Of a stretch of 64,000 bases of DNA, positions 1-64,000 are shown in pieces. Made by a program: the position numbers and the translations under genes. This stretch comes from Oscillatoria sp. SIO1A7 (GTDB lineage: Bacteria; Cyanobacteriota; Cyanobacteriia; Cyanobacteriales; Laspinemataceae), in NCBI GenBank assembly GCA_010672965.1, contig JAAHFN010000001.1, positions 330,118 through 394,117 on the forward strand. The letters are read 5' to 3'. The notes under the pieces were generated by a model. The model did no database searches. It was not told the DNA's origin and was given only the letters and a program-made list of their open reading frames with translations. The first letter of the stretch is position 1. Each line of letters begins with the position of its first letter.

Positions 1-86
1 TAGGACATACCTTCTTCGCTCTCTAGAGCCCAGGTTCCGGTGCCGATATCGACATATTTAATCGTGCCAGTTACCGCAATACTCAT
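1..86 (-). CDS. Partial CDS: N-terminus of an unidentified small protein
   Basis: An ATG at 86-84 opens a frame that reads MSIAVTGTIKYVDIG and continues without a stop to the left edge, so only about 28 residues are visible. The start overlaps the stop of the preceding subtilase gene as ATGA (83-86), which implies translational coupling and a shared transcript. The visible residues look like the first strands of a small beta-rich protein. I do not recognise the family with confidence. The call as a real gene rests on the four-base overlap and the open frame. Confidence 0.6.
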   Translation of the reverse strand, partial: MSIAVTGTIKYVDIGTGTWALESEEGMS

Positions 87-1867
87 GCAACCCTTGCCTC
101 ATCTTTCATTGCTAAACGAGCTAGCCCTATGCAGAGCAAAGCATTGACTAGGAGGAAGGCACGGGCAAAAATGCCGCTGCCAAACCATACCAGAGTAGGC
201 GATGCGATCGCGCTAACAATCAAGCAGCTCGCTACCCCAATGCTAGTCCCTATAGCGAACCATTTCCATTGAGGATGTCCTAGGAACAGCACTATCAAAA
301 CAGCGGGAACGATGATGCTGGCAAAAATAGGATTGAGAGCGCTACTGCCGCTAATAGCAGTACCCAATTCCGGAATCGAGCTGCCCAGCACCCGGAAAGG
401 CGCTTGGGGCAAATCGAATATATAGAGACCGCGCAGGAAGAACAGGCCGCTACTACCGGCAACCAAACCAGCGCCCATACCCCAACTCCAGTTGAACGGG
501 AAGTATTTCCGCAAGAACCAGGCCAGCAGATAGGAGCCGATTACCATTAGCAGCTTGGGCAGCAGTGCATAGACGCCGCCATCAATCCAGAAGCGAGGAT
601 TCAGATAGCCATTGTCTCGCAACCAACGGAAGAAGTCGCGGAAGCTGATTTGACCGTTCCCCGCCATTTCAACAGCAGTTTTGGCATCCAGATAACCAGC
701 GCCATAGTAGTTTTGGGGGTCGTCTTGCTCAACCTTCCGAGCGCTTTGCAGCAGAATGGCGGTAACTTCATCGGGGTTTTTGACCCCAGTAGCGTTAATC
801 AGAGCGGCAACCCCAGCCACATGGGGCGATGCCATACTGGTGCCTTGCAAATAAGCAAAAATGGGTTGGCCGGTTTTGGGATCGATGGTATGTTGCAGAA
901 TGCCATCGGCTTCGTTTTGGGACTTATCACCACCCGGTGCGGAGATATCCACCCCAGCACCATAGTTGGTGTAGAATGCTGGTTTTCCAGATGGCCCAGT
1001 AGAAGATACGCCTATTACCCGAGCATAGCGAGCGGGATAGGAAGCACCATTCCGCTTCTCATTACCTGCTGCGGCGATAATCGTGACGCCTTTACTGTGG
1101 GCGTATTCGATTGCCTCTTTCATCGCAGCGCTTTCGCCACCACCACCGAGGCTCATGTTAATCACAGTGGCCCCATTGTCCGCAGCAAATTTGATGGCTT
1201 CGGCAATATCCGCCACGGTGCCGCCACCGCTAGCACTCAATACTTTTAAAGGCATGAGCTGGGCTTCGTAGGCGATGCCTGCTACCCCGAAGTTGTTATT
1301 GGTGCTTTGGGCAACGGTGCCAGCAACGTGGGTGCCATGCCCGTTATCATCGGCAGCGTTTTCGCGATCGTTCACGAAATCATAGCCTTTGACGAATTTG
1401 GTATCTTTTAAGTCGGGAACCGGACTGATGCCCGTGTCGATTACCGCCACCGTCGCGCCGCTACCTTTGGTTTCCTCCCAAGCCGCCTCTGCATTTATAG
1501 CTTTGAGGTTCCACTGCTTGCTATAGTCGGGGTCATTGGGCATCCCCAAGGCCCGATATTGATAGTCTGGCTCTATATACTCCGTATATTTGGAGAGTTC
1601 CGAGCGCTTGAGACTGTCGAGCATTTCCCGGTTGCCCCTAACAATGTAGAGATTGTCCGTAGTGGAAAATATACTGTTTAGGCGAGGGGTTACTTTGTAT
1701 GTTTCAGCTATTTCTCCGACCTGGTTCCGGATCTCGGCGGCTGGGATATCCTCCCGGAAGTCCAGGACAATAGAGTTATAGGTTCCTTGGCTAGCTAGGC
1801 CGTCGAAGCTGGCGATCGCCCAAATCAGTCCAACTACAAACAAACCTAGCAACAGTAGTTTTTTCAT
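83..1867 (-). CDS. Subtilisin-like S8 serine protease with C-terminal membrane segments
   Basis: The product (594 aa from the ATG at 1867) starts MKKLLLLG with a hydrophobic signal segment. A pro-region of about 100 residues follows, then a complete S8 catalytic domain: Asp in AVIDTGIS, His in GHGTHVAG, oxyanion Asn in AAAGNE and Ser in GTSMASPH. After the catalytic domain come about 200 residues with five or six hydrophobic segments, so the protease is predicted to be membrane-anchored with the catalytic part outside the cytoplasm. The frame extends 18 codons upstream to a TTG, but AGGAAAG lies 8 bases before the ATG at 1867, so I prefer that start. The gene overlaps the next small gene by four bases. 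Substrate is unknown; a role in envelope protein turnover is inference. A subtilase followed by a polytopic C-terminal domain is less usual than a simple secreted form. Confidence 0.9.
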   Translation of the reverse strand: MKKLLLLGLFVVGLIWAIASFDGLASQGTYNSIVLDFREDIPAAEIRNQVGEIAETYKVTPRLNSIFSTTDNLYIVRGNREMLDSLKRSELSKYTEYIEPDYQYRALGMPNDPDYSKQWNLKAINAEAAWEETKGSGATVAVIDTGISPVPDLKDTKFVKGYDFVNDRENAADDNGHGTHVAGTVAQSTNNNFGVAGIAYEAQLMPLKVLSASGGGTVADIAEAIKFAADNGATVINMSLGGGGESAAMKEAIEYAHSKGVTIIAAAGNEKRNGASYPARYARVIGVSSTGPSGKPAFYTNYGAGVDISAPGGDKSQNEADGILQHTIDPKTGQPIFAYLQGTSMASPHVAGVAALINATGVKNPDEVTAILLQSARKVEQDDPQNYYGAGYLDAKTAVEMAGNGQISFRDFFRWLRDNGYLNPRFWIDGGVYALLPKLLMVIGSYLLAWFLRKYFPFNWSWGMGAGLVAGSSGLFFLRGLYIFDLPQAPFRVLGSSIPELGTAISGSSALNPIFASIIVPAVLIVLFLGHPQWKWFAIGTSIGVASCLIVSAIASPTLVWFGSGIFARAFLLVNALLCIGLARLAMKDEARVA

Positions 1868-2316
1868 AACAGTTGCTTTCCTAGCGCTAGCTTCTTCCCA
1901 CGATAGCTTATGTTTCTCCAATCGTGGGGCTGACTGTTTCCGGACATTTGACTAAGTATTTTTGCTTAAGAATGTTTTCAAGCTATTAGCTCTCAGCTCT
2001 CAGCTCTCAGCTCTCAGCTAAAGTCTTGCCATCTTACACATACATACGCGATTTGATTCCTGTCCGTCCCCTAGAGAAATAGCAGGAATCTTCCCCACAC
2101 CCCACAGCCCACACCCCACACCCCAATAGCAAGGGGGACCTGCATAGGTGCCCCCGCCAGGGTGATTTATACCATTTTGATTTATAAATGCTACAGATAA
2201 TCCCTTGTCTCCCGCCAACTTCCATGCATTGGTGATTTATTCCCCGAGCCGAGTAGCGTTTGCAAGGGGTTGGGGCGACAGCTCATAATATGTAGCAATC
2301 TTTTTTTTAAATGGTA
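1868..2316. other. Intergenic region with short tandem repeats and a decayed dyad element
   Basis: No convincing gene. It holds tandem CAGCTCT copies (about 1987-2020) continuing into AAAGTCTTGCCATCTTAC, which resembles the inner part of the TATAGCA-ended element family described elsewhere in the window, here eroded. A run of CACACCCCACA units lies at 2095-2122. Confidence 0.6.
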
Positions 2317-2454
2317 TTATTTGAAACCAACCGCTGCTTGCCAAACAAAAGCTAGCAAGAGGAAAAACAGGGGTATAAGTGGCAAAACATCTACCAAGGG
2401 GTCAAAGATAGAATAGGCTTCTGGCAGTTTCGCCAACAGCATTGCGGCTTCCAT
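2317..2454 (-). CDS. psbK: Photosystem II reaction centre protein K
   Basis: A 45-codon frame encodes a PsbK precursor. The hallmark sequence [17 protein letters not shown] is followed by one transmembrane helix ending WQAAVGFK. Known PsbK proteins lose a short N-terminal peptide before the KLPEAY lysine; that would leave 37 residues here, the usual mature size. PsbK is a low-molecular-mass subunit at the periphery of the photosystem II core in the thylakoid membrane. A strong ribosome binding site (GGAGAGG) lies about ten bases before the ATG. The gene stands alone between the subtilase and the divergent symporter gene. In several marine cyanobacteria I recall psbK lying directly downstream of tgt; here tgt is on the same strand but about 7.4 kb away, with accessory genes between. 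Confidence 0.96.
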
Positions 2455-3147
2455 TTACTTATTACCTCTCCAAGAGAACTTTCATAATTGATACGAATTT
2501 TAACATCATTGGTTTTTTCTTTAATTTTTTCTTTAAATTTGCTCTTTTGGCTATAATAAAAACGAAAATATCACTCTGGGAGTAGTCAAAGTAGGGGAGC
2601 GTCCTGTGGGTCGCGTGGGGAGGAGTATCGAGAGGACTGTCAATATTGTGGGACCTTACAAAAGTATTTTTTCTAGCTCAAGGGGAATACTTTAGACAAA
2701 TCGAGAGATAAGTCAGGAAAACAGGGCAGGGCGACTGACCCGTCTGGTAAAAAGATTAACTTGCGTTTTTCCTCCTGAAAATAGCACTCCTATTAGTCTG
2801 TCAAGTTAGTTTTGAAAGTTAAGCATTCCAATGCGAACATGCCCAATGCGAACATGCCCAAGGAAGCTGTCAGCTCTCAGCTGTCAGCTCTCAGCTCTGC
2901 CGCTCTATGCCTTTAGGGACTTGCGCAGAAATAAAGTACCAGCGTTCGGGCGATCGCGTTACTGGGCTATGCCGGCTATGCCCCAGAGGGTAGGCTGCTC
3001 CGGGCATAGACTAGGAGCAGCCTACGGATTGGTACATTATTAACTTGCAAGTCCCTTAGCTGACCGCTGACCGCTGACCGCTATGAATGCGAACATGCCC
3101 AATGCGAACATGCCCAATGCCCAACTAAAAGAATATTTTTGAGCTAA
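2455..3147. other. Intergenic region between psbK and the symporter gene
   Basis: About 690 bases with no recognisable gene. It carries an AT-rich stretch at 2500-2570 that should contain the psbK promoter, GCGAACATGCCCAAT and CAGCTCT tandem repeats (2829-2900 and 3080-3124), and one 142-bp inverted-end element at 2915-3056 listed separately. Confidence 0.6.
2915..3056. repeat. AGGGACTTGC-ended short element (family 2), copy 1
   Basis: The left end reads AGGGACTTGCGCAGAAATAA and the right end reads AACTTGCAAGTCCCT, giving near-perfect inverted termini. TTA flanks both ends, consistent with a TTA target duplication. Related copies lie at 25249-25353, 44912-45053 and 46026-46092. No protein is encoded; this is a MITE-like element. 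Confidence 0.75.
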
Positions 3148-4551
3148 ATGTCTATTACTATTAGTTTTATTGCCTTTCTACTGCTTTTTACAGGAGTCGG
3201 TATTTACTCCGCGACTCGCAAGCAAAATACTACAGCAGATTATCTCTTGGCCAGTCGCAGCGTAAATTTCTGGCTGACAGCCCTATCCGCCTTTGCCACA
3301 GCTCACAGCGGTTTCATGTTCGTGGGAATGATTGGCTATACCTACAAAGTAGGCATTTCGGCAGCCTGGTTGCCCATAGGTTGGGTTATTGGAGATTCTA
3401 TGGCTTGGTTCTTCGTTTACAAGCGATTGCGCGTCGCTTCCGAGGAAAGTTCCTCTGAAACCATTGGTGCTTTTCTCGCCAATAACCAAAAAAACAACCG
3501 CTCGATCGCGATCGTATCGGCACTCGTAACTCTAGTTTTCCTAGGCACCTACGCCGCCGCTCAACTGGTGGCAGGCAGCAAAGCACTACATGTCCTCTTT
3601 GGCTGGGACTACAGTTGGGGCATCATTCTCGGTGCGGCTATTGTCGTTTTCTATTGTTTTTCCGGCGGCATCCGCGCCTCCATCTGGACTGATGCCGTAC
3701 AGTCGCTAGTTATGGTCTTGGCAATGATAGGACTGTTAGTCGCATCCATTGTTGCTTGTGGGGGAATCGGCGAACTCTGGAGCCAGCTCGAAAGTATCGA
3801 TCCGCTTCTGGTCGATCCAAATCCATCCAATTTCAAATTGGGCACGATCGCCTTTGCTTTGGGCTGGCTGGTTTCGGGCTTGGCCGTGGTGGGTCAACCT
3901 CATATTGTCGTCCGGGCAATGGCAATCGACTCCGCTGAAAATATAGCCATGTCTCGCAACCTTTACTTGCTCTCTTACATTATTTTCTCAGCAGCAGCGA
4001 TTGGTGTAGGACTGACCTCAAGGGTGTTGCTGCCGGAACTGATGGCAGCCGGCAGCGATCCTGAATTGGCACTGCCCATACTATCAGTAAAACTATTGCC
4101 AGGAGCGTTTGTAGGGACAATTTTAGCGGGAATTTTTGCTGCGGTCATTTCCACGGCAGACTCCCAAATTCTCTCCTGTTCTGCGGCCTTGACCCAAGAT
4201 CTGTTTCCTCAAGCTTCCAAATCGTACAATATGGCGAAAATCGGCACTCTAACAGTGACAGCCATAATTTTGGCGATCGCTTTGTTAGGCAGTAAAAATG
4301 TCTTTACTTTAGCGAACTTGGGCTGGTCTGCCCTCGGCTCCAGTCTCGGACCAGTTTTGGTAGTGCGGGCTTTTCGCTTGCCTCTCAATCCTGTGACAGC
4401 GATCGCCATGATAGTTGTCGGGGTTGCTACGACTTTAATCTGGCGATTTGGACTCAACTTGTCTGATAGCGTTATCGAAACCCTTCCAGCAATGGCAGCT
4501 ACAACTCTGGTTTACGGGATTTATTGGCTATATAGCGATCGTCAAAAATGA
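3148..4551 (+). CDS. Sodium:solute symporter (SSS family, PutP-like)
   Basis: The 467-aa product is a polytopic membrane protein with about 12-13 hydrophobic segments, close to the usual length of Na+/solute symporters. The N-terminus (TRKQNTTADYLLASRSVNFW) and the following helices match the SSS pattern in which TM1-TM2 contact Na+. A motif like SGGIRASIWTDAVQ and the helix GIFAAVISTADSQILSCSAALTQD are characteristic of PutP/PanF-type members. It should import a small organic solute with sodium across the plasma membrane. Proline is the closest known substrate type, but substrate cannot be read from sequence. It is monocistronic: psbK is divergent upstream and a repeat-filled gap follows. 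Confidence 0.88.
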   Translation: MSITISFIAFLLLFTGVGIYSATRKQNTTADYLLASRSVNFWLTALSAFATAHSGFMFVGMIGYTYKVGISAAWLPIGWVIGDSMAWFFVYKRLRVASEESSSETIGAFLANNQKNNRSIAIVSALVTLVFLGTYAAAQLVAGSKALHVLFGWDYSWGIILGAAIVVFYCFSGGIRASIWTDAVQSLVMVLAMIGLLVASIVACGGIGELWSQLESIDPLLVDPNPSNFKLGTIAFALGWLVSGLAVVGQPHIVVRAMAIDSAENIAMSRNLYLLSYIIFSAAAIGVGLTSRVLLPELMAAGSDPELALPILSVKLLPGAFVGTILAGIFAAVISTADSQILSCSAALTQDLFPQASKSYNMAKIGTLTVTAIILAIALLGSKNVFTLANLGWSALGSSLGPVLVVRAFRLPLNPVTAIAMIVVGVATTLIWRFGLNLSDSVIETLPAMAATTLVYGIYWLYSDRQK

Positions 4552-4718
4552 CCGAGACTGGGGTGTGGGGTGTGGGGTGTGGGGTGTGGGGTGTGGGGAC
4601 CCGAATGGTGCTGGTCAAAGAGTTAAGGGGCTACGGAAACTTTTATGGGCCATGAGAGCTAATTTGATAGACTATCTGCAGGACTTATATATCATGTCGG
4701 TTTGCCCCAAAATTCTGC

Positions 4719-4780
4719 GTAGGACGGGCGTCCCGCCTGTCCCTGACCGATCTGGCGGACAGGCGGGACGCCCGTCCTAC
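4719..4780. repeat. Long hairpin repeat (GTAGGACGGGCGTCCC arms), copy 1
   Basis: A 24-bp perfect inverted repeat (4719-4742 and 4757-4780) surrounds a 14-base loop. The same hairpin occurs at 18718-18782 with a changed loop, and its right arm alone at about 45238-45263. Cruciform DNA or a stable RNA stem are both possible. No T-run follows, so it is not a classic terminator. Confidence 0.8.
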
Positions 4781-4821
4781 GGGAGACCTTAGATTAGATA
4801 TAAAGTTCGATATAATTCGCT

Positions 4822-4912
4822 AGGACTTACACAAATTGTCTGGTGTACCCTAAGTGTAGGGGTACTCCGGCCGTTGACCCCTACCAGATTAGCGAGGTAA
4901 TGCGTAAGTCCT
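4822..4912. repeat. AGGACTTACGCA-ended short element (family 5), copy 1
   Basis: The left end is AGGACTTACACA and the right end TGCGTAAGTCCT. About 91 bp, with a GC-rich centre of the form GTAGGGG...CCCCTAC. Other copies are at 21149-21241 and 45842-45929. Confidence 0.7.
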
Positions 4913-5102
4913 GTTTGCGTAAGTCCTAGTAGCCCGTCAAGGTAGTTTTGAATAGTTGAGCAATTTTTTCCGACGCCCAATGCCCAATGCCCCATGCCCA
5001 ATGCCCCATGCCCCATGCCTAAGTCCTATTGAAATGACTATAGAGTCCCCTCGGACGAGAAAGCGTAAGTCCTGACAGAGCAAGAGGAATTGCGAGGCGG
5101 CC

Positions 5103-7331
5103 ATGCAAAAGCGCCAGATGACAGCGAAGGAAATATTGCAACTATACGCGGAAGGCCGCAGGAATTTCCGTGACATCAGCGTTCGCGGTCAATCTTTCAA
5201 GGGCAAAAATTTGTCTGGGGCTGACTTCAACGGGGCGGATATAAGAGGTGCTAATTTTACTAATGCTTGTTTGCGAGGGGCCAAGTTTGTCGGAGCAAAA
5301 GCTGGATTGCAAAGGCGATCGGCTGTTGGTTTAGTAATATCGTCCTGGTTGCTGTCAGGTGTTTCTGGCTTGATGTCGCTTTGGATAGCATATTTAATAT
5401 CACTTATTTCTAGCGGCCCAATAGAGAACATAATCGCTGGTTGGGTTGCCTTAGCGGTTCTAGCTGTTTTCTGTGCGGTTGCGATGAAAAAAGGAACGTT
5501 AACGGCATTTGGAGCCCTCGCCGGAGCCGGAGTCCTCGCCGTCGCCGGAGCCGGATACGTCGCCCTCGCCGGAGCCGTCGCCGGAGCCGTCGCCGTAGCC
5601 CTCGCCGGAGCCCTCGCCGGAGCCGGGGCCGGAGCCCTCGCCGGAGCCGGGACTCTCGCCCTCGCCGGAACCGGAACTCTCGCCCTCGCCGGAGCCGGGA
5701 CTCTCGCCCTCGCCGTCGCGGTCGCCCTCGCCGGAGCCCTCGCCGGAGCCCTCGCCCTCCCCGGAACCGGAACCGGAGCCCTCGCCGGAGCCGTCGCCGT
5801 CTCTTTCATTTTCACCTTATTTTTCTTATACATTAGCTGGCGCGCTATGAAGGGGGACCCGAGAGATGCCTGGATTAGGTCTGCGGCCGTAGCCTTTGCA
5901 GCAATAGGAGGCACCAGTTTCCGAGGGGCGGATTTAACCGATGCGGATTTTAGCGATGCTACTCTGAAAAGTACCGACCTGAGACGAGCGAACTTAACTC
6001 GCACTCGCTGGAAAAATACTATAAAACTCGATTTCGCTCGTCTCGGCAACAGCTATTTAGACAATCCGCTAATCCGAGAATTGGTAAGAACGGGGGAAGG
6101 GCAAGATATAGATTGCGATCGCCTCAATCTCCAGGGGGCAAATCTCCAGGGGGCGAACCTCCAGGGGGCGAGCTTTATTGAGGCCAACCTCAATCAGGCG
6201 AATTTGCAGGATGCAGATTTAACGGACGCGAGGCTGGTTCACGCCCAACTGGATGGAGCGGATTTAACGGGAGCGACTCTCACCGGCGCTTATATAGAAG
6301 AGTGGAATCTTACCGCTACTACCGAGCTGAAGGGGATTAGATGCGAGTGGATTTTTATGAGACTGCCGCCAGAGAAGCGACCGGCGTTTATTGCCCTGCC
6401 GCCGGAGGAAAGTCGCGACCAGAACCCGCACCGCAAGCCCGAGGATTGGAAGAAGAATTTTGAGGATGGGGAGTTTGCCGACTTTATTGGCACGGTTCGC
6501 TTGACTCTAGACCTATTCCACAACCAACCCGTCGATCCTCGATTGGTTGCTCTTGCTTTTGAGCAACTCAAGGATGGCAACCCAGAGGTGGAGCTAGAGA
6601 TTGTTTCGATAGAAAAGAAGGGTAAGAATAAGGACAAGTTGCTGGTGAAGGCCGAGACTTCGCCGCAAGCGAACCATGCAGAAATGCACTCGCAATATTT
6701 TACTAATTTAGAATACTTGAAGTCTCTATCGCCGGAGGCAAAAACGGCGGTGCTGGTAGATAGAGGAGTGATTATGGCTAAGTTGCTCGATACAAAGCAA
6801 GGAAGCCCAAGTATTTCTATTGAAAATTCTTCAAGTGCAGATAATACGCAAGTTCAAGGAGACAATACGACATCGGAGGGAGATATGACGGTAAATGAAC
6901 GTGGCAGCGTAAGGACGGGAGACGTAACTGGCGGCATTGTGGCCGGTGGGGATGTGAGTGGCGGCGTGGCAGGCCAGGGTGCGGCGGGCGGAGATATCAG
7001 CGGTACGGTGTCTGTGGCTATCAACCAATTGCCGGATTCGCCGGAAGCGGATAAGCCGGGAATTAAGGAATTGTTGGCTCAACTGGAGGAGGCGATAGTA
7101 CGGGAGGCGGCCCTGGAAGAGTACGATCGCGAAGACGCGATGGAGGAGCTAAAGAAGCTGGCGGAAGCGGGCAAGAATCCGAGGGATGGCGGGATGAAAA
7201 AGATGGCCGAGAAAGCTATGCGATCGCTCTCCCGCATATTTGCCGGATTTGCCGGATTGCCTGCTTTGGCCAAACTGGCAGAGACGGGCAAGGAGGTCCT
7301 GCCCGCGTTGGCGGAGTTTTTCGACTCCTAG
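5103..7331 (+). CDS. Pentapeptide-repeat membrane protein with Ala/Gly-rich repeat segment
   Basis: The 742-aa product begins [18 protein letters not shown], the helical cap common before cyanobacterial pentapeptide (A(D/N)LXX) repeats. Repeats occupy about residues 32-65. Two hydrophobic segments follow (about 75-130), then a 100-residue segment (about 137-234) built almost only of Ala, Gly, Leu and Val, a last hydrophobic helix, and a second pentapeptide block (about 272-400). A globular region (about 420-550) carries no name I can give. A Gly/Asp/Val-rich stretch (about 590-640) and a charged helical tail (about 650-742) complete it. The Ala/Gly segment is encoded by tandem GCCGGAGCC/CTCGCC units (5511-5805), so its length probably varies between strains. 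Pentapeptide repeats form a right-handed four-sided solenoid and often act as scaffolds; the biochemical role here is unknown. Long opposite-strand and other-frame ORFs over 5189-6049 are artefacts of the repeat. Confidence 0.85.
5511..5805 (+). repeat. In-frame GC-rich minisatellite inside the pentapeptide gene
   Basis: About 295 bases of GCCGGAGCC, CTCGCC, GTCGCC and GGGACT units repeat in multiples of three, so the frame is kept while length can change. The encoded peptide is a string of AGALAGAG-like residues. It could insert in a membrane through glycine-zipper packing. Confidence 0.85.
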
Positions 7332-7380
7332 CTGGCAGAAACTGGGGCAGGCATTGACTCTACCTGTAAGTCTCGTCCAA

Positions 7381-7577
7381 CGACCGGCTCAGGACGAACG
7401 GTGTCCAATTGGTCGAATTGGCTATAGCGATCGGTCTTGTCCAACGACCGGCTCAGGACGAACGGTGTCCAATTGGTCGAATTGGCTATAGCGATCGGTC
7501 TTGTCCAACGACCGGCTCAGGACGAACGGTATCGAATTGGTCCAACGACCGGCTCAGGACGAACGGTGTCGAATTGG
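7381..7577 (+). repeat. 64-bp tandem direct repeat (three units plus a short unit)
   Basis: Units begin at 7381, 7445 and 7509 with CGACCGGCTCAGGACGAACG; a shortened fourth begins at 7546. The first two copies look identical; the third loses about 27 bases. The array lies just after the pentapeptide gene. No spacers differ between units, so it is not a CRISPR array. Confidence 0.9.
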
Positions 7578-7579
7578 CC

Positions 7580-7631
7580 TCAGAATCCCGGTTTTTCCAA
7601 AAAACCGGGATTCTCTGCAAGGAGCGATCGC
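7580..7631. repeat. CCCGGTTTTT/AAAAACCGGG hairpin with HIP1 tail, copy flanking Rpn on the left
   Basis: TCAGAATCCCGG, a short T/A loop, CCGGGATTCTCTGCA, then a GCGATCGC octamer. The same unit occurs three times on the other side of the Rpn gene (8696-8882). On the minus strand it could also act as a transcription stop after the Rpn gene. Confidence 0.8.
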
Positions 7632-7657
7632 ATATTGGGGATAACGGCGATCGCCCT

Positions 7658-8605
7658 TCACCTACGCTCCTGGAGCCAACTAGACATTTCTTCCAAACTT
7701 TTAAAACTCAAAAATACTTTCACTAGATTCTCTAAGTCCTCCAGGTTTAAATCCTGTATCTGGCTGGCGATCGCTTGAGGAATGTCCCCAAAACTTTGCC
7801 GAACCAAAACCATAACCAGAGAAAGCGCCTCAGTTCGGCGTCCTTCCTTTTTCCCCTCTTCTTTCCCTTGTTCCTTTCCTTGTTCCCTGGCATAATCTAT
7901 CCGACCCTTCTCATCCTGGAGCGCTATGCTTCGGCGGTCTGCTATCTCCAGCTCCTCCTCAGTCATGCCGGCTTGATTTGCAATAGTTAAAGCTCGCTCT
8001 ATCTCTTCTATTTCCCCCAAATTCTCCGGTATTGTCTCCAAACTAGGGGCGTCTTTCAGGAAATAAATCCATTTATCGCTCAAGCTGCTTAGCTCTGCCA
8101 AGTCTTTCTTAAACTTCGGTAACTCCACAAAAAATAACTGCAGTTCTTCATCGGGATATTTCAGGGGTTGTTCTTGTTCTTGTTCATCCTGCTGAAAATT
8201 AAATTTTGTTATAACTTTTTTACTCTCTTTGAACAAAACAAAATCGACAATTGTTACTGATATAGCTGGTTTTAGCTTCAGACAATCCTCTACGGTCTTC
8301 ACCTGATTTGCATAAGCTTTCGCGAGGTTGTACATTATCAGTTTGGGAACCCCATTCATGCGGCCTATCTGCACTTCTATGACTACAATAGACTCGTCAG
8401 CTAAGGTTGCTTTTACGTCCAGATAAGTTTCCTTGAAATCGCTAATTTGGCCTGGATTGTAGGGATTGATTATTTTCAAGGACTTAATTGTATCTTCCCC
8501 TCCATAGATTATAGCATTCAGGAAGCTAATTAAAATTGGTTCGCTTGTTTCAGAACCGAATATCTTTTTAAAGGTGAAATCGATTTTGGGACTGACAAAT
8601 CTCAT
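7658..8605 (-). CDS. Rpn family recombination-promoting nuclease / PD-(D/E)XK putative transposase
   Basis: From the ATG at 8605 (preceded by GGAGAG) the product is 315 aa. MRFVSPKIDFTFKKIFG is the typical start of this family. The PD-(D/E)XK core follows: Asp in YLDVKATLAD, then VIEVQIG with its Glu and Gln. An alternative in-frame start 22 codons upstream lacks support. The middle holds EQEQEQ and the C-terminal linker holds EQGKEQGKEEGKKEG, a low-complexity charged helix common in this family. Rpn proteins are DNA endonucleases that raise recA-independent recombination and are often scattered as selfish genes. The gene is monocistronic and bracketed by near-identical hairpins on both sides, which suggests it arrived or spreads as a unit (inference). 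Confidence 0.85.
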   Translation of the reverse strand: MRFVSPKIDFTFKKIFGSETSEPILISFLNAIIYGGEDTIKSLKIINPYNPGQISDFKETYLDVKATLADESIVVIEVQIGRMNGVPKLIMYNLAKAYANQVKTVEDCLKLKPAISVTIVDFVLFKESKKVITKFNFQQDEQEQEQPLKYPDEELQLFFVELPKFKKDLAELSSLSDKWIYFLKDAPSLETIPENLGEIEEIERALTIANQAGMTEEELEIADRRSIALQDEKGRIDYAREQGKEQGKEEGKKEGRRTEALSLVMVLVRQSFGDIPQAIASQIQDLNLEDLENLVKVFLSFKSLEEMSSWLQERR

Positions 8606-8695
8606 GGTGCGTCTCTCCATAGCCAGCGTTATAAAATAGTTTATCGCGGACTGGACGCGGAAGCTAGGCATGGGCGATCGCGTCTATAGGAGCCT

Positions 8696-8882
8696 CAGAA
8701 TCCCGGTTTTTTGGAAAAACCGGGATTCTCTGCAGCAAGGGGCGATCGCGGTGATTGGGATCTCAGAATCCCGGTTTTTCTAAAAAACCGGGATTCTCTG
8801 CAGCAAGGGGCGATCGCGGCGATCGGGATCTCAGAATCCCGGTTTTTCTAAAAAACCGGGATTCTCTGCAAGGAGCGATCGC
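8696..8882. repeat. Three tandem hairpin units upstream of Rpn
   Basis: Units start at 8696, 8763 and 8831 (spacing 67 and 68). Each has the CAGAATCCCGG/CCGGGATTCTG stem and a GCGATCGC octamer. They match the single unit at 7580-7631. The stretch 8606-8910 holds nothing else. Confidence 0.85.
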
Positions 8883-8910
8883 GCGGAAGCTATACAAGCG
8901 CCCCCCTAGC

Positions 8911-9240
8911 TCAACTCGCAGCAAAGTCAGTAAACTTTCGTTTATACGGAGCTTTAAAAGCCAAAACGATATCCTGTTTAGGGACTCCAGCTTCTACTAA
9001 TTCATTAGCCACTCCGATTTCCGTACCATCCCGTTCGATCCAAATTTTACCCTTTTTAATTTCTATGTAAATAATACAACCAAATACTCGGGTTAGGTCT
9101 TGCCAACCGATATTAATTACTTGATAGCGATCGCGATCTGTATCGAATAAAAATTTAACTTCTGTGTGGCTATTGGAGCAAGTTTTAGTATGATTTTCTA
9201 GAATGTTTTGTACGATTTCTGGATAATTTAGTTTTTCCAT
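8911..9240 (-). CDS. XisI-like protein (orphan)
   Basis: The 109-aa product (MEKLNYPEIVQNIL start; middle YQVINIGWQDLTRVFGCI; end ELVEAGVPKQDIVLAFK) matches the XisI family over its full usual length of about 110 residues. XisI and XisH were first linked to excision of the fdxN element in Anabaena, and the pair is now found widely in cyanobacteria outside that element, sometimes described as an endonuclease/control pair. An xisH gene normally lies immediately upstream; none is present here, and the upstream gap contains only repeats. The gene therefore looks like an orphan, and function without XisH is uncertain. Confidence 0.85.
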   Translation of the reverse strand: MEKLNYPEIVQNILENHTKTCSNSHTEVKFLFDTDRDRYQVINIGWQDLTRVFGCIIYIEIKKGKIWIERDGTEIGVANELVEAGVPKQDIVLAFKAPYKRKFTDFAAS

Positions 9241-9551
9241 AGACTTAGGAATTGGGCATTGGGCACTGGGAGCATTTCACTTTTGTAAGTAGTAGGTTGG
9301 GCCCGGGAACGGGTCCAACCTACATTGCTATGTATCCCTTGCAAAATTGAAATGCTCCCTTGGGCACTCCCGTTTCCCCTCCTGGGAGGGGCTAGGGGTG
9401 GGTTGAGGGGTTGGGGCTGGGTGGCATTGGGCACCGGACATCAGAAAAAGTTGCCAACTTATTCAAAACTACCTTGACAGACTACTAGGTGAAATTCAGT
9501 GACATCTGAGGACGCTATCGTTGGGTTTCGTTCCTCTTTTATCTTAGCAAG
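9241..9551. other. Intergenic region with an inverted-end repeat
   Basis: No gene and no xisH remnant that I can see. It contains a 92-bp element with GGGAGCATTTCA...TGAAATGCTCCC ends (9268-9359) enclosing a GTAGGTTGGGCCC hairpin, and an ACTACCTTGACAGACTACTAGG dispersed repeat (about 9468-9489). The GGGAGCATTTCA end also appears near 41631 and 63920. Confidence 0.65.
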
Positions 9552-9791
9552 TCAATTTTTAGCCAACACCCGCAAGACTCGACCCACTTCTTCTACTTCT
9601 AAATTCTGCTGCTTCAACCTAGCCTTGATTTGCTCTATTTTTCTCAGAGTCTTGCTGTCGTAGTATCTTTCTCCGCAATCTAGACAAGCCAACACATTAA
9701 CGGGAACTAGCACAATATCCTTTCCGAATTTTATTTTTTCTTCAACTTCTCTCTTTTGTAGATTTTCGCTATTGCAAATAACACATTTCAT
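9552..9791 (-). CDS. YgiT-type zinc-finger (MqsA-like) antitoxin, orphan
   Basis: The 79-aa product has two CxxC pairs (CVICNS near the start and CLDCGE at about 36-39) that form the zinc finger of YgiT/MqsA-type antitoxins. A short helical tail follows without the DNA-binding helix-turn-helix of full MqsA. Such 75-85 residue proteins are normally the second gene after a DUF4258 or similar toxin. Here the 110 bases upstream are heptamer repeats with no open frame, so the partner is missing. It may be a remnant or may act alone; only the family is secure. Confidence 0.8.
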   Translation of the reverse strand: MKCVICNSENLQKREVEEKIKFGKDIVLVPVNVLACLDCGERYYDSKTLRKIEQIKARLKQQNLEVEEVGRVLRVLAKN

Positions 9792-9837
9792 TCACTCTTC
9801 ATACCTTGAAAATTCAAAATTCAAAACTCAAAACTCT

Positions 9838-9893
9838 CCCCATGCCCAATGCCCAATGCCCAATGCCCAATGCCCAATGCCCAATGCCCAACT
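9838..9893. repeat. CCCAATG heptanucleotide tandem repeat
   Basis: Seven or more direct copies of CCCAATG (9841-9891) lie just upstream of the YgiT gene and downstream of tgt. This heptamer recurs through the window (4973, 12655, 30124, 33157 and elsewhere), as in the short tandemly repeated repetitive sequences of filamentous cyanobacteria. Confidence 0.9.
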
Positions 9894-9900
9894 CAAAATT

Positions 9901-11010
9901 TTAACTGAGCCAATGGCCAAATTCGGCGACAAAGCGATCTCTTAGAATTGCTTCCCGGATTTGGCGAGTAAAGCGCATCAGTTCGGTAATATTATGAATC
10001 GAAAGCAAAGTGTAAACTAAGACTTCCCGGGCTCGCCACAAATGATTGAGATAGGCGCGAGAGAAATTCTGACAAGTATAGCAAGGACAAGTTTCGTCCA
10101 GGGGTCGAAAGTCTTCCCGAAACTGAGAATTTTTAATATTCCAGCGTTCTCCTTTTACCATCGCAGCCCCATGACGAGCCCAGCGGGTCGGAATCACGCA
10201 ATCAAATAAATCCATTCCAGCGGCTATGGATACAGCCATTTCCCGATAAGTTCCGATTCCCATCAAATAGCGAGGTTTTTCCTCCGGCAGTAGCGGAGCC
10301 GTTGCTTTCACTATTTTAGCGATCGCCTCTGCAGGTTCCCCTACGCTTACCCCTCCAATAGCGTAGCCGGGTAAATCCAATTGCACCAATGATTCTGCAG
10401 CGGATTGGCGCAAATCTTCATAAACCCCCCCTTGGACGATGCCAAACAAAGCTTGGTCGGGCCTTTGGTGAGCCTCGATACAGCGCAAGAGCCAGCGATA
10501 AGTGCGATCGGTAGCTTCCACTACCGCTTCCCGAGAGGCAGGATAAGGCGGACATTCGTCAAACGCCATAATGACATCGGCACCAAGTTCGTTCTGAATC
10601 TGGATAGATAGCTCTGGTGTCATCTCAATGATGCGTCCGTCTCGGGGAGAGCGGAAAGTTACCCCTTTTTCGGCAATAACCCGCAACTGGCTCAAGCTAA
10701 AAACCTGAAAGCCCCCGGAGTCGGTTAATATTGGGCCATCCCAAGCCATGAAGCGGTGCAACCCACCAGCCTTGGCGATAATTTTTTCTCCAGGTTGCAG
10801 GTGCAGGTGATAGGTATTCGCTAAAATCATCTGAGCTAAAGCCGCCTGCAACTGAGCCGGGGTTACCGTTTTTACAGTGGCCAAGGTTCCCACGGGCATA
10901 AAGCATGGGGTCTCTATCGATCCGTGTGGCGTCGCGAAAACACCCGCCCGCGCCCCTGTCTGGCTGCATTGGCCCTGGCGTTGGAAAGTAAATGAGGGAT
11001 TCAATATCAA
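9901..11010 (-). CDS. tgt: tRNA-guanine (queuine) transglycosylase
   Basis: The 369-aa product is full length for bacterial TGT. It exchanges the guanine at position 34 of GUN-anticodon tRNAs for preQ1, a step of queuosine synthesis in the cytoplasm. Visible hallmarks are the catalytic Asp in [11 protein letters not shown], the second Asp in [12 protein letters not shown], the substrate loop GGVSVGEP, and the zinc ligands CPCYTC with a later His. The start ATG at 11010 follows the upstream hypothetical gene by 13 bases, so the two probably share a transcript. The stop TAA directly abuts the heptamer repeats. cobS is divergent from this pair. Confidence 0.97.
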
Positions 11011-11023
11011 TTCTCCCGTTCAA

Positions 11024-11476
11024 CTAAGGCATAGTGCTGTCATCCAAGTCAATTTCAGCATCAAACTTGGCCGAGAGAACTTCGGCGATCGCTGCTTCGA
11101 TAGCAACAGGGTCCAAACTCGGAGCCGGTTGCTGTTGTAAAGGATTGGACAGGGGAATCAAGCGCAGCTTGCGTCCCTCTTGAATTAAGTCAAAGCAAGA
11201 CTCGGTTTTGCTAGGCCGTTTTAGTTCTAGGCAATCAAAACTATAAACATTTAAATAGATAGCGTGGTTGGCGATCGTGGTCGATCGCTCGTGGTCTGCA
11301 AAGACCTCTATCACATATCCCTCGTCATCGCCCATCAACTCGCCATCCTGCCAGTAGAGGTAGCGGACGCGGCCCACATCCCGTAGCAGACAGAGGATGT
11401 CGCGCTTGTTGACGAGTATGCCCCTGTCAACAATACAGGGAGCAGGCATTCTTGTCTGAGATTTGTCTTCAATCAT
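11024..11476 (-). CDS. Conserved-looking hypothetical protein upstream of tgt
   Basis: The 150-aa product has no signal peptide or membrane helix. The first 100 residues look like a compact alpha/beta domain (VNKRDILCLLRDVGRVRYLYW, then GYVIEVFADHERSTTI), followed by a proline/alanine linker and an acidic C-terminus. I do not recognise a named domain. The 13-base gap to tgt on the same strand suggests co-transcription. The coding look (codon use, length, tight spacing) supports a real gene; no function is assigned. Confidence 0.7.
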   Translation of the reverse strand: MIEDKSQTRMPAPCIVDRGILVNKRDILCLLRDVGRVRYLYWQDGELMGDDEGYVIEVFADHERSTTIANHAIYLNVYSFDCLELKRPSKTESCFDLIQEGRKLRLIPLSNPLQQQPAPSLDPVAIEAAIAEVLSAKFDAEIDLDDSTMP

Positions 11477-11709
11477 GGAGAAACTGCCCTTATTTTTACG
11501 ATAAACTCTTTGCCAAAAAGTACCAACATCCGAGGAGCAAGAGCTTTCCTTGGCAGATAGAGAAAGCCCTGTGGGGTAGATGCCGTCTTCTGGCGCTTCC
11601 TATTGAGTTGTCTAGATCCAATTCTGGCACAGGCAGATCGACCTGGATCGATCGCCATCGCTAATCTCTTTTTTAATTTTTGCATTAATTGAATCAATCA
11701 TTGCAAGTT

Positions 11710-12501
11710 ATGGACAATCCCACGGAGGCAAAAAAGGCGCTTCAGTTTGTGCGGACCGTTGCGGCAGCGATCGCCGCCGCCATCGCCTTCTATACCTGTC
11801 TGCCAGTTCCCATCTCTTGGACATTAGAATTTCGGGGGATGGCCCGCTATGCTCCCTTGGTCGGAGTCGGCATCGGGACAATCCTCGGACTAATTGACTT
11901 TGGTTTGGCCGGCCTAGGAGTACCGGTCCTCACTCGTAGCGCCTTAGTCGTAGTGGCCTGGCTTGGCATTACCGGAGGACTTCATCTCGATGGTGTTATG
12001 GATACCGCTGATGGGCTGGCAGTAACGGACCCGCAACGGCGTTTAGAAGTAATGGCCGATAGCGTTACTGGTGCTTTTGGGGCAATGGCAGCGATCGCGG
12101 TACTTCTTTTAAAAACAGCAGCTCTTAGCGACCTAGAAGCCTATCGATGGACCGCCTTGATGGCCGCAGGGGGATGGGGTCGGTGGGGACAGCTTGTGGC
12201 GATCGCTCGCTATCCTTACCTAAAAGCCACTGGCAAAGGTGCCATACACAAAGACTTATTTCAATCTCCCATAGCCCTCGTCCCGGGATTGGTATTGCTT
12301 CTTGGCCTCAGCGGATTGCAACTTTGGCTCGAAAGCAGTAACTGGATTGTAGCTGTGGCTATGGCTACGGGTGGTAGCGCGATCGCAATTCTTACCGGCG
12401 CTTGGCTCAATCGCAAATTAGGCGGTCAGACCGGCGACACCTATGGCGCGATCGTGGAATGGACAGAAGCTCTATTGCTCTGCGTACTTGCCAGTTTGTA
12501 A
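11710..12501 (+). CDS. cobS: Adenosylcobinamide-GDP ribazoletransferase (cobalamin synthase)
   Basis: The product (about 263 aa from the ATG; a TTG seven codons upstream at 11689 is the other possible start) is an integral membrane enzyme. It joins adenosylcobinamide-GDP to alpha-ribazole in the last steps of cobalamin synthesis. The motif [15 protein letters not shown], with its acidic cluster, and the later DSVTGAFG are the CobS signature; six or so hydrophobic helices cover the rest. No cobalamin riboswitch is visible in the 230 bases upstream. It is divergent from the tgt pair. Confidence 0.95.
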
Positions 12502-12502
12502 A

Positions 12503-12694
12503 TAGACATGGGGCATGGGGCATTGGGCATGGGCATTGGGAGAGATCGGGAAGGGTGGGAGGGGTGGAAGGTGTGGGAAGGACTGCTGAAAATTTTTCCC
12601 ACACTCCCCACACTCCCCACACTCCCCACACTCCCCACACTCCCCACACTCCCCCAATGCCCCATGCCCAATGCCCCATGCCCAATGCCCAATT
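12503..12694. repeat. Nested heptamer/hexamer repeats forming a large dyad
   Basis: CATGGGG/CATTGGG units (12509-12540) are mirrored by CCCAATGCCCCATG units (12652-12692), with seven CACTCCCCA copies (about 12603-12652) between. The two arms can pair, giving a hairpin between the convergent cobS and ChW-repeat genes. It may terminate both. Confidence 0.8.
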
Positions 12695-12696
12695 AA

Positions 12697-14049
12697 TTAT
12701 TTTTCTTGAACCCAAACTCGGATTCCCTCAATTCTTAGGCCGCTGCCTCGGGTGCCGCAGAAATCGCCGTTGGATGTGGGGGGTACGTCGCCAACATTCT
12801 GGACGTGAGCGGTATAAAAGAGATCGTACTTAGTCCGGGACTCGCCAGTAAGCTCGATCGCAAATCCCTCCAAGCGCTTTCCAGATTCCCGAGAGCCAAT
12901 CCATTCCCCCTCGGTCACCCAAGGAGTATCGCCGCTGCCTTCGATGTGGGCCATGTAGCGGAGGGACAAACCGGGAATCGGCGGTTCTATATTAATGGCA
13001 AGAGCTTCTATACGCAGGGCTTGACCGCGAGTGCCAGCAAATTCGTTTTGACCAAAGCTGCGATCGCCAATCCTTTCGATATGAACCATAACTTGCAATC
13101 CAACTGCTCCAGTCTGGGATGAAGTCCCCTGAGAAGACAAGGGCACGGAACCAAATACCAAACGCTTCGACCCAGAAACTGGTTTTTCTGGTTCGTCATA
13201 GCTGGGCAGAATAATTACATCCCGATCCTTAGCCTTTGGGGAGGGCGGGCGCAAAATTTCTCTATCGGCCTGAGACTCGGCAGGAGTCGGCGGAGCATTG
13301 CCGCTAGCTGAAATAACTACAACTTCGGGAAAATCCTGCCGGCTTTGAGTGCCAGCATCCAGGACTTCGGGAATCTCTTGAGTGCCAGGATATTCTGCGA
13401 TTGGCGCGGCGATCGCTCCCCCAGCCGCCGGTTCCCGAAGCACCAATTTTCCTCTAGCTGCAGCGACAGTCAGCGATTTGTTAAAAGCTCGGGTAACTCC
13501 TTCCACTAGCTTTTCCCAGCGATCGTCGTCCAACTCCACCGGCGGGTCGATTAGATTCAGCAACCCGCAGAAAGCATGACGGCCCGTTGCCAGGGCAGCG
13601 ACCTCTTCGGGAAAGCTATCTGGCGATGCTTGGGCGATTTTTTGCCGCAGTTGACCAGCGAGGCTCTGAGCCGCCTGCAAAGGAGGAAATTCTTTTTGCT
13701 CCGCGTGGAAGATTGCTAAAACGCGATCGAGTACCTGCAAGGCGGCTTCCCGGTTTTTGTCAACTGGAGCCGATGCCCCTGGGGAGGATAGCAACCGTTC
13801 TATATCTTTAAGGGACAAAACCTGAGAGGGTAGGGGCGCGTTGGGTAAGGATTTGGCACTGGCGATCGCCAGTTCTCGCAGGCTGGCAAAGTCCTGTCGA
13901 TAGGCTCGCAACTGCTCCAAAAGGATTTCTGCCGGCGGCACCCCCGCCTCTTTCAGCTCAATCGCTGCTTGAGCGAGGCGGCTGCCCAATCCGGGCATGC
14001 GTTCCTGCAGCGCCGCCAACTGTTCCTTTAAATTTGCATTTTGGTTCAT
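12697..14049 (-). CDS. ChW-repeat (clostridial hydrophobic W) protein with helical N-terminus
   Basis: The 450-aa product starts at the ATG at 14049 (GAGAG just upstream). Residues 1-200 are helical and Ala/Leu/Glu-rich, beginning with a coiled-coil-like segment (LKEQLAALQERMPGL). A proline/serine-rich linker (about 215-310) leads to three consecutive repeats of about 45 residues with the pattern Y.aHv...G......G...GTrg.glRiEg, the ChW pattern. The tryptophan after the first glycine is replaced by Asp in these copies. ChW repeats are found on clostridial surface proteins; no signal peptide is visible here, so location is uncertain. The 5' end and upstream region are duplicated at 15010-15090. 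Confidence 0.75.
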   Translation of the reverse strand: MNQNANLKEQLAALQERMPGLGSRLAQAAIELKEAGVPPAEILLEQLRAYRQDFASLRELAIASAKSLPNAPLPSQVLSLKDIERLLSSPGASAPVDKNREAALQVLDRVLAIFHAEQKEFPPLQAAQSLAGQLRQKIAQASPDSFPEEVAALATGRHAFCGLLNLIDPPVELDDDRWEKLVEGVTRAFNKSLTVAAARGKLVLREPAAGGAIAAPIAEYPGTQEIPEVLDAGTQSRQDFPEVVVISASGNAPPTPAESQADREILRPPSPKAKDRDVIILPSYDEPEKPVSGSKRLVFGSVPLSSQGTSSQTGAVGLQVMVHIERIGDRSFGQNEFAGTRGQALRIEALAINIEPPIPGLSLRYMAHIEGSGDTPWVTEGEWIGSRESGKRLEGFAIELTGESRTKYDLFYTAHVQNVGDVPPTSNGDFCGTRGSGLRIEGIRVWVQEK

Positions 14050-14110
14050 CAAAGCTCTCTCGAATTCGTTCCCGTTCCTAATTTTGCCAAAAAAAGGGTC
14101 GGCGATCGGC
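14032..14110. repeat. Direct repeat, copy 1: 5' end and promoter region of the ChW-repeat gene
   Basis: About 79 bases from ATTTGCATTTTGGTTCATC to GTCGGCGATCGGC are repeated with few changes at 15010-15090. They cover the first six codons of the ChW gene and about 60 bases upstream. The nucleotidyltransferase-like gene lies between the two copies. Confidence 0.85.
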
Positions 14111-14361
14111 TCGGGATGCGTTATATCATGTCGGTTGAATGCCTACTCGTAGTGTAGATGCCTAAGTCCTAGAATAATTTGGCAATTTTTTGTGTCCGAT
14201 GCCCAATGCGAATATGCGAACATGCCCCATCCGCAATGATTTCTTGACAGACCACTAGCTAGCTAGTAGTCTGTCAAGGTATATAGTTTTGAATAATTTG
14301 GCAATTTTTTCCGATGCCCGATGCCCAATACGCTCCTGAGCCTGTCGTAGGACCCAATTCA
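14111..14361. other. Repeat-rich gap before the nucleotidyltransferase-like gene
   Basis: Contains TATATCATGTCGG, GCCCAATGCGAA units, and a TAGTAGTCTGTCAAGGTA dispersed repeat present twice in opposed orientation (14243-14280). No gene. Confidence 0.6.
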
Positions 14362-14988
14362 ATGAATTGGAAAATTGCCGATTTTAACGCTCAAAGGCGA
14401 AAACAATTTATTAGCTTGGTTATGAAAAGAGTCCGGCCTGGGACTGGTAGCGGGCTCGATTTTATCAAAAAACGTACTTGGACTTATCCCGTGACAGATA
14501 TCAAAGCGATCGTCAATCGGACGTCTTTTGTTGTGGTGGGTGGTATTGCTACAAGACTCTATATGCCAGAACGGATGACTTTGGATCTGGATATTTTAGT
14601 TTTAGCTCGGGATGCTCGCTCCCTCTATGCCGAACTGGAAAAAGCAGGCAGTAGAAAGATTGGAGAATTAGGAATACCAGGGAGTCAGTGGGAATTACCC
14701 GATCTCACTTCCCTCGACGTACTGGAATCTAATGCGGATTGGGCAAGAGCTGCGATCGCGACTCCCAATACTTCCCCCAATGGCTTGCCAATTATCGCCT
14801 TGCCATATCTAGTCTTAATGAAATTACAATCGGCTCGAACCCAAGATTTAAGCGATGTGAGTCGGATGATGGGAGTTGCAACCTCCACTGAAATTGCTAA
14901 GGTAAAAGAAATCGTATCTCAATATTTGCCCGGAGCCTTAGAAGATTTGGAAAGTCTAATTGTCTTAGGTAAGCTAGAACTAAAATAA
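14362..14988 (+). CDS. Nucleotidyltransferase-fold protein (AbiEii/MNT-like)
   Basis: The 208-aa product from the ATG at 14362 (AGGA upstream) carries the core FVVVGGIATRLYMPERMTLDLDILV. This fits the nucleotidyltransferase GG...(D/E)xD pattern, with Asp-x-Asp in LDLDI. The frame extends 16 codons upstream into CCCAATG-type repeat DNA, so that start is rejected. Related proteins include the AbiEii/MenT toxins and cassette-borne nucleotidyltransferases, usually with a small partner gene. No partner is visible on either side. It is flanked by a 79-bp direct repeat, which suggests insertion. Enzymatic target unknown. Confidence 0.65.
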   Translation: MNWKIADFNAQRRKQFISLVMKRVRPGTGSGLDFIKKRTWTYPVTDIKAIVNRTSFVVVGGIATRLYMPERMTLDLDILVLARDARSLYAELEKAGSRKIGELGIPGSQWELPDLTSLDVLESNADWARAAIATPNTSPNGLPIIALPYLVLMKLQSARTQDLSDVSRMMGVATSTEIAKVKEIVSQYLPGALEDLESLIVLGKLELK

Positions 14989-14991
14989 TAA

Positions 14992-15027
14992 CTAGGGTGT
15001 AGGGCTGAAATTTGCGTTTTGGTTCAT
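14992..15027 (-). pseudogene. 12-codon stub of a ChW-gene duplicate
   Basis: ATG at 15027 reads MNQNAN, matching the start of the ChW-repeat protein, then diverges and stops after 11 residues. With the upstream match (15027-15090) it is a duplicated promoter and translation start whose gene is lost or replaced. Confidence 0.7.
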
Positions 15028-15090
15028 CAAAGCTCTCTCTAATTCTTTCCGGTTCCCTAATTTTGCCAAAAAAAGGGTCGGCGATCGCTG
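15010..15090. repeat. Direct repeat, copy 2 of the ChW-gene 5' region
   Basis: See 14032-14110. The shared block ends at GGGTCGGCGATCG; beyond it the sequences differ. The rest of the gap to 15390 holds no gene I can support, only a short GTAGGGGCGCGGCCCC dyad near 15163. Confidence 0.85.
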
Positions 15091-15390
15091 CCGGTAAAGT
15101 TACCTATCGTTGGGAAGCCAGGGGGCCAATTTATATTAAATCCCGTTAAACAGTTACAGCTTGTAGGGGCGCGGCCCCCGTGCCCGCCCCGGCGATCGCG
15201 CCATGAGTGACTTAGAATCGTTAAGCAGTGGCAGATGCTGGAATTTGCTTGCTACGATAGCGAGCAGTTTGGTTAGGCTAGTTCGATAGCTGCTTAACAG
15301 CTAAATTTTAAAGTTGCGATCGCCGCCCTGGATTGGCATAATACTAATACCCAGTCAAATTACGGAAATTATAATTAACCAGAATCTATC

Positions 15391-15630
15391 GTGGAAACTA
15401 CAAACACTTTTCAAAATATTGCTGCCGAGATTCAGTTTTTTTCTAATGTCGATCAAAAGCAAAAATTTGTATTTGCTGTCGGTTCTTTGGTTCTTAGGGC
15501 AATTAGCTTGCAAAAAGCAGCCGAAATAATGGAGTTAGAAACCGACTTTTTTTTGCAACTGCTCGATCTAATAGGAATTGAGTTTTCTTATCTTTCAGAG
15601 GAAGATGTTTCAATAGAAAACAATTGGTAA
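15391..15630 (+). CDS. UPF0175-like antitoxin
   Basis: The 79-aa product starts at GTG (15391). Its helical pattern (FVFAVGSLVLRAISLQKAAEIMELETDFFLQLL) is that of UPF0175 antitoxins, which carry a small DNA-binding helix-turn-helix-like fold with a conserved A..Lg...fl.lL motif. It lies immediately before a DUF3368 PIN-like toxin gene, the standard partner. The pair should act as a type II toxin-antitoxin module with autorepression by the antitoxin. Confidence 0.75.
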   Translation: METTNTFQNIAAEIQFFSNVDQKQKFVFAVGSLVLRAISLQKAAEIMELETDFFLQLLDLIGIEFSYLSEEDVSIENNW

Positions 15631-15635
15631 TATTT

Positions 15636-16118
15636 ATGCTTGTTGTATTTAATTCTTCTCCCTTGATTTTCTTGGCTAAGCTAAGATTATTAGATGTTTT
15701 TTTGAGCGAATACCAATATGATTTTTACGCCCCAAGAGCTGTATTCGATGAAATAGAGGCTAAAGAAGACGAGGCTAGCCAATATATTAAGCAAATAGTT
15801 GCGGATAAAAAACTGGCGGTTAGAGCAACTAATTTAACTTTTTTAGCAAACAGTCTCGGCGATCGCCTTGGCAAGGGGGAAGCGGAAGCTATTTCTCTGG
15901 GAACAGAGTTAAAGACCGATATCATTATCCTAGATGACTTTGCAGCTCGCAAGGAAGCCTTAAGGCTGGGGTTAAATGTCAAGGGGACTTTGGCTGTTAT
16001 TAAAAAGTTACACCAAGATGCTAAAGCGAACATCGATAGTAAGGATGACCTCTACGAACGATTGCGAAAAATAAATTTTAGAGTTAAGCGTTCTCTGTTT
16101 GACCAAATTTTTTTATAA
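15636..16118 (+). CDS. DUF3368 PIN-like toxin
   Basis: The product (160 aa from the ATG at 15636; the frame also opens at a TTG at 15624 overlapping the antitoxin end) begins MLVVFNSSPLIFLAKL, with the N-terminal acidic position of the PIN fold replaced by NSSP as is typical for DUF3368. Glu and Asp residues follow in LGKGEAEAISLGTE and IIILDDFAARKEA, matching the PIN-domain metal site. PIN toxins are ribonucleases. The gene follows the antitoxin by five bases, and the two are probably one operon. Confidence 0.85.
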   Translation: MLVVFNSSPLIFLAKLRLLDVFLSEYQYDFYAPRAVFDEIEAKEDEASQYIKQIVADKKLAVRATNLTFLANSLGDRLGKGEAEAISLGTELKTDIIILDDFAARKEALRLGLNVKGTLAVIKKLHQDAKANIDSKDDLYERLRKINFRVKRSLFDQIFL

Positions 16119-16646
16119 GAGCGGTTGAGATGGCAGCCTAGAAGAAAAGGGCAGAGCAGGTGGGAGTGTATCTATTTTTTCGCTTTTAGCGATCGCTACC
16201 ATCTAAGCAATATCTGAAATCAAATCTGGCTGGAGATAAGTGGCGATCGCGCTTTTGCCCTTAAATGCTGGTTGAAAATACTGATAGCTAATGGGTTGTC
16301 AGGGATATTACTGGAAAAAATACTGATAAAACCACGGAAGCCCGGTATAGACTGTTAAGGCTCTCCAGGGGCTCTCCAGGTTAGAGCCAATAGTAAATTG
16401 AGAACAAAACTGGCAGGCAAGCGAGCCGCTCGGATCCAAGCCAAGAGCCACCATTTTGGTTGGCTAAAGAATGATTTCAATTCAGGTAAAACATCTAAAA
16501 AAATATATATGCCAAATGGCGGAACGCTCTGCACCTATGAAATAGGGTATAATAGATATGTATTTGCCATGAGAAATTAGGTTTGTCGAACTCCGGGGAT
16601 GTGAGTGCATCGTTGTATCTAAGCCATTTTAGCGAGGAAACTTAAG
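16119..16646. other. Intergenic region without a supported gene
   Basis: About 530 bases. A 60-codon frame at 16398-16580 has no recognisable protein features and I do not call it. A tandem GGCTCTCCAGG duplication lies at about 16359-16380. The stretch before 16647 holds a GAGGAAA ribosome binding site. Confidence 0.55.
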
Positions 16647-18605
16647 ATGGGGTGGATCCAAACCAAGACAGATTGCCTGCGCGATCGCCCGTGGGAACGG
16701 ATAACTAAGGCCATGAACCGATTGCGAAAATTTCTTTTTAAGCGGATTATCCTTGTCCTAACCATTTTATTTTGCCTGGGATTAGGTATAGCCCTTTCGA
16801 GTATGTCTCGCCTATCGTCTAACCTAATTGAATCGCAGGCCCTTCAAAATGCAACCTTATCTGCGAAAGCGGTAAACCAAGCGCGATTTCTCTATAGTGC
16901 TGACGTGGTGAATCGCGTTCGTTCGGTGGAGGGAATTACTGTCACCCACGATTATATGGGTCAAGAAGGGGCCATACCAAATCCGGCCACCTATACCATC
17001 GAACTTGGTTCCCGCCTTACCAGCAAAGAAAGCGGGAGCGTGATTCGTCTCTATAGCGACTATCCTTTTCCCCATCGCCAAAAAGATGGCAAGCCTCAAG
17101 ACAAGTTTGAGCGGGAAGCCCTCGAATACTTAAATAAAAATCCCACAGAGCCATTCTTTCGTCAAGAAACCTTTGGCGGGCGGCCCTCATTTCGATATGC
17201 AGAAGCGGTGGTGATGGAACCGAGCTGCATTGGCTGTCACAATACTCACCCAGAGAGTCCCAAAAGAGACTGGAAAGTGGGGGATGTCAGAGGGATTTTA
17301 CAAATAACTCAGCCTGTGGACGGCTTGATAAAGGAGGCGCGATCGCAGATGAGAGATACATTTATAGCCCTAGGAGGAATATCTCTATTAAGCCTTGCCG
17401 GATTAACATTGGTTTTAGGCAGGCTGCGCAACATTGCCAAAGAACTAGAGATCCGCGTTAGGGAACGCACTTGGGATTTAAATGCGGCCAACCAAGATTT
17501 GGAAAAAAGGAATCAACTCATCAGCCAGATATTCGGTCGCTATCTGAGTGCTGAAGTGGTCGAGACGCTGCTGGAACAACCGGAAAACTTTAAAATTGGC
17601 GGCGATCGCAAGACTATTACCATCCTGACCTCCGATCTCAGAGGCTTTACCGCCTTCTCGGAAAATTTGGCTCCTGAAGAGGTAGTGCGGATTCTCAACT
17701 TATATCTAGAATATATGTCCGATATCATCGGCCAATACCAAGGAACCATTGATAAGTTCATGGGAGATGGGATTTTGGTTCTGTTTGGGGCGCCCACTAC
17801 TCGGGAAGATGACACGGAACGGGCGGTGGCTTGTGCAGTGGCCATGCAATTGGCTCTGGTAAAAGTAAACCAACAAGTTAAGGAATGGGGTTATCAGCCC
17901 TTACAAATGGGCATCGGCATTAACACTGGGGATGTCGTGGTCGGCAATATAGGTTCCGAAAAGCGCACGGACTATAGTGTCGTTGGCAACCAAGTCAATC
18001 TAGCATACCGAATAGAATCTTATACAATAGGCGGTCAAATATTGATTTCAGAATCCACTTTTGAAAAAGTCAAGTCCATAGTAAAAATCGACGACAAGAA
18101 GCAAGTAAAAGCTAAAGGGGTAGTTGGAACAATACCCATATATCAAGTTTGCGGTATTGGCGGGGAATACAACCTCTTTCTGCCCCGAGAAGAAGAAGAG
18201 TTTTTTCCCCTAGCAGAAGCCATACCCCTTCAATACACAATTTTAGAAGGTAAGCATATTGGTGCCGACGTATTCCCTGGCAGTTTAGCTAAACTTTCAC
18301 CCTGGGGAGCCCTCATTTGTTCTGACCAAAGGCGAAAAGAAGACTTGCCTACCGAGCTGAGCAATATCAAGCTCAACTTATTATTCAGTGGCAGTCAGAC
18401 ATACAGCGAAGATATTTATGCCAAAGTTACCTTAACCGAAACAGACGATCGCTATTTTTACATTCGTTTCACCGCACAACCCCCAGATGTAGAGGCAAGA
18501 CTCAACGATATGTACGAGTCTGCAAGCAGTACAAAATCCGATTTATATAAACCGGAGCCCTCGATCTGTAAAAACAGTATGGGGCCTGAGTGCTTAGTGC
18601 TATAA
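16647..18605 (+). CDS. Adenylate cyclase with periplasmic DUF3365 c-haem sensor
   Basis: The 652-aa product has a transmembrane helix (about 33-52), a periplasmic region with the DUF3365 (Tll0287-like) pattern and a CIGCH c-haem site (Cys194, Cys197, His198), and a second helix (about 239-258). A short coiled-coil linker leads to a class III cyclase domain (about 320-500). Metal Asp residues are in TSDLRGF (330) and FMGDG (374); Lys370 and Asp442 occupy the positions that select adenine; Asn451 and Arg455 are the transition-state residues. All catalytic residues are present, so cAMP synthesis is predicted. A C-terminal region (about 515-630) of beta-rich type resembles PilZ only loosely. GAGGAAA lies 8 bases before the ATG at 16647; a second ATG at 16713 is possible. 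The haem could sense redox state, NO or light-driven electron flow (inference). Confidence 0.88.
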   Translation: MGWIQTKTDCLRDRPWERITKAMNRLRKFLFKRIILVLTILFCLGLGIALSSMSRLSSNLIESQALQNATLSAKAVNQARFLYSADVVNRVRSVEGITVTHDYMGQEGAIPNPATYTIELGSRLTSKESGSVIRLYSDYPFPHRQKDGKPQDKFEREALEYLNKNPTEPFFRQETFGGRPSFRYAEAVVMEPSCIGCHNTHPESPKRDWKVGDVRGILQITQPVDGLIKEARSQMRDTFIALGGISLLSLAGLTLVLGRLRNIAKELEIRVRERTWDLNAANQDLEKRNQLISQIFGRYLSAEVVETLLEQPENFKIGGDRKTITILTSDLRGFTAFSENLAPEEVVRILNLYLEYMSDIIGQYQGTIDKFMGDGILVLFGAPTTREDDTERAVACAVAMQLALVKVNQQVKEWGYQPLQMGIGINTGDVVVGNIGSEKRTDYSVVGNQVNLAYRIESYTIGGQILISESTFEKVKSIVKIDDKKQVKAKGVVGTIPIYQVCGIGGEYNLFLPREEEEFFPLAEAIPLQYTILEGKHIGADVFPGSLAKLSPWGALICSDQRRKEDLPTELSNIKLNLLFSGSQTYSEDIYAKVTLTETDDRYFYIRFTAQPPDVEARLNDMYESASSTKSDLYKPEPSICKNSMGPECLVL

Positions 18606-18717
18606 AAATCAATAATGACAGATTATTGCAGATAGTTTAGTTTTTACTTTAATGGTCAAAAGCTCCACAGTCTATAATAATATCAAATCCGGTTAATCGC
18701 CCTAAAATAAGTCCTGC

Positions 18718-18782
18718 GTAGGACGGGCGTCCCGTCTGTCCGCCATACCAGTCCAAGCGGACAGGCGGGACGCCCGTCCTAC
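18718..18782. repeat. Long hairpin repeat (GTAGGACGGGCGTCCC arms), copy 2
   Basis: Arms of about 26 bases (one mismatch) around a short loop, the same family as 4719-4780. The loop differs while the arms are kept, which fits selection for pairing or recent transposition of a dyad. Confidence 0.8.
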
Positions 18783-19047
18783 GGGAGATTACAAATTTTT
18801 CTGTGCGTATTTGATACAAGTTATAGTTGCAAGACCCAAACGTTTTTAGCAGAAAGTGAAGAGGAGGAAATGGTGGAGAAAGTTTTTGCGTTCTCAAACA
18901 TGTGACTCGCCTATCCAGTACCTATTATGAAGTTAATTAGGGATTAATTTGATTATCCATAATACTAGGGAGCGACGCAGCGAAGTAGTTGAGACAAGAA
19001 GCAACTAGCTGAAAGATCGCTTGCTGGTTCCTTATAGTTCTGAAGTA

Positions 19048-19112
19048 ATATCAAATCCGGTTAATTGCCCATGAACCCCTACAAACTGTGACTGTTTAAG
19101 CGGATTTGATAT
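19048..19112. repeat. ATATCAAATCCG-ended short element (family 6), copy 1
   Basis: ATATCAAATCCGGTTAA at the left and TTAAGCGGATTTGATAT at the right. A longer copy lies at 63621-63765, and single ends occur at about 18680, 19732 and 35722. Confidence 0.75.
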
Positions 19113-19305
19113 AAGTTTGGTTTCTCAAACAATACCTTCGTCAAATAGGGGGCCATTCATAAGGTTTGCCGCGAATACTTGTGGTGCCAGACAATCTGTT
19201 GGCCGGGGATGGGGCAATGGCGATCGCTATCTGTAACATTAGGCTATACGACAGTGGAAAAGCTACAGAAGCTGCAGAAAATGCAAAAAATTTTTGCAGC
19301 CAATG

Positions 19306-19334
19306 TTGTTTTTCTCGAAAAACAGTGCTATGAT
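19306..19334 (+). promoter_or_regulatory. Candidate sigma-70 promoter without a gene
   Basis: TTGTTT, 17 bases, TATGAT. The predicted start near 19341 is followed by two hairpins (GCTTCCTTC/GAAGGAGC, and AAAGGGCCGC/GCGCGACCCTTT) and no open frame. It may drive a small RNA running towards, and antisense to, the structured RNA at 19475-19605. Confidence 0.4.
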
Positions 19335-19474
19335 ACTTTTAATGCTTCCTTCCATGAAGGAGCAAAAAAAAGGGCCGCTAAGCGCGACCCTTTGATATGT
19401 AAACGAGCGTCAACCCTAGTAAAGAGGCGTTTTCAATCAAGGAAAAAAAACTTCTCTCTTAACCGGACTGGCAC

Positions 19475-19605
19475 GGAGTAAGCCAATGGACTAGGGAAAG
19501 TCGGACATTGGCTTACTCCAAAGCTAGCCCGGGTGGGAAGATAGCCCACCCAAAAACCCTGCGGCGATCTCACAGCAGATCGCCGCAGGGGGTGGATTTC
19601 CTTGG
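19475..19605 (-). ncRNA. Structured RNA candidate, copy A
   Basis: Read on the minus strand from 19605, the segment begins CCAAGGAAATCCACCC and forms three strong stems. Stem 1 has 14 perfect pairs (19557-19570 with 19577-19590, loop of six). Stem 2 is GGGTGGG with CCCACCC (19531-19537 with 19545-19551). Stem 3 has 13 pairs (19475-19487 with 19507-19519). Blocks TGGGCTATCTTCCC and CACCCGGGCTAGCT are shared with copy B at 45328. No protein gene adjoins it. HEARO/IscB-associated omega-RNA is one possible family, but I could not confirm this from memory. Confidence 0.6.
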
Positions 19606-19870
19606 GAGAAATTCGTCTTTTTTTTAGCACTGGCAGGGAGACCGGGGGACCTTCGGGGCAGGGAGCAGGGGAGCAGGGGAGCAGGAGGAGGCGCCTACGA
19701 GGCCGCCTACGAGGTGTGGGAGGACTAGAAGTAATATCAAATCCGGTTACTCGTTTTCCTCGATCGGATACTCCACGCTGCTTTTGCTGCTCTGCTTATG
19801 CTTGTCTAGCTTGCCAGAAATGTCTGACTGCTTCCGAAAATACTAATTCTTCTATCTTATACATCTCCAT
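19606..19870. other. Gap between structured RNA and methyltransferase pseudogene
   Basis: Holds GGGGAGCAGGG tandem units (about 19660-19690), a GCCTACGAGG duplication, and an ATATCAAATCCGG element end at about 19735. No gene. Confidence 0.6.
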
Positions 19871-20968
19871 CTACTCTCCAAAATCTATTGTAAGTTGAAC
19901 GTTATTAGAACCTTCAAGCCTATCTCTGGCTATATCAAAGTATCGGGGCTCAATTTCGCAACCAATACTGTGACGACCCCAAGATTGGGCAGCCAAGTTC
20001 GTGGTTCCAGTGCCCATAAAAGGATCGATAACAGTATCGCCAACAAACGAAAACATCCGAATTAGGCGCTCGGGAATGGCTAAAGGATATGGAGCGGGAT
20101 GGCGCCTTGTCGATTCTCCGCCGACTTTCCAGATTTGTTGGAAGTAATCCCGGTGGTTTTGTTCGGGAATAACTGACAAAAGCCGCTGAGCTAATGTGGG
20201 CTGGCGGTAGCCTCCCGGTTTTCTCTCTTTGCAGGATATATTCGATATCGTTCTTAATAATTGCATTCGGCTCGTAGGGCTTGCCCAAGAATTGGGTGGA
20301 GCGCTTTGCTTCCAAAGTAATATTGGCAATTTTGTGCCAAACAATAGGAGCGAGATTGTCAAAGCCAATCCGGCGGCAGCGCTCTTGAATGCTGGCATGG
20401 AGAGGGAAAACTAGATGGCGACCGAAGCTGCGGCGGGGCACGCAGACATCGCCTACGACTACAACCAGACGCCCCCCCGGGACTAGAACTCGAAAGATAT
20501 GCTCCCAGACTTTATCCAGTTCGTCGAGAAATGTTTCGTAGTCAGCGATCGCCCCAAGCTGTCCTTCGCGATCTGGATATTTTTTTAGCGTCCAATACGG
20601 TGGTGATGTCACCGCCAAATGGATGCTGCGATCGGGAATCTCCGCCAGATAGCGGCTGTCTCCTTGGAAAAGCTTGTGGCGAACGGGCACTTTTTGTATT
20701 GCTCGCTCCAATCGAGCGATCGCCACCGCGTTCTTGGCGATCGCCGGTATAGCTCTTTGCATATCTTGGCGGGCTAACGACAAAATATAGCACTACCGGT
20801 TAAGGTTAGGACAGTTACAAACGCTCTATTGCAATGATTGCAGGACTTTTGCTGACTGCTGACTGCTGATAGCTGATAGCTTACTGCTATATCGGCGGGA
20901 ATCAAAGCTTCTATATCTGTTTCGGAATTTTCTGCTTGTTCGGGAATATTTACCAAGCTGTCAAACAT
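19871..20968 (-). pseudogene. Beta-class DNA methyltransferase, broken by an inserted element and a frameshift
   Basis: Three reading-frame pieces together make one methyltransferase. The N-terminus (MFDSLVNIPEQAENSETD) begins at 20968. It is cut at 20891 by the 106-bp TATAGCA element. The frame resumes at 20785 and carries motif IV in TSPPYWTLKKYP and PGGRLVVVVGDV. A single extra base near 20217-20230, in an AGAGAGAAAA run, then shifts to the frame with RKPGGYR, the target region and motif I in VIDPFMGTGTTNLAA. Removing the 104-base insertion and one base yields a continuous 330-aa protein. Motif IV before motif I places it in the beta class of N4-cytosine/N6-adenine enzymes. No restriction nuclease gene is nearby. 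Translation could restart at the internal TTG (20783) or ATG (20762), but the frameshift still removes the SAM motif. Confidence 0.85.
20786..20891. mobile_element. TATAGCA-ended MITE (family 1) inside the methyltransferase gene
   Basis: Ends read TATAGCACTACC and GCTTACTGCTATA. The flanking TA is shared. Deleting 104 bases (element plus one TA) joins GCCGATA to TTTTG and restores the methyltransferase frame, reading PADILSLARQD across the junction. This defines the element limits and a TA (or ATAT) target duplication. Confidence 0.88.
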
Positions 20969-21148
20969 TTAATTTATTTTGAGGACAACAAAGAGACGGC
21001 GCTGCCATACAATATAATACCGCCATCTTTGTTTAAAACTAGAGATGGCGGTGTTACTTTCACAAGCTGCGATCGCGATCGCGCTGTTAAGTTTTACTAA
21101 AGCGCCCCCAGATAGCGCCATTACGGGAAGATTGGCCAAAAATTAGGC

Positions 21149-21241
21149 AGGACTTACGCAAATTGTAGAGATCTATGCCTTTATGTAGGGGCGAGAGCGC
21201 GAAATCGCCCCTACCAGATATAGGGTTAATGCGTAAGTCCT
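21149..21241. repeat. AGGACTTACGCA-ended short element (family 5), copy 2
   Basis: Perfect 12-base inverted ends AGGACTTACGCA/TGCGTAAGTCCT around a GTAGGGGCGAG...CCCCTAC core. It ends two bases before the stop codon region of the following pentapeptide gene and may act as its terminator. Confidence 0.8.
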
Positions 21242-21242
21242 G

Positions 21243-22247
21243 TTAGGAATGAATTTCGCCATCTGGCATGGTAGCGCCAGTCAAGATAGCTTCGCTCAAG
21301 TCAGCACCAATCAAAGCCGCATCGCGCAGACTGGCTCCACGCAGGTCTGCACCGCGCAAGCAGGCACCATCCAAATCGGCCCCCCATAGATAAGCTCCTT
21401 GCAGATTGGCTCCTGTCAAATCGGCTCCATTCAATTGAGCCAAGTTAAGATTAGTGCCACTTAGATCTGCCTTCCTCAAATCTGCTTCCCGCAAGTCGGT
21501 TTTCATCAAATTAGCTTGAACAAAAGAACCGCCTCTTAGGTTACTACCATTCAAGTTCGCCTGTTTTAGATTGGCCTCTTGCATATTTACATTGCGCATT
21601 TGAGAATCGCTGAGGTTAGAGCCAGTCAAATTAGAGCTTGGCAATTTAGCGCCGCTCATTTTAACTGCACTTAGATCCATAGTGCTGAAGTCAACTGCCC
21701 CCAAATCCAGCCCATTTAAAAATGCCCCGCTCAGTTTCACTCCATTTAAACTTGCCCCCTTGAGAATAGCACCGCTTAATCGGGCTCCACTGAGATTAGT
21801 CCAGTTCAAATTGGCTCCCGTAAGATTTGCACAACGCAGGTTAATCCCATTCAGGTTGGCACCGCAAAGATTGACATGGGGTAAATTCGCCCGATAAAAG
21901 CTAACCCAATTGAGGATAGCGCCGCTGAGTTTGGCTCCAGCCAGATCCGTATTGGGAAGTTGAGCCCCTCTAAGATTGGCTTTAGTCATATCCGCTTCGA
22001 TAAGTTTGCCCCCTTTGAGCTTGACAAAACTCATATCAGTGCCGTACAGGAAGGCTCCATTTAAATTTGCCTCCAGGAGATAACAGCGACTTAAGTGGGC
22101 TCTGGCTATCGATGCCTCCATCAAGTTGGAACCGGATAGGTTAGCCCGGGTTAGATTGGCTCCGATTAAGTTCGCAGAAACTAGATTAGCTCCTCGGAAA
22201 TCTCTCTCTCCGCTGTTATATCTTTTAAAGATTTCATTTGCATCCAT
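21243..22247 (-). CDS. Pentapeptide-repeat protein
   Basis: The 334-aa product is a helical cap (MDANEIFKRYNSGERDF) followed by about 60 near-continuous A(N/D)LXX pentapeptides to the C-terminus. It has no membrane helix or signal peptide. The fold is predicted to be a right-handed quadrilateral beta-helix about 15 coils long, a soluble rod. Family members include HetL and MfpA-type gyrase mimics, but most cyanobacterial members have no known role. It is monocistronic and divergent from the Tab2 gene, with an AT-rich 170-base spacer. Confidence 0.92.
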   Translation of the reverse strand: MDANEIFKRYNSGERDFRGANLVSANLIGANLTRANLSGSNLMEASIARAHLSRCYLLEANLNGAFLYGTDMSFVKLKGGKLIEADMTKANLRGAQLPNTDLAGAKLSGAILNWVSFYRANLPHVNLCGANLNGINLRCANLTGANLNWTNLSGARLSGAILKGASLNGVKLSGAFLNGLDLGAVDFSTMDLSAVKMSGAKLPSSNLTGSNLSDSQMRNVNMQEANLKQANLNGSNLRGGSFVQANLMKTDLREADLRKADLSGTNLNLAQLNGADLTGANLQGAYLWGADLDGACLRGADLRGASLRDAALIGADLSEAILTGATMPDGEIHS

Positions 22248-22419
22248 ACTGCATCCCTCTCGATTGACTTCAATTAATGCTTAAATTTTACTTGCTATAG
22301 TAAAATACTATATGTTAACAATGTGTTATCTTTATATTGCTAATAAAAACAATTTTTAGGTACGGCAAGGGATGGTACTATGAGACTGAATTTTTCTTGG
22401 GGAAAATAGCGGAAAACTG

Positions 22420-23298
22420 ATGAAAACAACGTGGGAACTAGATTTCTACTCGCGACCAGTTGTGGACGAGAACGGGAAAAAGGTCTGGGAAGTGCTGATT
22501 TGCTCTAGTCCGTTAGATATCCGCTCCGCAGGACCCCAGCTTCGCTTTAGCAAATTCTGTCCGAGTACCAAAGTCAATTCGGCGTGGCTGCGCGAGGCCA
22601 TAGAAGAAGCGATCGCCCAATCGTCGGCCCCTCCAGCTAAAATTCGCTTTTTCCGACGGCAGATGAACAATATGATTGTCAAAACCTGCAAGGATATGGG
22701 AATAGATCCGGTTCCCTCGCGGCGGACAGTTGTCCTTTCAGGGTGGCTGCAAGAGCGCATGGAGCAAGTTTATCCCCAAGAACCGGGCTATCAGCCTTCG
22801 CCTGCTGGGGCCTCTTTGCGCTTTGAGGCACCCATACCGGAACCCCTACCCGATGCCCTAGAAGGGGAGCAATGGGCCTTTGTCAGCCTGTCAGCAGGGG
22901 ACTTTGACGAGATGAACGAATGGGCAATAGATTTTAGCGAAGCTTTCCCAATTATAGGAGAAAATGGTTTAGCACCATCCCTCACCCCTGACGATCGGAT
23001 TCCGGGAGTAATTATTTTTTCCCGCAGAGCCTTGGCCTTAGCTGCCTGGATATCCGGGCTGGATTTGGCTTTCCTGAAAGTAGAAACAGAATCGAACCCG
23101 AGATTGCTCTTGGAGACAGGGGTAAACCAAAGCTGGATTTTGGCTCCGGTTACTGGCTCGCAAACCCTAAAGGAAGCGAAAGGATTTGCCGAGGCCAAGA
23201 AAAAAGCCGAGCAAGTGCATTTTTTAGCAGTACAGTCCGATCCAAGCTCGGAATCTTTTGCGGGATTTTGGCTGCTCAAAGAACTGAATATACAGTAA
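22420..23298 (+). CDS. Tab2/Atab2 family RNA-binding protein
   Basis: The 292-aa product starts MKTTWELDFYSRPV(V)DENGKKVWE, the signature start of the Tab2 (DUF1092) family, and contains RFFRRQMNNMIVKTCKDMGI and PSRRT in the expected positions. The length is the usual size. In Chlamydomonas and Arabidopsis, Tab2/Atab2 binds psaB and other photosystem mRNAs and promotes their translation; cyanobacterial members are thought to act in photosystem I biogenesis. It is cytoplasmic. The gene ends at the left end of a family-1 element. Confidence 0.93.
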   Translation: MKTTWELDFYSRPVVDENGKKVWEVLICSSPLDIRSAGPQLRFSKFCPSTKVNSAWLREAIEEAIAQSSAPPAKIRFFRRQMNNMIVKTCKDMGIDPVPSRRTVVLSGWLQERMEQVYPQEPGYQPSPAGASLRFEAPIPEPLPDALEGEQWAFVSLSAGDFDEMNEWAIDFSEAFPIIGENGLAPSLTPDDRIPGVIIFSRRALALAAWISGLDLAFLKVETESNPRLLLETGVNQSWILAPVTGSQTLKEAKGFAEAKKKAEQVHFLAVQSDPSSESFAGFWLLKELNIQ

Positions 23299-23410
23299 TA
23301 TAGGAGTCAGCTGTCAGCAGTCAGCAGTCAGCTCGAACGTCAAAGTCTTGCCATTTTAAGAGCAAAAGGTGCGTTTTGTAACTGTCCTAATCTTAATCAG
23401 TAGTGCTATA
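23299..23410. mobile_element. TATAGCA-ended MITE (family 1), opposite orientation
   Basis: Left end TATAGGAGTCAGC, right end GTAGTGCTATA, with the shared inner blocks AAAGTCTTGCCA and AACTGTCCTAA. It sits directly after the Tab2 stop codon. Confidence 0.75.
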
Positions 23411-23567
23411 CAGTAAAACAACCTCTAGTAAAAGAATCTGTAGTAAAAGAATTGCCCTGCGCGACTCCCGCAACCAAGTGTTAATTAATCTCGATTAGGT
23501 TTGGCTTCGCGCTTATCGTTTATTTTTTGAGATAGCTTTATTTTAAGCTCAATTTTTGACTAATGTT

Positions 23568-24902
23568 ATGGTGTCTGCTGTGCATTCAGAGGAAGAGCTT
23601 CCCAGAGAAGAGTTCGTAGAACCAGAAAAACTCTTAGAATTAGCAAAACAGTCTGGAGCTGAGGCGGCTGAGGTGTTGAAGTCGCAATCGCGATCGCGCC
23701 CCGTATTTTTTGAAGCCAACCGTCTCAAGGAATTACAAAGTGCCGAATCAGAGGGAACGGCGCTGCGAGTATGGCGAAATGGTCGTCCGGGCATTGCTGT
23801 TGCCTATGGAGCGGCAGCACCGCAAGCTTTAGTGGAGCGGGCTTTGGCTCTGAGCGAACTCAACGAGCCAGAAACTATAGAACTAGCAGGAGCATCTCGA
23901 ACCTCCTACCCCGATGTGGGGGAAGCAGTGGGGGTAGAGCAGTTGGTTCTCTGGGGAAAAGAGGCGATCGCTTCGATTAGAGACCGCTACCCAGAATTGC
24001 TCTGTGCCGTAGAGTTAGACTGCGAGACAGAAACCACCCGCTTGGTCAATTCTCAGGGATTAGATTGTAGCTACCAAGATACAACTCTGAGTTTTTATAT
24101 CTCCGCTGAATGGGTGCGATCGGATGACTTCTTGATGGTGAGCGACGGTCAAATGCAACGGGGATATCTAGAACCGCAGATTGTGGCCAAGCAAATCTTG
24201 CAGCGATTGGATTGGGCAAAAGAAAATATAGAACCCCCCACAGGTCGGGTGCCAATTTTATTTACGGCCAAAGCTGCAGATATGCTCTGGGGCACCCTGC
24301 AAGCGGCGCTCAATGGCAAACGAGTTTTAGAGGGGGCATCGCCCTGGAGCGATCGCTCCGGTCAAAAGGTCACCTCCTCCGCCATAACCATCTCCCAACA
24401 GCCGCATATTGGCCCATTTAGCTGCCCCTTTGACGATGAAGGCACCCCTACTCAGGAAATTGTCTTCATCCAAGACGGAGTATTGCAGCAGTTTTACAGC
24501 TCCCGCGCTACCGCTCGATCGCTGGGAACGCCCCCGACAGGTAATGGCTTTCGCCCTAGTTTGGGCAGCTATCCCGCTCCCGGTTTATATAACTGGCTGA
24601 TTCAGCCGGGAAGCAGGTCTTTACTAGAGCTAATTGCCAGTCTAGAAAATGGCATTGTAGTTGACCAAATGCTGGGGGGCGGTGCGGGTATCTCCGGCGA
24701 TTTCTCGATTAATCTGGATTTGGCATATCGAGTCCTCGACGGCGAAATAGTCGGCAGAGTCAAAGATACAATGGTGGCGGGCAATGCCTACAGCGCTCTG
24801 AAACAGTTAGTAGAACTGGGGGGCGATGCAGAATGGAATGGCTCTTGCTACAGTCCCTCTCTGATTGTAGAAGGATTATCGGTAACCGGCAAAGAACAAT
24901 AA
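23568..24902 (+). CDS. TldD/PmbA family metallopeptidase (TldE-like)
   Basis: The product is about 444 aa from the ATG at 23568 (a TTG at 23556 is also possible). It has the TldD/PmbA layout: N-terminal alpha/beta domain (LLELAKQSGAEAAEVL), VELDCETETTRLVNSQG in the centre and the C-terminal barrel with SFSINLDLAYRV-type and KDTMVAGNAYSAL segments. It lacks the HExxxH zinc site of TldD, so it belongs to the TldE/PmbA side. TldD/TldE heterodimers degrade or mature modified peptides. No tldD gene is in this window. Confidence 0.88.
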   Translation: MVSAVHSEEELPREEFVEPEKLLELAKQSGAEAAEVLKSQSRSRPVFFEANRLKELQSAESEGTALRVWRNGRPGIAVAYGAAAPQALVERALALSELNEPETIELAGASRTSYPDVGEAVGVEQLVLWGKEAIASIRDRYPELLCAVELDCETETTRLVNSQGLDCSYQDTTLSFYISAEWVRSDDFLMVSDGQMQRGYLEPQIVAKQILQRLDWAKENIEPPTGRVPILFTAKAADMLWGTLQAALNGKRVLEGASPWSDRSGQKVTSSAITISQQPHIGPFSCPFDDEGTPTQEIVFIQDGVLQQFYSSRATARSLGTPPTGNGFRPSLGSYPAPGLYNWLIQPGSRSLLELIASLENGIVVDQMLGGGAGISGDFSINLDLAYRVLDGEIVGRVKDTMVAGNAYSALKQLVELGGDAEWNGSCYSPSLIVEGLSVTGKEQ

Positions 24903-25487
24903 ACCTTATGCGCCCCTTTCTTTTTTAAGGAGTTAGGAGGCTTATTTCTCCAGCGCTTATTAGTTTGAGACTTTAACGTTTAGTTAATAAATCAGCCCTG
25001 AGAAGCGCGTTTTTGCATAATTCCTGAACCAAATAGACAGCAGGTGTAGATAGAAAAAATCGATCTAGCAATTCCTTGATTATTTGATATGTTTGAGAAA
25101 CATCATAAACCCGGTTTCTCAAACAATACCTTCGCCATTTTTACCGCCGGCACGATCCCCCCAACCCCCCTTAAAAAGGGGGGCAATCGTCGAACGGGTC
25201 TTAAGCCCCCCATTTTATCGGGGGGTTTGGGGGGATCCGGCATTGGTTAGGGACTTGCGCAAAAATAAAGTACCAGTCCAAAAGACCACTACCGTTCGGG
25301 CTGAGCTTGGTCGTTGCCCCTTGAATTGGTACATTATTAACTTGCAAGTCCCTTAACGATCGGGTATTTGTTGGGTTTCGTTCCCGAGTCGCTCCCTACA
25401 AACAAGGTATTTTTGCGTTTTGGCGAAGGTATTGTCAAAGAAACCGGGTTTCTATAGATGAACTCGTAAAAAAATTGAGCGCCGATT
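24903..25487. other. Intergenic region with GC-rich dyads
   Basis: Contains a CCCCCCAACCCCCC/GGGGGGTTTGGGGGG dyad (25158-25237), a family-2 element (25249-25353) and CGGTTTCTCAAACAATACC repeats (25112 and 25437). No gene. Confidence 0.65.
25249..25353. repeat. AGGGACTTGC-ended short element (family 2), copy 2
   Basis: AGGGACTTGCGCAAAAATAA at the left; TTAACTTGCAAGTCCCT at the right; TTA on both sides. The centre differs from copy 1 while the 25-30 terminal bases are nearly identical. Confidence 0.8.
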
Positions 25488-28124
25488 ATGAGGCTAATCT
25501 CGCCAACCAGATATTTTCAAAGTACAGCTAGGGCGATCGCCTCTTTCTTCCAGCCCAAACGCCTCGCTATTCTGGAAGCTTGTTTAATTGGTTTGACCTC
25601 CGGACTGGCAGCAGTTTTGCTCAAACTAGGGGTGGGATGGCTGGGTTCCTGGCGAGTCCATACCGCCCACAATGGCCCAGTTTTGTTATGGCTCCCAGCA
25701 GTAGGACTTTTAGGTGGATTGCTCGCCGGTACTTTAGTAGAACGCTTTGCACCAGAAACTTCTGGGAGCGGCATTCCTCAAGTAAAAGCAGCTCTAGCAG
25801 GGGTTGGCAGCAGCCTTAATGGGCGGATAGCTTTTGTTAAATTAGCTAACAGCATTTTAGTGGTTGCCTCTGGATTGACTTTAGGAAGACAAGGGCCGAC
25901 AGTACAAATTGGAGCTGCGATCGCCGCTCAGCTAAGCCGCTGGTTTCCTACTTCCCCCGACCACCGCCGCCAGCTCATTGCCGCCGGAGCTGCAGCCGGA
26001 TTGGCAGCGGGTTTTAACGCTCCCATCGCTGGCGTTCTCTTTGTAGTCGAAGATTTAATTTACGACTTATCCAGCATCACCCTCGGCCCAGCCATCATGG
26101 CTTCTTTCATTGGTGCCGTGGTATCTCGAATTCTCGGGGGTCAGAACCTAAACCTCCATCTGAATCTCAATGAGTCTCATATAACCTTTTCCTTGACGGA
26201 ACTTCCCTTCTATCTCATGTTGGGAATTCTCGCTGGAGCATTTGGCGCGCTTTTTCATAAAGGAATTGTTGGCGCTACCATTTTCAATCGTAAAGTTCTG
26301 CGCGCCAGTATGCCCTTGCGAGTAGGACTGGCTGGATTAATTTGCGGTCTTGTGGTGGCCATTTTGCCGGAACATTTCCGCAATAATAGCGGTTTGCGCG
26401 AGTTTCTCTTAACTGGAGAGGCGGGGTTGGTCACAACGGCGATCGCCTTTATAACCCACTTTATACTTACAGTCGTCGCGGCAGGGTCTGGTGCCCCCGG
26501 CGGCTTATTTGCTCCTTCACTAATTCTCGGCTCTTCCCTGGGCTACTTGGTTGGCTTGTGGCAGTGGGACATAGTAGCGATCGGCGAACCCAGCAGCTAT
26601 GCTCTTGCCGGAATGGGGGCTTTTTTTTGCGCCGTATCCAGAGCGCCAATTACTGCAGTAGTTATTATTTTCGAGATTGCCACCGATTTTAATCTCGTTC
26701 TTCCTCTGATGATTGCCACCGTAGTTTCCTACCTGGTTTCCGAAAGCATCTCTAGCGGTTCTCTCTATGACGAGCTACTTTCTTTAAATGGAATTAATCT
26801 AAAAAAAACAAAAGCCACTGGGGATATTTTAAATGAACTAAAAGCCAATCAAGTTATGCAGAGCAAGGTGGAGTCTCTTGATGCGGGTATTAGTCTGGAC
26901 GAAGCGGTGCAAGTATTTTCTGCTTCTCGTCATCGAGGTTTTCCCGTAACGAGTAAAGGACAATTAGTGGGGATTGTCAGCCAGACAGATTTGGCCAAAA
27001 TAGACAGTCTCCAGCTTCAAGGAGATATGCCTTTGAAGGATATTATGACCCACCACCCCCTGACCGTATCCCCGTTAGATACTTTAAGCCAAGTTCTTTA
27101 TCTGTTGAATCGCTATCAGTTGAGCCGGTTGCCGGTGGTGGAAGGACGCAAGCTAGTGGGTATTATTACTCGCAGCGATATTATTCGGGCAGAGAGCGCT
27201 CGTTTGCTCGATGAAACTCAGGCGAATTCCCCTAGCGTTCCTTCTTATGTAGTGTATCAAACGCGATCGCCGCAGTTAGGTAGCGGTCGCTTGTTGGTGC
27301 CTCTGGCCAATCTCGAAACGGCTCCTTTGCTGCTAAAAGTAGCTCTGGCGATCGCCAAACATAAAAACTACGAAGTAGAATGCATCCAAGTAATTCAGGT
27401 GCCCCGTCACAATTCTCCTTCCCAAACTGCAGTGAGAACTGCTAAAGCTCGTCGCCTGCTACAAAAAGCAACCCAGATGGGAGAGGAAAACCAAGTCCAG
27501 GTTCATACTCAGATTAGGGTATCCCACGATATTGTCCACAGTATTCTAGAAACTATTAAAGAGCGGCATATTGACTTAATTTTAATGGGCTGGAAGGGCA
27601 GCCATTCTACCCCTGGCGGTATTTTTGGCGATATCGTAGATTCTGTAATACGCGAAGCTCCTTGCGGAGTAATGTTGGTGAAATGGGCAAATCGAGAACC
27701 TATAGAGAATTATTGCCCCATCCCTCTATTCAACCGCTGGCTAGTTCCCGTTGCTGGCGGACCGAATTCTCAAGAGGCAGTGAAACTCCTTCCCGCTCTG
27801 CTGACCCTGGGGATTCAACCGGAAATTCGCCTTTGTCAAATCTTCTCTCCATCCCAATCTACTCTGGATGCAACGGCTCTGAAAGAAAGCAAGGAATTTC
27901 TAGAAGGCGAGGTGGATTGTTCTATAGACGCGACTCCTGTTTATGGCAGCTCTGTCTCGGAGACGACTATCGAGATTGCCAATCAATCTAATTATGATAT
28001 AGTCATTGTCGGCGTCACTCGGGGAGGGCTGTTGCAACAAGCAATTCAGGGCAATATTCCCGAAGCGATCGCCCGGGGCTGTAATGGCACGGTTATTCTG
28101 GTGCGCGGCGACAATCGCTCTTAG
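25488..28124 (+). CDS. CLC chloride channel/transporter with CBS pair and two USP-like domains
   Basis: The 878-aa product joins a CLC membrane domain (about 25-430), two CBS domains (about 450-575) and two universal-stress-protein-like domains (about 595-735 and 740-875). CLC motifs are GSGIPQVK, GRQGPTVQ and GAPGGLFAPSL. The gating glutamate of the GREGP motif is Gln135, and the inner proton glutamate position is Asp189 (VVED). In studied CLC antiporters a Gln at the gate uncouples proton exchange, so a passive anion path is possible. CBS domains usually bind adenosine ligands and USP domains ATP or related nucleotides, implying regulation by energy state. The protein sits in the plasma or thylakoid membrane. 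It is monocistronic. Confidence 0.92.
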   Translation: MRLISPTRYFQSTARAIASFFQPKRLAILEACLIGLTSGLAAVLLKLGVGWLGSWRVHTAHNGPVLLWLPAVGLLGGLLAGTLVERFAPETSGSGIPQVKAALAGVGSSLNGRIAFVKLANSILVVASGLTLGRQGPTVQIGAAIAAQLSRWFPTSPDHRRQLIAAGAAAGLAAGFNAPIAGVLFVVEDLIYDLSSITLGPAIMASFIGAVVSRILGGQNLNLHLNLNESHITFSLTELPFYLMLGILAGAFGALFHKGIVGATIFNRKVLRASMPLRVGLAGLICGLVVAILPEHFRNNSGLREFLLTGEAGLVTTAIAFITHFILTVVAAGSGAPGGLFAPSLILGSSLGYLVGLWQWDIVAIGEPSSYALAGMGAFFCAVSRAPITAVVIIFEIATDFNLVLPLMIATVVSYLVSESISSGSLYDELLSLNGINLKKTKATGDILNELKANQVMQSKVESLDAGISLDEAVQVFSASRHRGFPVTSKGQLVGIVSQTDLAKIDSLQLQGDMPLKDIMTHHPLTVSPLDTLSQVLYLLNRYQLSRLPVVEGRKLVGIITRSDIIRAESARLLDETQANSPSVPSYVVYQTRSPQLGSGRLLVPLANLETAPLLLKVALAIAKHKNYEVECIQVIQVPRHNSPSQTAVRTAKARRLLQKATQMGEENQVQVHTQIRVSHDIVHSILETIKERHIDLILMGWKGSHSTPGGIFGDIVDSVIREAPCGVMLVKWANREPIENYCPIPLFNRWLVPVAGGPNSQEAVKLLPALLTLGIQPEIRLCQIFSPSQSTLDATALKESKEFLEGEVDCSIDATPVYGSSVSETTIEIANQSNYDIVIVGVTRGGLLQQAIQGNIPEAIARGCNGTVILVRGDNRS

Positions 28125-28168
28125 AGAGTTCTTAGCTTGAGAGTTTTCAGGTTTAAATTAAATAAGAC

Positions 28169-28654
28169 TTGCGAATATTTATGGGCGCGTTGTTAATTAT
28201 CTTTAACAAACAGGAAAAGCGCTTGGGGTATTTTGCAGCGGGAACCCTGGTAGCTCAAGACGAACAACCGATTGCTACAGCAAGTTTTCCTATATCCGAT
28301 GCCTTGGCCGAACGACTATTGGAAAAAGTTGATTTTTCTCTTATGCTGCCGGATGACTTTGCAGTATAGCACTACCAACCAAAGTTAGGACAGTTACAAA
28401 GCGCCAATAGCCTTAACTGGCAAGACTTTGACTAAAGGCCGATCGCTCTCTTGCTGACTGCTTACTGCTATAATTCGCGAATATTTGCAGCGGCGCGGGG
28501 AAATGAACGTCCAAGCCAAAGAGCAGTTAAGCCAGAAGTTATCCCGACGTATAGAACAATGGTTTTAGATGAAAAACTCGGAGTTACCGTTTATGCTGAA
28601 GTCTTTTTATAATCGGTGTATCTGGCCTATCAAAAACAGAAAAAGAGCGTTTAA
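28169..28654 (+). pseudogene. RDD-family membrane protein remnant interrupted by a MITE
   Basis: The first 66 codons read GALLIIFNKQEKRLGYFAAGTLVAQDE, matching the end of an RDD domain (RLGDxxAGTxV). The frame stops at 28369 because the inserted element begins TATAG. Skipping 28367-28472 continues the frame as IREYLQRRGEMNVQAKEQL to a TAG at 28568, as expected for the C-terminal region of cyanobacterial RDD proteins. A further frameshift and stop lie within the last part (LDEKLGVTVYAEVFL, then SVYLAYQKQ). The N-terminal half of the gene is absent. It is a decayed remnant, not an intact gene. Confidence 0.8.
28365..28472. mobile_element. TATAGCA-ended MITE (family 1) inside the RDD remnant
   Basis: Ends TATAGCACTACC and GCTTACTGCTATA; a TA flanks both sides. 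Deleting 106 bases joins GCAGTA to ATTCGC in frame. The element supplies the stop codon (TAG) of the truncated upstream frame. Confidence 0.88.
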
Positions 28655-28820
28655 GTTTTGAGTTCTTAGCTTGTGAATTTTCAATTAAGGAAAAGCAGAG
28701 TTTCAAGCTAACAACTCAAACCTCAAAACTCTAACTCCTAAGCTCAAGCTAAGAACTCAAAACTTAAAACTTTCAAGCTAAAAACTCAAAACTCTCAAGC
28801 TAAGAACTCAAAACTCAAAA
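28655..28820. repeat. AACTCAAAACT-type tandem repeats
   Basis: Degenerate copies of CAAGCTAAGAACTCAAAACT fill the gap between the RDD remnant and the reductase gene. No coding potential. Confidence 0.75.
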
Positions 28821-29951
28821 CTAACTTCTACCCGGAATGAGGCCGCTGCTCAGGCGTTTTAGGGCACTGTTTACGACTTCGCTGTAACGCAGTTCGCCAC
28901 AGAGAATCTGAGCCATTTTTTGGGTGGCAACGGGTCTTTTGACTCCGACTTTGTAGCCGATGCCAGGGAAGCGATAGAATGCTTGCGCTAACCGTTGCGC
29001 CCAGACCATATCCGAGCCCCATTCTTCGCTCATTACTTGGGTATATTTTTCCAAAGCGTCGCCGCCGCCTCCCAAAGCCTCGTCAATGGCGATCGCAGCT
29101 TTCATGCCACTAAAAATAGATGGGCGAATCCCTTCGGCTGTGAAAGGATCTACGACACAAGCAGCTTCCCCAGCTAAAACGGCATTTTGCGTATGCAACT
29201 TATGGTCGCCATCCCACAAAGCCAAACCATGTCCGTATTGTTCGCCGTTCTTCACGTCCAATCCAAACAGTTGGCCGTATTTTGCCAAAATACCTTTGAG
29301 GTCTTGAGTGCCGCCGCCGACAAAAGTACCAATACCAATCGAATAGCCGTCTGCTTTGGGAAAGTTCCAGATATAGCCATTTTTGACTAAGCCAAAATCA
29401 AAATTGACTCTAGTATCGATTTTAGCGGACTCGGGCAATTCCACCTCTAAGGCTCCAGCCATTCTACGCTTGCGTTCTTTGAAGCCCAGAAACTTTGCCA
29501 TCGGGCCTTTGGAACCATCAGCAGCAATCAAATAGCGACCTTCTAAGGGTTCTTGCTTGGTTTTTATTTGCCAGCGATCGCTTTTAAATTCTACGCCAGT
29601 CACTTCCGTATTGTCTCTCAGTTCCGCTCCTTGAGCCACCGCTTGTTTAACCAAAAAATCATCGAAAACCTCTCGCCGTACCATCCAGATTGGTTCTGTA
29701 GTGTCGATGGTCACTTCCACTGGGTCTTCCATTTTCAAAGTGTAACGCAGTTGCTTGACTCGCAGGGAAATCGCCGGACTAAAGTCAAAATCAAACCACT
29801 CGGCGATCGCTGGCGACACCCCACCCCCACAAGGCTTATATCGCGGCAGGGCTTCTTTTTCCAGAACCAGAACAGAACGCCCTCGCTTTGCTAAATGATA
29901 GGCTGCTGTTCCTCCGGCTGGACCGGCTCCCACAATAATACAATCGAACAT
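28821..29951 (-). CDS. Geranylgeranyl reductase family FAD-dependent oxidoreductase
   Basis: The 376-aa product begins MFDCIIVGAGPAGGTAAYHL, the Rossmann FAD-binding fold. It carries the family block KPCGGGVSP near residue 40 and the second FAD motif AVLAGEAACVVDPFTAEGI. The family includes ChlP, which reduces geranylgeranyl groups of chlorophyll and tocopherol precursors. This member is shorter and differs from typical ChlP starts, so it is a paralogue of unknown substrate rather than ChlP itself. It follows frr and pyrH on the same strand after a 240-base repeat-rich spacer and may belong to their operon. Confidence 0.85.
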   Translation of the reverse strand: MFDCIIVGAGPAGGTAAYHLAKRGRSVLVLEKEALPRYKPCGGGVSPAIAEWFDFDFSPAISLRVKQLRYTLKMEDPVEVTIDTTEPIWMVRREVFDDFLVKQAVAQGAELRDNTEVTGVEFKSDRWQIKTKQEPLEGRYLIAADGSKGPMAKFLGFKERKRRMAGALEVELPESAKIDTRVNFDFGLVKNGYIWNFPKADGYSIGIGTFVGGGTQDLKGILAKYGQLFGLDVKNGEQYGHGLALWDGDHKLHTQNAVLAGEAACVVDPFTAEGIRPSIFSGMKAAIAIDEALGGGGDALEKYTQVMSEEWGSDMVWAQRLAQAFYRFPGIGYKVGVKRPVATQKMAQILCGELRYSEVVNSALKRLSSGLIPGRS

Positions 29952-30194
29952 AATACTTGAATTTAACTACTAAATGGTATGGGGCATCGGGCATTGGGCA
30001 TCGGGCATTGGGCATCGGGCGAGACCCGGAGACCGGGAGACAAGGGGACTGGGGGACAAGGGGAACCATAATAGTGAAAAGCGAATAAGTTTTCTTAACT
30101 TTTCACTCTTCACTTTTCACTCCTCCCAATGCCCAATTTCCCATGCCCAATTCCCCATGCCCGATGCCCGATGCCCCATGCCCAATTCCCATTC

Positions 30195-30743
30195 CTAGAT
30201 GGTATTGATATCCTTTTCTTTCTCTGCGAGCAATTTGTCTATTTTGCCAATGTACTTATCGGTTAGCTTTTGAACCTTGTCTTGAATATCGCGAGATTCA
30301 TCCTTAGAAATTTCCCCTTTTTTCTCCTGCTTGCGCGTCGAATCTATGGCGTCGCGGCGCATATTTCTAACTGAGACTCTCTGTTCTTCAGCAAATTTGG
30401 CCGCCATTTTCACGAATTCTTGCCGCCGCTCGCTGGTCAGCGGGGGAATGTTTAAGCGGATAACCGAGCCATCATTGTTAGGGGTTAATCCCACATCGGA
30501 GGTAGAAATGGCTTTTTCTATCGCGTTCAAGTTCTTGCTATCATAGGGTTGAATTGCAATAGTGCTTGCGTCTGGCGTGTTAATGCTAGCCACGGATTTC
30601 AGGGGTGTTTGAGCCCCATAGCAATCTACCATTATCCTATCCAGCAACGATGTACTTGCGCGACCCGTGCGAATAGTATTAAAAGAGCGTTGAGCTGCCT
30701 CAACTGCTTTTTGCATATGGCCTTCAGCGTCATCTAATTTCAC
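30195..30743 (-). CDS. frr: Ribosome recycling factor
   Basis: From the GTG at 30743 the product is 182 aa, the normal length for RRF. It separates the post-termination ribosome with EF-G. Signature segments are [21 protein letters not shown] near the N-terminus, [12 protein letters not shown] in domain II, and [10 protein letters not shown]. The frame opens further upstream, but GGGAGG lies 6 bases before the GTG and the family start is VKL(D/A)EAE. The GTG lies inside the last codons of pyrH (14-base overlap), so translation is coupled. Confidence 0.96.
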
Positions 30744-31482
30744 ATAAACCTCCCACAATGGTTCCGACTTCTTCTCCATTTACTGCTCGGCGGATATTCC
30801 TTGGCACCGAGAGATTGAATACAATAATCGGGATATTGTTTTCTTTGCACAGGGCGATCGCCGTGCTATCCATCACCTTCAACTCTTTGGTCAATACATG
30901 AGCATAAGTCAGGCTTTGATAGCGTCGGGCATCTGGGTTGACATGAGGATCGCTATCATATACCCCATCTACTTTCGTCCCCTTAAATATCACCTCCGCA
31001 TTAATTTCCGCACCTCGCAGGGCCGCCGTTGTATCTGTAGTAAAGAAGGGATTGCCAGAACCCGCCCCGAAGATGACCACTCGCTTTTTTTCTAAGTGGC
31101 GAATGGCCCTACGTCTGATGTATGGTTCGGCTACTTCCTGCATTGCGATCGCTGTCTGCAGTCTAGTAGGTACCCCCAGTTGTTCCAGAGAATCCTGTAA
31201 GGTTATGGCATTCATTACGGTTGCCAGCATTCCCACATAGTCTGCCGTCGCCCGTTCCATCCCTGCTGATGCTGCTTTCACTCCCCTAAATATATTGCCA
31301 CCGCCTACGACGATGGCCATTTCCACCCCCGTTGCGGCAACTTCTGCTACTTCTTGAGCGATGCCGCTAACTACCTCTGGGTCGATTCCGTAGCCCAGAT
31401 CGCCCATAAGGGCTTCACCGCTCAGCTTCAGCAAAACCCGTTGGTAAGGCTTGTGCCGCAAAACCTGTTGGTAAGTGCCCAT
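30730..31482 (-). CDS. pyrH: UMP kinase
   Basis: The 250-aa product phosphorylates UMP to UDP in pyrimidine synthesis. Visible family motifs: [13 protein letters not shown] at the N-terminus, [10 protein letters not shown] for the phosphate site, and the [20 protein letters not shown]-terminal region. Hexameric bacterial UMP kinases are inhibited by UTP. It is the first gene of pyrH-frr, a very conserved pair, and its last codons carry the frr ribosome binding site. Confidence 0.97.
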
Positions 31483-31742
31483 TGAGTGACTATTATCTTA
31501 ATTCTAATTGCCTCCACCTCAAGATAGCAGCACAAAAGCATTTTGCCACGATCTCCTTGCCTTTGTCATTTGTCTTCTTATTTATTGCCATTTGTCTCCG
31601 ACTTAAGATCGATCTTTATAGCTAGTAGCGGTCAGCAGTCAGCGGTCAGCAGCTAGCTGAAACCTACAATTTCAAAACTGAAAGCTGATAGCTGATAGCT
31701 GATAGCTTTTGTGCCCAATTCCCAATTCCCAATTCCCTACCA
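31483..31742. other. pyrH upstream region and repeats
   Basis: Contains GTCAGCAGTCAGCGGTCAGC and GATAGCTGATAGCTGATAGC tandem units (about 31624-31705) and CCCAATT repeats. No gene. Confidence 0.6.
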
Positions 31743-31817
31743 CTAACTTTGATCGTCAATACCAGGCAATTCAAAATCCGGAGCGTGGCTGCCGACGGGA
31801 GTGCTGGTTTTTTCCAT
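31743..31817 (-). pseudogene. Truncated redoxin (AhpC/TSA-type peroxiredoxin) N-terminus
   Basis: A 24-residue frame reads MEKTSTPVGSHAPDFELPG then IDDQ and stops. VGSHAPDFELPGID is the hallmark N-terminus of thioredoxin-fold peroxiredoxins; the next strand and the CP motif are missing and are replaced by tandem repeats. It is a 5' stub of a lost gene. Confidence 0.65.
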
Positions 31818-32227
31818 AAGATCGATTTTTGAGATACTATATGCTTTATACAATCGCGGCTTTAGTGGAACCGCTGCTGCCACTATCGCCCCTACTACCC
31901 TAGCGGACTGTCAAATTTTTAGTTGCAATTTTCCCAATGCTTGTGGGTCCAATGCCCAATGCCAACGAATAGCTAGGGTGTGGGGTGTGGGGTGTGGGGT
32001 GTGGGGTAGGGTGTTGATTCTGAGGCTTTTTCACAGCACAGTTTTACTGACATATGGGTATCGTTAGCTCTCTTAATCCCGAAACCTCCGTCCCTGTAGG
32101 ACTTTCCGACTCCCGAAGCGCTTCGCGAAAAATAGCTGCGGGAATTTTCAAGAGCGCCCTACACCCCACACCCCACACCCTAGAGGTGCCCTTCGGCCCA
32201 ATGCCCGCAAACGATTCAGGAATTGCT
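31818..32227. other. Intergenic region with GTGTGGG repeats
   Basis: GTGTGGG heptamers at about 31976-32008 and a CCCCACACCC stretch at 32160-32181 can pair. No gene before the hydrolase start. Confidence 0.6.
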
Positions 32228-33145
32228 ATGAATCTTTCTACTGATAACCAAACTTCCCCAAGCCTTATCAACTCTTCTGCTCTAACTTGGACTTGGCAAG
32301 GTTGGCAAATCTGTTACCAAGCCCAAGGAAACACTGGGCCAGCAGTTGTCCTCGTACATGGTTTTGGTGCCTCTTGGGGACATTGGCGCAAAAATATCCC
32401 CGCTCTTGCTACCAGTTGCCGGGTTTATGCGATCGACTTGATTGGCTTCGGCGGCTCTGCCAAACCAACTCCCGGTGCGGAGATTTCTTATACTTTTGAA
32501 ACTTGGAGCCAACAAATAGCCGATTTTTGTCGAGAAGTGGTCGGCGGCTCGGCTTTTCTAGTCGGCAATTCCATCGGTTGCGTGGCAGTCATGCAAGCTG
32601 CTGTCAGCTATCCCGATATCGCCTTGGGCATCATCTCGATTAATTGCTCCCTGCGGCTGCTCCACGATCGCAAGCGCTCGGAAATGCCCGCTTATAAAAG
32701 CTTAGGAGCCGCGATCGCCCAAAAAGTTCTTTCTATCAAATGGATAAGCCAGCTTTTCTTCAAGCAACTGGCTACTCGGAAAACAGTACGCAAAATTTTG
32801 CTCGAAGCCTATCAGCGCCCAGAAGCGGTCAGTGACGAACTGATAGATATTATTCTCGCTCCTGCATCCGACCCGAATGCTGTAGATGTCTTTGTCGCTT
32901 TTATCAGTTATTCTCAAGGACCATTGCCAGAAGACCTCTTACCCATTCTTCCCTGTCCGGCTCTTCTCCTTTGGGGAACCGACGACCCTTGGGAACCAAT
33001 TGCCTTGGGACGAGAATTGGCTGAGTTTCCCGCAGTAGAAAAATTTATTCCCTTAGAAGGATTAGGCCACTGTCCTCACGATGAAGCACCAGAATTGGTC
33101 AATCCTATTGTGCAAGAGTGGGTTTTGGAACGCTGGGCAGGATAA
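32228..33145 (+). CDS. Alpha/beta fold hydrolase
   Basis: From the ATG at 32228 (AGGA upstream) the product is 305 aa. It has the oxyanion block LVHGFGASWGHW, the nucleophile elbow GNSIG, the acid in LLWGTDDPW and the His in GLGHCPHDE, so the triad is complete. The frame extends upstream through CCCAATG and CCCCACACC repeats, which I exclude. Related cyanobacterial and plastid proteins include esterase and pheophytinase-like enzymes, but substrate is unknown. It is cytoplasmic and monocistronic. Confidence 0.87.
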   Translation: MNLSTDNQTSPSLINSSALTWTWQGWQICYQAQGNTGPAVVLVHGFGASWGHWRKNIPALATSCRVYAIDLIGFGGSAKPTPGAEISYTFETWSQQIADFCREVVGGSAFLVGNSIGCVAVMQAAVSYPDIALGIISINCSLRLLHDRKRSEMPAYKSLGAAIAQKVLSIKWISQLFFKQLATRKTVRKILLEAYQRPEAVSDELIDIILAPASDPNAVDVFVAFISYSQGPLPEDLLPILPCPALLLWGTDDPWEPIALGRELAEFPAVEKFIPLEGLGHCPHDEAPELVNPIVQEWVLERWAG

Positions 33146-33278
33146 ATAATAATTTGGCATTGGGCATTGGGCATTGGGCATTGGTAAATTATTCAAAACT
33201 ACCTTGAAAAACTACTAGGTTTCTTTGCTCGGGAAAAGTCTAACTCGCTATCCCCGGCTACTCCCGGAATCAGACATC

Positions 33279-33719
33279 CTAAAACTCTATATCCCCAAGG
33301 GTAGGTATTTCCATAAAAACGCCGCAATCCCGGGCGGCTTCAGCTAGCCTATTGTCTATGGTTGCTAGAGGCAATTCTTCTCTTAGCGCCAATTCCAGAT
33401 AGGCAGCATCATAAGCCGCTAAACGGTACTGACGAGCTAGCTCTAAAGTCGCTCCCGTCGATTGTTGCACTGTATTGGCATCTACCAAAATTCTTAAAGC
33501 ACTTAACATTGCTAGGGCTTCAGTAACATCCTCTTCTCCGATCCTATTCCTTCGCTCTGCTACTAGCAAAACGTTAACAATTTCTAACCAAAATATACTC
33601 GGTACGATCGCTTCCGAACCCTCTCCTAAAAACGCTAAAATAGCTTCTGCATCATCATTGGTTTCGTCCGGCATAAACCAACTAATTCCTACGGAGCAGT
33701 CTAGTACAAAGCGACTCAA
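33279..33719 (-). CDS. VapC-type PIN toxin
   Basis: The 146-aa product begins MSRFVLDCSVGISWF with the first PIN acidic residue (Asp7). It continues with FWLEIVNVLL (Glu) and LAAYDAAYLELAL (Asp), then LATIDNRL (Asp), so all four metal ligands are present. VapC toxins cleave tRNA or rRNA. Translation starts at TTG (33719), overlapping the antitoxin stop, so the pair is coupled. Confidence 0.88.
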   Translation of the reverse strand: MSRFVLDCSVGISWFMPDETNDDAEAILAFLGEGSEAIVPSIFWLEIVNVLLVAERRNRIGEEDVTEALAMLSALRILVDANTVQQSTGATLELARQYRLAAYDAAYLELALREELPLATIDNRLAEAARDCGVFMEIPTLGDIEF

Positions 33720-34063
33720 AACCTACGTCCCTCCTCTCTCATTTCTCGTATAGACATTTCGTTATTAGAAATCTTCTGTCTGAATGCCCTAAAGCCAGCG
33801 ATCGCTGCGGCTGCATCCAACTTGCTTTCTACTGGCTTTTGTTCTATATTGCTCGCTTCCCACTTAGCGGCAATTTGCTGGCGTATTAAAGCTGCCTTTT
33901 TTCGAGCTATTTCTATTGCATTGTCGTCCAAGCTGCTCGTAGGAGCTGCTAACTCCAGGATTTGCTTCAGCTCTTCCTGGAGAGAACGACCGTGCCGGTC
34001 AGCAAGAACCTCCAGCCTCTCTACCAACTCTGGACTTATATCTTCGATCGTTATTATAGCCAT
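33716..34063 (-). CDS. VapB-type antitoxin (FitA/Arc-like)
   Basis: From the ATG at 34063 (GGAAGGAAGAGG upstream) the product is 115 aa. MAIITIEDISPELVERLEVLADRHG is the FitA-like ribbon-helix-helix DNA-binding domain; the C-terminal part (SIREMREEGRRF) wraps the toxin. It is followed at once by VapC. The upstream 45 bases are nearly identical to those before the second antitoxin at 34538, indicating a shared operator. Confidence 0.85.
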   Translation of the reverse strand: MAIITIEDISPELVERLEVLADRHGRSLQEELKQILELAAPTSSLDDNAIEIARKKAALIRQQIAAKWEASNIEQKPVESKLDAAAAIAGFRAFRQKISNNEMSIREMREEGRRF

Positions 34064-34130
34064 CCTCTTCCTTCCAGGTTTCTGTTTTACTAATTTTAGC
34101 ACCTCTTACAGCAAATAGCAATAGCAGAGA
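34064..34130 (-). promoter_or_regulatory. Shared TA operator/promoter region (also at 34539-34590)
   Basis: Both antitoxin genes are preceded on the minus strand by AGAGGTGCTAA, a short AT spacer, and ACAGAAACCTGGAA before the ribosome binding site. The identity of two copies upstream of diverging sequences suggests a conserved autoregulatory site. Confidence 0.55.
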
Positions 34131-34137
34131 CTAATAC

Positions 34138-34176
34138 TTAAACAATCCCTACGGAGCAATTCAGTACAAAAGGCAT
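34138..34176 (-). pseudogene. VapC stub after the second antitoxin
   Basis: ATG at 34176 reads MPFVLNCSVGIV then stops. It aligns with the start of the intact VapC (MSRFVLDCSVGIS), with the first metal Asp changed to Asn. It overlaps the antitoxin stop by one base, as expected for the original operon. Confidence 0.75.
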
Positions 34177-34538
34177 TAAAATCTCCTTCCCTCTTCTCTC
34201 ATTTCTCTAATAGACATCCCTTCCAACGATATTTTCTTGAGTGCTTTCAAGCGTTCGAGCCCAGTTGCAATGCTGTCTCTGTCTAGTGGTTTCAGCGTAG
34301 CAACGTCAATTCCAGCATTATGCGCTAACTGCTCACGCATCCCCTCTGCCATTTTGACGATTTTCTCAATCTGTTCTGGTGTGGCATTCCACTCTATGCG
34401 CGCTGGGGGCGGGGTTGGAGCTGCTACCTCCAGGATTTGCCTCAACTCTTCTTGGAGAGAACGACCGTGCCGGTCAGCAAGAACCTCCAGCCTCTCTATC
34501 AACTCTGGACTTATATCCTCAATCGTTATTGTGGCCAT
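34176..34538 (-). CDS. Second VapB-type antitoxin, toxin lost
   Basis: The 120-aa product is about identical to the other antitoxin over the first 40 residues (MATITIEDISPELIERLEVL) and the last 12 (MSIREMREEGRRF), with a different centre. Its toxin is reduced to the 12-codon stub. It could protect against the neighbouring VapC or repress both promoters (inference). Confidence 0.82.
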   Translation of the reverse strand: MATITIEDISPELIERLEVLADRHGRSLQEELRQILEVAAPTPPPARIEWNATPEQIEKIVKMAEGMREQLAHNAGIDVATLKPLDRDSIATGLERLKALKKISLEGMSIREMREEGRRF

Positions 34539-34852
34539 TTTTCCTTCCTCTTTCCAGGTTTCTGTTGTACTCTTAGCACCTCTTAGAGGGGGTACTATGC
34601 TAAAATTAAACTAATCCGCAATGAGTTCCGATTCTCACCGGAGCCAAAAACCCGTTTTTTTAAACCCCCGGGTTTCTCAGAAGCTCTCATTCTATTTAAA
34701 CTATACTAAAATACCAGTCAGGACGAGAATCTTTTTTAACCAGACTTGCGTCTGTATTACCCGTGAAACAGCGATCGCCATAAAAAGCGATGCCGAGATG
34801 AGGAACGGACGGGGATATCGCAAGCAACAAGCGAAAACTTAGGGAGACTTCT

Positions 34853-35722
34853 ATGCTCTTACCAAAATTATCTTTTCGTAATATTTTAGCCTCAACACCA
34901 ACGCGGGGTAGCGCATCCCTTGGCGCATCCCTTAGCGCATCCCTTGGCCTAGCGATTATATTCGCTGCTGGCGCTGCCACTGCTGCGGGGGATGGCCAAA
35001 CAACGGTCAAAACTGGGTCTCAAAAAATGGGAATACAACTGGCACAAAGGTCGAACGTGCGCATTCCTCCCGAACAAGAACCTCAAGAAGCCGAAGCCCC
35101 TTCCGAAGAAGTGCCAGAAACAGAAACCGCAGCAAGTCAGCGTCGGTTTGCCTGCGAAGCCATGAATGGGGAATACATAGTCATGTATCGCCCGGAAGGT
35201 CAGGAGGGCCAAAATTACGAATGGGCCAAGCCTAGCGCTTTAGGAGGGGGATGGACTCCCGAACGGCGCTGTGGAGAAATTTCTCGCCGATTGGAATCTT
35301 ATCGTCCCGACGGATTGGACGAATTGCGCGTTGGCATAGAAAATAACTACGACGTTCTCTGCGTAACGACCCAAGCCAACTCTGATTGTCGGATTGTGCT
35401 GACGGTGCCTCCGGGTCAAGACCCAGTAGCTATTCGCGATAGCGTTTTCGAGAACTTAACCGTTGCCGATAGCGGCGAGCAAACTGATGCCGTCAACGCA
35501 ATTGTAGATAATGGGCGCGGTGGCAATATCCTTGGGGAAATTGAGGATGCTATTGGAGTGACATTGCCGACCGGAAGTCCCAATAATAACTCGGCGATCG
35601 GACGAAGCGGTATTAATTTGCGTCCTTTCCTCCATCCTTCTGATGGCGGAACTGGTCTGCGACTGCAAGAAGTTCTCTCTCCCTCTTCCAACCGCCAACT
35701 GAATCCTGAGAATTTCCGCTAA
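34853..35722 (+). CDS. COP23 domain-containing exported protein
   Basis: The 289-aa product has an N-terminal hydrophobic signal (LGLAIIFAAGAATAAG) after an unusual leader made of repeated SLGAS units. A proline/glutamate linker follows, then the COP23 domain (RFACEAMNGEYIVMY; GGWTPERRCGEISRRL; YDVLCVTTQANSDCRIVLTVPPG) with four conserved cysteines. COP23 was described as a circadian-oscillating membrane-associated protein in a unicellular cyanobacterium; biochemical function is unknown. AGGGAGACTT lies before the ATG. Confidence 0.88.
   Translation: MLLPKLSFRNILASTPTRGSASLGASLSASLGLAIIFAAGAATAAGDGQTTVKTGSQKMGIQLAQRSNVRIPPEQEPQEAEAPSEEVPETETAASQRRFACEAMNGEYIVMYRPEGQEGQNYEWAKPSALGGGWTPERRCGEISRRLESYRPDGLDELRVGIENNYDVLCVTTQANSDCRIVLTVPPGQDPVAIRDSVFENLTVADSGEQTDAVNAIVDNGRGGNILGEIEDAIGVTLPTGSPNNNSAIGRSGINLRPFLHPSDGGTGLRLQEVLSPSSNRQLNPENFR
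34909..34946 (+). repeat. In-frame 12-bp tandem repeat in the COP23 leader
   Basis: Three copies of GCGCATCCCTTG (third position variants) encode the SLGASLSASLG part of the leader. Copy-number change would lengthen the signal region in steps of four residues. Confidence 0.75.
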
Positions 35723-36093
35723 TATCAAATCCAGGGGTGTAGGGGCGTAGGGGCGACAGCATCCCCAAGACAATCTCGCGCGCTCCGAACGACAATCCCC
35801 GTACTGGGATGCTTCGCCCCAGTGCAATAACTATAGTCATTTCAATTAAGTTCGATACAGCTACGATCGCCTAATGTAGGGGCGAGAGCGCGAAATCGCC
35901 TCTACATTTTGTCTCATTTTTTAAAAAATGACAATAATAATAATGAGTAAGGTTCTAGAAGCGTACCTTACTCATTACTTATAGTCATTTCAATTAAGTT
36001 TGATGATTTCTACAATCTAGGCTAAATTTCCCTGCGCGGCCTGCACGTCATTAGGTAGGGATAGCGAAGCTATTGCCCCATACCCCCTACATT
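35723..36093. other. Intergenic region with dyad elements
   Basis: Holds a partial GGGGCGACAGCATCCCC...GGGATGCTTCGCCCC dyad (about 35746-35820) and an element with CTATAGTCATTTCAATTAAG ends (35831 and 35982), containing a GTAGGGGCGAGAGCGCG core. The same ends occur near 5030 and 51850. No gene. Confidence 0.65.
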
Positions 36094-37572
36094 TTACCGA
36101 TCTTCTATATCTCTATATTCTAGCTCTTCGGATTCAAACTCTTGAGATTCTAGTTCTTGAGATTCTAAATCCGATTCATACTCTTCTGGTTTTGTAAGCC
36201 GATCGCGCCAATCTTTTCCCAGTTGAATGGTTACGTCCGATCGCAAGCTGCCAGTGCTTTCCACCAAAACCTCTCCAAAGCCTAGAGCATCGCGAATGGC
36301 CTGGGCGCTTTTAACATCGCCTTTTTGGGCGACAATGCGAGTCACCTCTAAAGGTTTTACCCAAGACTCAGAATCATAGACTCCCCAGTAGCCATTATCG
36401 TTGAGAGTTCTTTTCAATTCATCTACCGCTTCCCAATCTTCGGTACTATCTTGAATTGCCACTTTCAGATAAGTGGGATCGACCTCTCTATAGCCCCTAC
36501 TATGCTGGTCAAAGCCGAAATGTTCTGCCATCATGGCATCTATAGCTTTGAGGTCTGGCAACCAGTAGCTGGCTTTATATTTTTTGGGATCGCTAAACTC
36601 TCCTGGTATTAAAAGCATTTCTGCATCTTGGCGATCCAGAGGTGCGGCAAAACCTACCAATGCCATTAGCTCCTCAATCGTCAAATTAGTATCTATATGC
36701 TCTTTGATAGTCGAGAGAATTTTGGGCACTCGGGGAATCGTATCCAAAGAAAGAGCCCGTTCCATCAGCGATCGCATTAGCAACTGCTGCCGCTGGATGC
36801 GACCGATATCCCCCAACTTGCGATCGCGATAGCGCAGAAACTGCAATGCCTTCGAGCCATCAAGATGCTGCTCGCCCTTTTTCAGATTAATGTACAAATG
36901 CTGGCTATCATCTTGATACTTCATATCCATAGGCACATAGATATGAACTCCGCCCAAAGCATCCACTAATTTTTCCACACCCAAGACATTGATGCGGACA
37001 TAACGATCGATGCGAACTCCACCCGCTAGCTGACTAACTGCTTTAGCTCCTAATGCTGGCCCCCCATAAAGATTGGCATCATTAATCTTCCTGTAGCCGT
37101 ACCCTTCTAGCAAAGTTCGGGTATCTCTGGGAATAGAAAGTGCAATTAACTTTTGAGTCTCCGGATTGAACCGCACTAGCAACATCACATCCGAGAGACC
37201 CTCCAAAGAATTGAGAGTAGCGTGATATCCCAAATCGACTTCGGGTGTCTCGTCAACATCTGAAGTCAAGACCTTAGTGCCGAGAATTAAAATATTAACT
37301 GGTCTAGTTAGTTTTGGCAGTTGCAGACTGGTATGAGCCATATCTTCTTGGGAAAACATGGCTGCCTCTTCTTCTGTAAACTGGCTCTGCATCAAAGGCG
37401 TCGTAGAAAGAGACATAGCCAGCAATGCTCCTGCTGTAGCTGAGAGCATTGCCACGCCAGTCAACCCAAAACACAACCACAAGAAACCTCCCCTTTTTTT
37501 TGGATGTTTTTTACCCATATTTTTCGTTTGTGGCTGCAGGAGTTTTTGCTTGGATAAATTATCAGCGGTCAC
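36094..37572 (-). CDS. LytR-CpsA-Psr (LCP) family protein with LytR C-terminal domain
   Basis: The 492-aa product (GTG start; an internal ATG at 37518 is possible) has one membrane helix at about 30-50. The extracellular LCP domain follows: NILILGTKV, SDVMLLVRFNPETQKLIALSIPRDT, KINDANLYGG and LQFLRYRDRKLGDIGRIQRQQ with its conserved Arg residues. A C-terminal LytR_C domain (GYWGVYDS; VAQKGDVKSAQAIRDALGFGEV) and an acidic tail rich in ELESQE follow. LCP enzymes attach glycopolymers to peptidoglycan or proteins from lipid-linked precursors. The gene is alone, with a spacer before the next minus-strand gene. Confidence 0.9.
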   Translation of the reverse strand: MTADNLSKQKLLQPQTKNMGKKHPKKRGGFLWLCFGLTGVAMLSATAGALLAMSLSTTPLMQSQFTEEEAAMFSQEDMAHTSLQLPKLTRPVNILILGTKVLTSDVDETPEVDLGYHATLNSLEGLSDVMLLVRFNPETQKLIALSIPRDTRTLLEGYGYRKINDANLYGGPALGAKAVSQLAGGVRIDRYVRINVLGVEKLVDALGGVHIYVPMDMKYQDDSQHLYINLKKGEQHLDGSKALQFLRYRDRKLGDIGRIQRQQLLMRSLMERALSLDTIPRVPKILSTIKEHIDTNLTIEELMALVGFAAPLDRQDAEMLLIPGEFSDPKKYKASYWLPDLKAIDAMMAEHFGFDQHSRGYREVDPTYLKVAIQDSTEDWEAVDELKRTLNDNGYWGVYDSESWVKPLEVTRIVAQKGDVKSAQAIRDALGFGEVLVESTGSLRSDVTIQLGKDWRDRLTKPEEYESDLESQELESQEFESEELEYRDIEDR

Positions 37573-37733
37573 GGGGAAACCTCACGCGCAACAAAAAAAA
37601 TTATTTTAAAATGATTGTCTAGCATATAATGCTTCAAGTTCGGTCTCCTGCCCATATTCTATTTTGTGCCTTGTCCTTTGTGCCCTTATTCCTTATATAT
37701 TCTTATTTTTTTATCCAGGACTTTTGACAGAAG

Positions 37734-38228
37734 CTATTTTCTCTGACCCTTGCCAGCAACTTGCTCTGCCTTACTCAGCCCAGGTACTTTTAACGATTTC
37801 CCTTGAAAAAGCCGTATCATTAGCCAAAGATTGACTAAAAAATAACTCGAAGTCAGCAAGCTGCTAGCTAATAACAAAGGCAAAGTCAGAAATTCCGCAG
37901 TTTTTGCACCAGTTTCTAGTAAAACGTAACCCGAACACCAAACAAAAGCCAGGGTAACGGCCAATCTACCGATCGCTATTTGCTCTGAGCTACCTTTTCT
38001 CCTGTATATGGTCCAGAGAGAGGGAACCAAACCTACAACTGGAATCAGATAATAGAATAGCTTTATACGTTCTAGAGTTTTGTTTTCAAAAGTATCCTGA
38101 ATCCCCTCGACTTCGGGGACTTGCTCTTCTCCCAAACCCCAGGCAATATAGCGGGCTCGCACCCTAGCATCTTCCTTGGAAAGAGGTTCGGTTTTGCTGG
38201 TTTTAGATTTACGGAACTTCTGAAACAT
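37734..38228 (-). CDS. Hypothetical membrane protein
   Basis: The 164-aa product has a charged N-terminal 50 residues and three or four hydrophobic helices (about 55-75, 88-105, 110-145). It lies 8 bases after the subtilase gene on the same strand, so the two are probably co-transcribed. I do not recognise a family. Confidence 0.75.
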   Translation of the reverse strand: MFQKFRKSKTSKTEPLSKEDARVRARYIAWGLGEEQVPEVEGIQDTFENKTLERIKLFYYLIPVVGLVPSLWTIYRRKGSSEQIAIGRLAVTLAFVWCSGYVLLETGAKTAEFLTLPLLLASSLLTSSYFLVNLWLMIRLFQGKSLKVPGLSKAEQVAGKGQRK

Positions 38229-38236
38229 AGCCTATC

Positions 38237-39892
38237 TCAACGCGCCGGTACTGTCCACCAAGCGATCGCATAAGGTTGAGTTTCCTCATTAACGCGCTTT
38301 TTATACTTAACTCGGATTTTATAGCGACCCGTCTTGGGTATGCGGTAAAAAATATGTTCGCTGCTGTCAATTTTACTTACAGAGGACCAGACACTTTGCT
38401 CTGTGTCATCTTCATCCGCAGGCATCAGATATACATCCAAGTCATTCAAGCCGCGATCTACAAAGTTTTCACCAGCATCATACCGTTCGTTGTCGTTATC
38501 GTCATCAAGTTCCACTAATCGATCCCAAGCCAGGGTAATCGCCACAAAGCTTCCTTCTTTTAAGGGTTGCTCTAATATATAGTCTAGCTCCGACTTCTCA
38601 GAGACAGTCCGATAATCCCAACCTACAGAGGGCACCGGTGCATCTGGACCCCACTGGCCGGCACTGAACTGTTGATAAGCGCGATAGGCATTAAGATGGC
38701 CGCTGCCGAGTTCTCCATCTAGGGGCAATTCCCGGTCCTGATATGCTTTGGAATTCAGCCAATTGCGACTGCCCGGAGCGAGCAGGTCGCGAGTCATCCC
38801 CAAGCGCAACCCATCGCCGGTATCTTTGATTTTGTCCGCTGAATTAATCAAAACGGCTTTCATTACTTCGTGACGGCGGGCATCTAGGGTCCATTTAGAT
38901 AATTTCTGGCGAATTTGGCGATCGCCGAACTCTTGCAATAGAGCCACCGTTGCAGTCACATGAGGCGTAGCAAAACTGGTCCCGCTCGTCCTGGTCGTGC
39001 GACCATCCATTGTCATCAACTCCAAATTGCTTCCTGGAGCCACAAGAGCAACCAAGCGCCGTCCATCTATATTTGATTCCTTCCCTATCAGGCGTCTAAA
39101 CACCCCAGAAAAGATGGTGCCCACATTCGCCAAATCGACCTTGCTAAAGGATCCTTTGTCGTCTTGGGTACTAAACGCCACATTAACCCCATTAAAGTTA
39201 TCCGTCGGGATGGGAATTCCGCCGCCCCCCTGATTGCCCGCGATCGCATAAAGCACATCATGGGTGCGAGCCGACCAATCTACGCATAAGGTCAGCAAAG
39301 CCAAACCGTCCAGCACCGCATCAGCTCTAGGATCTTGCCGCAGGGATTCCCCAAAGCTGAAGTTTATCGCTCGCAGATCTCCCCCATTTTGCTCAGCCAA
39401 ATTCTGAGCCGCCAGACATTCTTCTCGCTGACCGCCCGCCCCCGACTGACCAACTCCAGCCGCATATAGCTTTGCCCCTGGTGCAACCCCAGTTAAAGCT
39501 TTATCTGTCCCGACCATCACCGAAGCCACTTGCTCTGCATGTTGCTCGGCGCGCTTTTCTGAAGACTCGCTATCGGAATCGATAACTGGCGGTCCATCCT
39601 GAAAAAATACCCTTGCTATGGGTATTTTGCTAAGTCCCGGAATTTTTTTATCTAAACCAAACTGTCTCGGACGGCCAATATCCACAGCACCAATCGCAAT
39701 TTTCCGGCCAATCAAATCGTAAGGGGGGGCATGGAGCCGACGGGCATCGATTCCCGCTTCTCCTACCGAAGTTTGCAAACAATGGGCCGGTATGCCCAAC
39801 ATGGCAACGCCAATGCCTCCAATCGTCCACGCTAGTTTTTTGAGGATTTTTTGCCGAACCACTCCTAGACTGCTCCCAAAACTTTCCAACAA
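38237..39892 (-). CDS. Subtilisin-like S8 serine protease, exported
   Basis: The 551-aa product has a signal-like hydrophobic segment (about 22-40) followed directly by a catalytic domain. The triad is visible as Asp in IAIGAVDIGRP, His in EQHAEQVASVM and Ser in RTSGTSFATPH, with the oxyanion Asn in YAIAGNQGGGG. The His motif lacks the usual GHGTH glycines, and no pro-domain is evident. The last 150 residues (WDYRTVSEKSELDYILEQ...) form a beta-rich domain with a DxDxDxE acidic loop (LDDDNDNERYD) that could bind calcium. It lies at the start of a two-gene operon and is divergent from rpe. Confidence 0.87.
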   Translation of the reverse strand: MLESFGSSLGVVRQKILKKLAWTIGGIGVAMLGIPAHCLQTSVGEAGIDARRLHAPPYDLIGRKIAIGAVDIGRPRQFGLDKKIPGLSKIPIARVFFQDGPPVIDSDSESSEKRAEQHAEQVASVMVGTDKALTGVAPGAKLYAAGVGQSGAGGQREECLAAQNLAEQNGGDLRAINFSFGESLRQDPRADAVLDGLALLTLCVDWSARTHDVLYAIAGNQGGGGIPIPTDNFNGVNVAFSTQDDKGSFSKVDLANVGTIFSGVFRRLIGKESNIDGRRLVALVAPGSNLELMTMDGRTTRTSGTSFATPHVTATVALLQEFGDRQIRQKLSKWTLDARRHEVMKAVLINSADKIKDTGDGLRLGMTRDLLAPGSRNWLNSKAYQDRELPLDGELGSGHLNAYRAYQQFSAGQWGPDAPVPSVGWDYRTVSEKSELDYILEQPLKEGSFVAITLAWDRLVELDDDNDNERYDAGENFVDRGLNDLDVYLMPADEDDTEQSVWSSVSKIDSSEHIFYRIPKTGRYKIRVKYKKRVNEETQPYAIAWWTVPAR

Positions 39893-39964
39893 TTATGGAC
39901 TTTTTTCAAACAATGTTAAAATTTAATAAATTAAGCTCCCGCATCAAAAGAGAACTCACTTGCC

Positions 39965-40687
39965 ATGATACAAACCAAATCCCGTAAGCCTGTTATTGCT
40001 CCATCTATTTTATCGGCGGACTTCAGCCGCCTAGGAGATGAAATCCGGGCAGTAGATGAGGCTGGGGCTGATTGGATTCACGTTGACGTAATGGACGGTC
40101 GCTTTGTACCCAACATTACAATTGGCCCATTAATCGTACAGGCTATTCGCCCGACGACCACCAAGCCCCTAGACGTCCACCTTATGATTGTGGAGCCAGA
40201 AAAATATGTAGCGGATTTTGCCAAAGCCGGAGCAGACATTATTTCGGTTCACGCCGAACACAATGCCTCTCCCCACTTACACCGTACTCTTTGCCAGATT
40301 AAGGAATTGGGCAAACAAGCTGGTGTAGTTCTCAATCCATCCACCCCCCTGGAACTAATCGAGTACGTTATTGATATCTGCGATTTGGTACTGATTATGA
40401 GCGTCAATCCGGGTTTCGGCGGTCAAAGCTTTATCCCGGGAGTGGTTTCCAAGATCCGGAAGCTACGCTCGCTATGCGACGATCGCGGTCTAGATCCCTG
40501 GATCGAGGTGGATGGCGGTCTCAAGGTCAACAACACTTGGCAGGTCCTGGAAGCCGGAGCTAATGCGATTGTCGCTGGTAGCGCCGTCTTTAAGGCTCCG
40601 GATTATAAAGAAGCAATTGAAGGAATTCGCAATAGCTCTCGACCCTCTCAACCCTCTCAACCCCAACGAGAATTAGTAACTGCCTAA
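39965..40687 (+). CDS. rpe: Ribulose-phosphate 3-epimerase
   Basis: The 240-aa product interconverts ribulose-5-phosphate and xylulose-5-phosphate in the Calvin and pentose phosphate cycles. Motifs: [25 protein letters not shown] with metal His and Asp, [18 protein letters not shown] and WIEVDGGL with the second catalytic Asp. The C-terminus carries a short PSQPSQPQ tail. It lies near petH and prk, so photosynthetic carbon genes cluster here. Confidence 0.97.
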
Positions 40688-40723
40688 AGATTAATAGGTC
40701 CCATTGTGGATGAGAAAGTAAAG

Positions 40724-40752
40724 AGGTAAGATGCGCAACGCGCATCTTACCT
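40724..40752. terminator. Bidirectional hairpin between rpe and the DsbA-like gene
   Basis: A perfect 13-bp stem (AGGTAAGATGCGC) with a 3-base loop lies between two convergent genes. There is no strong T-run on either side. Confidence 0.65.
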
Positions 40753-40767
40753 CCTTATATATACTTA

Positions 40768-41532
40768 TTACTCATCATTGCTTTGCAAAACCTTCTGGAG
40801 AGCCTCCTCCATTTGGGATAATTCTATAGCTCCAGAAAGGGCTTCGCCATTGAGGAGGAAGAAGGGAGTGCCATTAATTCGCAAACTGCGAGCCACCTTG
40901 ATATCTTCCTGAAGTGCTTCTATCGCTGCGTCGCTCTGGCGATCGCTATTAAATTTCTCTACATTTAGATCCAAGTCGCGAGCTATTTTATTGTAGAGTT
41001 CTTCTCCGAGCATTCTCTGCTGCTCGAACAAAGCATTGTGATATTCCCAGAATTTGCCTTGGCGTCCGGCGGCCCAGGCAGCCTTAGCCGCAGGAAGGGC
41101 TTGGGGGTGAATGCTAGTCAAGGGCAAATGCTTATAGGCTAAGGTGACGCGATCGCCATGCTTCTCCATAAACTGCTTCACAGTTTCGTGAGCCCGGGCA
41201 CAAAAAGGACATTGAAAATCCGAGAACTCCAGCAGAACAATCTTTTGTTCGGGAGAACCTGTCGTCGGTGAGTTACCAATAACAGAGCTAGGGTCGGCAA
41301 TCATCTGCGCTAAAAATCCTTGCCTCGCCTCTCGAATGCTCTGCTCCTGTCGCTCCTTAGCAGCTAACTCCACCACCTCAAGCACTACCTCTGGGTTGTC
41401 TCGAATAATTTGCAAAACTTGCTGTTCGAGTTCTGGACTAGCCTCAGCATTTGAGGAACTCGTACAACCACTCGCAATGCTACAGAAAAATAAGCTAGCA
41501 ACCAAAAGGACTAGAAGGCGAAACCGACGCAT
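40768..41532 (-). CDS. DsbA-like thioredoxin-fold lipoprotein
   Basis: The 254-aa product has a lipobox (IASGC, Cys23) after a hydrophobic signal. A helical segment is followed by a DsbA-type thioredoxin domain (FSDFQCPFCARAHETV), with the active-site CPFC at about 109-112 and cis-Pro in NGTPFFLL. It is expected to be anchored to a membrane facing the periplasm or lumen and to catalyse disulfide exchange. The family includes DsbA/BdbD-type oxidases that work with VKOR; no VKOR gene is in this window. Confidence 0.88.
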   Translation of the reverse strand: MRRFRLLVLLVASLFFCSIASGCTSSSNAEASPELEQQVLQIIRDNPEVVLEVVELAAKERQEQSIREARQGFLAQMIADPSSVIGNSPTTGSPEQKIVLLEFSDFQCPFCARAHETVKQFMEKHGDRVTLAYKHLPLTSIHPQALPAAKAAWAAGRQGKFWEYHNALFEQQRMLGEELYNKIARDLDLNVEKFNSDRQSDAAIEALQEDIKVARSLRINGTPFFLLNGEALSGAIELSQMEEALQKVLQSNDE

Positions 41533-41876
41533 TGGCTAACCTCACATAATAATATTTTAGCAATAGATTAAATTTTACAATAAGGAGCGATCGCGCACAA
41601 GGAAGTATCGTTTTTCATTTCTAGCCTGGGGAGCATTTCAATCAATGGTATAGCAGTAAGCTATTAGCTGTCACTGCTCAGCAGTCAGCTAAATTCCTGC
41701 CATACGCATAGATGCGCGATTTGTAACGGCAGCCAAGGGTTCGGTCCCGGCATAGGGGATTTTATATCGGACAAACCATAAAAATCGGTAAGGGGGAGGT
41801 CTCCCTACAGCAACTCCCCCTTAAATATATAGATCTATCCGCTTACTGGACGCAAGCTGAAGTCAAGAGCAATCAA
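41533..41876. other. Intergenic region with a decayed family-1 element
   Basis: TATAGCAGTAAGC begins at 41650 and continues with the family-1 inner blocks (CAGCAGTCAGC, TTCCTGCCATACG, TTTGTAACGGC), but no right end is visible, so the copy is eroded. A GGGAGCATTTCAAT end precedes it. No gene. Confidence 0.6.
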
Positions 41877-43438
<1,562 letters not shown>

Positions 43439-44440
43439 ATGACCAGTAAGCCGGATCGCGTGGTTTTAATTGGGGTTGCCGGAGACTCTGGATGCGGCAA
43501 ATCCACATTTCTGCGCCGCTTGACAGACCTGTTTGGAGAAGAACTGATGACGGTTATCTGCCTGGATGACTATCATAGTTTGGACCGCAAGCAGCGTAAA
43601 GAGAAGGGAGTGACGGCGCTAGATCCCAGAGCGAACAACTTTGACCTGATGTACGAGCAAATCAAAGCGCTCAAGAACACTCAGGCAGTGGACAAACCAA
43701 TATACAACCACGAAACCGGCGAGATCGATCCACCCGAGCGGGTTGAGCCGAATCATATTATCGTGGTTGAGGGCCTTCATCCATTGTATGACGAGCGCGT
43801 TCGCTCCTTGTTGGACTTCAGCGTCTATCTGGATATCAGCGATGAAGTCAAGATTGCCTGGAAAATCCAGCGAGATATGGCAGAGCGGGGGCACCGCTAT
43901 GAAGACGTATTGGCTTCCATCAATGCTCGGCGTCCTGATTTTACTGCCTACATCGAGCCCCAGAAAGCTCATGCGGATATTGTGATTCAAGTATTGCCCA
44001 CCCAATTGATTCCCGATGATAAAGAGCGCAAGATTCTCCGGGTGCGGATGATCCAGCGTTACGGGATTCCAGGGATGGAGCCAACCTATCTGTTTGACGA
44101 AGGCTCTACTATTAACTGGATTCCTTGCGGGCGCAAGCTGACCTGTTCCTATCCCGGTATTAAGATGTACTACGGGCCAGATGCCTATGAAGGTAACGAA
44201 GTATCTATCTTGGAAGTTGACGGGCAGTTCGACAACCTAGAGGAGATGATCTATATTGAGAGTCACCTAAGCAATACTTCTAGTAAGTTTTATGGCGAGC
44301 TGACGGAACTGCTGCTCCAGCATCGCGATTATCCGGGCTCTAACAATGGCACTGGGCTGTTTCAAGTCCTAGCGGGTCTAAAAATGCGGGCTACTTACAA
44401 CCGTTTAATGTCCAGCGAGACTGTTTTGGCTACTGCGTAA
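43439..44440 (+). CDS. prk: Phosphoribulokinase
   Basis: The 333-aa product uses ATP to make ribulose-1,5-bisphosphate in the Calvin cycle. Hallmarks: Walker A GVAGDSGCGKST with its cysteine (Cys19) used for redox control, a second regulatory cysteine at VICLDDYHSLDR (Cys41), YNHETGEIDPPE and IVVEGLHPLYDERVRSLLD. It is regulated by thioredoxin and by GAPDH/CP12 in cyanobacteria. A Rho-independent terminator follows at 44499. Confidence 0.98.
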   Translation: MTSKPDRVVLIGVAGDSGCGKSTFLRRLTDLFGEELMTVICLDDYHSLDRKQRKEKGVTALDPRANNFDLMYEQIKALKNTQAVDKPIYNHETGEIDPPERVEPNHIIVVEGLHPLYDERVRSLLDFSVYLDISDEVKIAWKIQRDMAERGHRYEDVLASINARRPDFTAYIEPQKAHADIVIQVLPTQLIPDDKERKILRVRMIQRYGIPGMEPTYLFDEGSTINWIPCGRKLTCSYPGIKMYYGPDAYEGNEVSILEVDGQFDNLEEMIYIESHLSNTSSKFYGELTELLLQHRDYPGSNNGTGLFQVLAGLKMRATYNRLMSSETVLATA

Positions 44441-44498
44441 ATCCTGCGGGAGTTGTGGTTGGCATACAGCTCGTCACGCAGTTTGGATTGACCCCGAA

Positions 44499-44531
44499 GC
44501 GCGAGGGGTGCCAACCTCTCGCGCCCTTTTT
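44499..44531 (+). terminator. Rho-independent terminator of prk
   Basis: GCGCGAGGGGT pairs with ACCTCTCGCGC around a GCCA loop, followed by CCTTTTTT. Confidence 0.9.
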
Positions 44532-44545
44532 TGCATTTGGCATTA

Positions 44546-44617
44546 GGGAAAGTTTTAAGTTTTAAGTTTTAAGTTTTAAGTTTTAAGTTTTAAGTTTTAA
44601 GTTTTAAGTTTTAAGTT
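44546..44617. repeat. TTTTAAG heptanucleotide tandem repeat (about ten copies)
   Basis: Uninterrupted AAGTTTT units after the prk terminator. The array has one fixed seven-base period and no spacers. Confidence 0.95.
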
Positions 44618-44691
44618 GCCCATTGAGGACTTGCAACGAAAAACCTAGTATAAACAGAAGCTAAGCAAACTGTAAAAACGATCTCTATATA

Positions 44692-44844
44692 TATAGCGTT
44701 TCTCAAATAAGTGTAATAAACGATCGGACCCTAGAAACGTAGGGGCGACAGCATCCCCGCTCTGGATCTCGGCTGTAAAACGAGGGTTCTCATATTGGGA
44801 TGCGCGGGCCTCAGACAACTCACATCAATTTGAGAGTCGCTATA
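44692..44844. repeat. TATAGCG-ended short element (family 3), copy 1
   Basis: TATAGCGTTTCTCAAATAAG at the left, CATCAATTTGAGAGTCGCTATA-like at the right, with a GTAGGGGCGACAGCATCCCC core. Nearly identical copies lie at 57374-57525 and 57609-57759, and a reversed, diverged one at about 59826-59980. Confidence 0.82.
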
Positions 44845-44911
44845 TTGCTTAAGCTGCATATTGCTTGACGGTCCATTATATCCCCCGATCCCTTGCTTCT
44901 TTGCTCCCCTT

Positions 44912-45053
44912 AGGGAATTGCAAGTTAATAATGTACCGGTTCTTGGGGCTATGCCCCGAAGGGGAGGCAACGCCATATGCGCTCCCGTTGGGCGATCGCC
45001 CGAACGGTGACGGACGCTCTTGGACTGGTACTAAATTTGCTGCGATCGTCCCT
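44912..45053. repeat. AGGGACTTGC-ended short element (family 2), copy 3, reversed
   Basis: AGGGAATTGCAAGTTAATAA at the left; GGTACTAAATTTGCTGCGATC then GTCCCT at the right. TTA on both sides. Confidence 0.7.
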
Positions 45054-45327
45054 TACTGTTGCGATCGCCCCTACTGGATTGGTTTGGTCCTACGGTAAAC
45101 CCACCCCAGCCCCTCCCAGGAGGGGAAGCTTTTTTTAGGGCAATTAACCGGATTCGATCTAACTTTTTTAAGACGAACTATCAAAAATCAGTGAAATTGC
45201 AATAACAAACAGGTTTACAGTCAATAGGCTTAAACCACCGGACAGGCGGGACGCCCGTCCTACGAATTGGGTAATTTATTTCTTGGAATTCCCTAAAGCC
45301 AGCGATCGCTTTCTAACGTAAATTTTT

Positions 45328-45426
45328 CCAAAGGAAACCCACCCGCTGCCGCAATTCCGACTTTCGTCAGCGGGGGTCTTGGGGTGGGCTGTCTTCCCCC
45401 ACCCGGGCAAGCTATTGGAGTATGGC
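45328..45426 (+). ncRNA. Structured RNA candidate, copy B
   Basis: Begins CCAAAGGAAACCCACC, then stem 1 (CCGCTG 45343-45348 with CAGCGG 45368-45373), stem 2 (GGGGTGGG 45381-45388 with CCCCACCC 45397-45404), and CGGGCAAGCTATTGGAGTATGGC. Compared with copy A (19475-19605, minus), the linkers between stems are nearly identical, while stem 1 is a different sequence of similar position and still pairs. Downstream of 45426 the pairing differs (GGACTTC/GAAGTCC). No adjacent open frame is convincing. Confidence 0.55.
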
Positions 45427-45841
45427 AAAGGACTTCTTGCCCTAAATCCTCGAAGTCCAAAGGGCTACCCCTCTAGCAACCAGGGTTTTTGAGGGTGTTT
45501 TGACTGAAAAATACCTCCCTGCGAAAGGTTTACATGGTCGTTTGTGCGGGTCGCGGCTAGCCGCGATCCTTATTTTTGCCCCTTCTAAGGAGCTATAAAG
45601 ATAGTTTAGCAGGATTTGGCGAGAATTCCAACGTTGGAAGCAGAAATTTTCTGGAATTTCCGCATTTTCTGCACCCTCTGCATTTTTGTATAGCCTCATG
45701 TTACAGCAGGTCACTCGCCAAGCCTGTGGGTATGATTTGCGGGTCTGACTGCTTACTGCTATAGCCCAAGGCGATCGCAGTAAGCAGTCAGGCGAACGGT
45801 AGTCAGCTTTTAGCACAAGCCTTGCCGTTACTAGCAAGGAT

Positions 45842-45929
45842 AGGACTTACGCATTGACTCTATTAATAGGGGCTATCGCGGGTTGATTGCCCCTACAAAT
45901 ACTAGATGTGGATAGTTTGCGTAAGTCCT
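45842..45929. repeat. AGGACTTACGCA-ended short element (family 5), copy 3
   Basis: AGGACTTACGCATTGA at the left and TTTGCGTAAGTCCT at the right, with a TAGGGGC...GCCCCTA core. Confidence 0.75.
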
Positions 45930-46025
45930 GAAGGAGCGAGATTTGTCCGTTCCCTGAGTGCGTAGTGCTTTTCCCTACACCTACGGTGTAGCCGCCCCGT
46001 AGGCGTAGCCCGCCCTCCGGGGCGT

Positions 46026-46092
46026 AGGGACTTGGCAGCCCCACACCCCACACCCTAGGCATAACTGGTACTTTATTTTTGCGCAAGTCCCT
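46026..46092. repeat. Short element (family 2), internally deleted copy
   Basis: AGGGACTTGG at the left and TTTATTTTTGCGCAAGTCCCT at the right, only 67 bases between outer ends. Confidence 0.55.
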
Positions 46093-46845
46093 TACCCCTA
46101 GCTAGAGGAACATCTAAGGAGGTGTTGGCGTCGGGGCAGACCAATATAGCCTACCTCGTGATTGCTGTTTGCATTCATAGAAATTTCTAGAGTAGTTAGG
46201 TAGGGGATCTATCTGTAGGGTGCGCCCCATTGTAAGTAAGAAACCCACGAGAGCCTCTCTATAGGAGAATCGCAGCTTGGGAAAAAATACTGTTATACTT
46301 AACCGATAGCGTGCGGGCAGCTAGCTCCGAACGCTGATTTTGAACGCGAAAAGCGGGATTCTCGCTCCGGAGACGCGAGCGCCCTATCGGCCGCCATTAA
46401 ATACCGGGGTCTTCACCCCCACGCGGGCAGAAGCCGCAAGTATAGCTAAATTGATAGCACCCAAATTGATGGTTGCAGGAGCTAGGATGGTGGCTATCTT
46501 GTATTCTGGGAATCTACGCTTAAAAGACCGTTGGATACTCACAATTAGATAGTATCCTATTTTCGATAGCGATATTACCGGAATATTACCGGATAGAACC
46601 AAAAAACTAATGAAGAAAGGAGCCACAGACCCTAAGTACGTCCGTTTCGACGGGCTGGCACCAGTTAGGTCTTATGTAGCAGCTACAGAATGCTCCCGAA
46701 CTTACTGGAGAAACTATTTTGCCAGATGGGGAGCCTCTTTTTTTAGCATCGATGCGTGGGCTCAACCATTGGCAACGATGCAAAGTGCCAGGGTGTCAAT
46801 TCCTTATCAATCAATTATTGGATGGGGTATTTAGACCGATCGCAA

Positions 46846-47247
46846 ATGAAATTTGAAGATATCTATCAATTCTTTCAAGACCCCCCGCCGATTTATCTGA
46901 ACAAGGAACTGACCGTATGTTATGTTCTTTCAATCTTGTTGCAGGGAGACTCCTACGGCACAGAACTGATTCAGATACTCGAACGCGAATATTCAGCTTA
47001 TCGACTCTCCGATACCGTGCTGTATAGTGCCCTCAGATTTCTGGAATCCCAAGAAACTGTTCAGGGATATTGGAGAAAAGTCGAGGGACGCGGACGACCG
47101 AGGAGGATGTATAAAGTCCGTAATGAGTGGCAGTCTCGGGCCGAAGAATTGGCTCGACTTTGGCATGAATATATCAAAAGAGGCCACGCCCCTCCGTCCA
47201 CAGTGGGAAATACAGACAGGCAAAAACAGCAAGAAAGATCTAGCTGA
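46846..47247 (+). CDS. PadR family transcriptional regulator
   Basis: From the ATG at 46846 the product is 133 aa. The winged-helix core is LNKELTVCYVLSILLQGDSYGTELIQILE followed by LSDTVLYSALRFLE and the wing GYWRKVEGRGRPRRMYKV. These are the standard PadR motifs (one-step helix-turn-helix, then RGRPRK/R-type wing). The longer frame from 46756 lacks a ribosome binding site and is rejected. Its target is unknown. It stands alone between repeat-rich spacers, and a strong inverted repeat follows. Confidence 0.88.
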   Translation: MKFEDIYQFFQDPPPIYLNKELTVCYVLSILLQGDSYGTELIQILEREYSAYRLSDTVLYSALRFLESQETVQGYWRKVEGRGRPRRMYKVRNEWQSRAEELARLWHEYIKRGHAPPSTVGNTDRQKQQERSS

Positions 47248-47310
47248 GCCTGAAAAAGCATTTAGTTTGCACCTGAATGTTTTACTCTGTAGGACTCGAA
47301 TAGGAACGAT

Positions 47311-47374
47311 GAATAATTTTCGCTCCGGAAGGCTGGAGCTAGGTTGCTTTTATCCGAAGGAGCGAAAATTATTC
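47311..47374 (+). terminator. Inverted repeat after the PadR gene
   Basis: GAATAATTTTCGCTCC (47311-47326) pairs perfectly with GGAGCGAAAATTATTC (47359-47374), with a 32-base loop. A run of A follows, so on the opposite strand it would also have T before the stem. It may be a terminator or an operator dyad. Confidence 0.55.
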
Positions 47375-48295
47375 AAAAAAAGCAGCTCGATAGAAAGCCC
47401 AAATAAGGCAAGTTAAGGGATTTTCAAATAAATATTTAACCTGTCGCCGTAGGACTTTCCTTGCGAAAAGCCTCCGACCTAGGACAGGGGGGACGCCTAG
47501 GGTGCTCTTGTGTAGGGTGTAGGGTGCTCTTGTGTAGGGAAACTTCATGCTATTATCCCGTTCGCGCTCATAGCGTCTTTGCTTCCCTTGAATCTCTCTG
47601 AGCCGGAAAGTCCGTTCGCGTTCGGAGGTTTCGGGTTTCTAGAGGTAACGATCTCCGTATGTCACAAAAACGGTGAAAAAGCCCCAGAGTTAACACCCTA
47701 GGGGACGCCGGTCCTAGAAATTGGGTAATTTATTTATTGGAATCCCCTAAATAGAAAATACTTTACAAAATTTGTGAAGCAAAATTTGTGAAGCTGACAG
47801 GGCAGATACTGCGATCGCTTCTGTCAAATAAGTTTTCTATGGTTTGCAGATCTGTTAGCTCCCTGGGGCAATGGCGTTATTATTATCAGTCCCCAGGCGA
47901 TCGCTCTCTCTAGAAGGCCCTCTTATATATCCCTACCAATAGCGCTGTGACAAATAGACTCTTCGCGCAAGTGTAGTGCTTTGGCAAACCTAAAATTATG
48001 TGTAACTGTAGGTTGGGTTGAACGGAGTGTTGGCGAACGCGCCCCGCCTGCCCAAGGAGGGCTAACGCCAACTCGTGCGAGTAACCCAACTATACCAATC
48101 GTTGTGTTGGGTTACTCGCACGAGTTGGCTTCGCCAACACTCCGTTCAACCGCTCCCTACAATTTTAAGCCAGACAATCCAGTAGGGGCGATCGCGCGAA
48201 ATCGCCCCTACTGCTGTTGGTGCAGCTTTGAGTGGAGCCGATAAGCCGAGCGCACATATCGCAGATAAGATATTGGCAGCGTTCGGTTAGCTCAG
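47375..48295. other. Intergenic region with a large nested palindrome
   Basis: No gene. The stretch 47703-47752 repeats 45250-45296 (GAATTGGGTAATTTATTT). A nested palindrome covers 48009-48163. A GTAGGGGCGATCGCGCG dyad lies at 48182-48211. Confidence 0.6.
48009..48163. repeat. Nested 155-bp palindrome
   Basis: The outer arms share TTGAACGGAGTGTTGGCGAA, and the inner arms share GCCAACTCGTGCGAGTAACC, each repeated in inverse orientation. The whole can fold as one long hairpin with a small loop near 48105. Confidence 0.8.
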
Positions 48296-51200
48296 ATGAA
48301 GCGAATAGCATACCTCAGTCCATATCCTTATCAAAAAGCGCGTTCTCTAACGGCGAGCAAAAAATTCTATATTGTAACGCCGACACCCCAGACCGCGCGA
48401 TCGCTCCGGGTGCCTCACCATTCTTTAGAAGCTCTTGCCATCCAAACTCTAGGCAAAAATGGCTTGGCAGTTGCGCCAGCACTTATCGCTTCTCGTATAT
48501 TGCGGGGCGCTGCGGCCGAAGTTATTTCTACCGCAGATATTGAAGGAACTAGCCGCGTTTTCGAGCCTACCCTTAAAGAACTTTTACAAGCAGGGAACTG
48601 GCAACAGGAAAGAAATAGCTCTTCACCTTATACTGACTCCAGTTACCCCTTAACTCCCATCTCTATACCATTAGAATCCTCTTCGAGAAAGCGTTTCGAG
48701 CAGTTGGCTCGTTTGGCTACAACCTATCGGGAGAGGCTTCGCCAAAGAAATTCGATCGACCCTGCAGAAATATTCTGGCAGGCGGCTGCTGTTTTGCCAG
48801 AAAGGCGATCGCAAAGCTTGTCCGTAGGAGAATCGCTCCTTCTCTACGGCTATCATTTTCCACGGGCAGACGAGCTTGCTTTTGTTGATGCTCTGGCAGG
48901 GGACGAGAGCATATTGCTATTGGCAGGAATAGACCATCCTCTTTTTGTCGAAAACCAAAAGGGATTACAGTGGCTCAAACAAAAAGGTTGGCAAGTAGAA
49001 GTATCGGATGCCACGCCCCAAAGCCTCGGCGAACGGGCAGCCGATATGTTTCTGGATAGCTCCTCAGTTGCCCAGTTATCTTCGGGAGAGGAGGTTAGTC
49101 TTCAAAAAGCTAATCCTCAAGATAATCCTCAAGATAATCTTCAAGATCTTCCCCTTGCCCATACTTATCCCCATCTAGAAGCTGAAGTAAGGGGAGTCTT
49201 GGCTCAAGTTAAGACTTTGCTGAGCGAACAGATTGCCCCGAATGATATTGCGATCGTAGCTCGGGACGAGAATTTATATGGCCCGACTATTCTTGATATC
49301 GCTTGGGAATACGAGGTGCCAGTTAGAGCGCTCTATGCTATTCCCCTGAAAACCACTCGATTCGGAGCTTGGGTGCAAGCCTTGGCAGAAACCATTCTGG
49401 CCGGTTTGCCTTTCGAGCAGACTCTCAAAGTATTAGCGCATCCTCTATGCGGGGGATTGGCTCCAGAAATTTGGCCGCAAGTTCGCAAGCTTCATCCCTC
49501 CAGTCTCCAAGCTTGGCAAGATATGGGAGTTGATTTGTCTATCTTGTCTTGGCCGCAAAAAGATACCCGGGCAAATTGGGTAAAGCGGCTCCAAGATGTG
49601 CTTAGTTTTTGGAATCTGCGACGACGAGCATCCCGTTGGGCTAGAGAAGCGGTTGCCTATTATAAATTCCTGGAAGGGTTGGTTTCTCTGTCAGAGCCAG
49701 CAGTAGAAATCCTCAGTTTGGTTCAGTTTGTAGAGGAGATAAGCCAACTTCTGTCATTGTCGAGAGTTCCCGCTGCCCCAGGACGGGGTGGGGTGGAATT
49801 ACACGCGCCAATTTCTTTGACCGGGGCGTGCTATCGTCATGTTTTTGTGCTGGGAGTCGCCGAGGGACTGCTGCCAGCGCCAGTACGACAAGATCCAGTT
49901 TTGGATTTTCGAGATCGCCAAGTTCTTTCAGAATTCGGTATCCCCTTAGCCGGCGTCAATACCGCTGGTCAAGAAGCCCTTTCCTTCTGGGCAGTCTGCC
50001 TCGCAGCATCGGAAAGCCTCACTCTTTCTTATCCTCGATTGATAGAGCGAAGCGAAACTCTGGCAAGTCCTTACTTAAGCCAATTAGGATTAAAACCCGC
50101 AGCCGCTCCCCCTTTACCCGTTGCTAGCATAGAATCCGCTCGCAAGCTTTCTTTGAGAACTAGCCCGGGCAATAAAGAGAACAAAAATAATAAACAGGCA
50201 AAAGTTGTCAGCGCTCCCTTGTGGCAAGTTCGGGAAAATAAACCAACCAGAGTAGGTAGTTATTTGGCCGATTCTGCCGCCAATATTGCTCCCTGGTCGG
50301 GAAACAAAGAAATTGCCCCTCGGTCGGGGAAAAAAGGAGCGGACGGAATGCCCTTAGATTTTGCAGACTGCCAAGACAAGCCAGATTTGCAAGATAAAGT
50401 TTTGCAAGATAAAGTTTTGCCCCATGCCTACCACGCCTGGGAGGTAGAGCAGGGGCGAGAGAGTTCCGATTTACCGGATGAATACGATGGCATAATTGGC
50501 ATTCCCTTAGATCCGTCGGAACGAGAATTTAGTGCTTCTCAACTGGTGAACTTAGGACAATGTCCTTTTAAATGGTTTGCCGATAAGATTTTGAGTCTGG
50601 GGGAGCTAGAAGAGGCAGAAGAAGAACTGAGCCCTAGCTTGCGAGGTCGCCTTTATCATAAAACTCTGGAGCTGGCTTTGAAATGGGCGATCGGAGAAAA
50701 ACACTCTGAAGGTCAGTTATCTGAAGCTAATTTAGAGCGAGATAATTTAGAGGTTAATTTAGCGGCGGAAAGTCAAATGGCGATCGCCGGTTATAGCAAC
50801 TATACAGACTGGGGCGATAATAACGATACTGCCCTAACAACGCAAGACTTACGGGAAAAGGTTTTGGCTAATCTGGAAAATGCTTTTTTGGCAGCAGAGA
50901 AAATGGAGAAGCTGCCAGCCCTACCGGCTTGGGAAGGGAGCAGAGAGGAGCATCTGACGGTCTTGCGCCGGACGGTATTGGCGTCTGATTTTCTCCAAGA
51001 GGAAGCCCAAGTGTTGAGTACCGAGAAAAAATTTCAGGGCGAGTGGTATGGCCTTAAAGTGAGGGGTTTTGTAGATAGGATCGATCGCACTGAAGAAGGT
51101 TTGGCGATCGTTGATTATAAAACCAGTTCGACGGCACCGAAAGGGGCTAAGGACATGGATGGCAAAGCTAAGCTGGATATCCAGTTACCTTTGTACGTCC

Positions 51201-51451
51201 AGGTAGCGGCCAAAGAATTCATCTCTGGTGGAGAACAAATCGCTAATGCTTATTATTATTCCCTGACTAAGAGCAAAATTTTGAAAAAAGCTGATATCGA
51301 CGAGGAGGCTTTGGCTCAGTTCGCCGAGCGGGTAAAGTTGCAATTGGAGACAGGCCATTTTCCCGTAGAGCCAGATATCGATCGCGTAGCTTGTCGCTAT
51401 TGTCCTTACGATTTGGTTTGCCGCCAGGGAACCCGATTGAGTCGGAAGTAA
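48296..51451 (+). CDS. AddB-like PD-(D/E)XK nuclease with iron-sulfur cysteines
   Basis: The 1051-aa product has an inactivated helicase-like N-terminal two-thirds (no Walker A) and a C-terminal RecB-type nuclease. The nuclease begins at EFSASQLVNLGQCPFKWF (first cluster Cys at about 755). It includes RGRLYHKTLE, GFVDRIDRTEEGLAIVDYKT (metal Asp and Lys) and QLPLYV, and ends CRYCPYDLVCR, giving the last three cluster Cys. This is the AddB layout, in which a 4Fe-4S cluster staples the nuclease. AddB works with AddA in double-strand break processing; no addA/uvrD-type gene is present here, so the partner must be elsewhere. The middle (about 690-740) has short DLQDKVLQDKVL repeats. Confidence 0.85.
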   Translation: MKRIAYLSPYPYQKARSLTASKKFYIVTPTPQTARSLRVPHHSLEALAIQTLGKNGLAVAPALIASRILRGAAAEVISTADIEGTSRVFEPTLKELLQAGNWQQERNSSSPYTDSSYPLTPISIPLESSSRKRFEQLARLATTYRERLRQRNSIDPAEIFWQAAAVLPERRSQSLSVGESLLLYGYHFPRADELAFVDALAGDESILLLAGIDHPLFVENQKGLQWLKQKGWQVEVSDATPQSLGERAADMFLDSSSVAQLSSGEEVSLQKANPQDNPQDNLQDLPLAHTYPHLEAEVRGVLAQVKTLLSEQIAPNDIAIVARDENLYGPTILDIAWEYEVPVRALYAIPLKTTRFGAWVQALAETILAGLPFEQTLKVLAHPLCGGLAPEIWPQVRKLHPSSLQAWQDMGVDLSILSWPQKDTRANWVKRLQDVLSFWNLRRRASRWAREAVAYYKFLEGLVSLSEPAVEILSLVQFVEEISQLLSLSRVPAAPGRGGVELHAPISLTGACYRHVFVLGVAEGLLPAPVRQDPVLDFRDRQVLSEFGIPLAGVNTAGQEALSFWAVCLAASESLTLSYPRLIERSETLASPYLSQLGLKPAAAPPLPVASIESARKLSLRTSPGNKENKNNKQAKVVSAPLWQVRENKPTRVGSYLADSAANIAPWSGNKEIAPRSGKKGADGMPLDFADCQDKPDLQDKVLQDKVLPHAYHAWEVEQGRESSDLPDEYDGIIGIPLDPSEREFSASQLVNLGQCPFKWFADKILSLGELEEAEEELSPSLRGRLYHKTLELALKWAIGEKHSEGQLSEANLERDNLEVNLAAESQMAIAGYSNYTDWGDNNDTALTTQDLREKVLANLENAFLAAEKMEKLPALPAWEGSREEHLTVLRRTVLASDFLQEEAQVLSTEKKFQGEWYGLKVRGFVDRIDRTEEGLAIVDYKTSSTAPKGAKDMDGKAKLDIQLPLYVQVAAKEFISGGEQIANAYYYSLTKSKILKKADIDEEALAQFAERVKLQLETGHFPVEPDIDRVACRYCPYDLVCRQGTRLSRK

Positions 51452-52136
<685 letters not shown>

Positions 52137-53495
52137 ATGTTTAACGTCAGACTACTTATTGCTGGAGCATTATTAGCTCCATTATCATTAGCGGAACCCG
52201 TTCGAGGGGAAACTGGCTTAGCGGGTCCAGGATTGCCAGCTCCAGCTCCCGGTGCATCTTGTCAGTTGAACGAAGTCTTGACTGTCCCAGAAGTCGAGGC
52301 GAACTCCCTCGCACCAGCGCCGCAAGGTCGAGACTGTTTTGAGTTAACTCAAGGACGCGATCTAGAGGATCGAGCGACTGAAGTTTTATTGGAAGCCTTA
52401 GAGATTGCCGAGAGTATCGCCGAACCGGCCAAAAAGGTTCGTTTTTTGAGCAATATTGCTGTTAAATATGCGAACCTCGGTCTAGAGTCAGAAGCTAATG
52501 CAATCTTATTGCAAGCCATAGAAGTGGCTGAGGCGATTGAAACCCTTGGGGATAGAGGGAGCGTTTTGGCAGCGATCGCCATGTCTGCGGCCAAAAGCGG
52601 ACAACCCTCGCGGGCTATGGATATATTGTCTGGAGCAATAGATACGGCCAATGCGATCGAAGACCCGCAAGCAAAGGAGATTTTGCTAGCAGAGATTGCC
52701 CTAGGATATGCCGAACTTGAGGAATACGCAATTTCTTCAGATCTCTTGGCCGAAGCCCGGGTCTTAGCATCGGCTCCGCCGCCCCCGCCGCCACCACCTG
52801 AAGAACCTATTTTCTTTCCTTTGGAGCCAACTCCTTGGACTGGAAGCGTGGCACTATACGGCCAACTTTTTTCCGGTCGCAAATCCGCAGGCTTTGCGAC
52901 CTTGGCCACTGCCTTGGCTCGACAATGGTCAACCAATGAAATAGATATTGGGGCGTTCGTAACCAATAGCTTTGATAATAGTCGCGTCGCCCCCGAGGAC
53001 GAGAATCAATTGATAGGTCAGTTCGACGCCAATTACCGGCACCATATTTCGGAAAGATGGCTTTATTTCGTTAATTCTCATGCGAGAAGAGACGAAGTAG
53101 AAGGTATCAATATCCGAACCAGTCTCTATACGGGACCTGGATTAACCTTGTGGAGAAAAGGCCCCGAGCGCAGCCTGAATATGGAGTTGGGTTTTGGCAT
53201 TCGCTATGAAGAAACAATCGATGACAGTGACTTCGAGTTTACTGTTGCCCACTACAAACTCAATTACCAAAATATCTTGTTCGAGAATTTGAGGTTCGGT
53301 CAGTTGTTAGCTTTCACAATTCCTATAGAAGATTCGGATGACTATTTTGCCGAATCTATAACTACCATAGGAGTCCCCCTGAGCGAGCGCTGGTCTTTCA
53401 ACAATGGGCTGTCTTTCCGATATGACGCCCGACCAGTTTCGGGAAATCCGAATTTGCAAGTAACTGTAGATACGGGAATTAAATACGAATTTTAA
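52137..53495 (+). CDS. Exported protein: TPR-like helical repeats plus DUF481-like beta-barrel
   Basis: The 452-aa product has a signal peptide (LLIAGALLAPLSLAEPVRG), then three or four helical repeats of about 38 residues (ALEIAESIAEPAKKVRFLSNIA type), a PPPPPPPPEEP linker (about 217-228), and a C-terminal domain of amphipathic strands ending IKYEF. The C-terminal domain resembles DUF481/YdiY outer-membrane proteins, with alternating aromatic residues and a terminal Phe as the barrel signal. It is predicted to sit in the outer membrane with periplasmic helical repeats. Function unknown. A clear terminator follows. Confidence 0.75.
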   Translation: MFNVRLLIAGALLAPLSLAEPVRGETGLAGPGLPAPAPGASCQLNEVLTVPEVEANSLAPAPQGRDCFELTQGRDLEDRATEVLLEALEIAESIAEPAKKVRFLSNIAVKYANLGLESEANAILLQAIEVAEAIETLGDRGSVLAAIAMSAAKSGQPSRAMDILSGAIDTANAIEDPQAKEILLAEIALGYAELEEYAISSDLLAEARVLASAPPPPPPPPEEPIFFPLEPTPWTGSVALYGQLFSGRKSAGFATLATALARQWSTNEIDIGAFVTNSFDNSRVAPEDENQLIGQFDANYRHHISERWLYFVNSHARRDEVEGINIRTSLYTGPGLTLWRKGPERSLNMELGFGIRYEETIDDSDFEFTVAHYKLNYQNILFENLRFGQLLAFTIPIEDSDDYFAESITTIGVPLSERWSFNNGLSFRYDARPVSGNPNLQVTVDTGIKYEF

Positions 53496-53563
53496 TCCCA
53501 ATATCGCCTACTGCGTATAGCTATTTTTTTCGTAACTGTTCGAGAAAAAGAAATATCTGTTTT

Positions 53564-53606
53564 AACCCGTCTTCCTAGGCTAGTTCCTTGGAGGCGGGTT
53601 TTTTGC
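53564..53606 (+). terminator. Rho-independent terminator
   Basis: AACCCGTCTTCC pairs with GGAGGCGGGTT, followed by TTTTTT. Confidence 0.85.
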
Positions 53607-53644
53607 GCTATAGTTCGGCCAATAAAAATTTGGTCTCAAATTGA

Positions 53645-53756
53645 TATAGCATTACCGACGCTCGGGCGCGGACAGGAATCAAAGTGCCAATAGCTCGAAC
53701 GTGGCAAGGCTTTGGCGCTCAAGCTGACTGTCGATAGCTGACCGCTTACTGCTATA
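53645..53756. mobile_element. TATAGCA-ended MITE (family 1)
   Basis: TATAGCATTACCG at the left, GCTTACTGCTATA at the right, with inner AAAGTGCCAATAGC and GGCAAGGCTTTGGCGCTCAAGCTGAC-like blocks. Confidence 0.8.
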
Positions 53757-53996
53757 ATTTCTCGATAAGCTGCAAATTGCATTGCTCAAACCCGTAGAAT
53801 CTTCCCTCGCCCTTATGGGAACTTAGGACTTGATTATAAATTAAATCTTAAGACAGCTCGGATGCCAGATTCGAGGGCGATCGCTCTCCCAAACCAAGAC
53901 GGATTTTGCTTAAGGTTTTTTTTAGAAATAGACTCTAATATATTGATACGATGCAAGAGTGGCGCTCTTTGGCTATTGGCTGGGATCTATGGGCGA
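53757..53996. other. Spacer between two MITEs
   Basis: 240 bases between two family-1 copies, with no gene. Short frames end in repeats. Confidence 0.55.
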
Positions 53997-54105
53997 TATA
54001 GCATTATGTATGTTTGCTTAGAGCAACTTGAAGTTTGCCAAAGCTACGCTTCGGCAATTGCTTGTGCTTGTGCTGACCGCTGACCGCTGACCGCTTACTG
54101 CTATA
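53997..54105. mobile_element. TATAGCA-ended MITE (family 1), diverged centre
   Basis: TATAGCATTATG at the left and CCGCTTACTGCTATA at the right. The centre carries GCTGACCGC tandem units. Confidence 0.72.
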
Positions 54106-54302
54106 CAGTAAATATATTATGGAGTTACATATAGACAATATATGGTGCAATTAAACTAATAATTACGCTACATATAGAGTGCCATCTTTGACGCTCCCTT
54201 CAGTTTTTATGGTTGGCGAGAAAATTAGCAGAAAAGTCAATTGGAGGTCTCCCTTATGCTGTAGTCTAGATCGAGTCACTGTATTTGCAAGGCGATCTGC
54301 TG

Positions 54303-55346
54303 ATGACCTCTACCGTTGCTAACCCCCCCCGCACCGTGCGTATCGGTTCCCGCAAGAGCCAGCTCGCTATGATTCAGAGCGAATGGGTGCAAGCAGAACT
54401 CGAAAAGCGTCACCCCGAGAGAAAATTTGAAATTTATAGCATGAGTACCAAGGGCGACAAGATTCTGGATGTCGCTCTGGCTAAAATCGGGGATAAAGCA
54501 CTTTTTACCAAAGAGCTGGAAATCGGGATGCTCCAGAATGAGACTGATTTCGCAGTTCACTCTCTCAAGGATCTCCCTACGAATTTGCCAGAAAAATTGA
54601 TACTGGGCTGCATTACCGAGAGGGAAGATCCCGGCGATGCCTTGGTGGTTCACGAAAAGCATGGGGACAAGCATCTGGAAGATCTGCCGGCAGGGGCGAT
54701 TATTGGTACTTCTTCCCTGCGCCGTCAAGCTCAGTTGCGCCACCATTTCCCCAATCTAGTTTTTAAGGATGTTCGAGGAAATCTCAATACGCGCCTTGAC
54801 AAACTGAATGCCGGGGAATACGATGCCTTGGTGCTGGCGGTGGCTGGGTTGCACCGCTTGGGAGTGACTAACGATGCCGAAACTAAGGACAAGAAAGCGA
54901 TTATCGTCAAACACAAGATTTCGCCGATTTCTCCAGAAATTTGCCTCCATGCGGTGGGTCAAGGGGCTCTGGGTATTGAATGTCGCGAGGGAGACGAGGA
55001 AATTATCAAGATTATTAAAGAACTCGAACACAAGCCCACGGCTCAGCGCTGCTATGCAGAACGGGCTTTTCTGCGTACTCTCGAAGGCGGCTGTCAAGTT
55101 CCTATTGGCGTGAATACAAAAGTAGAAGGCGATCGCCTGGAGTTGAAGGGAATTGTGGCCAGTCTAGACGGTCAGCGTTTGATTAAAGGGACGGTCGCGG
55201 GAGAAGCCAGCAATGCGGAGGCACTCGGCATCCAACTGGCAGAGCAATTGCGCAAGGAAGGGGCGCAGGAAATTTTGGATGAGATTTTGGCTGAAGTCGA
55301 TCGCAGCGAAACAAAAGCTGGGTCTGAAGATAGTAGTAAGAGTTGA
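54303..55346 (+). CDS. hemC: Hydroxymethylbilane synthase (porphobilinogen deaminase)
   Basis: The 347-aa product polymerises four porphobilinogens in tetrapyrrole synthesis for chlorophyll, haem and bilins. Motifs: [13 protein letters not shown], the substrate site [10 protein letters not shown] and [18 protein letters not shown], the RGNLNTRL loop, and the dipyrromethane cofactor Cys in [10 protein letters not shown]. The ATG at 54303 is chosen over an upstream TTG at 54285. The C-terminal tail is slightly extended and acidic. A GC stem (AAACCGGG/CCCGGTTT, 55381-55410) follows. Confidence 0.96.
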
Positions 55347-55512
55347 TAGAACTCACAGGTGCAACTAGAGCAGAGGCCGCAAACCGGGGTTGGTTAAAAC
55401 CGCCCGGTTTATATCCTTTGTTTCATTGGTTTCTGGCCACCAATGTAAGCCAATCCCCATTTATGCTAATATAAAATTATGAAGAAATAAAGACAATAAG
55501 GGTATTCCTACT

Positions 55513-57333
55513 TTGGTACAAACATCAGAAGCGCCGCAGCGACTGCAGTTCGACAGTCCCCAGGAATGGGACTTATCAGATTTATACAGCGGATTCGACG
55601 ATCCCCAACTAGCTGCAGACTTGGAAGCTTTGCAGCAAAAAGCCGATCGGTTTCGGGAGCAATATCGCGGTAAAGTTGCCGAACTAAATCCAGAAGCGAT
55701 CGCCACTTGCTTGCAAGAGTTAGAAGCAATTGGCCAAAAATCCGGCTACCTCTATGCTTATCCTGCCCTGGTCTTCGCTGCCGATACCCGCAATAGCGAA
55801 GCCAAGCAATTTCTGGATAAAGTGATGGAGGCGATCGCTGGCATCGAGAACCAGATTTTATTCTTCGATTTAGAACTCCAACAGCTAGACCCGGAAAAAT
55901 TGGCTTCAGTGCAGGCATCCCCAGCCCTGGCTGAGTACCGCCACTACCTGCAACGCATTGCCGAGCTGCGACCCTACAAGCTCTCGGAAGAAGTAGAACA
56001 AACTCGCAACCAAGATAGTCTCACGGGTCGGCAAGCTTTCATCCAACTGCGATCGGTTCATTTGGGCGAGCAAGAATACGAGCCGGTTATCGGGTCAGAT
56101 GGCAAAACTGCCACCACCGACCCAGAGCTGAGCGCCCTGCTGTTTCGCCCCGGAGCCGAACCGCGCTTAAAAGCCTATCGCTCCGTGCGACAGGTACTCG
56201 AACGCCACAACTCTCTCTACGCCTACATTATCAATGCCATTGCCCGAGACCATCGCATCGAGAACCAAATGCGAGGCTACCAATCCACCTTGCACAAACA
56301 ACTCGTAGCCGATGAAGTTTCCGAGCCCGTCTTCCGCGCCATAATGGACGGCACTAGCAGCAGGTTTGATTTATTCCAGCGATACTACCACCTCAAAGGA
56401 AAAGCCCTAGGTCATAAAATCCGTATCTGCGACATCTACGCCCCTTGGACAAAAGAAGAAGACGAACCCCTGCCGGCGATCGATTACGCCGCTGGGGCGA
56501 ACCTTCTTCTCAAAGCTCTAGAGCAATTTGACATTAACTATGCCCGTCGTGCCGAAGAGTTCTTTCTCAAAAATTGGATAGATGCCAAAGTCCGTCCGGG
56601 CAAGCGAGGCGGAGCTTTCTGCGCTTACTCTCACGGCAAGCATAGTTATCTATTACTCTCCTACACCGAGGACTACAGTTCCGTCTTTACCCTCGCACAT
56701 GAAATGGGGCATGCCCTCCATTTTGTCTGGATCGATAAAGCGCAATCCTATTTCAATAGCAATCCGCCCCTGGTTCTGGCCGAAGTTGCTTCCACCTTCA
56801 ACGAGCTGCTGCTCCTGGATTATCTACTCGAAAACGCGGCCAACAACAAAACTCTGCGCCAATCTATACTGACTCGCCAGTTAGAAGATTGGTTCAGCCT
56901 CCTTTTCCGCCAAAGCACCATTAGCCGCTTGGAGCTGGCCATTCACGATCGCGCAGCCTCTGGCAGTTTCGATCGCGAGTTTGTCAACCAAAAATGGATG
57001 GAACTCTACCAAAACCTCTGCGGCGATGCAGTAGAACTCTTATCAGAACACCAATACGATTGGGCGCGGATTGGCCATATTTTCTTTAAGCCTTTTTACT
57101 GCTATCAGTACGCCGCCTCTCACATTGTCAGCCTTGCCTGCTATGAGAAATACCGCCAAACTGGCAAAGACTTTATCCCCGGTTATATGGATTTGCTAGC
57201 GGCTGGCAGCAGCATCAACCAAGTAGAAGCATTGCGCCAGTATGTTGACGTAGATCTAGAAGATACTGCAACTATTCGCAGCGCTCTCGATTATATAGAG
57301 AGGCTCCTAGACCAGTTGGAGGCGACTATTTAA
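55513..57333 (+). CDS. pepF: Oligoendopeptidase F (M3 family metallopeptidase)
   Basis: The 606-aa product is full length for PepF. It starts at TTG (MVQTSEAPQRLQFDSPQEWDLSDLY; WDLSDLY is the family N-terminal motif). The zinc site is TLAHEMGHALH, with the downstream Glu in EVASTFNELLL, and a C-terminal FYCYQYAAS block is also typical. It hydrolyses oligopeptides of about 7-17 residues in the cytoplasm. It follows hemC by 166 bases on the same strand. Confidence 0.94.
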   Translation: MVQTSEAPQRLQFDSPQEWDLSDLYSGFDDPQLAADLEALQQKADRFREQYRGKVAELNPEAIATCLQELEAIGQKSGYLYAYPALVFAADTRNSEAKQFLDKVMEAIAGIENQILFFDLELQQLDPEKLASVQASPALAEYRHYLQRIAELRPYKLSEEVEQTRNQDSLTGRQAFIQLRSVHLGEQEYEPVIGSDGKTATTDPELSALLFRPGAEPRLKAYRSVRQVLERHNSLYAYIINAIARDHRIENQMRGYQSTLHKQLVADEVSEPVFRAIMDGTSSRFDLFQRYYHLKGKALGHKIRICDIYAPWTKEEDEPLPAIDYAAGANLLLKALEQFDINYARRAEEFFLKNWIDAKVRPGKRGGAFCAYSHGKHSYLLLSYTEDYSSVFTLAHEMGHALHFVWIDKAQSYFNSNPPLVLAEVASTFNELLLLDYLLENAANNKTLRQSILTRQLEDWFSLLFRQSTISRLELAIHDRAASGSFDREFVNQKWMELYQNLCGDAVELLSEHQYDWARIGHIFFKPFYCYQYAASHIVSLACYEKYRQTGKDFIPGYMDLLAAGSSINQVEALRQYVDVDLEDTATIRSALDYIERLLDQLEATI

Positions 57334-57373
57334 TAGGAATAGAGAGCATCTTTTTAGGCATTTGGCATCCTAC

Positions 57374-57525
57374 TATAGCGGTTCTCAAATAAGTGTAATA
57401 AACGATCCAGTTGGGAAATGTAGGGGCGACAGCATCCCCACTCTGGATCTCTGTTGTAAAACGGGGATTCTCATATTGGGATGCGCGGGCCCCAGGCACC
57501 TCACATCAATTTGAGAACCGCTATA
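57374..57525. repeat. TATAGCG-ended short element (family 3), copy 2
   Basis: TATAGCGGTTCTCAAATAAG at the left, CAATTTGAGAACCGCTATA at the right, giving perfect inverted ends of about 17 bases, with the GGGGCGACAGCATCCCC core. Confidence 0.85.
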
Positions 57526-57608
57526 GCCCTATAAAAATCTTAAATTGAGGGCAACAATTTTAATCTGAACTAGCACCAGACTGCAAATATAGAGTTAGCT
57601 TCTAGTCC

Positions 57609-57759
57609 TATAGCGTTTCTCAAATAAGTGTAATAAACGATAGGACCCTAGAAACGTAGGGGCGACAGCATCCCCAAGACCATCTTTGCTGTATAACAGT
57701 AATTTCCCTAGTGGGATGCTTCGCCCCAGAAACCTTACATCAATTTGAGAACCGCTATA
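57609..57759. repeat. TATAGCG-ended short element (family 3), copy 3
   Basis: Same ends as copy 2 and the same orientation, 83 bases downstream of it. The centre differs in GGGATGCTTCGCCCC versus GGGATGCGCGGGCC. Confidence 0.85.
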
Positions 57760-58028
57760 GCAAAGCAAACCGGGTTTTCGCTCGAATCTATGCGTATAGC
57801 ATTAAGCTGTCGCGCATTTAAATTAAATTGGGTTTGGCTATAAACTCTATTATATTCCAAAAGTATAGACGGACTTCTGGGAAGCCCGTTCTAAGGAATA
57901 TTCTGATTTTCATTGTATTTAAAACAAATTGTTGAACCGATATCTATCTATCTATATGTATGTATGTAGAGTTATCTCTGCCTCAGCGCCTCCTACATAT
58001 AGTTAACCTGAGTAAGTCTTGCTTATTT

Positions 58029-59111
58029 CTAAGCCTTTTTTAGTTTGCGCCTAACGGATAGCGTCCCGCCCACAGCCATCAAACCTAATACTGCCGAGGG
58101 TTCGGGTACTCTTTCAACCGGATCTTCATTGGGGTCTCCCTGAATATCGACTTGGTAGTTATAGCTTGCAGGGGATACGGCTTCCGCCAGAATCAGCCCA
58201 TCATTATTAGTAGAGTAGAGGTTAGAAATGATTTCAGTTTTGCCATCGTAGGCCACCTTGAGCAAGCCGCTTAGCTGAATTTCTGGTGGTAACAGAGACA
58301 AATCCGCTTCCCCCGTCCCATTACAGCTCGTTTCCAGACAGTAAGCTTGCAACCACCTGGAGAGGGAATCTGGGATAGACTTTTCAAGATCGTTGGCTAT
58401 GCCGACTTTGATAACGCCATCGTCATCTTGGTTGACGTAGGAAACCGTACCCCCCGTACCCGCTATAAAATCTAATTGAAACAAGTGTTCTTTTAGTTGC
58501 GTCTTGGCTGCCTCGTCCAAACCATTAGCATCGGTGACTGCCTCGAAGTTTAAATCCGATAAGATAGCTGCTTGTCTCTGAGCCATAAAGCTCGATGAAT
58601 CATCGTACAAGGGGTCGAAAAAGCCGGTATCGAAGGGGCTGCTATGCGGATCGTAGATGTTAGCTAAGACTGCCTGGACGGCACTTTCTCCATACAAGTC
58701 GGCAGAAGTCACGCTACTAATGGTAATTTCTTTGCCGTTGTTGAGGATGCCGCTTAAGCTGGTGGAACCTCTATCGAGGAACATAACCTCGTATGTGCTT
58801 TTAATATCGTTTAGGTCTTGTTGGTCGCCGCCGTAGTTTATATATTCATTTACCAAGCTAGATAGACTTTGGTGCAAAGACTCTTCATAAGGAGCCATCA
58901 GCTTGACGTTCCCACCCGGATTGCAGGTGGCGGCTGTTTCGCAGCTTCCTTGTAAAATCTCCTCCAAAGTCGCTCCCCCGGTGAGGGCATAGTCTGCCTG
59001 TCTGCCCGTAATGGTAGGGCTAGTTAAAGATCCTGCTAAGGCTGGAGCAGTAGCGCTAAGGCAAGCTAGAACCGACGCTCCTATAAAAATATGCCGAAAA
59101 GTTTTGAACAT
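58029..59111 (-). CDS. PEP-CTERM sorted exported protein
   Basis: The 360-aa product has a signal peptide (IFIGASVLACLSATAPALA) and a C-terminal PEP-CTERM tripartite signal (VPEPSAVLGLMAVGG, then SVRRKLKKA). The mature part starts SLTSPTITG and contains two Cys pairs (CETAATC; YCLETSC). PEP-CTERM proteins are cut and exported by an exosortase to the cell surface or matrix; in cyanobacteria cyanoexosortases do this. The start SLTSPTITG resembles a group of cyanobacterial PEP-CTERM proteins of unknown role (NF038130-like, by memory). No exosortase is here, though an HpsJ-like gene lies next on the same strand. Confidence 0.85.
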   Translation of the reverse strand: MFKTFRHIFIGASVLACLSATAPALAGSLTSPTITGRQADYALTGGATLEEILQGSCETAATCNPGGNVKLMAPYEESLHQSLSSLVNEYINYGGDQQDLNDIKSTYEVMFLDRGSTSLSGILNNGKEITISSVTSADLYGESAVQAVLANIYDPHSSPFDTGFFDPLYDDSSSFMAQRQAAILSDLNFEAVTDANGLDEAAKTQLKEHLFQLDFIAGTGGTVSYVNQDDDGVIKVGIANDLEKSIPDSLSRWLQAYCLETSCNGTGEADLSLLPPEIQLSGLLKVAYDGKTEIISNLYSTNNDGLILAEAVSPASYNYQVDIQGDPNEDPVERVPEPSAVLGLMAVGGTLSVRRKLKKA

Positions 59112-60051
59112 ATTGGGTACTCCACAAATAATGCTTTAGGGTCGCGTTCCTATCTTGGGTTGCCAGGACTTTCTGTCGATCGCCTCTTACAACCGATAAG
59201 ACTGACGAGAACGATGAGTTTGCCCTTTTCCGCTTGTTGTGATATACCACCCTGAAAAAATTTTGTTAAAACTGTCTTGCTATATTTCTATTTTTGCATA
59301 AGATAGCCAAGTAGTCTTGACAATCTCTCTACCAAAAGGCTTCTATTACATTATTGAATGCTTTTTAGAGTAGCGTCATCGGTAATTTTCCCTATTTTTT
59401 TACTGCCTGGGCCTTTGCAGCAACCGATAAAGTAAATTTGACTACCATAAGGCTCTTTTTATTTGCTAACAAAACTGTTTTATGGCCCGCTATTTTTGCC
59501 AAAATACCGAGCTATATCGACTGCATTCTATTTGTCGATATGTAATTACACAGAAGCAGCGCTGCTATGGGCTACAGTTCTTGAGAGCCATAGGAAATTA
59601 ATCTCTTACACATTTAACTTGCCTAATAAACTTAGAATCCATTAAAGACTGTAATTATTGTCATATCTAAGTTTTGGCTAATTGCTAGCGAGCGAGATTA
59701 TATGCAATAAAAAATGGGGAATGGGGAATTGGGGAATGGGGAATGGGGGAATTGGGGAATTGGGAATGGGGGAATTGGGAATTGCGAATTGGGAACTGCA
59801 AATTGGGAAGGGAGAACCTACTGACTATAGCGTTTTTCAATATACTAAGCGTGAGGTTGTCTGGGGGATGCAATATCCCAATACAGAGATTCCGGTTCTA
59901 GAGCGGAGATATGTGCTGGGATGCGCTTCGCCCCTACGACCCCAAGGCGATCGTTCATTACACTTATTTGAGAATATATTAGAGTCCAGAGTGCTAAGTC
60001 CTAGCAGGGAGGCGACCTGCGTCCCTGCTAGGTTTGAAGCGAGAGACGATC
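59112..60051. other. Intergenic region
   Basis: About 940 bases. The first 400 are AT-rich and carry the PEP-CTERM gene promoter region. GGGGAAT tandem units fill 59715-59790 and a reversed, diverged family-3 element lies at about 59826-59980. No gene I can support. Confidence 0.6.
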
Positions 60052-60816
60052 TTAGGGACGAGGCTTTTGGCGGCGGCTCATGCTTTTTAAACCAGTCCAG
60101 CCAATGGTAATGTAGCAACTTGCCAACAGCAAGCTAGTGAGCCCGACCCGAATGCTAGACTTCAAGGTGCCAGTTTTGGAACGTTTTTCGGACTCTTGCC
60201 TCTGTTCCTCAATGCGTTTTTTAGCGCGATCGCGAAGAGCGTTAATTTGCTGCTGTAGGGCTTCGGGGTCGTCCTTAAATTCCTGGAGGCGTTCTAGCTG
60301 TTCGGGAGTAAATTGATCGGTGCTGATAAATGATTCTAGACTTTGGCGGTCTCCGAGTATAGCCTTAAATTGTGTTTCCTGTTCTTGCAAGCGAATTTCA
60401 AGCTGCTGCTCTGCTTGCTCTGCCACGGTCTTGAAACCAGCGATCGCCTGCTTGTTGGCAGCCAAAGCATTGCTGATATGCAGGGGAACCAACAATAGGA
60501 AAATAAACCCCAAACCGCTAGAGATTAAAAAGATCCACAAATTTAAGTCTTGGATTTTCTTGCGCTCGATTCGGGTATTGCCAGAGATATTTTCAAAGGC
60601 ATAACCACTGAAAACTAAGGCCATACCCAGCATGGGAACAATGCCGCGCTGAACTAAATTAGTAGTCAAGTCCAGACGCCAGCGCGGATCCCCCAGCTCT
60701 AGAGGAATGGGCAGCAAGGCTAAGTCAAGTAGAGAGACCAAAATTAAAACCGTCCCGGTCAGCTTGACAAACCGGGCTGCTTGTAGAGAAAGTTGACTGC
60801 TATTCGTGGCTTTCAT
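60052..60816 (-). CDS. HpsJ-like membrane protein
   Basis: The 254-aa product has three hydrophobic segments in the first 115 residues (VKLTGTVLILVSLLDLALL; VPMLGMALVFSGYAF; WIFLISSGLGFIFLLLVPLHI). A 90-residue coiled coil rich in Glu/Gln (EQAEQQLEIRLQEQETQ) follows, then one more helix near the C-terminus. This layout matches HpsJ proteins, which in Nostoc belong to a hormogonium polysaccharide and motility locus and are also seen beside cyanoexosortases. The adjacent PEP-CTERM gene fits a surface-export context. Exact role unknown. Confidence 0.72.
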   Translation of the reverse strand: MKATNSSQLSLQAARFVKLTGTVLILVSLLDLALLPIPLELGDPRWRLDLTTNLVQRGIVPMLGMALVFSGYAFENISGNTRIERKKIQDLNLWIFLISSGLGFIFLLLVPLHISNALAANKQAIAGFKTVAEQAEQQLEIRLQEQETQFKAILGDRQSLESFISTDQFTPEQLERLQEFKDDPEALQQQINALRDRAKKRIEEQRQESEKRSKTGTLKSSIRVGLTSLLLASCYITIGWTGLKSMSRRQKPRP

Positions 60817-61594
60817 AAGAAATTTACACCGAAGGCTTTGTCCTTTAAGGTCAGATTAATTGATGTTGGGGCGAGGATATTGAGAAGACAGCTTGAGAAG
60901 ACAGCCGGGGAAGAATGACTTGGGTTTTGCACTACGCATATTTGGTTAGGATAGTTCTTCGCAAAAGCTAGGAACGGGAACGCTTGTGCTCTCCTGCTGA
61001 CCGCTGACCGCTGACAGCTTACTGCTATATTTTGCTGCGATCGCGCTTTCTATGCTTTTGACACCTCGCGCTTGCTTTCGACTTGCTTTCCAAGAAAGTA
61101 ACGAGGCCGCCATAATGCTGTAAGGTCCGAGTTTAGCCTATTATGTCTTGGCCTATTATGCCTTAGCTTTTATGCCTTGGCTTTTATGTCTTGCTCTCTT
61201 AGGTACAAGAGAGCAAAGGACGATCGTTGGATAGGACTGGAGTTGCGATCGCCCCAATCGCAACTCTTTACCAAAACTTTACACAAAAAACCTGGTTTAA
61301 GGGGGATTTTGGACCTATTTCCCATTGACGCTGCCTTTGACCTCGGCTAATATAAGAGTATAAATAGGCGCTCTATGGCTTCAATGCTCTGGGCTCCTAC
61401 TCTAATTGTTGGGATAAAAATCTCTCGATAACTCCCTAGGGCAATGCTTTCAGGCTATATAAACGGGTTTTCCAGCCCTCCTCATAGTCTTTGCAAGTCC
61501 AAGACCATTGACCGAGAGCGACCTAGACTCGCTCTCGGCCAACGGCCAGAAGCTCCGCTGTTAAGTTTAATATTTTAGGGATTTATCGCAATAT
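60817..61594. other. Intergenic region with an eroded family-1 element
   Basis: A family-1 copy lies at about 60926-61029 (left end reduced to TTTTGCACTACG; right end TTACTGCTATA intact). CTATTATGCCTTGGCTTTTATG imperfect tandem units lie at 61137-61193, followed by an AGAGCAAG dyad. No gene. Confidence 0.6.
60926..61029. mobile_element. TATAGCA-ended MITE (family 1), left end eroded
   Basis: GGTTAGGATAGTT and the GCTGACCGC units match other copies; right end GCTTACTGCTATA is intact. Confidence 0.6.
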
Positions 61595-61600
61595 ATGGCC

Positions 61601-62221
61601 ATGAAAAAGATTCTCACAGCGATCGCCTCTGCGGCGATTTTGACTGCGATCGGTGCCGGAGCCGCCTCCGCCCAAGACATTATTCCTATAGGAAACAGCA
61701 CCAATACAGACACCAGCCTGATTTACAACAGTTTGGACGACAACCAAGCTGAATTAGCTGAGAAACTCTCCGATGCCTTAAACCAAACGTTAAGTATAAG
61801 CATTTCGGCCCAGGAGCTTCTCGACGACCCAAGCCAACTGGATAAATTGTATGCCGATGCTTCGGATCCTGGTAAGATGGGTTTGTTGGGAACGTTCACG
61901 AAAAACGGCTGTTCTGTAAATGCCGATTGCGCCTTCGATGCGATTGGATTGGGTCTTGTCTTCGCATGCGCTGGCTCCGGAAAAGATCCACAAGCTTGGG
62001 CTAAATGCGTCAGGGACAAGGATGAAGACGCCTATTTGAAGGCTGTCAATTGTACTTGGGGCAGTTGTCCTGATTTTGCCAACTTACCCGGGCAAAAAAC
62101 TTACGCTTGTAATAACTCTCCCGAACAAATGCTGGCGGGCAATCTTTGGCTGGCTCTCCCTAAAAGTCTGAATCAAGGCAAAACCGAATATCTCTCTGTC
62201 GATGTGCTATCGCAAGGTTAA
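61601..62221 (+). CDS. Small exported cysteine-containing protein
   Basis: The 206-aa product (ATG at 61601; another ATG two codons upstream at 61595) has a signal peptide (ILTAIASAAILTAIGAGAASAQ). The mature part is acidic with seven or eight cysteines (GCSVNADCAFDA; FACAGSG; KCVRD; NCTWGSCPD; YACNNS), spaced as if for disulfides. No family is recognised. The strong terminator after it supports a monocistronic gene. Confidence 0.8.
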   Translation: MKKILTAIASAAILTAIGAGAASAQDIIPIGNSTNTDTSLIYNSLDDNQAELAEKLSDALNQTLSISISAQELLDDPSQLDKLYADASDPGKMGLLGTFTKNGCSVNADCAFDAIGLGLVFACAGSGKDPQAWAKCVRDKDEDAYLKAVNCTWGSCPDFANLPGQKTYACNNSPEQMLAGNLWLALPKSLNQGKTEYLSVDVLSQG

Positions 62222-62240
62222 GCGCGTGAATTTTTTCAAT

Positions 62241-62272
62241 AAAAAAGCCCTCCCGACGGGGAGGGCTTTTTA
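62241..62272 (+). terminator. Rho-independent terminator
   Basis: AAAAAGCCCTCCC pairs with GGGAGGGCTTTTT around a short loop, with T-run; works on both strands. Confidence 0.9.
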
Positions 62273-62278
62273 TTTAAT

Positions 62279-62373
62279 GGGGAATGGGGAATGGGGAATG
62301 GGGAAGAGTGAAAAGTGAATAGTGAATAGTGAATAGTGAATAGTAAGAAAACCAACTTTTCACTTTTCACTTT
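62279..62373. repeat. GGGGAAT and AGTGAAT/CTTTTCA tandem repeats
   Basis: Heptamer arrays (GGGGAAT; AGTGAAT; ACTTTTC) lie between the terminator and the end of the aminotransferase gene. Confidence 0.85.
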
Positions 62374-63549
62374 TCACTTTTCACTCAAAAACGCCCCTAT
62401 TTTCTCCACAGCCGCTGCCAAAATTTGGGGCTCGCGGACTAAGGCAAATCGCACATATCCTTCGCCAGCTTTACCAAAACCGGCACCGGGGGCTATAGCT
62501 ACGCCAGTGTTTAGCACTAGATTAGTACAGAATCCTATAGAATCTTGCTGCCAAGGTGGAGGCAATTTTGCCCAAACATACATGCTTGCTTCGGGGAGCG
62601 GAACTTGCCAACCGATGCGATTGAGCGCCGAGACCAAGGCATCCCGGCGCTTCCGAAAGGTTTCTACGGTGGATTTTACGCAGTCTTGGGAACCCGATAG
62701 AGCTGCGATCGCTCCATTAACAATCCCTCGATACTGATTAAAATCAATCGTTGCTTTTACTTGCCTCAGAGCCAGAATCAGCTCTGGATTGCCAATAGCA
62801 AAACCAACCCGGAAGCCGCCTAGATTATATGACTTGGACATAGAGAAAAACTCAATCGAGACAGTTTTCTCCCTGTCGGCCATCAGCACTGAGGGCGCAA
62901 CGCTCCTGTCCCCAAATACCAAGTCTGCGTAGGGAAAATCGTGAGCCAGCACCAAATCGTGACTCTGGCAAAACTGCACGGCTTTTTGGAAAAATGACAG
63001 GGGTGCAGTAGCGCTCGTTGGGTTATGAGGATAGCTCAACACCATCATCCGCGCTTGTTCTAGCACTGCGGATGGTATATCCTCAAACACGGGCAAAAAA
63101 CCATTTTCTGCCCGGAGCGGCATGGGATAAATCTGGCCTCCGGCCAAATAGACGCCACCCATATGGGAAGGGTAGCCCGGATCCATCAAAAGAGCAAAGT
63201 CACCCGGATTTAAAATAGCCAGGGGTAGATGAGCGGTGCCTTCTTGAGAACCAATTAGTTGCAGAACCTCTGTTTCTGGATCTACCGGAATGCCATATCT
63301 TTTCTCATACCAGTCGGCGGCGGTTTGCCGAAATTCCCTGGTGCCGTGAAAGAGCAGATAACCGTGGGTTTGGGTATCCTGCAAAGATTCGGCGATCGCT
63401 TCTATGACGTGGCTTGGAGAAGGCAAATCGGACGACCCTAGGAACAGATTTATCGAATCCAGCCCTTTTGCTTTTGCCTTTGCCAAGGCATTATCCATGT
63501 CGGCAAAGATATTAGAGCGCAGGGGTTCTAAACGTTGGGCAAATTGCAT
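62374..63549 (-). CDS. Class I/II PLP-dependent aminotransferase (LL-diaminopimelate aminotransferase-like)
   Basis: The 391-aa product is a fold-type I aminotransferase. The PLP Lys is in FSMSKSYNLGGFRVGF, the cofactor Asn/Asp region in LSYPHNPTSA and AHDFPYADLVF, and the C-terminal Arg in GYVRFALV. It resembles proteins often annotated as DapL, which make LL-diaminopimelate for lysine and peptidoglycan, but bacterial DapL assignment is not secure from sequence alone; aspartate or other aminotransferase activity is possible. It is convergent with the exported protein gene. Confidence 0.85.
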   Translation of the reverse strand: MQFAQRLEPLRSNIFADMDNALAKAKAKGLDSINLFLGSSDLPSPSHVIEAIAESLQDTQTHGYLLFHGTREFRQTAADWYEKRYGIPVDPETEVLQLIGSQEGTAHLPLAILNPGDFALLMDPGYPSHMGGVYLAGGQIYPMPLRAENGFLPVFEDIPSAVLEQARMMVLSYPHNPTSATAPLSFFQKAVQFCQSHDLVLAHDFPYADLVFGDRSVAPSVLMADREKTVSIEFFSMSKSYNLGGFRVGFAIGNPELILALRQVKATIDFNQYRGIVNGAIAALSGSQDCVKSTVETFRKRRDALVSALNRIGWQVPLPEASMYVWAKLPPPWQQDSIGFCTNLVLNTGVAIAPGAGFGKAGEGYVRFALVREPQILAAAVEKIGAFLSEK

Positions 63550-63620
63550 ATTCTTTTTATTTTAGCCTAATGCTAGGGTGTTGATTTTGTAGGAGACTGA
63601 CTGGTTTTAAATTTTAGGTT

Positions 63621-63765
63621 ATATCAAATCCGCTTAGCTGCCGCACAAATCCCGTAGGGTCAATCCCCGAAAGCGTTGCGATCGCCTCTACAGCTTGGGG
63701 CAGCTACGGGCGGACTGCCCCTACAAATACTGGAATTGCTGGAATTGTTTAAACGAATTTGATAT
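63621..63765. repeat. ATATCAAATCCG-ended short element (family 6), copy 2
   Basis: ATATCAAATCCGCTTAGC at the left and TTTAAACGAATTTGATAT at the right. Inner dyad GCAGCTACGGGCGGACTGCCCCTAC. Confidence 0.72.
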
Positions 63766-63828
63766 TAATTTCAAAAACTAAACCCAAAGCAATTGTTTCG
63801 TTGGCTTGAGGAACGAAAAGCGATCTAG

Positions 63829-63893
63829 GGGAGCGACCCGGGAACGTAACCCAAAACCTCGCTATGGTTGGGTTACGTTCCCGGGTCGCTCCC
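63829..63893. repeat. 26-bp perfect hairpin
   Basis: GGGAGCGACCCGGGAACGTA and the rest of a 26-base arm pairs fully with the right arm around a 13-base loop. It is of the same type as GGAACGGAACGAAACCCAAC-like sequences near 25370, but longer. Confidence 0.85.
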
Positions 63894-64000
63894 TACTATG
63901 AAAAGAAAGGTCAAAATTGAAATGCTCCCGAGTTTTTCAGATGCTCGGGACTATCGATTTTTTCATGGGTTTTTCCCACAGCCCAAACCGATGATAGCCT

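Follow-up and report, generated by a model that had tools for sequence, protein, structure and literature searches.

Stand-alone, high-copy HEARO RNAs occur in filamentous cyanobacteria, and individual families of cyanobacterial non-coding RNA include Yfr. According to the sections of PMC3049150 drawn on here, small interspersed repeats are typically under 200 bp long, and the BOX elements of Streptococcus pneumoniae are dispersed intergenic copies, modular and RNA-folding, that occur in one lineage and whose mode of mobility is unclear. The same sections name Nezha as a cyanobacterial MITE. Non-coding RNA genes of cyanobacteria are free-standing and lie between a promoter and a terminator (PMC1242208, PMC2662882).

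The family described here has two copies, A and B, in the window, which is the whole stretch of 64,000 nucleotides that we analyzed from Oscillatoria sp. SIO1A7. The nearest kind of known element is a structured interspersed repeat such as pneumococcal BOX. Our family is modular, folds as RNA, is dispersed and is limited to one lineage. As far as the sections of PMC3049150 used here describe BOX, the two share many dispersed intergenic copies, a modular build with variable inserts, RNA folding, a lack of protein genes, confinement to a lineage and presumed mobilization in trans. They differ in host and are unrelated in sequence, and those sections do not describe BOX as laid out like a gene that ends in a terminator and is faced by a convergent promoter of its own. 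MITEs such as Nezha are likewise non-coding, high in copy number, dispersed and cyanobacterial, and the present family too is non-coding, with many dispersed copies in unrelated flanks. However, it is larger than a MITE and has the layout of an RNA gene, and terminal inverted repeats and target duplication were not found in the one pair examined. It resembles cyanobacterial non-coding RNA genes in lying between a promoter-like site and a terminator, but it has a far higher copy number, occurs in one genome only among those searched, and has no Rfam match. Like HEARO, it is a multi-stem non-coding RNA, of similar size, and HEARO is also said to occur without a protein gene; unlike HEARO, it has no match to that covariance model, and no IscB was found by an RRXRR search in which the controls were silent as well. 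What sets it apart from known structured repeats, besides its size, is that it is laid out like a gene, with a promoter-like site, a closed multi-branch fold, a terminator and a convergent promoter.

Copy number, extent and layout of the unit

A sequence-only reading of the window had described a structured RNA family of two copies, each about 100 nt long, with no adjacent protein gene. Copy A's three consecutive stems lie on the minus strand where that reading had placed them, both as read and as folded. Copy B (45328-45426, plus strand) is homologous to copy A, with 75% mean column identity over ~290 nt, in an alignment that extends well past the limits first given, and the single-stranded blocks described for the two copies are indeed kept between them. 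No HNH/IscB, TnpB or reverse-transcriptase gene adjoins either copy, as had been noted.

The number of copies and the length of the unit turned out to be much larger. A BLAST search with copy B found at least 40 copies in the host genome, and a 551-bp query again found at least 40, with matches of up to ~490 bp. Profile searches gave 21 copies in 1.24 Mb of whole contigs, taken irrespective of where copies lie on them, and, with pieces of further contigs added, 43 copies, 3 of them partial, in the 2.43 Mb sampled (~17.7 per Mb). This density leads to ~160 copies in the 9.08-Mb genome, an extrapolation from 27% of the genome that may be somewhat high because copies had already been seen on every contig sampled; the first three contigs alone give ~154 copies per genome. 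A lack of further homologues, the outcome that the sequence-only reading had named as speaking against it, is thus clearly not what we see: there are dozens more. Pairwise identity among copies has a median of 68% and ranges from 58 to 96%. The conserved unit spans ~430-500 bp, taking in a terminator hairpin and, past that hairpin, a further conserved block, and reaches ~1 kb in some pairs. Some copies stand as tandem pairs ~480-550 bp apart (G000:C13:9872 and 10415; C108:4407 and 4957; C96:30979 and 31460).

The family was absent from all 13 genomes of the same family that we searched, and among the genomes searched this one alone represents the host genus. With the core model, nothing scored above 26 bits in sampled genomes of the order (391) and of the class (390), compared with 166-177 bits for the genome's own copies. 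We took a 30-bp blast match in one genome of the order, and the R1 model matches of at most 26 bits, to be chance. A pattern scan of named genomes returned 27 scattered matches, about what chance would give for so short a pattern. Plasmids, phages and viral contigs gave no match in our searches. As far as tested, the family appears to be private to this lineage.

Read 5′ to 3′ on the strand of the sequence-only reading, the unit consists of up to eight elements. A minority of copies have an upstream block, AAAAAATAAGTGAAATTGCAATAACAGGTTTACAGTCAA...TAAAATGCGATCGCG, at a variable distance; besides copy B, it lies upstream of L005, L016, L074 and C172:82843. In about half of the copies there follows a promoter-like -10 site, TGCTATAAT or TTGTAGAAT, and then GCAAGGAGGT. 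Next comes a spacer that varies in length and consists of simple repeats, for example CTCCCCACACTTCCCACA; in many copies, L016, L024 and L065 among them, it separates the promoter-like site from the RNA core and so forms an insert within the outer helix P1. In the core, helix P2 (AATTTCTCCC/GGGAGAAGTT) encloses stems 1, 2 and 4, and stem 4 encloses stem 3. The fifth element, ACCTCCTTGC, is complementary to the second and forms P1 with it. A fast-evolving linker of 19-31 nt then leads to a terminator hairpin, GGGTCGCGGCTAGCCGTGGCCC (also given as GGGTCGCGG), with a T-run. The last element is a conserved block of ~150 nt whose other strand carries a promoter-like TTGnnn-17-TGnTAnnAT pointing back at the terminator, in antisense. 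Roughly half of the copies, including both A and B, have no recognizable promoter and P1 5′ strand within 450 bp. The features of the two copies in the window are as follows.

Copy A
19140..19632, minus strand: whole conserved unit (blastn extent; nhmmer extent 19207-19633)
19604..19613, minus strand: 5′ strand of the enclosing helix P2, AATTTCTCCC (sequence; helix 1 of the tested structure)
19557..19590, minus strand: stem 1 hairpin, 14 bp, 19590-19577/19570-19557 (sequence, fold)
19531..19551, minus strand: stem 2 hairpin, GGGTGGG-CTATCTT-CCCACCC, 7 bp, 19551-19545/19537-19531 (sequence, fold, structure test)
19475..19519, minus strand: stem 3 hairpin, GGAGTAAGCCAATG/CATTGGCTTACTCC, 14 bp in the fold, 19519-19506/19488-19475 (sequence, fold, structure test)
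19464..19531, minus strand: stem 4 (CGGGCT.GC / GC.AGTCCG), enclosing stem 3 (sequence, fold, structure test)
19449..19458, minus strand: P2 3′ strand, GAGAGAAGTT (sequence, structure test)
19418..19429, minus strand: position of the P1 3′ strand, CGCCTCTTTACT; a matching upstream strand was not found for copy A
19394..19413, minus strand: fast-evolving linker before the terminator (copy-pair comparisons)
19364..19390, minus strand: predicted intrinsic terminator hairpin, GGGTCGCGCTTAGCGGCCC, and T-run (sequence; helix 9 of the tested structure)
19306..19334, plus strand: conserved promoter-like site past the terminator, pointing into the unit, TTGTTT-17-TATGAT with extended TGC (sequence, conservation)

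Copy B
45171..45262, plus strand: upstream conserved block, common to several copies at variable distance
45314..45725, plus strand: whole conserved unit (nhmmer extent; blastn 45319-45650)
45328..45489, plus strand: core RNA, stems 1-4
45513..45522, plus strand: P1 3′ strand, ACCTCCCTGC
45530..45547, plus strand: fast-evolving linker (copy-pair comparisons)
45548..45576, plus strand: predicted intrinsic terminator, GGGTCGCGGCTAGCCGCGATCC, and T-run (sequence; helix 9 of the tested structure)

In L005, a close relative of copy B, the upstream sequence GCAGGGAGGT pairs with the same P1 3′ sequence, ACCTCCCTGC. We found no coding gene in any frame of the unit: the longest open frames equal those of shuffled sequence (median, 77 versus 74 codons), and no reading frame is conserved. 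Nor is there a recurrent neighbor gene, since the flanking open reading frames differ when compared across copies.

Folding and strand of the RNA

The minus-strand fold of copy A (19375-19640) has a predicted energy of -112.9 kcal/mol, with a z of -7.4 against shuffles; that of copy B is weaker (z = -2.4). Stem 1, as had been remarked, differs in sequence between the copies and still pairs. It is variable between subfamilies, and one of its pairs is U-G or U-A in nearly all copies. RNAalifold returned only 8 pairs from a gappy alignment of the core, and the basis of the fold is therefore a structure that we drew for a single copy and then tested; a gap-reduced long alignment gave many pairs. 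Across 49 copies, 86.8% of cells paired in the drawn structure, and slid versions of it fell to 35-57%. Changes on both sides were found at 20 pairs, versus 10.0 ± 2.2 in shuffles (0 of 500), a result that counts as support rather than proof since the shuffles take no account of relatedness and the structure was derived from a single member. With this shuffle control, the covarying pairs whose absence the sequence-only reading had named as speaking against it are seen.

The outer helix shows the same kind of change, with P1 strands altered together between copies (GCAAGGAGGT/ACCTCCTTGC, GCAGGGAGGT/ACCTCCCTGC and TAAGGAGGT/ACCTCCTTA). Swapping the P1 partners between copies made the pairing worse (p = 0.0005, with no control for relatedness). 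Over the consensus pairs of the long RNAalifold alignment, there are 336 G-U and 178 A-C combinations on the strand of the sequence-only reading, and the terminator alone has 87 versus 4. This excess of G-U over A-C suggests that the RNA is read from that strand.

Among 22 disjoint closest pairs of copies, we counted 0.05-0.06 substitutions per site in stems and motifs; the stem-1 loop and the 5′ flank had 0.14-0.16, and the linker had 0.25. Between closest copies, loops change 3-4 times faster than stems and motifs, so the folded parts are under constraint. Taken together, these comparisons support the view that each unit carries a multi-branched RNA gene ending in a predicted intrinsic terminator, and they bear out the earlier claim that the hairpins are not due to chance but belong to a family of structured RNAs.

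Mobility and rival explanations

Two copies on one contig, 69 kb apart, have in common a block of 1,012 bp with 98.7% identity, and the DNA on both sides of it is unrelated. In one of these locations, inverted-repeat arms of 131 bp (-411..-280 and 733..863) flank the block exactly; the block thus forms the center of a palindrome and looks like an insertion. The palindrome lies at G000:C95 near 68557; its arms have 63 and 70 matches in the 2.43 Mb, and one intact palindrome was seen. In this pair, the only one examined, we found no terminal inverted repeats at the block ends and no direct repeat that would mark a target-site duplication at either copy. Left ends differ between pairs, so these comparisons reveal no classical transposon border. 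An examination of the flanking open reading frames found no autonomous partner or mobilizing enzyme. The neighbors of one insertion checked in relatives were not syntenic, and the output of a scan for empty insertion sites was dominated by other repeats. From the shared block and its changed surroundings, we consider movement of the unit likely.

The family is probably a non-autonomous mobile repeat, specific to this lineage and high in copy number, whose units of ~0.5-1 kb each carry a gene for a structured non-coding RNA. The RNA would be transcribed from the promoter-like site beside P1, with read-through taking over in copies that lack this site, and would stop at the intrinsic terminator. 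The convergent promoter may give an antisense RNA, which would dampen the sense RNA. An enzyme encoded elsewhere would move the DNA unit in trans, and the fold and terminator may have been retained for two effects, insulating the host against the insert and preserving the mobility of the unit.

Part of this picture could hold for a pure DNA repeat, whose hairpins act as DNA (transposase or recombination sites, or terminators) and which makes no functional RNA. Dispersal in unrelated surroundings agrees with such a repeat, as do the conserved blocks that run on past the terminator. However, DNA hairpins would not be expected to favor G-U over A-C on one strand, and the compensatory changes and the terminator plus promoter-like arrangement also argue for an RNA; we regard a purely DNA-level role as unlikely. 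The guess of the sequence-only reading, a stand-alone HEARO (IscB omega-RNA), drew on background knowledge of such high-copy RNAs in filamentous cyanobacteria. Since a search of the entire genome, with every copy in it, gave no match to the HEARO covariance model (RF02033) at E <= 1, and the two segments gave none either, this identity is highly improbable. The RRXRR domain of IscB had no match in the genome, in a search where control genomes were equally silent. No Rfam 15 family scored above its gathering threshold on the copies. The family is new to Rfam, which was the fallback that the same reading had offered.

A different role would be that of regulatory RNAs beneficial to the host, in which a conserved protein-binding scaffold carries a variable linker that pairs with targets, different for each copy. 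The core is conserved, and the linker, here taken as the 20-28 nt between P1 and the terminator, is both the fastest-evolving part and less paired than the core (0.51 versus 0.34). In 75 related pairs it is 65% identical (54% at random), compared with 91% for its left neighbor and 86% for its right, and it can be swapped en bloc, as with CTTGTCCGTGT and CCTATCAGTTC in copies otherwise 99%/95% identical. With one pair per copy, it evolves faster than the conserved blocks (p = 1e-6), but its lead over the stem-1 loop (p = 0.21) and over the 5′ flank (p = 0.05) is not clear, so relaxed constraint explains its divergence, and a hypervariable guide is improbable. The linker is also T-rich (49%), and no targets were found; it is only slightly more complementary than expected to the DNA upstream of its own copy (p = 0.002-0.004). 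We therefore think such a regulatory role doubtful. More specific still, and very unlikely, is a genomic library of ~160 RNAs in which one structured scaffold bears, ahead of the terminator, a single-stranded segment diversified from copy to copy, with which a scaffold-binding protein addresses different targets.

If the family is indeed a mobile repeat with an RNA gene, ~160 gene-like copies with a terminator, a convergent promoter and a fold kept at ~68% identity would make an unusual natural set. Bacteria are known to have other interspersed repeats that fold as RNA, and this set would let one ask what such repeats keep their RNA structure for: a benefit to the host, their own spread, or insulation. 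One genome would also supply a 160-member alignment for structure work.

Other features of the window

Genes in the window include what we take by eye to be PetH and phosphoribulokinase. Two long, near-perfect inverted repeats lie at 12504-12690 and 62239-62401, and the former consists of short units rich in G, for example GGGCATT and GTGTGGGGA. Both gave sub-threshold matches to eukaryotic miRNA models in cmscan; they are probably hairpin repeats of this genome.
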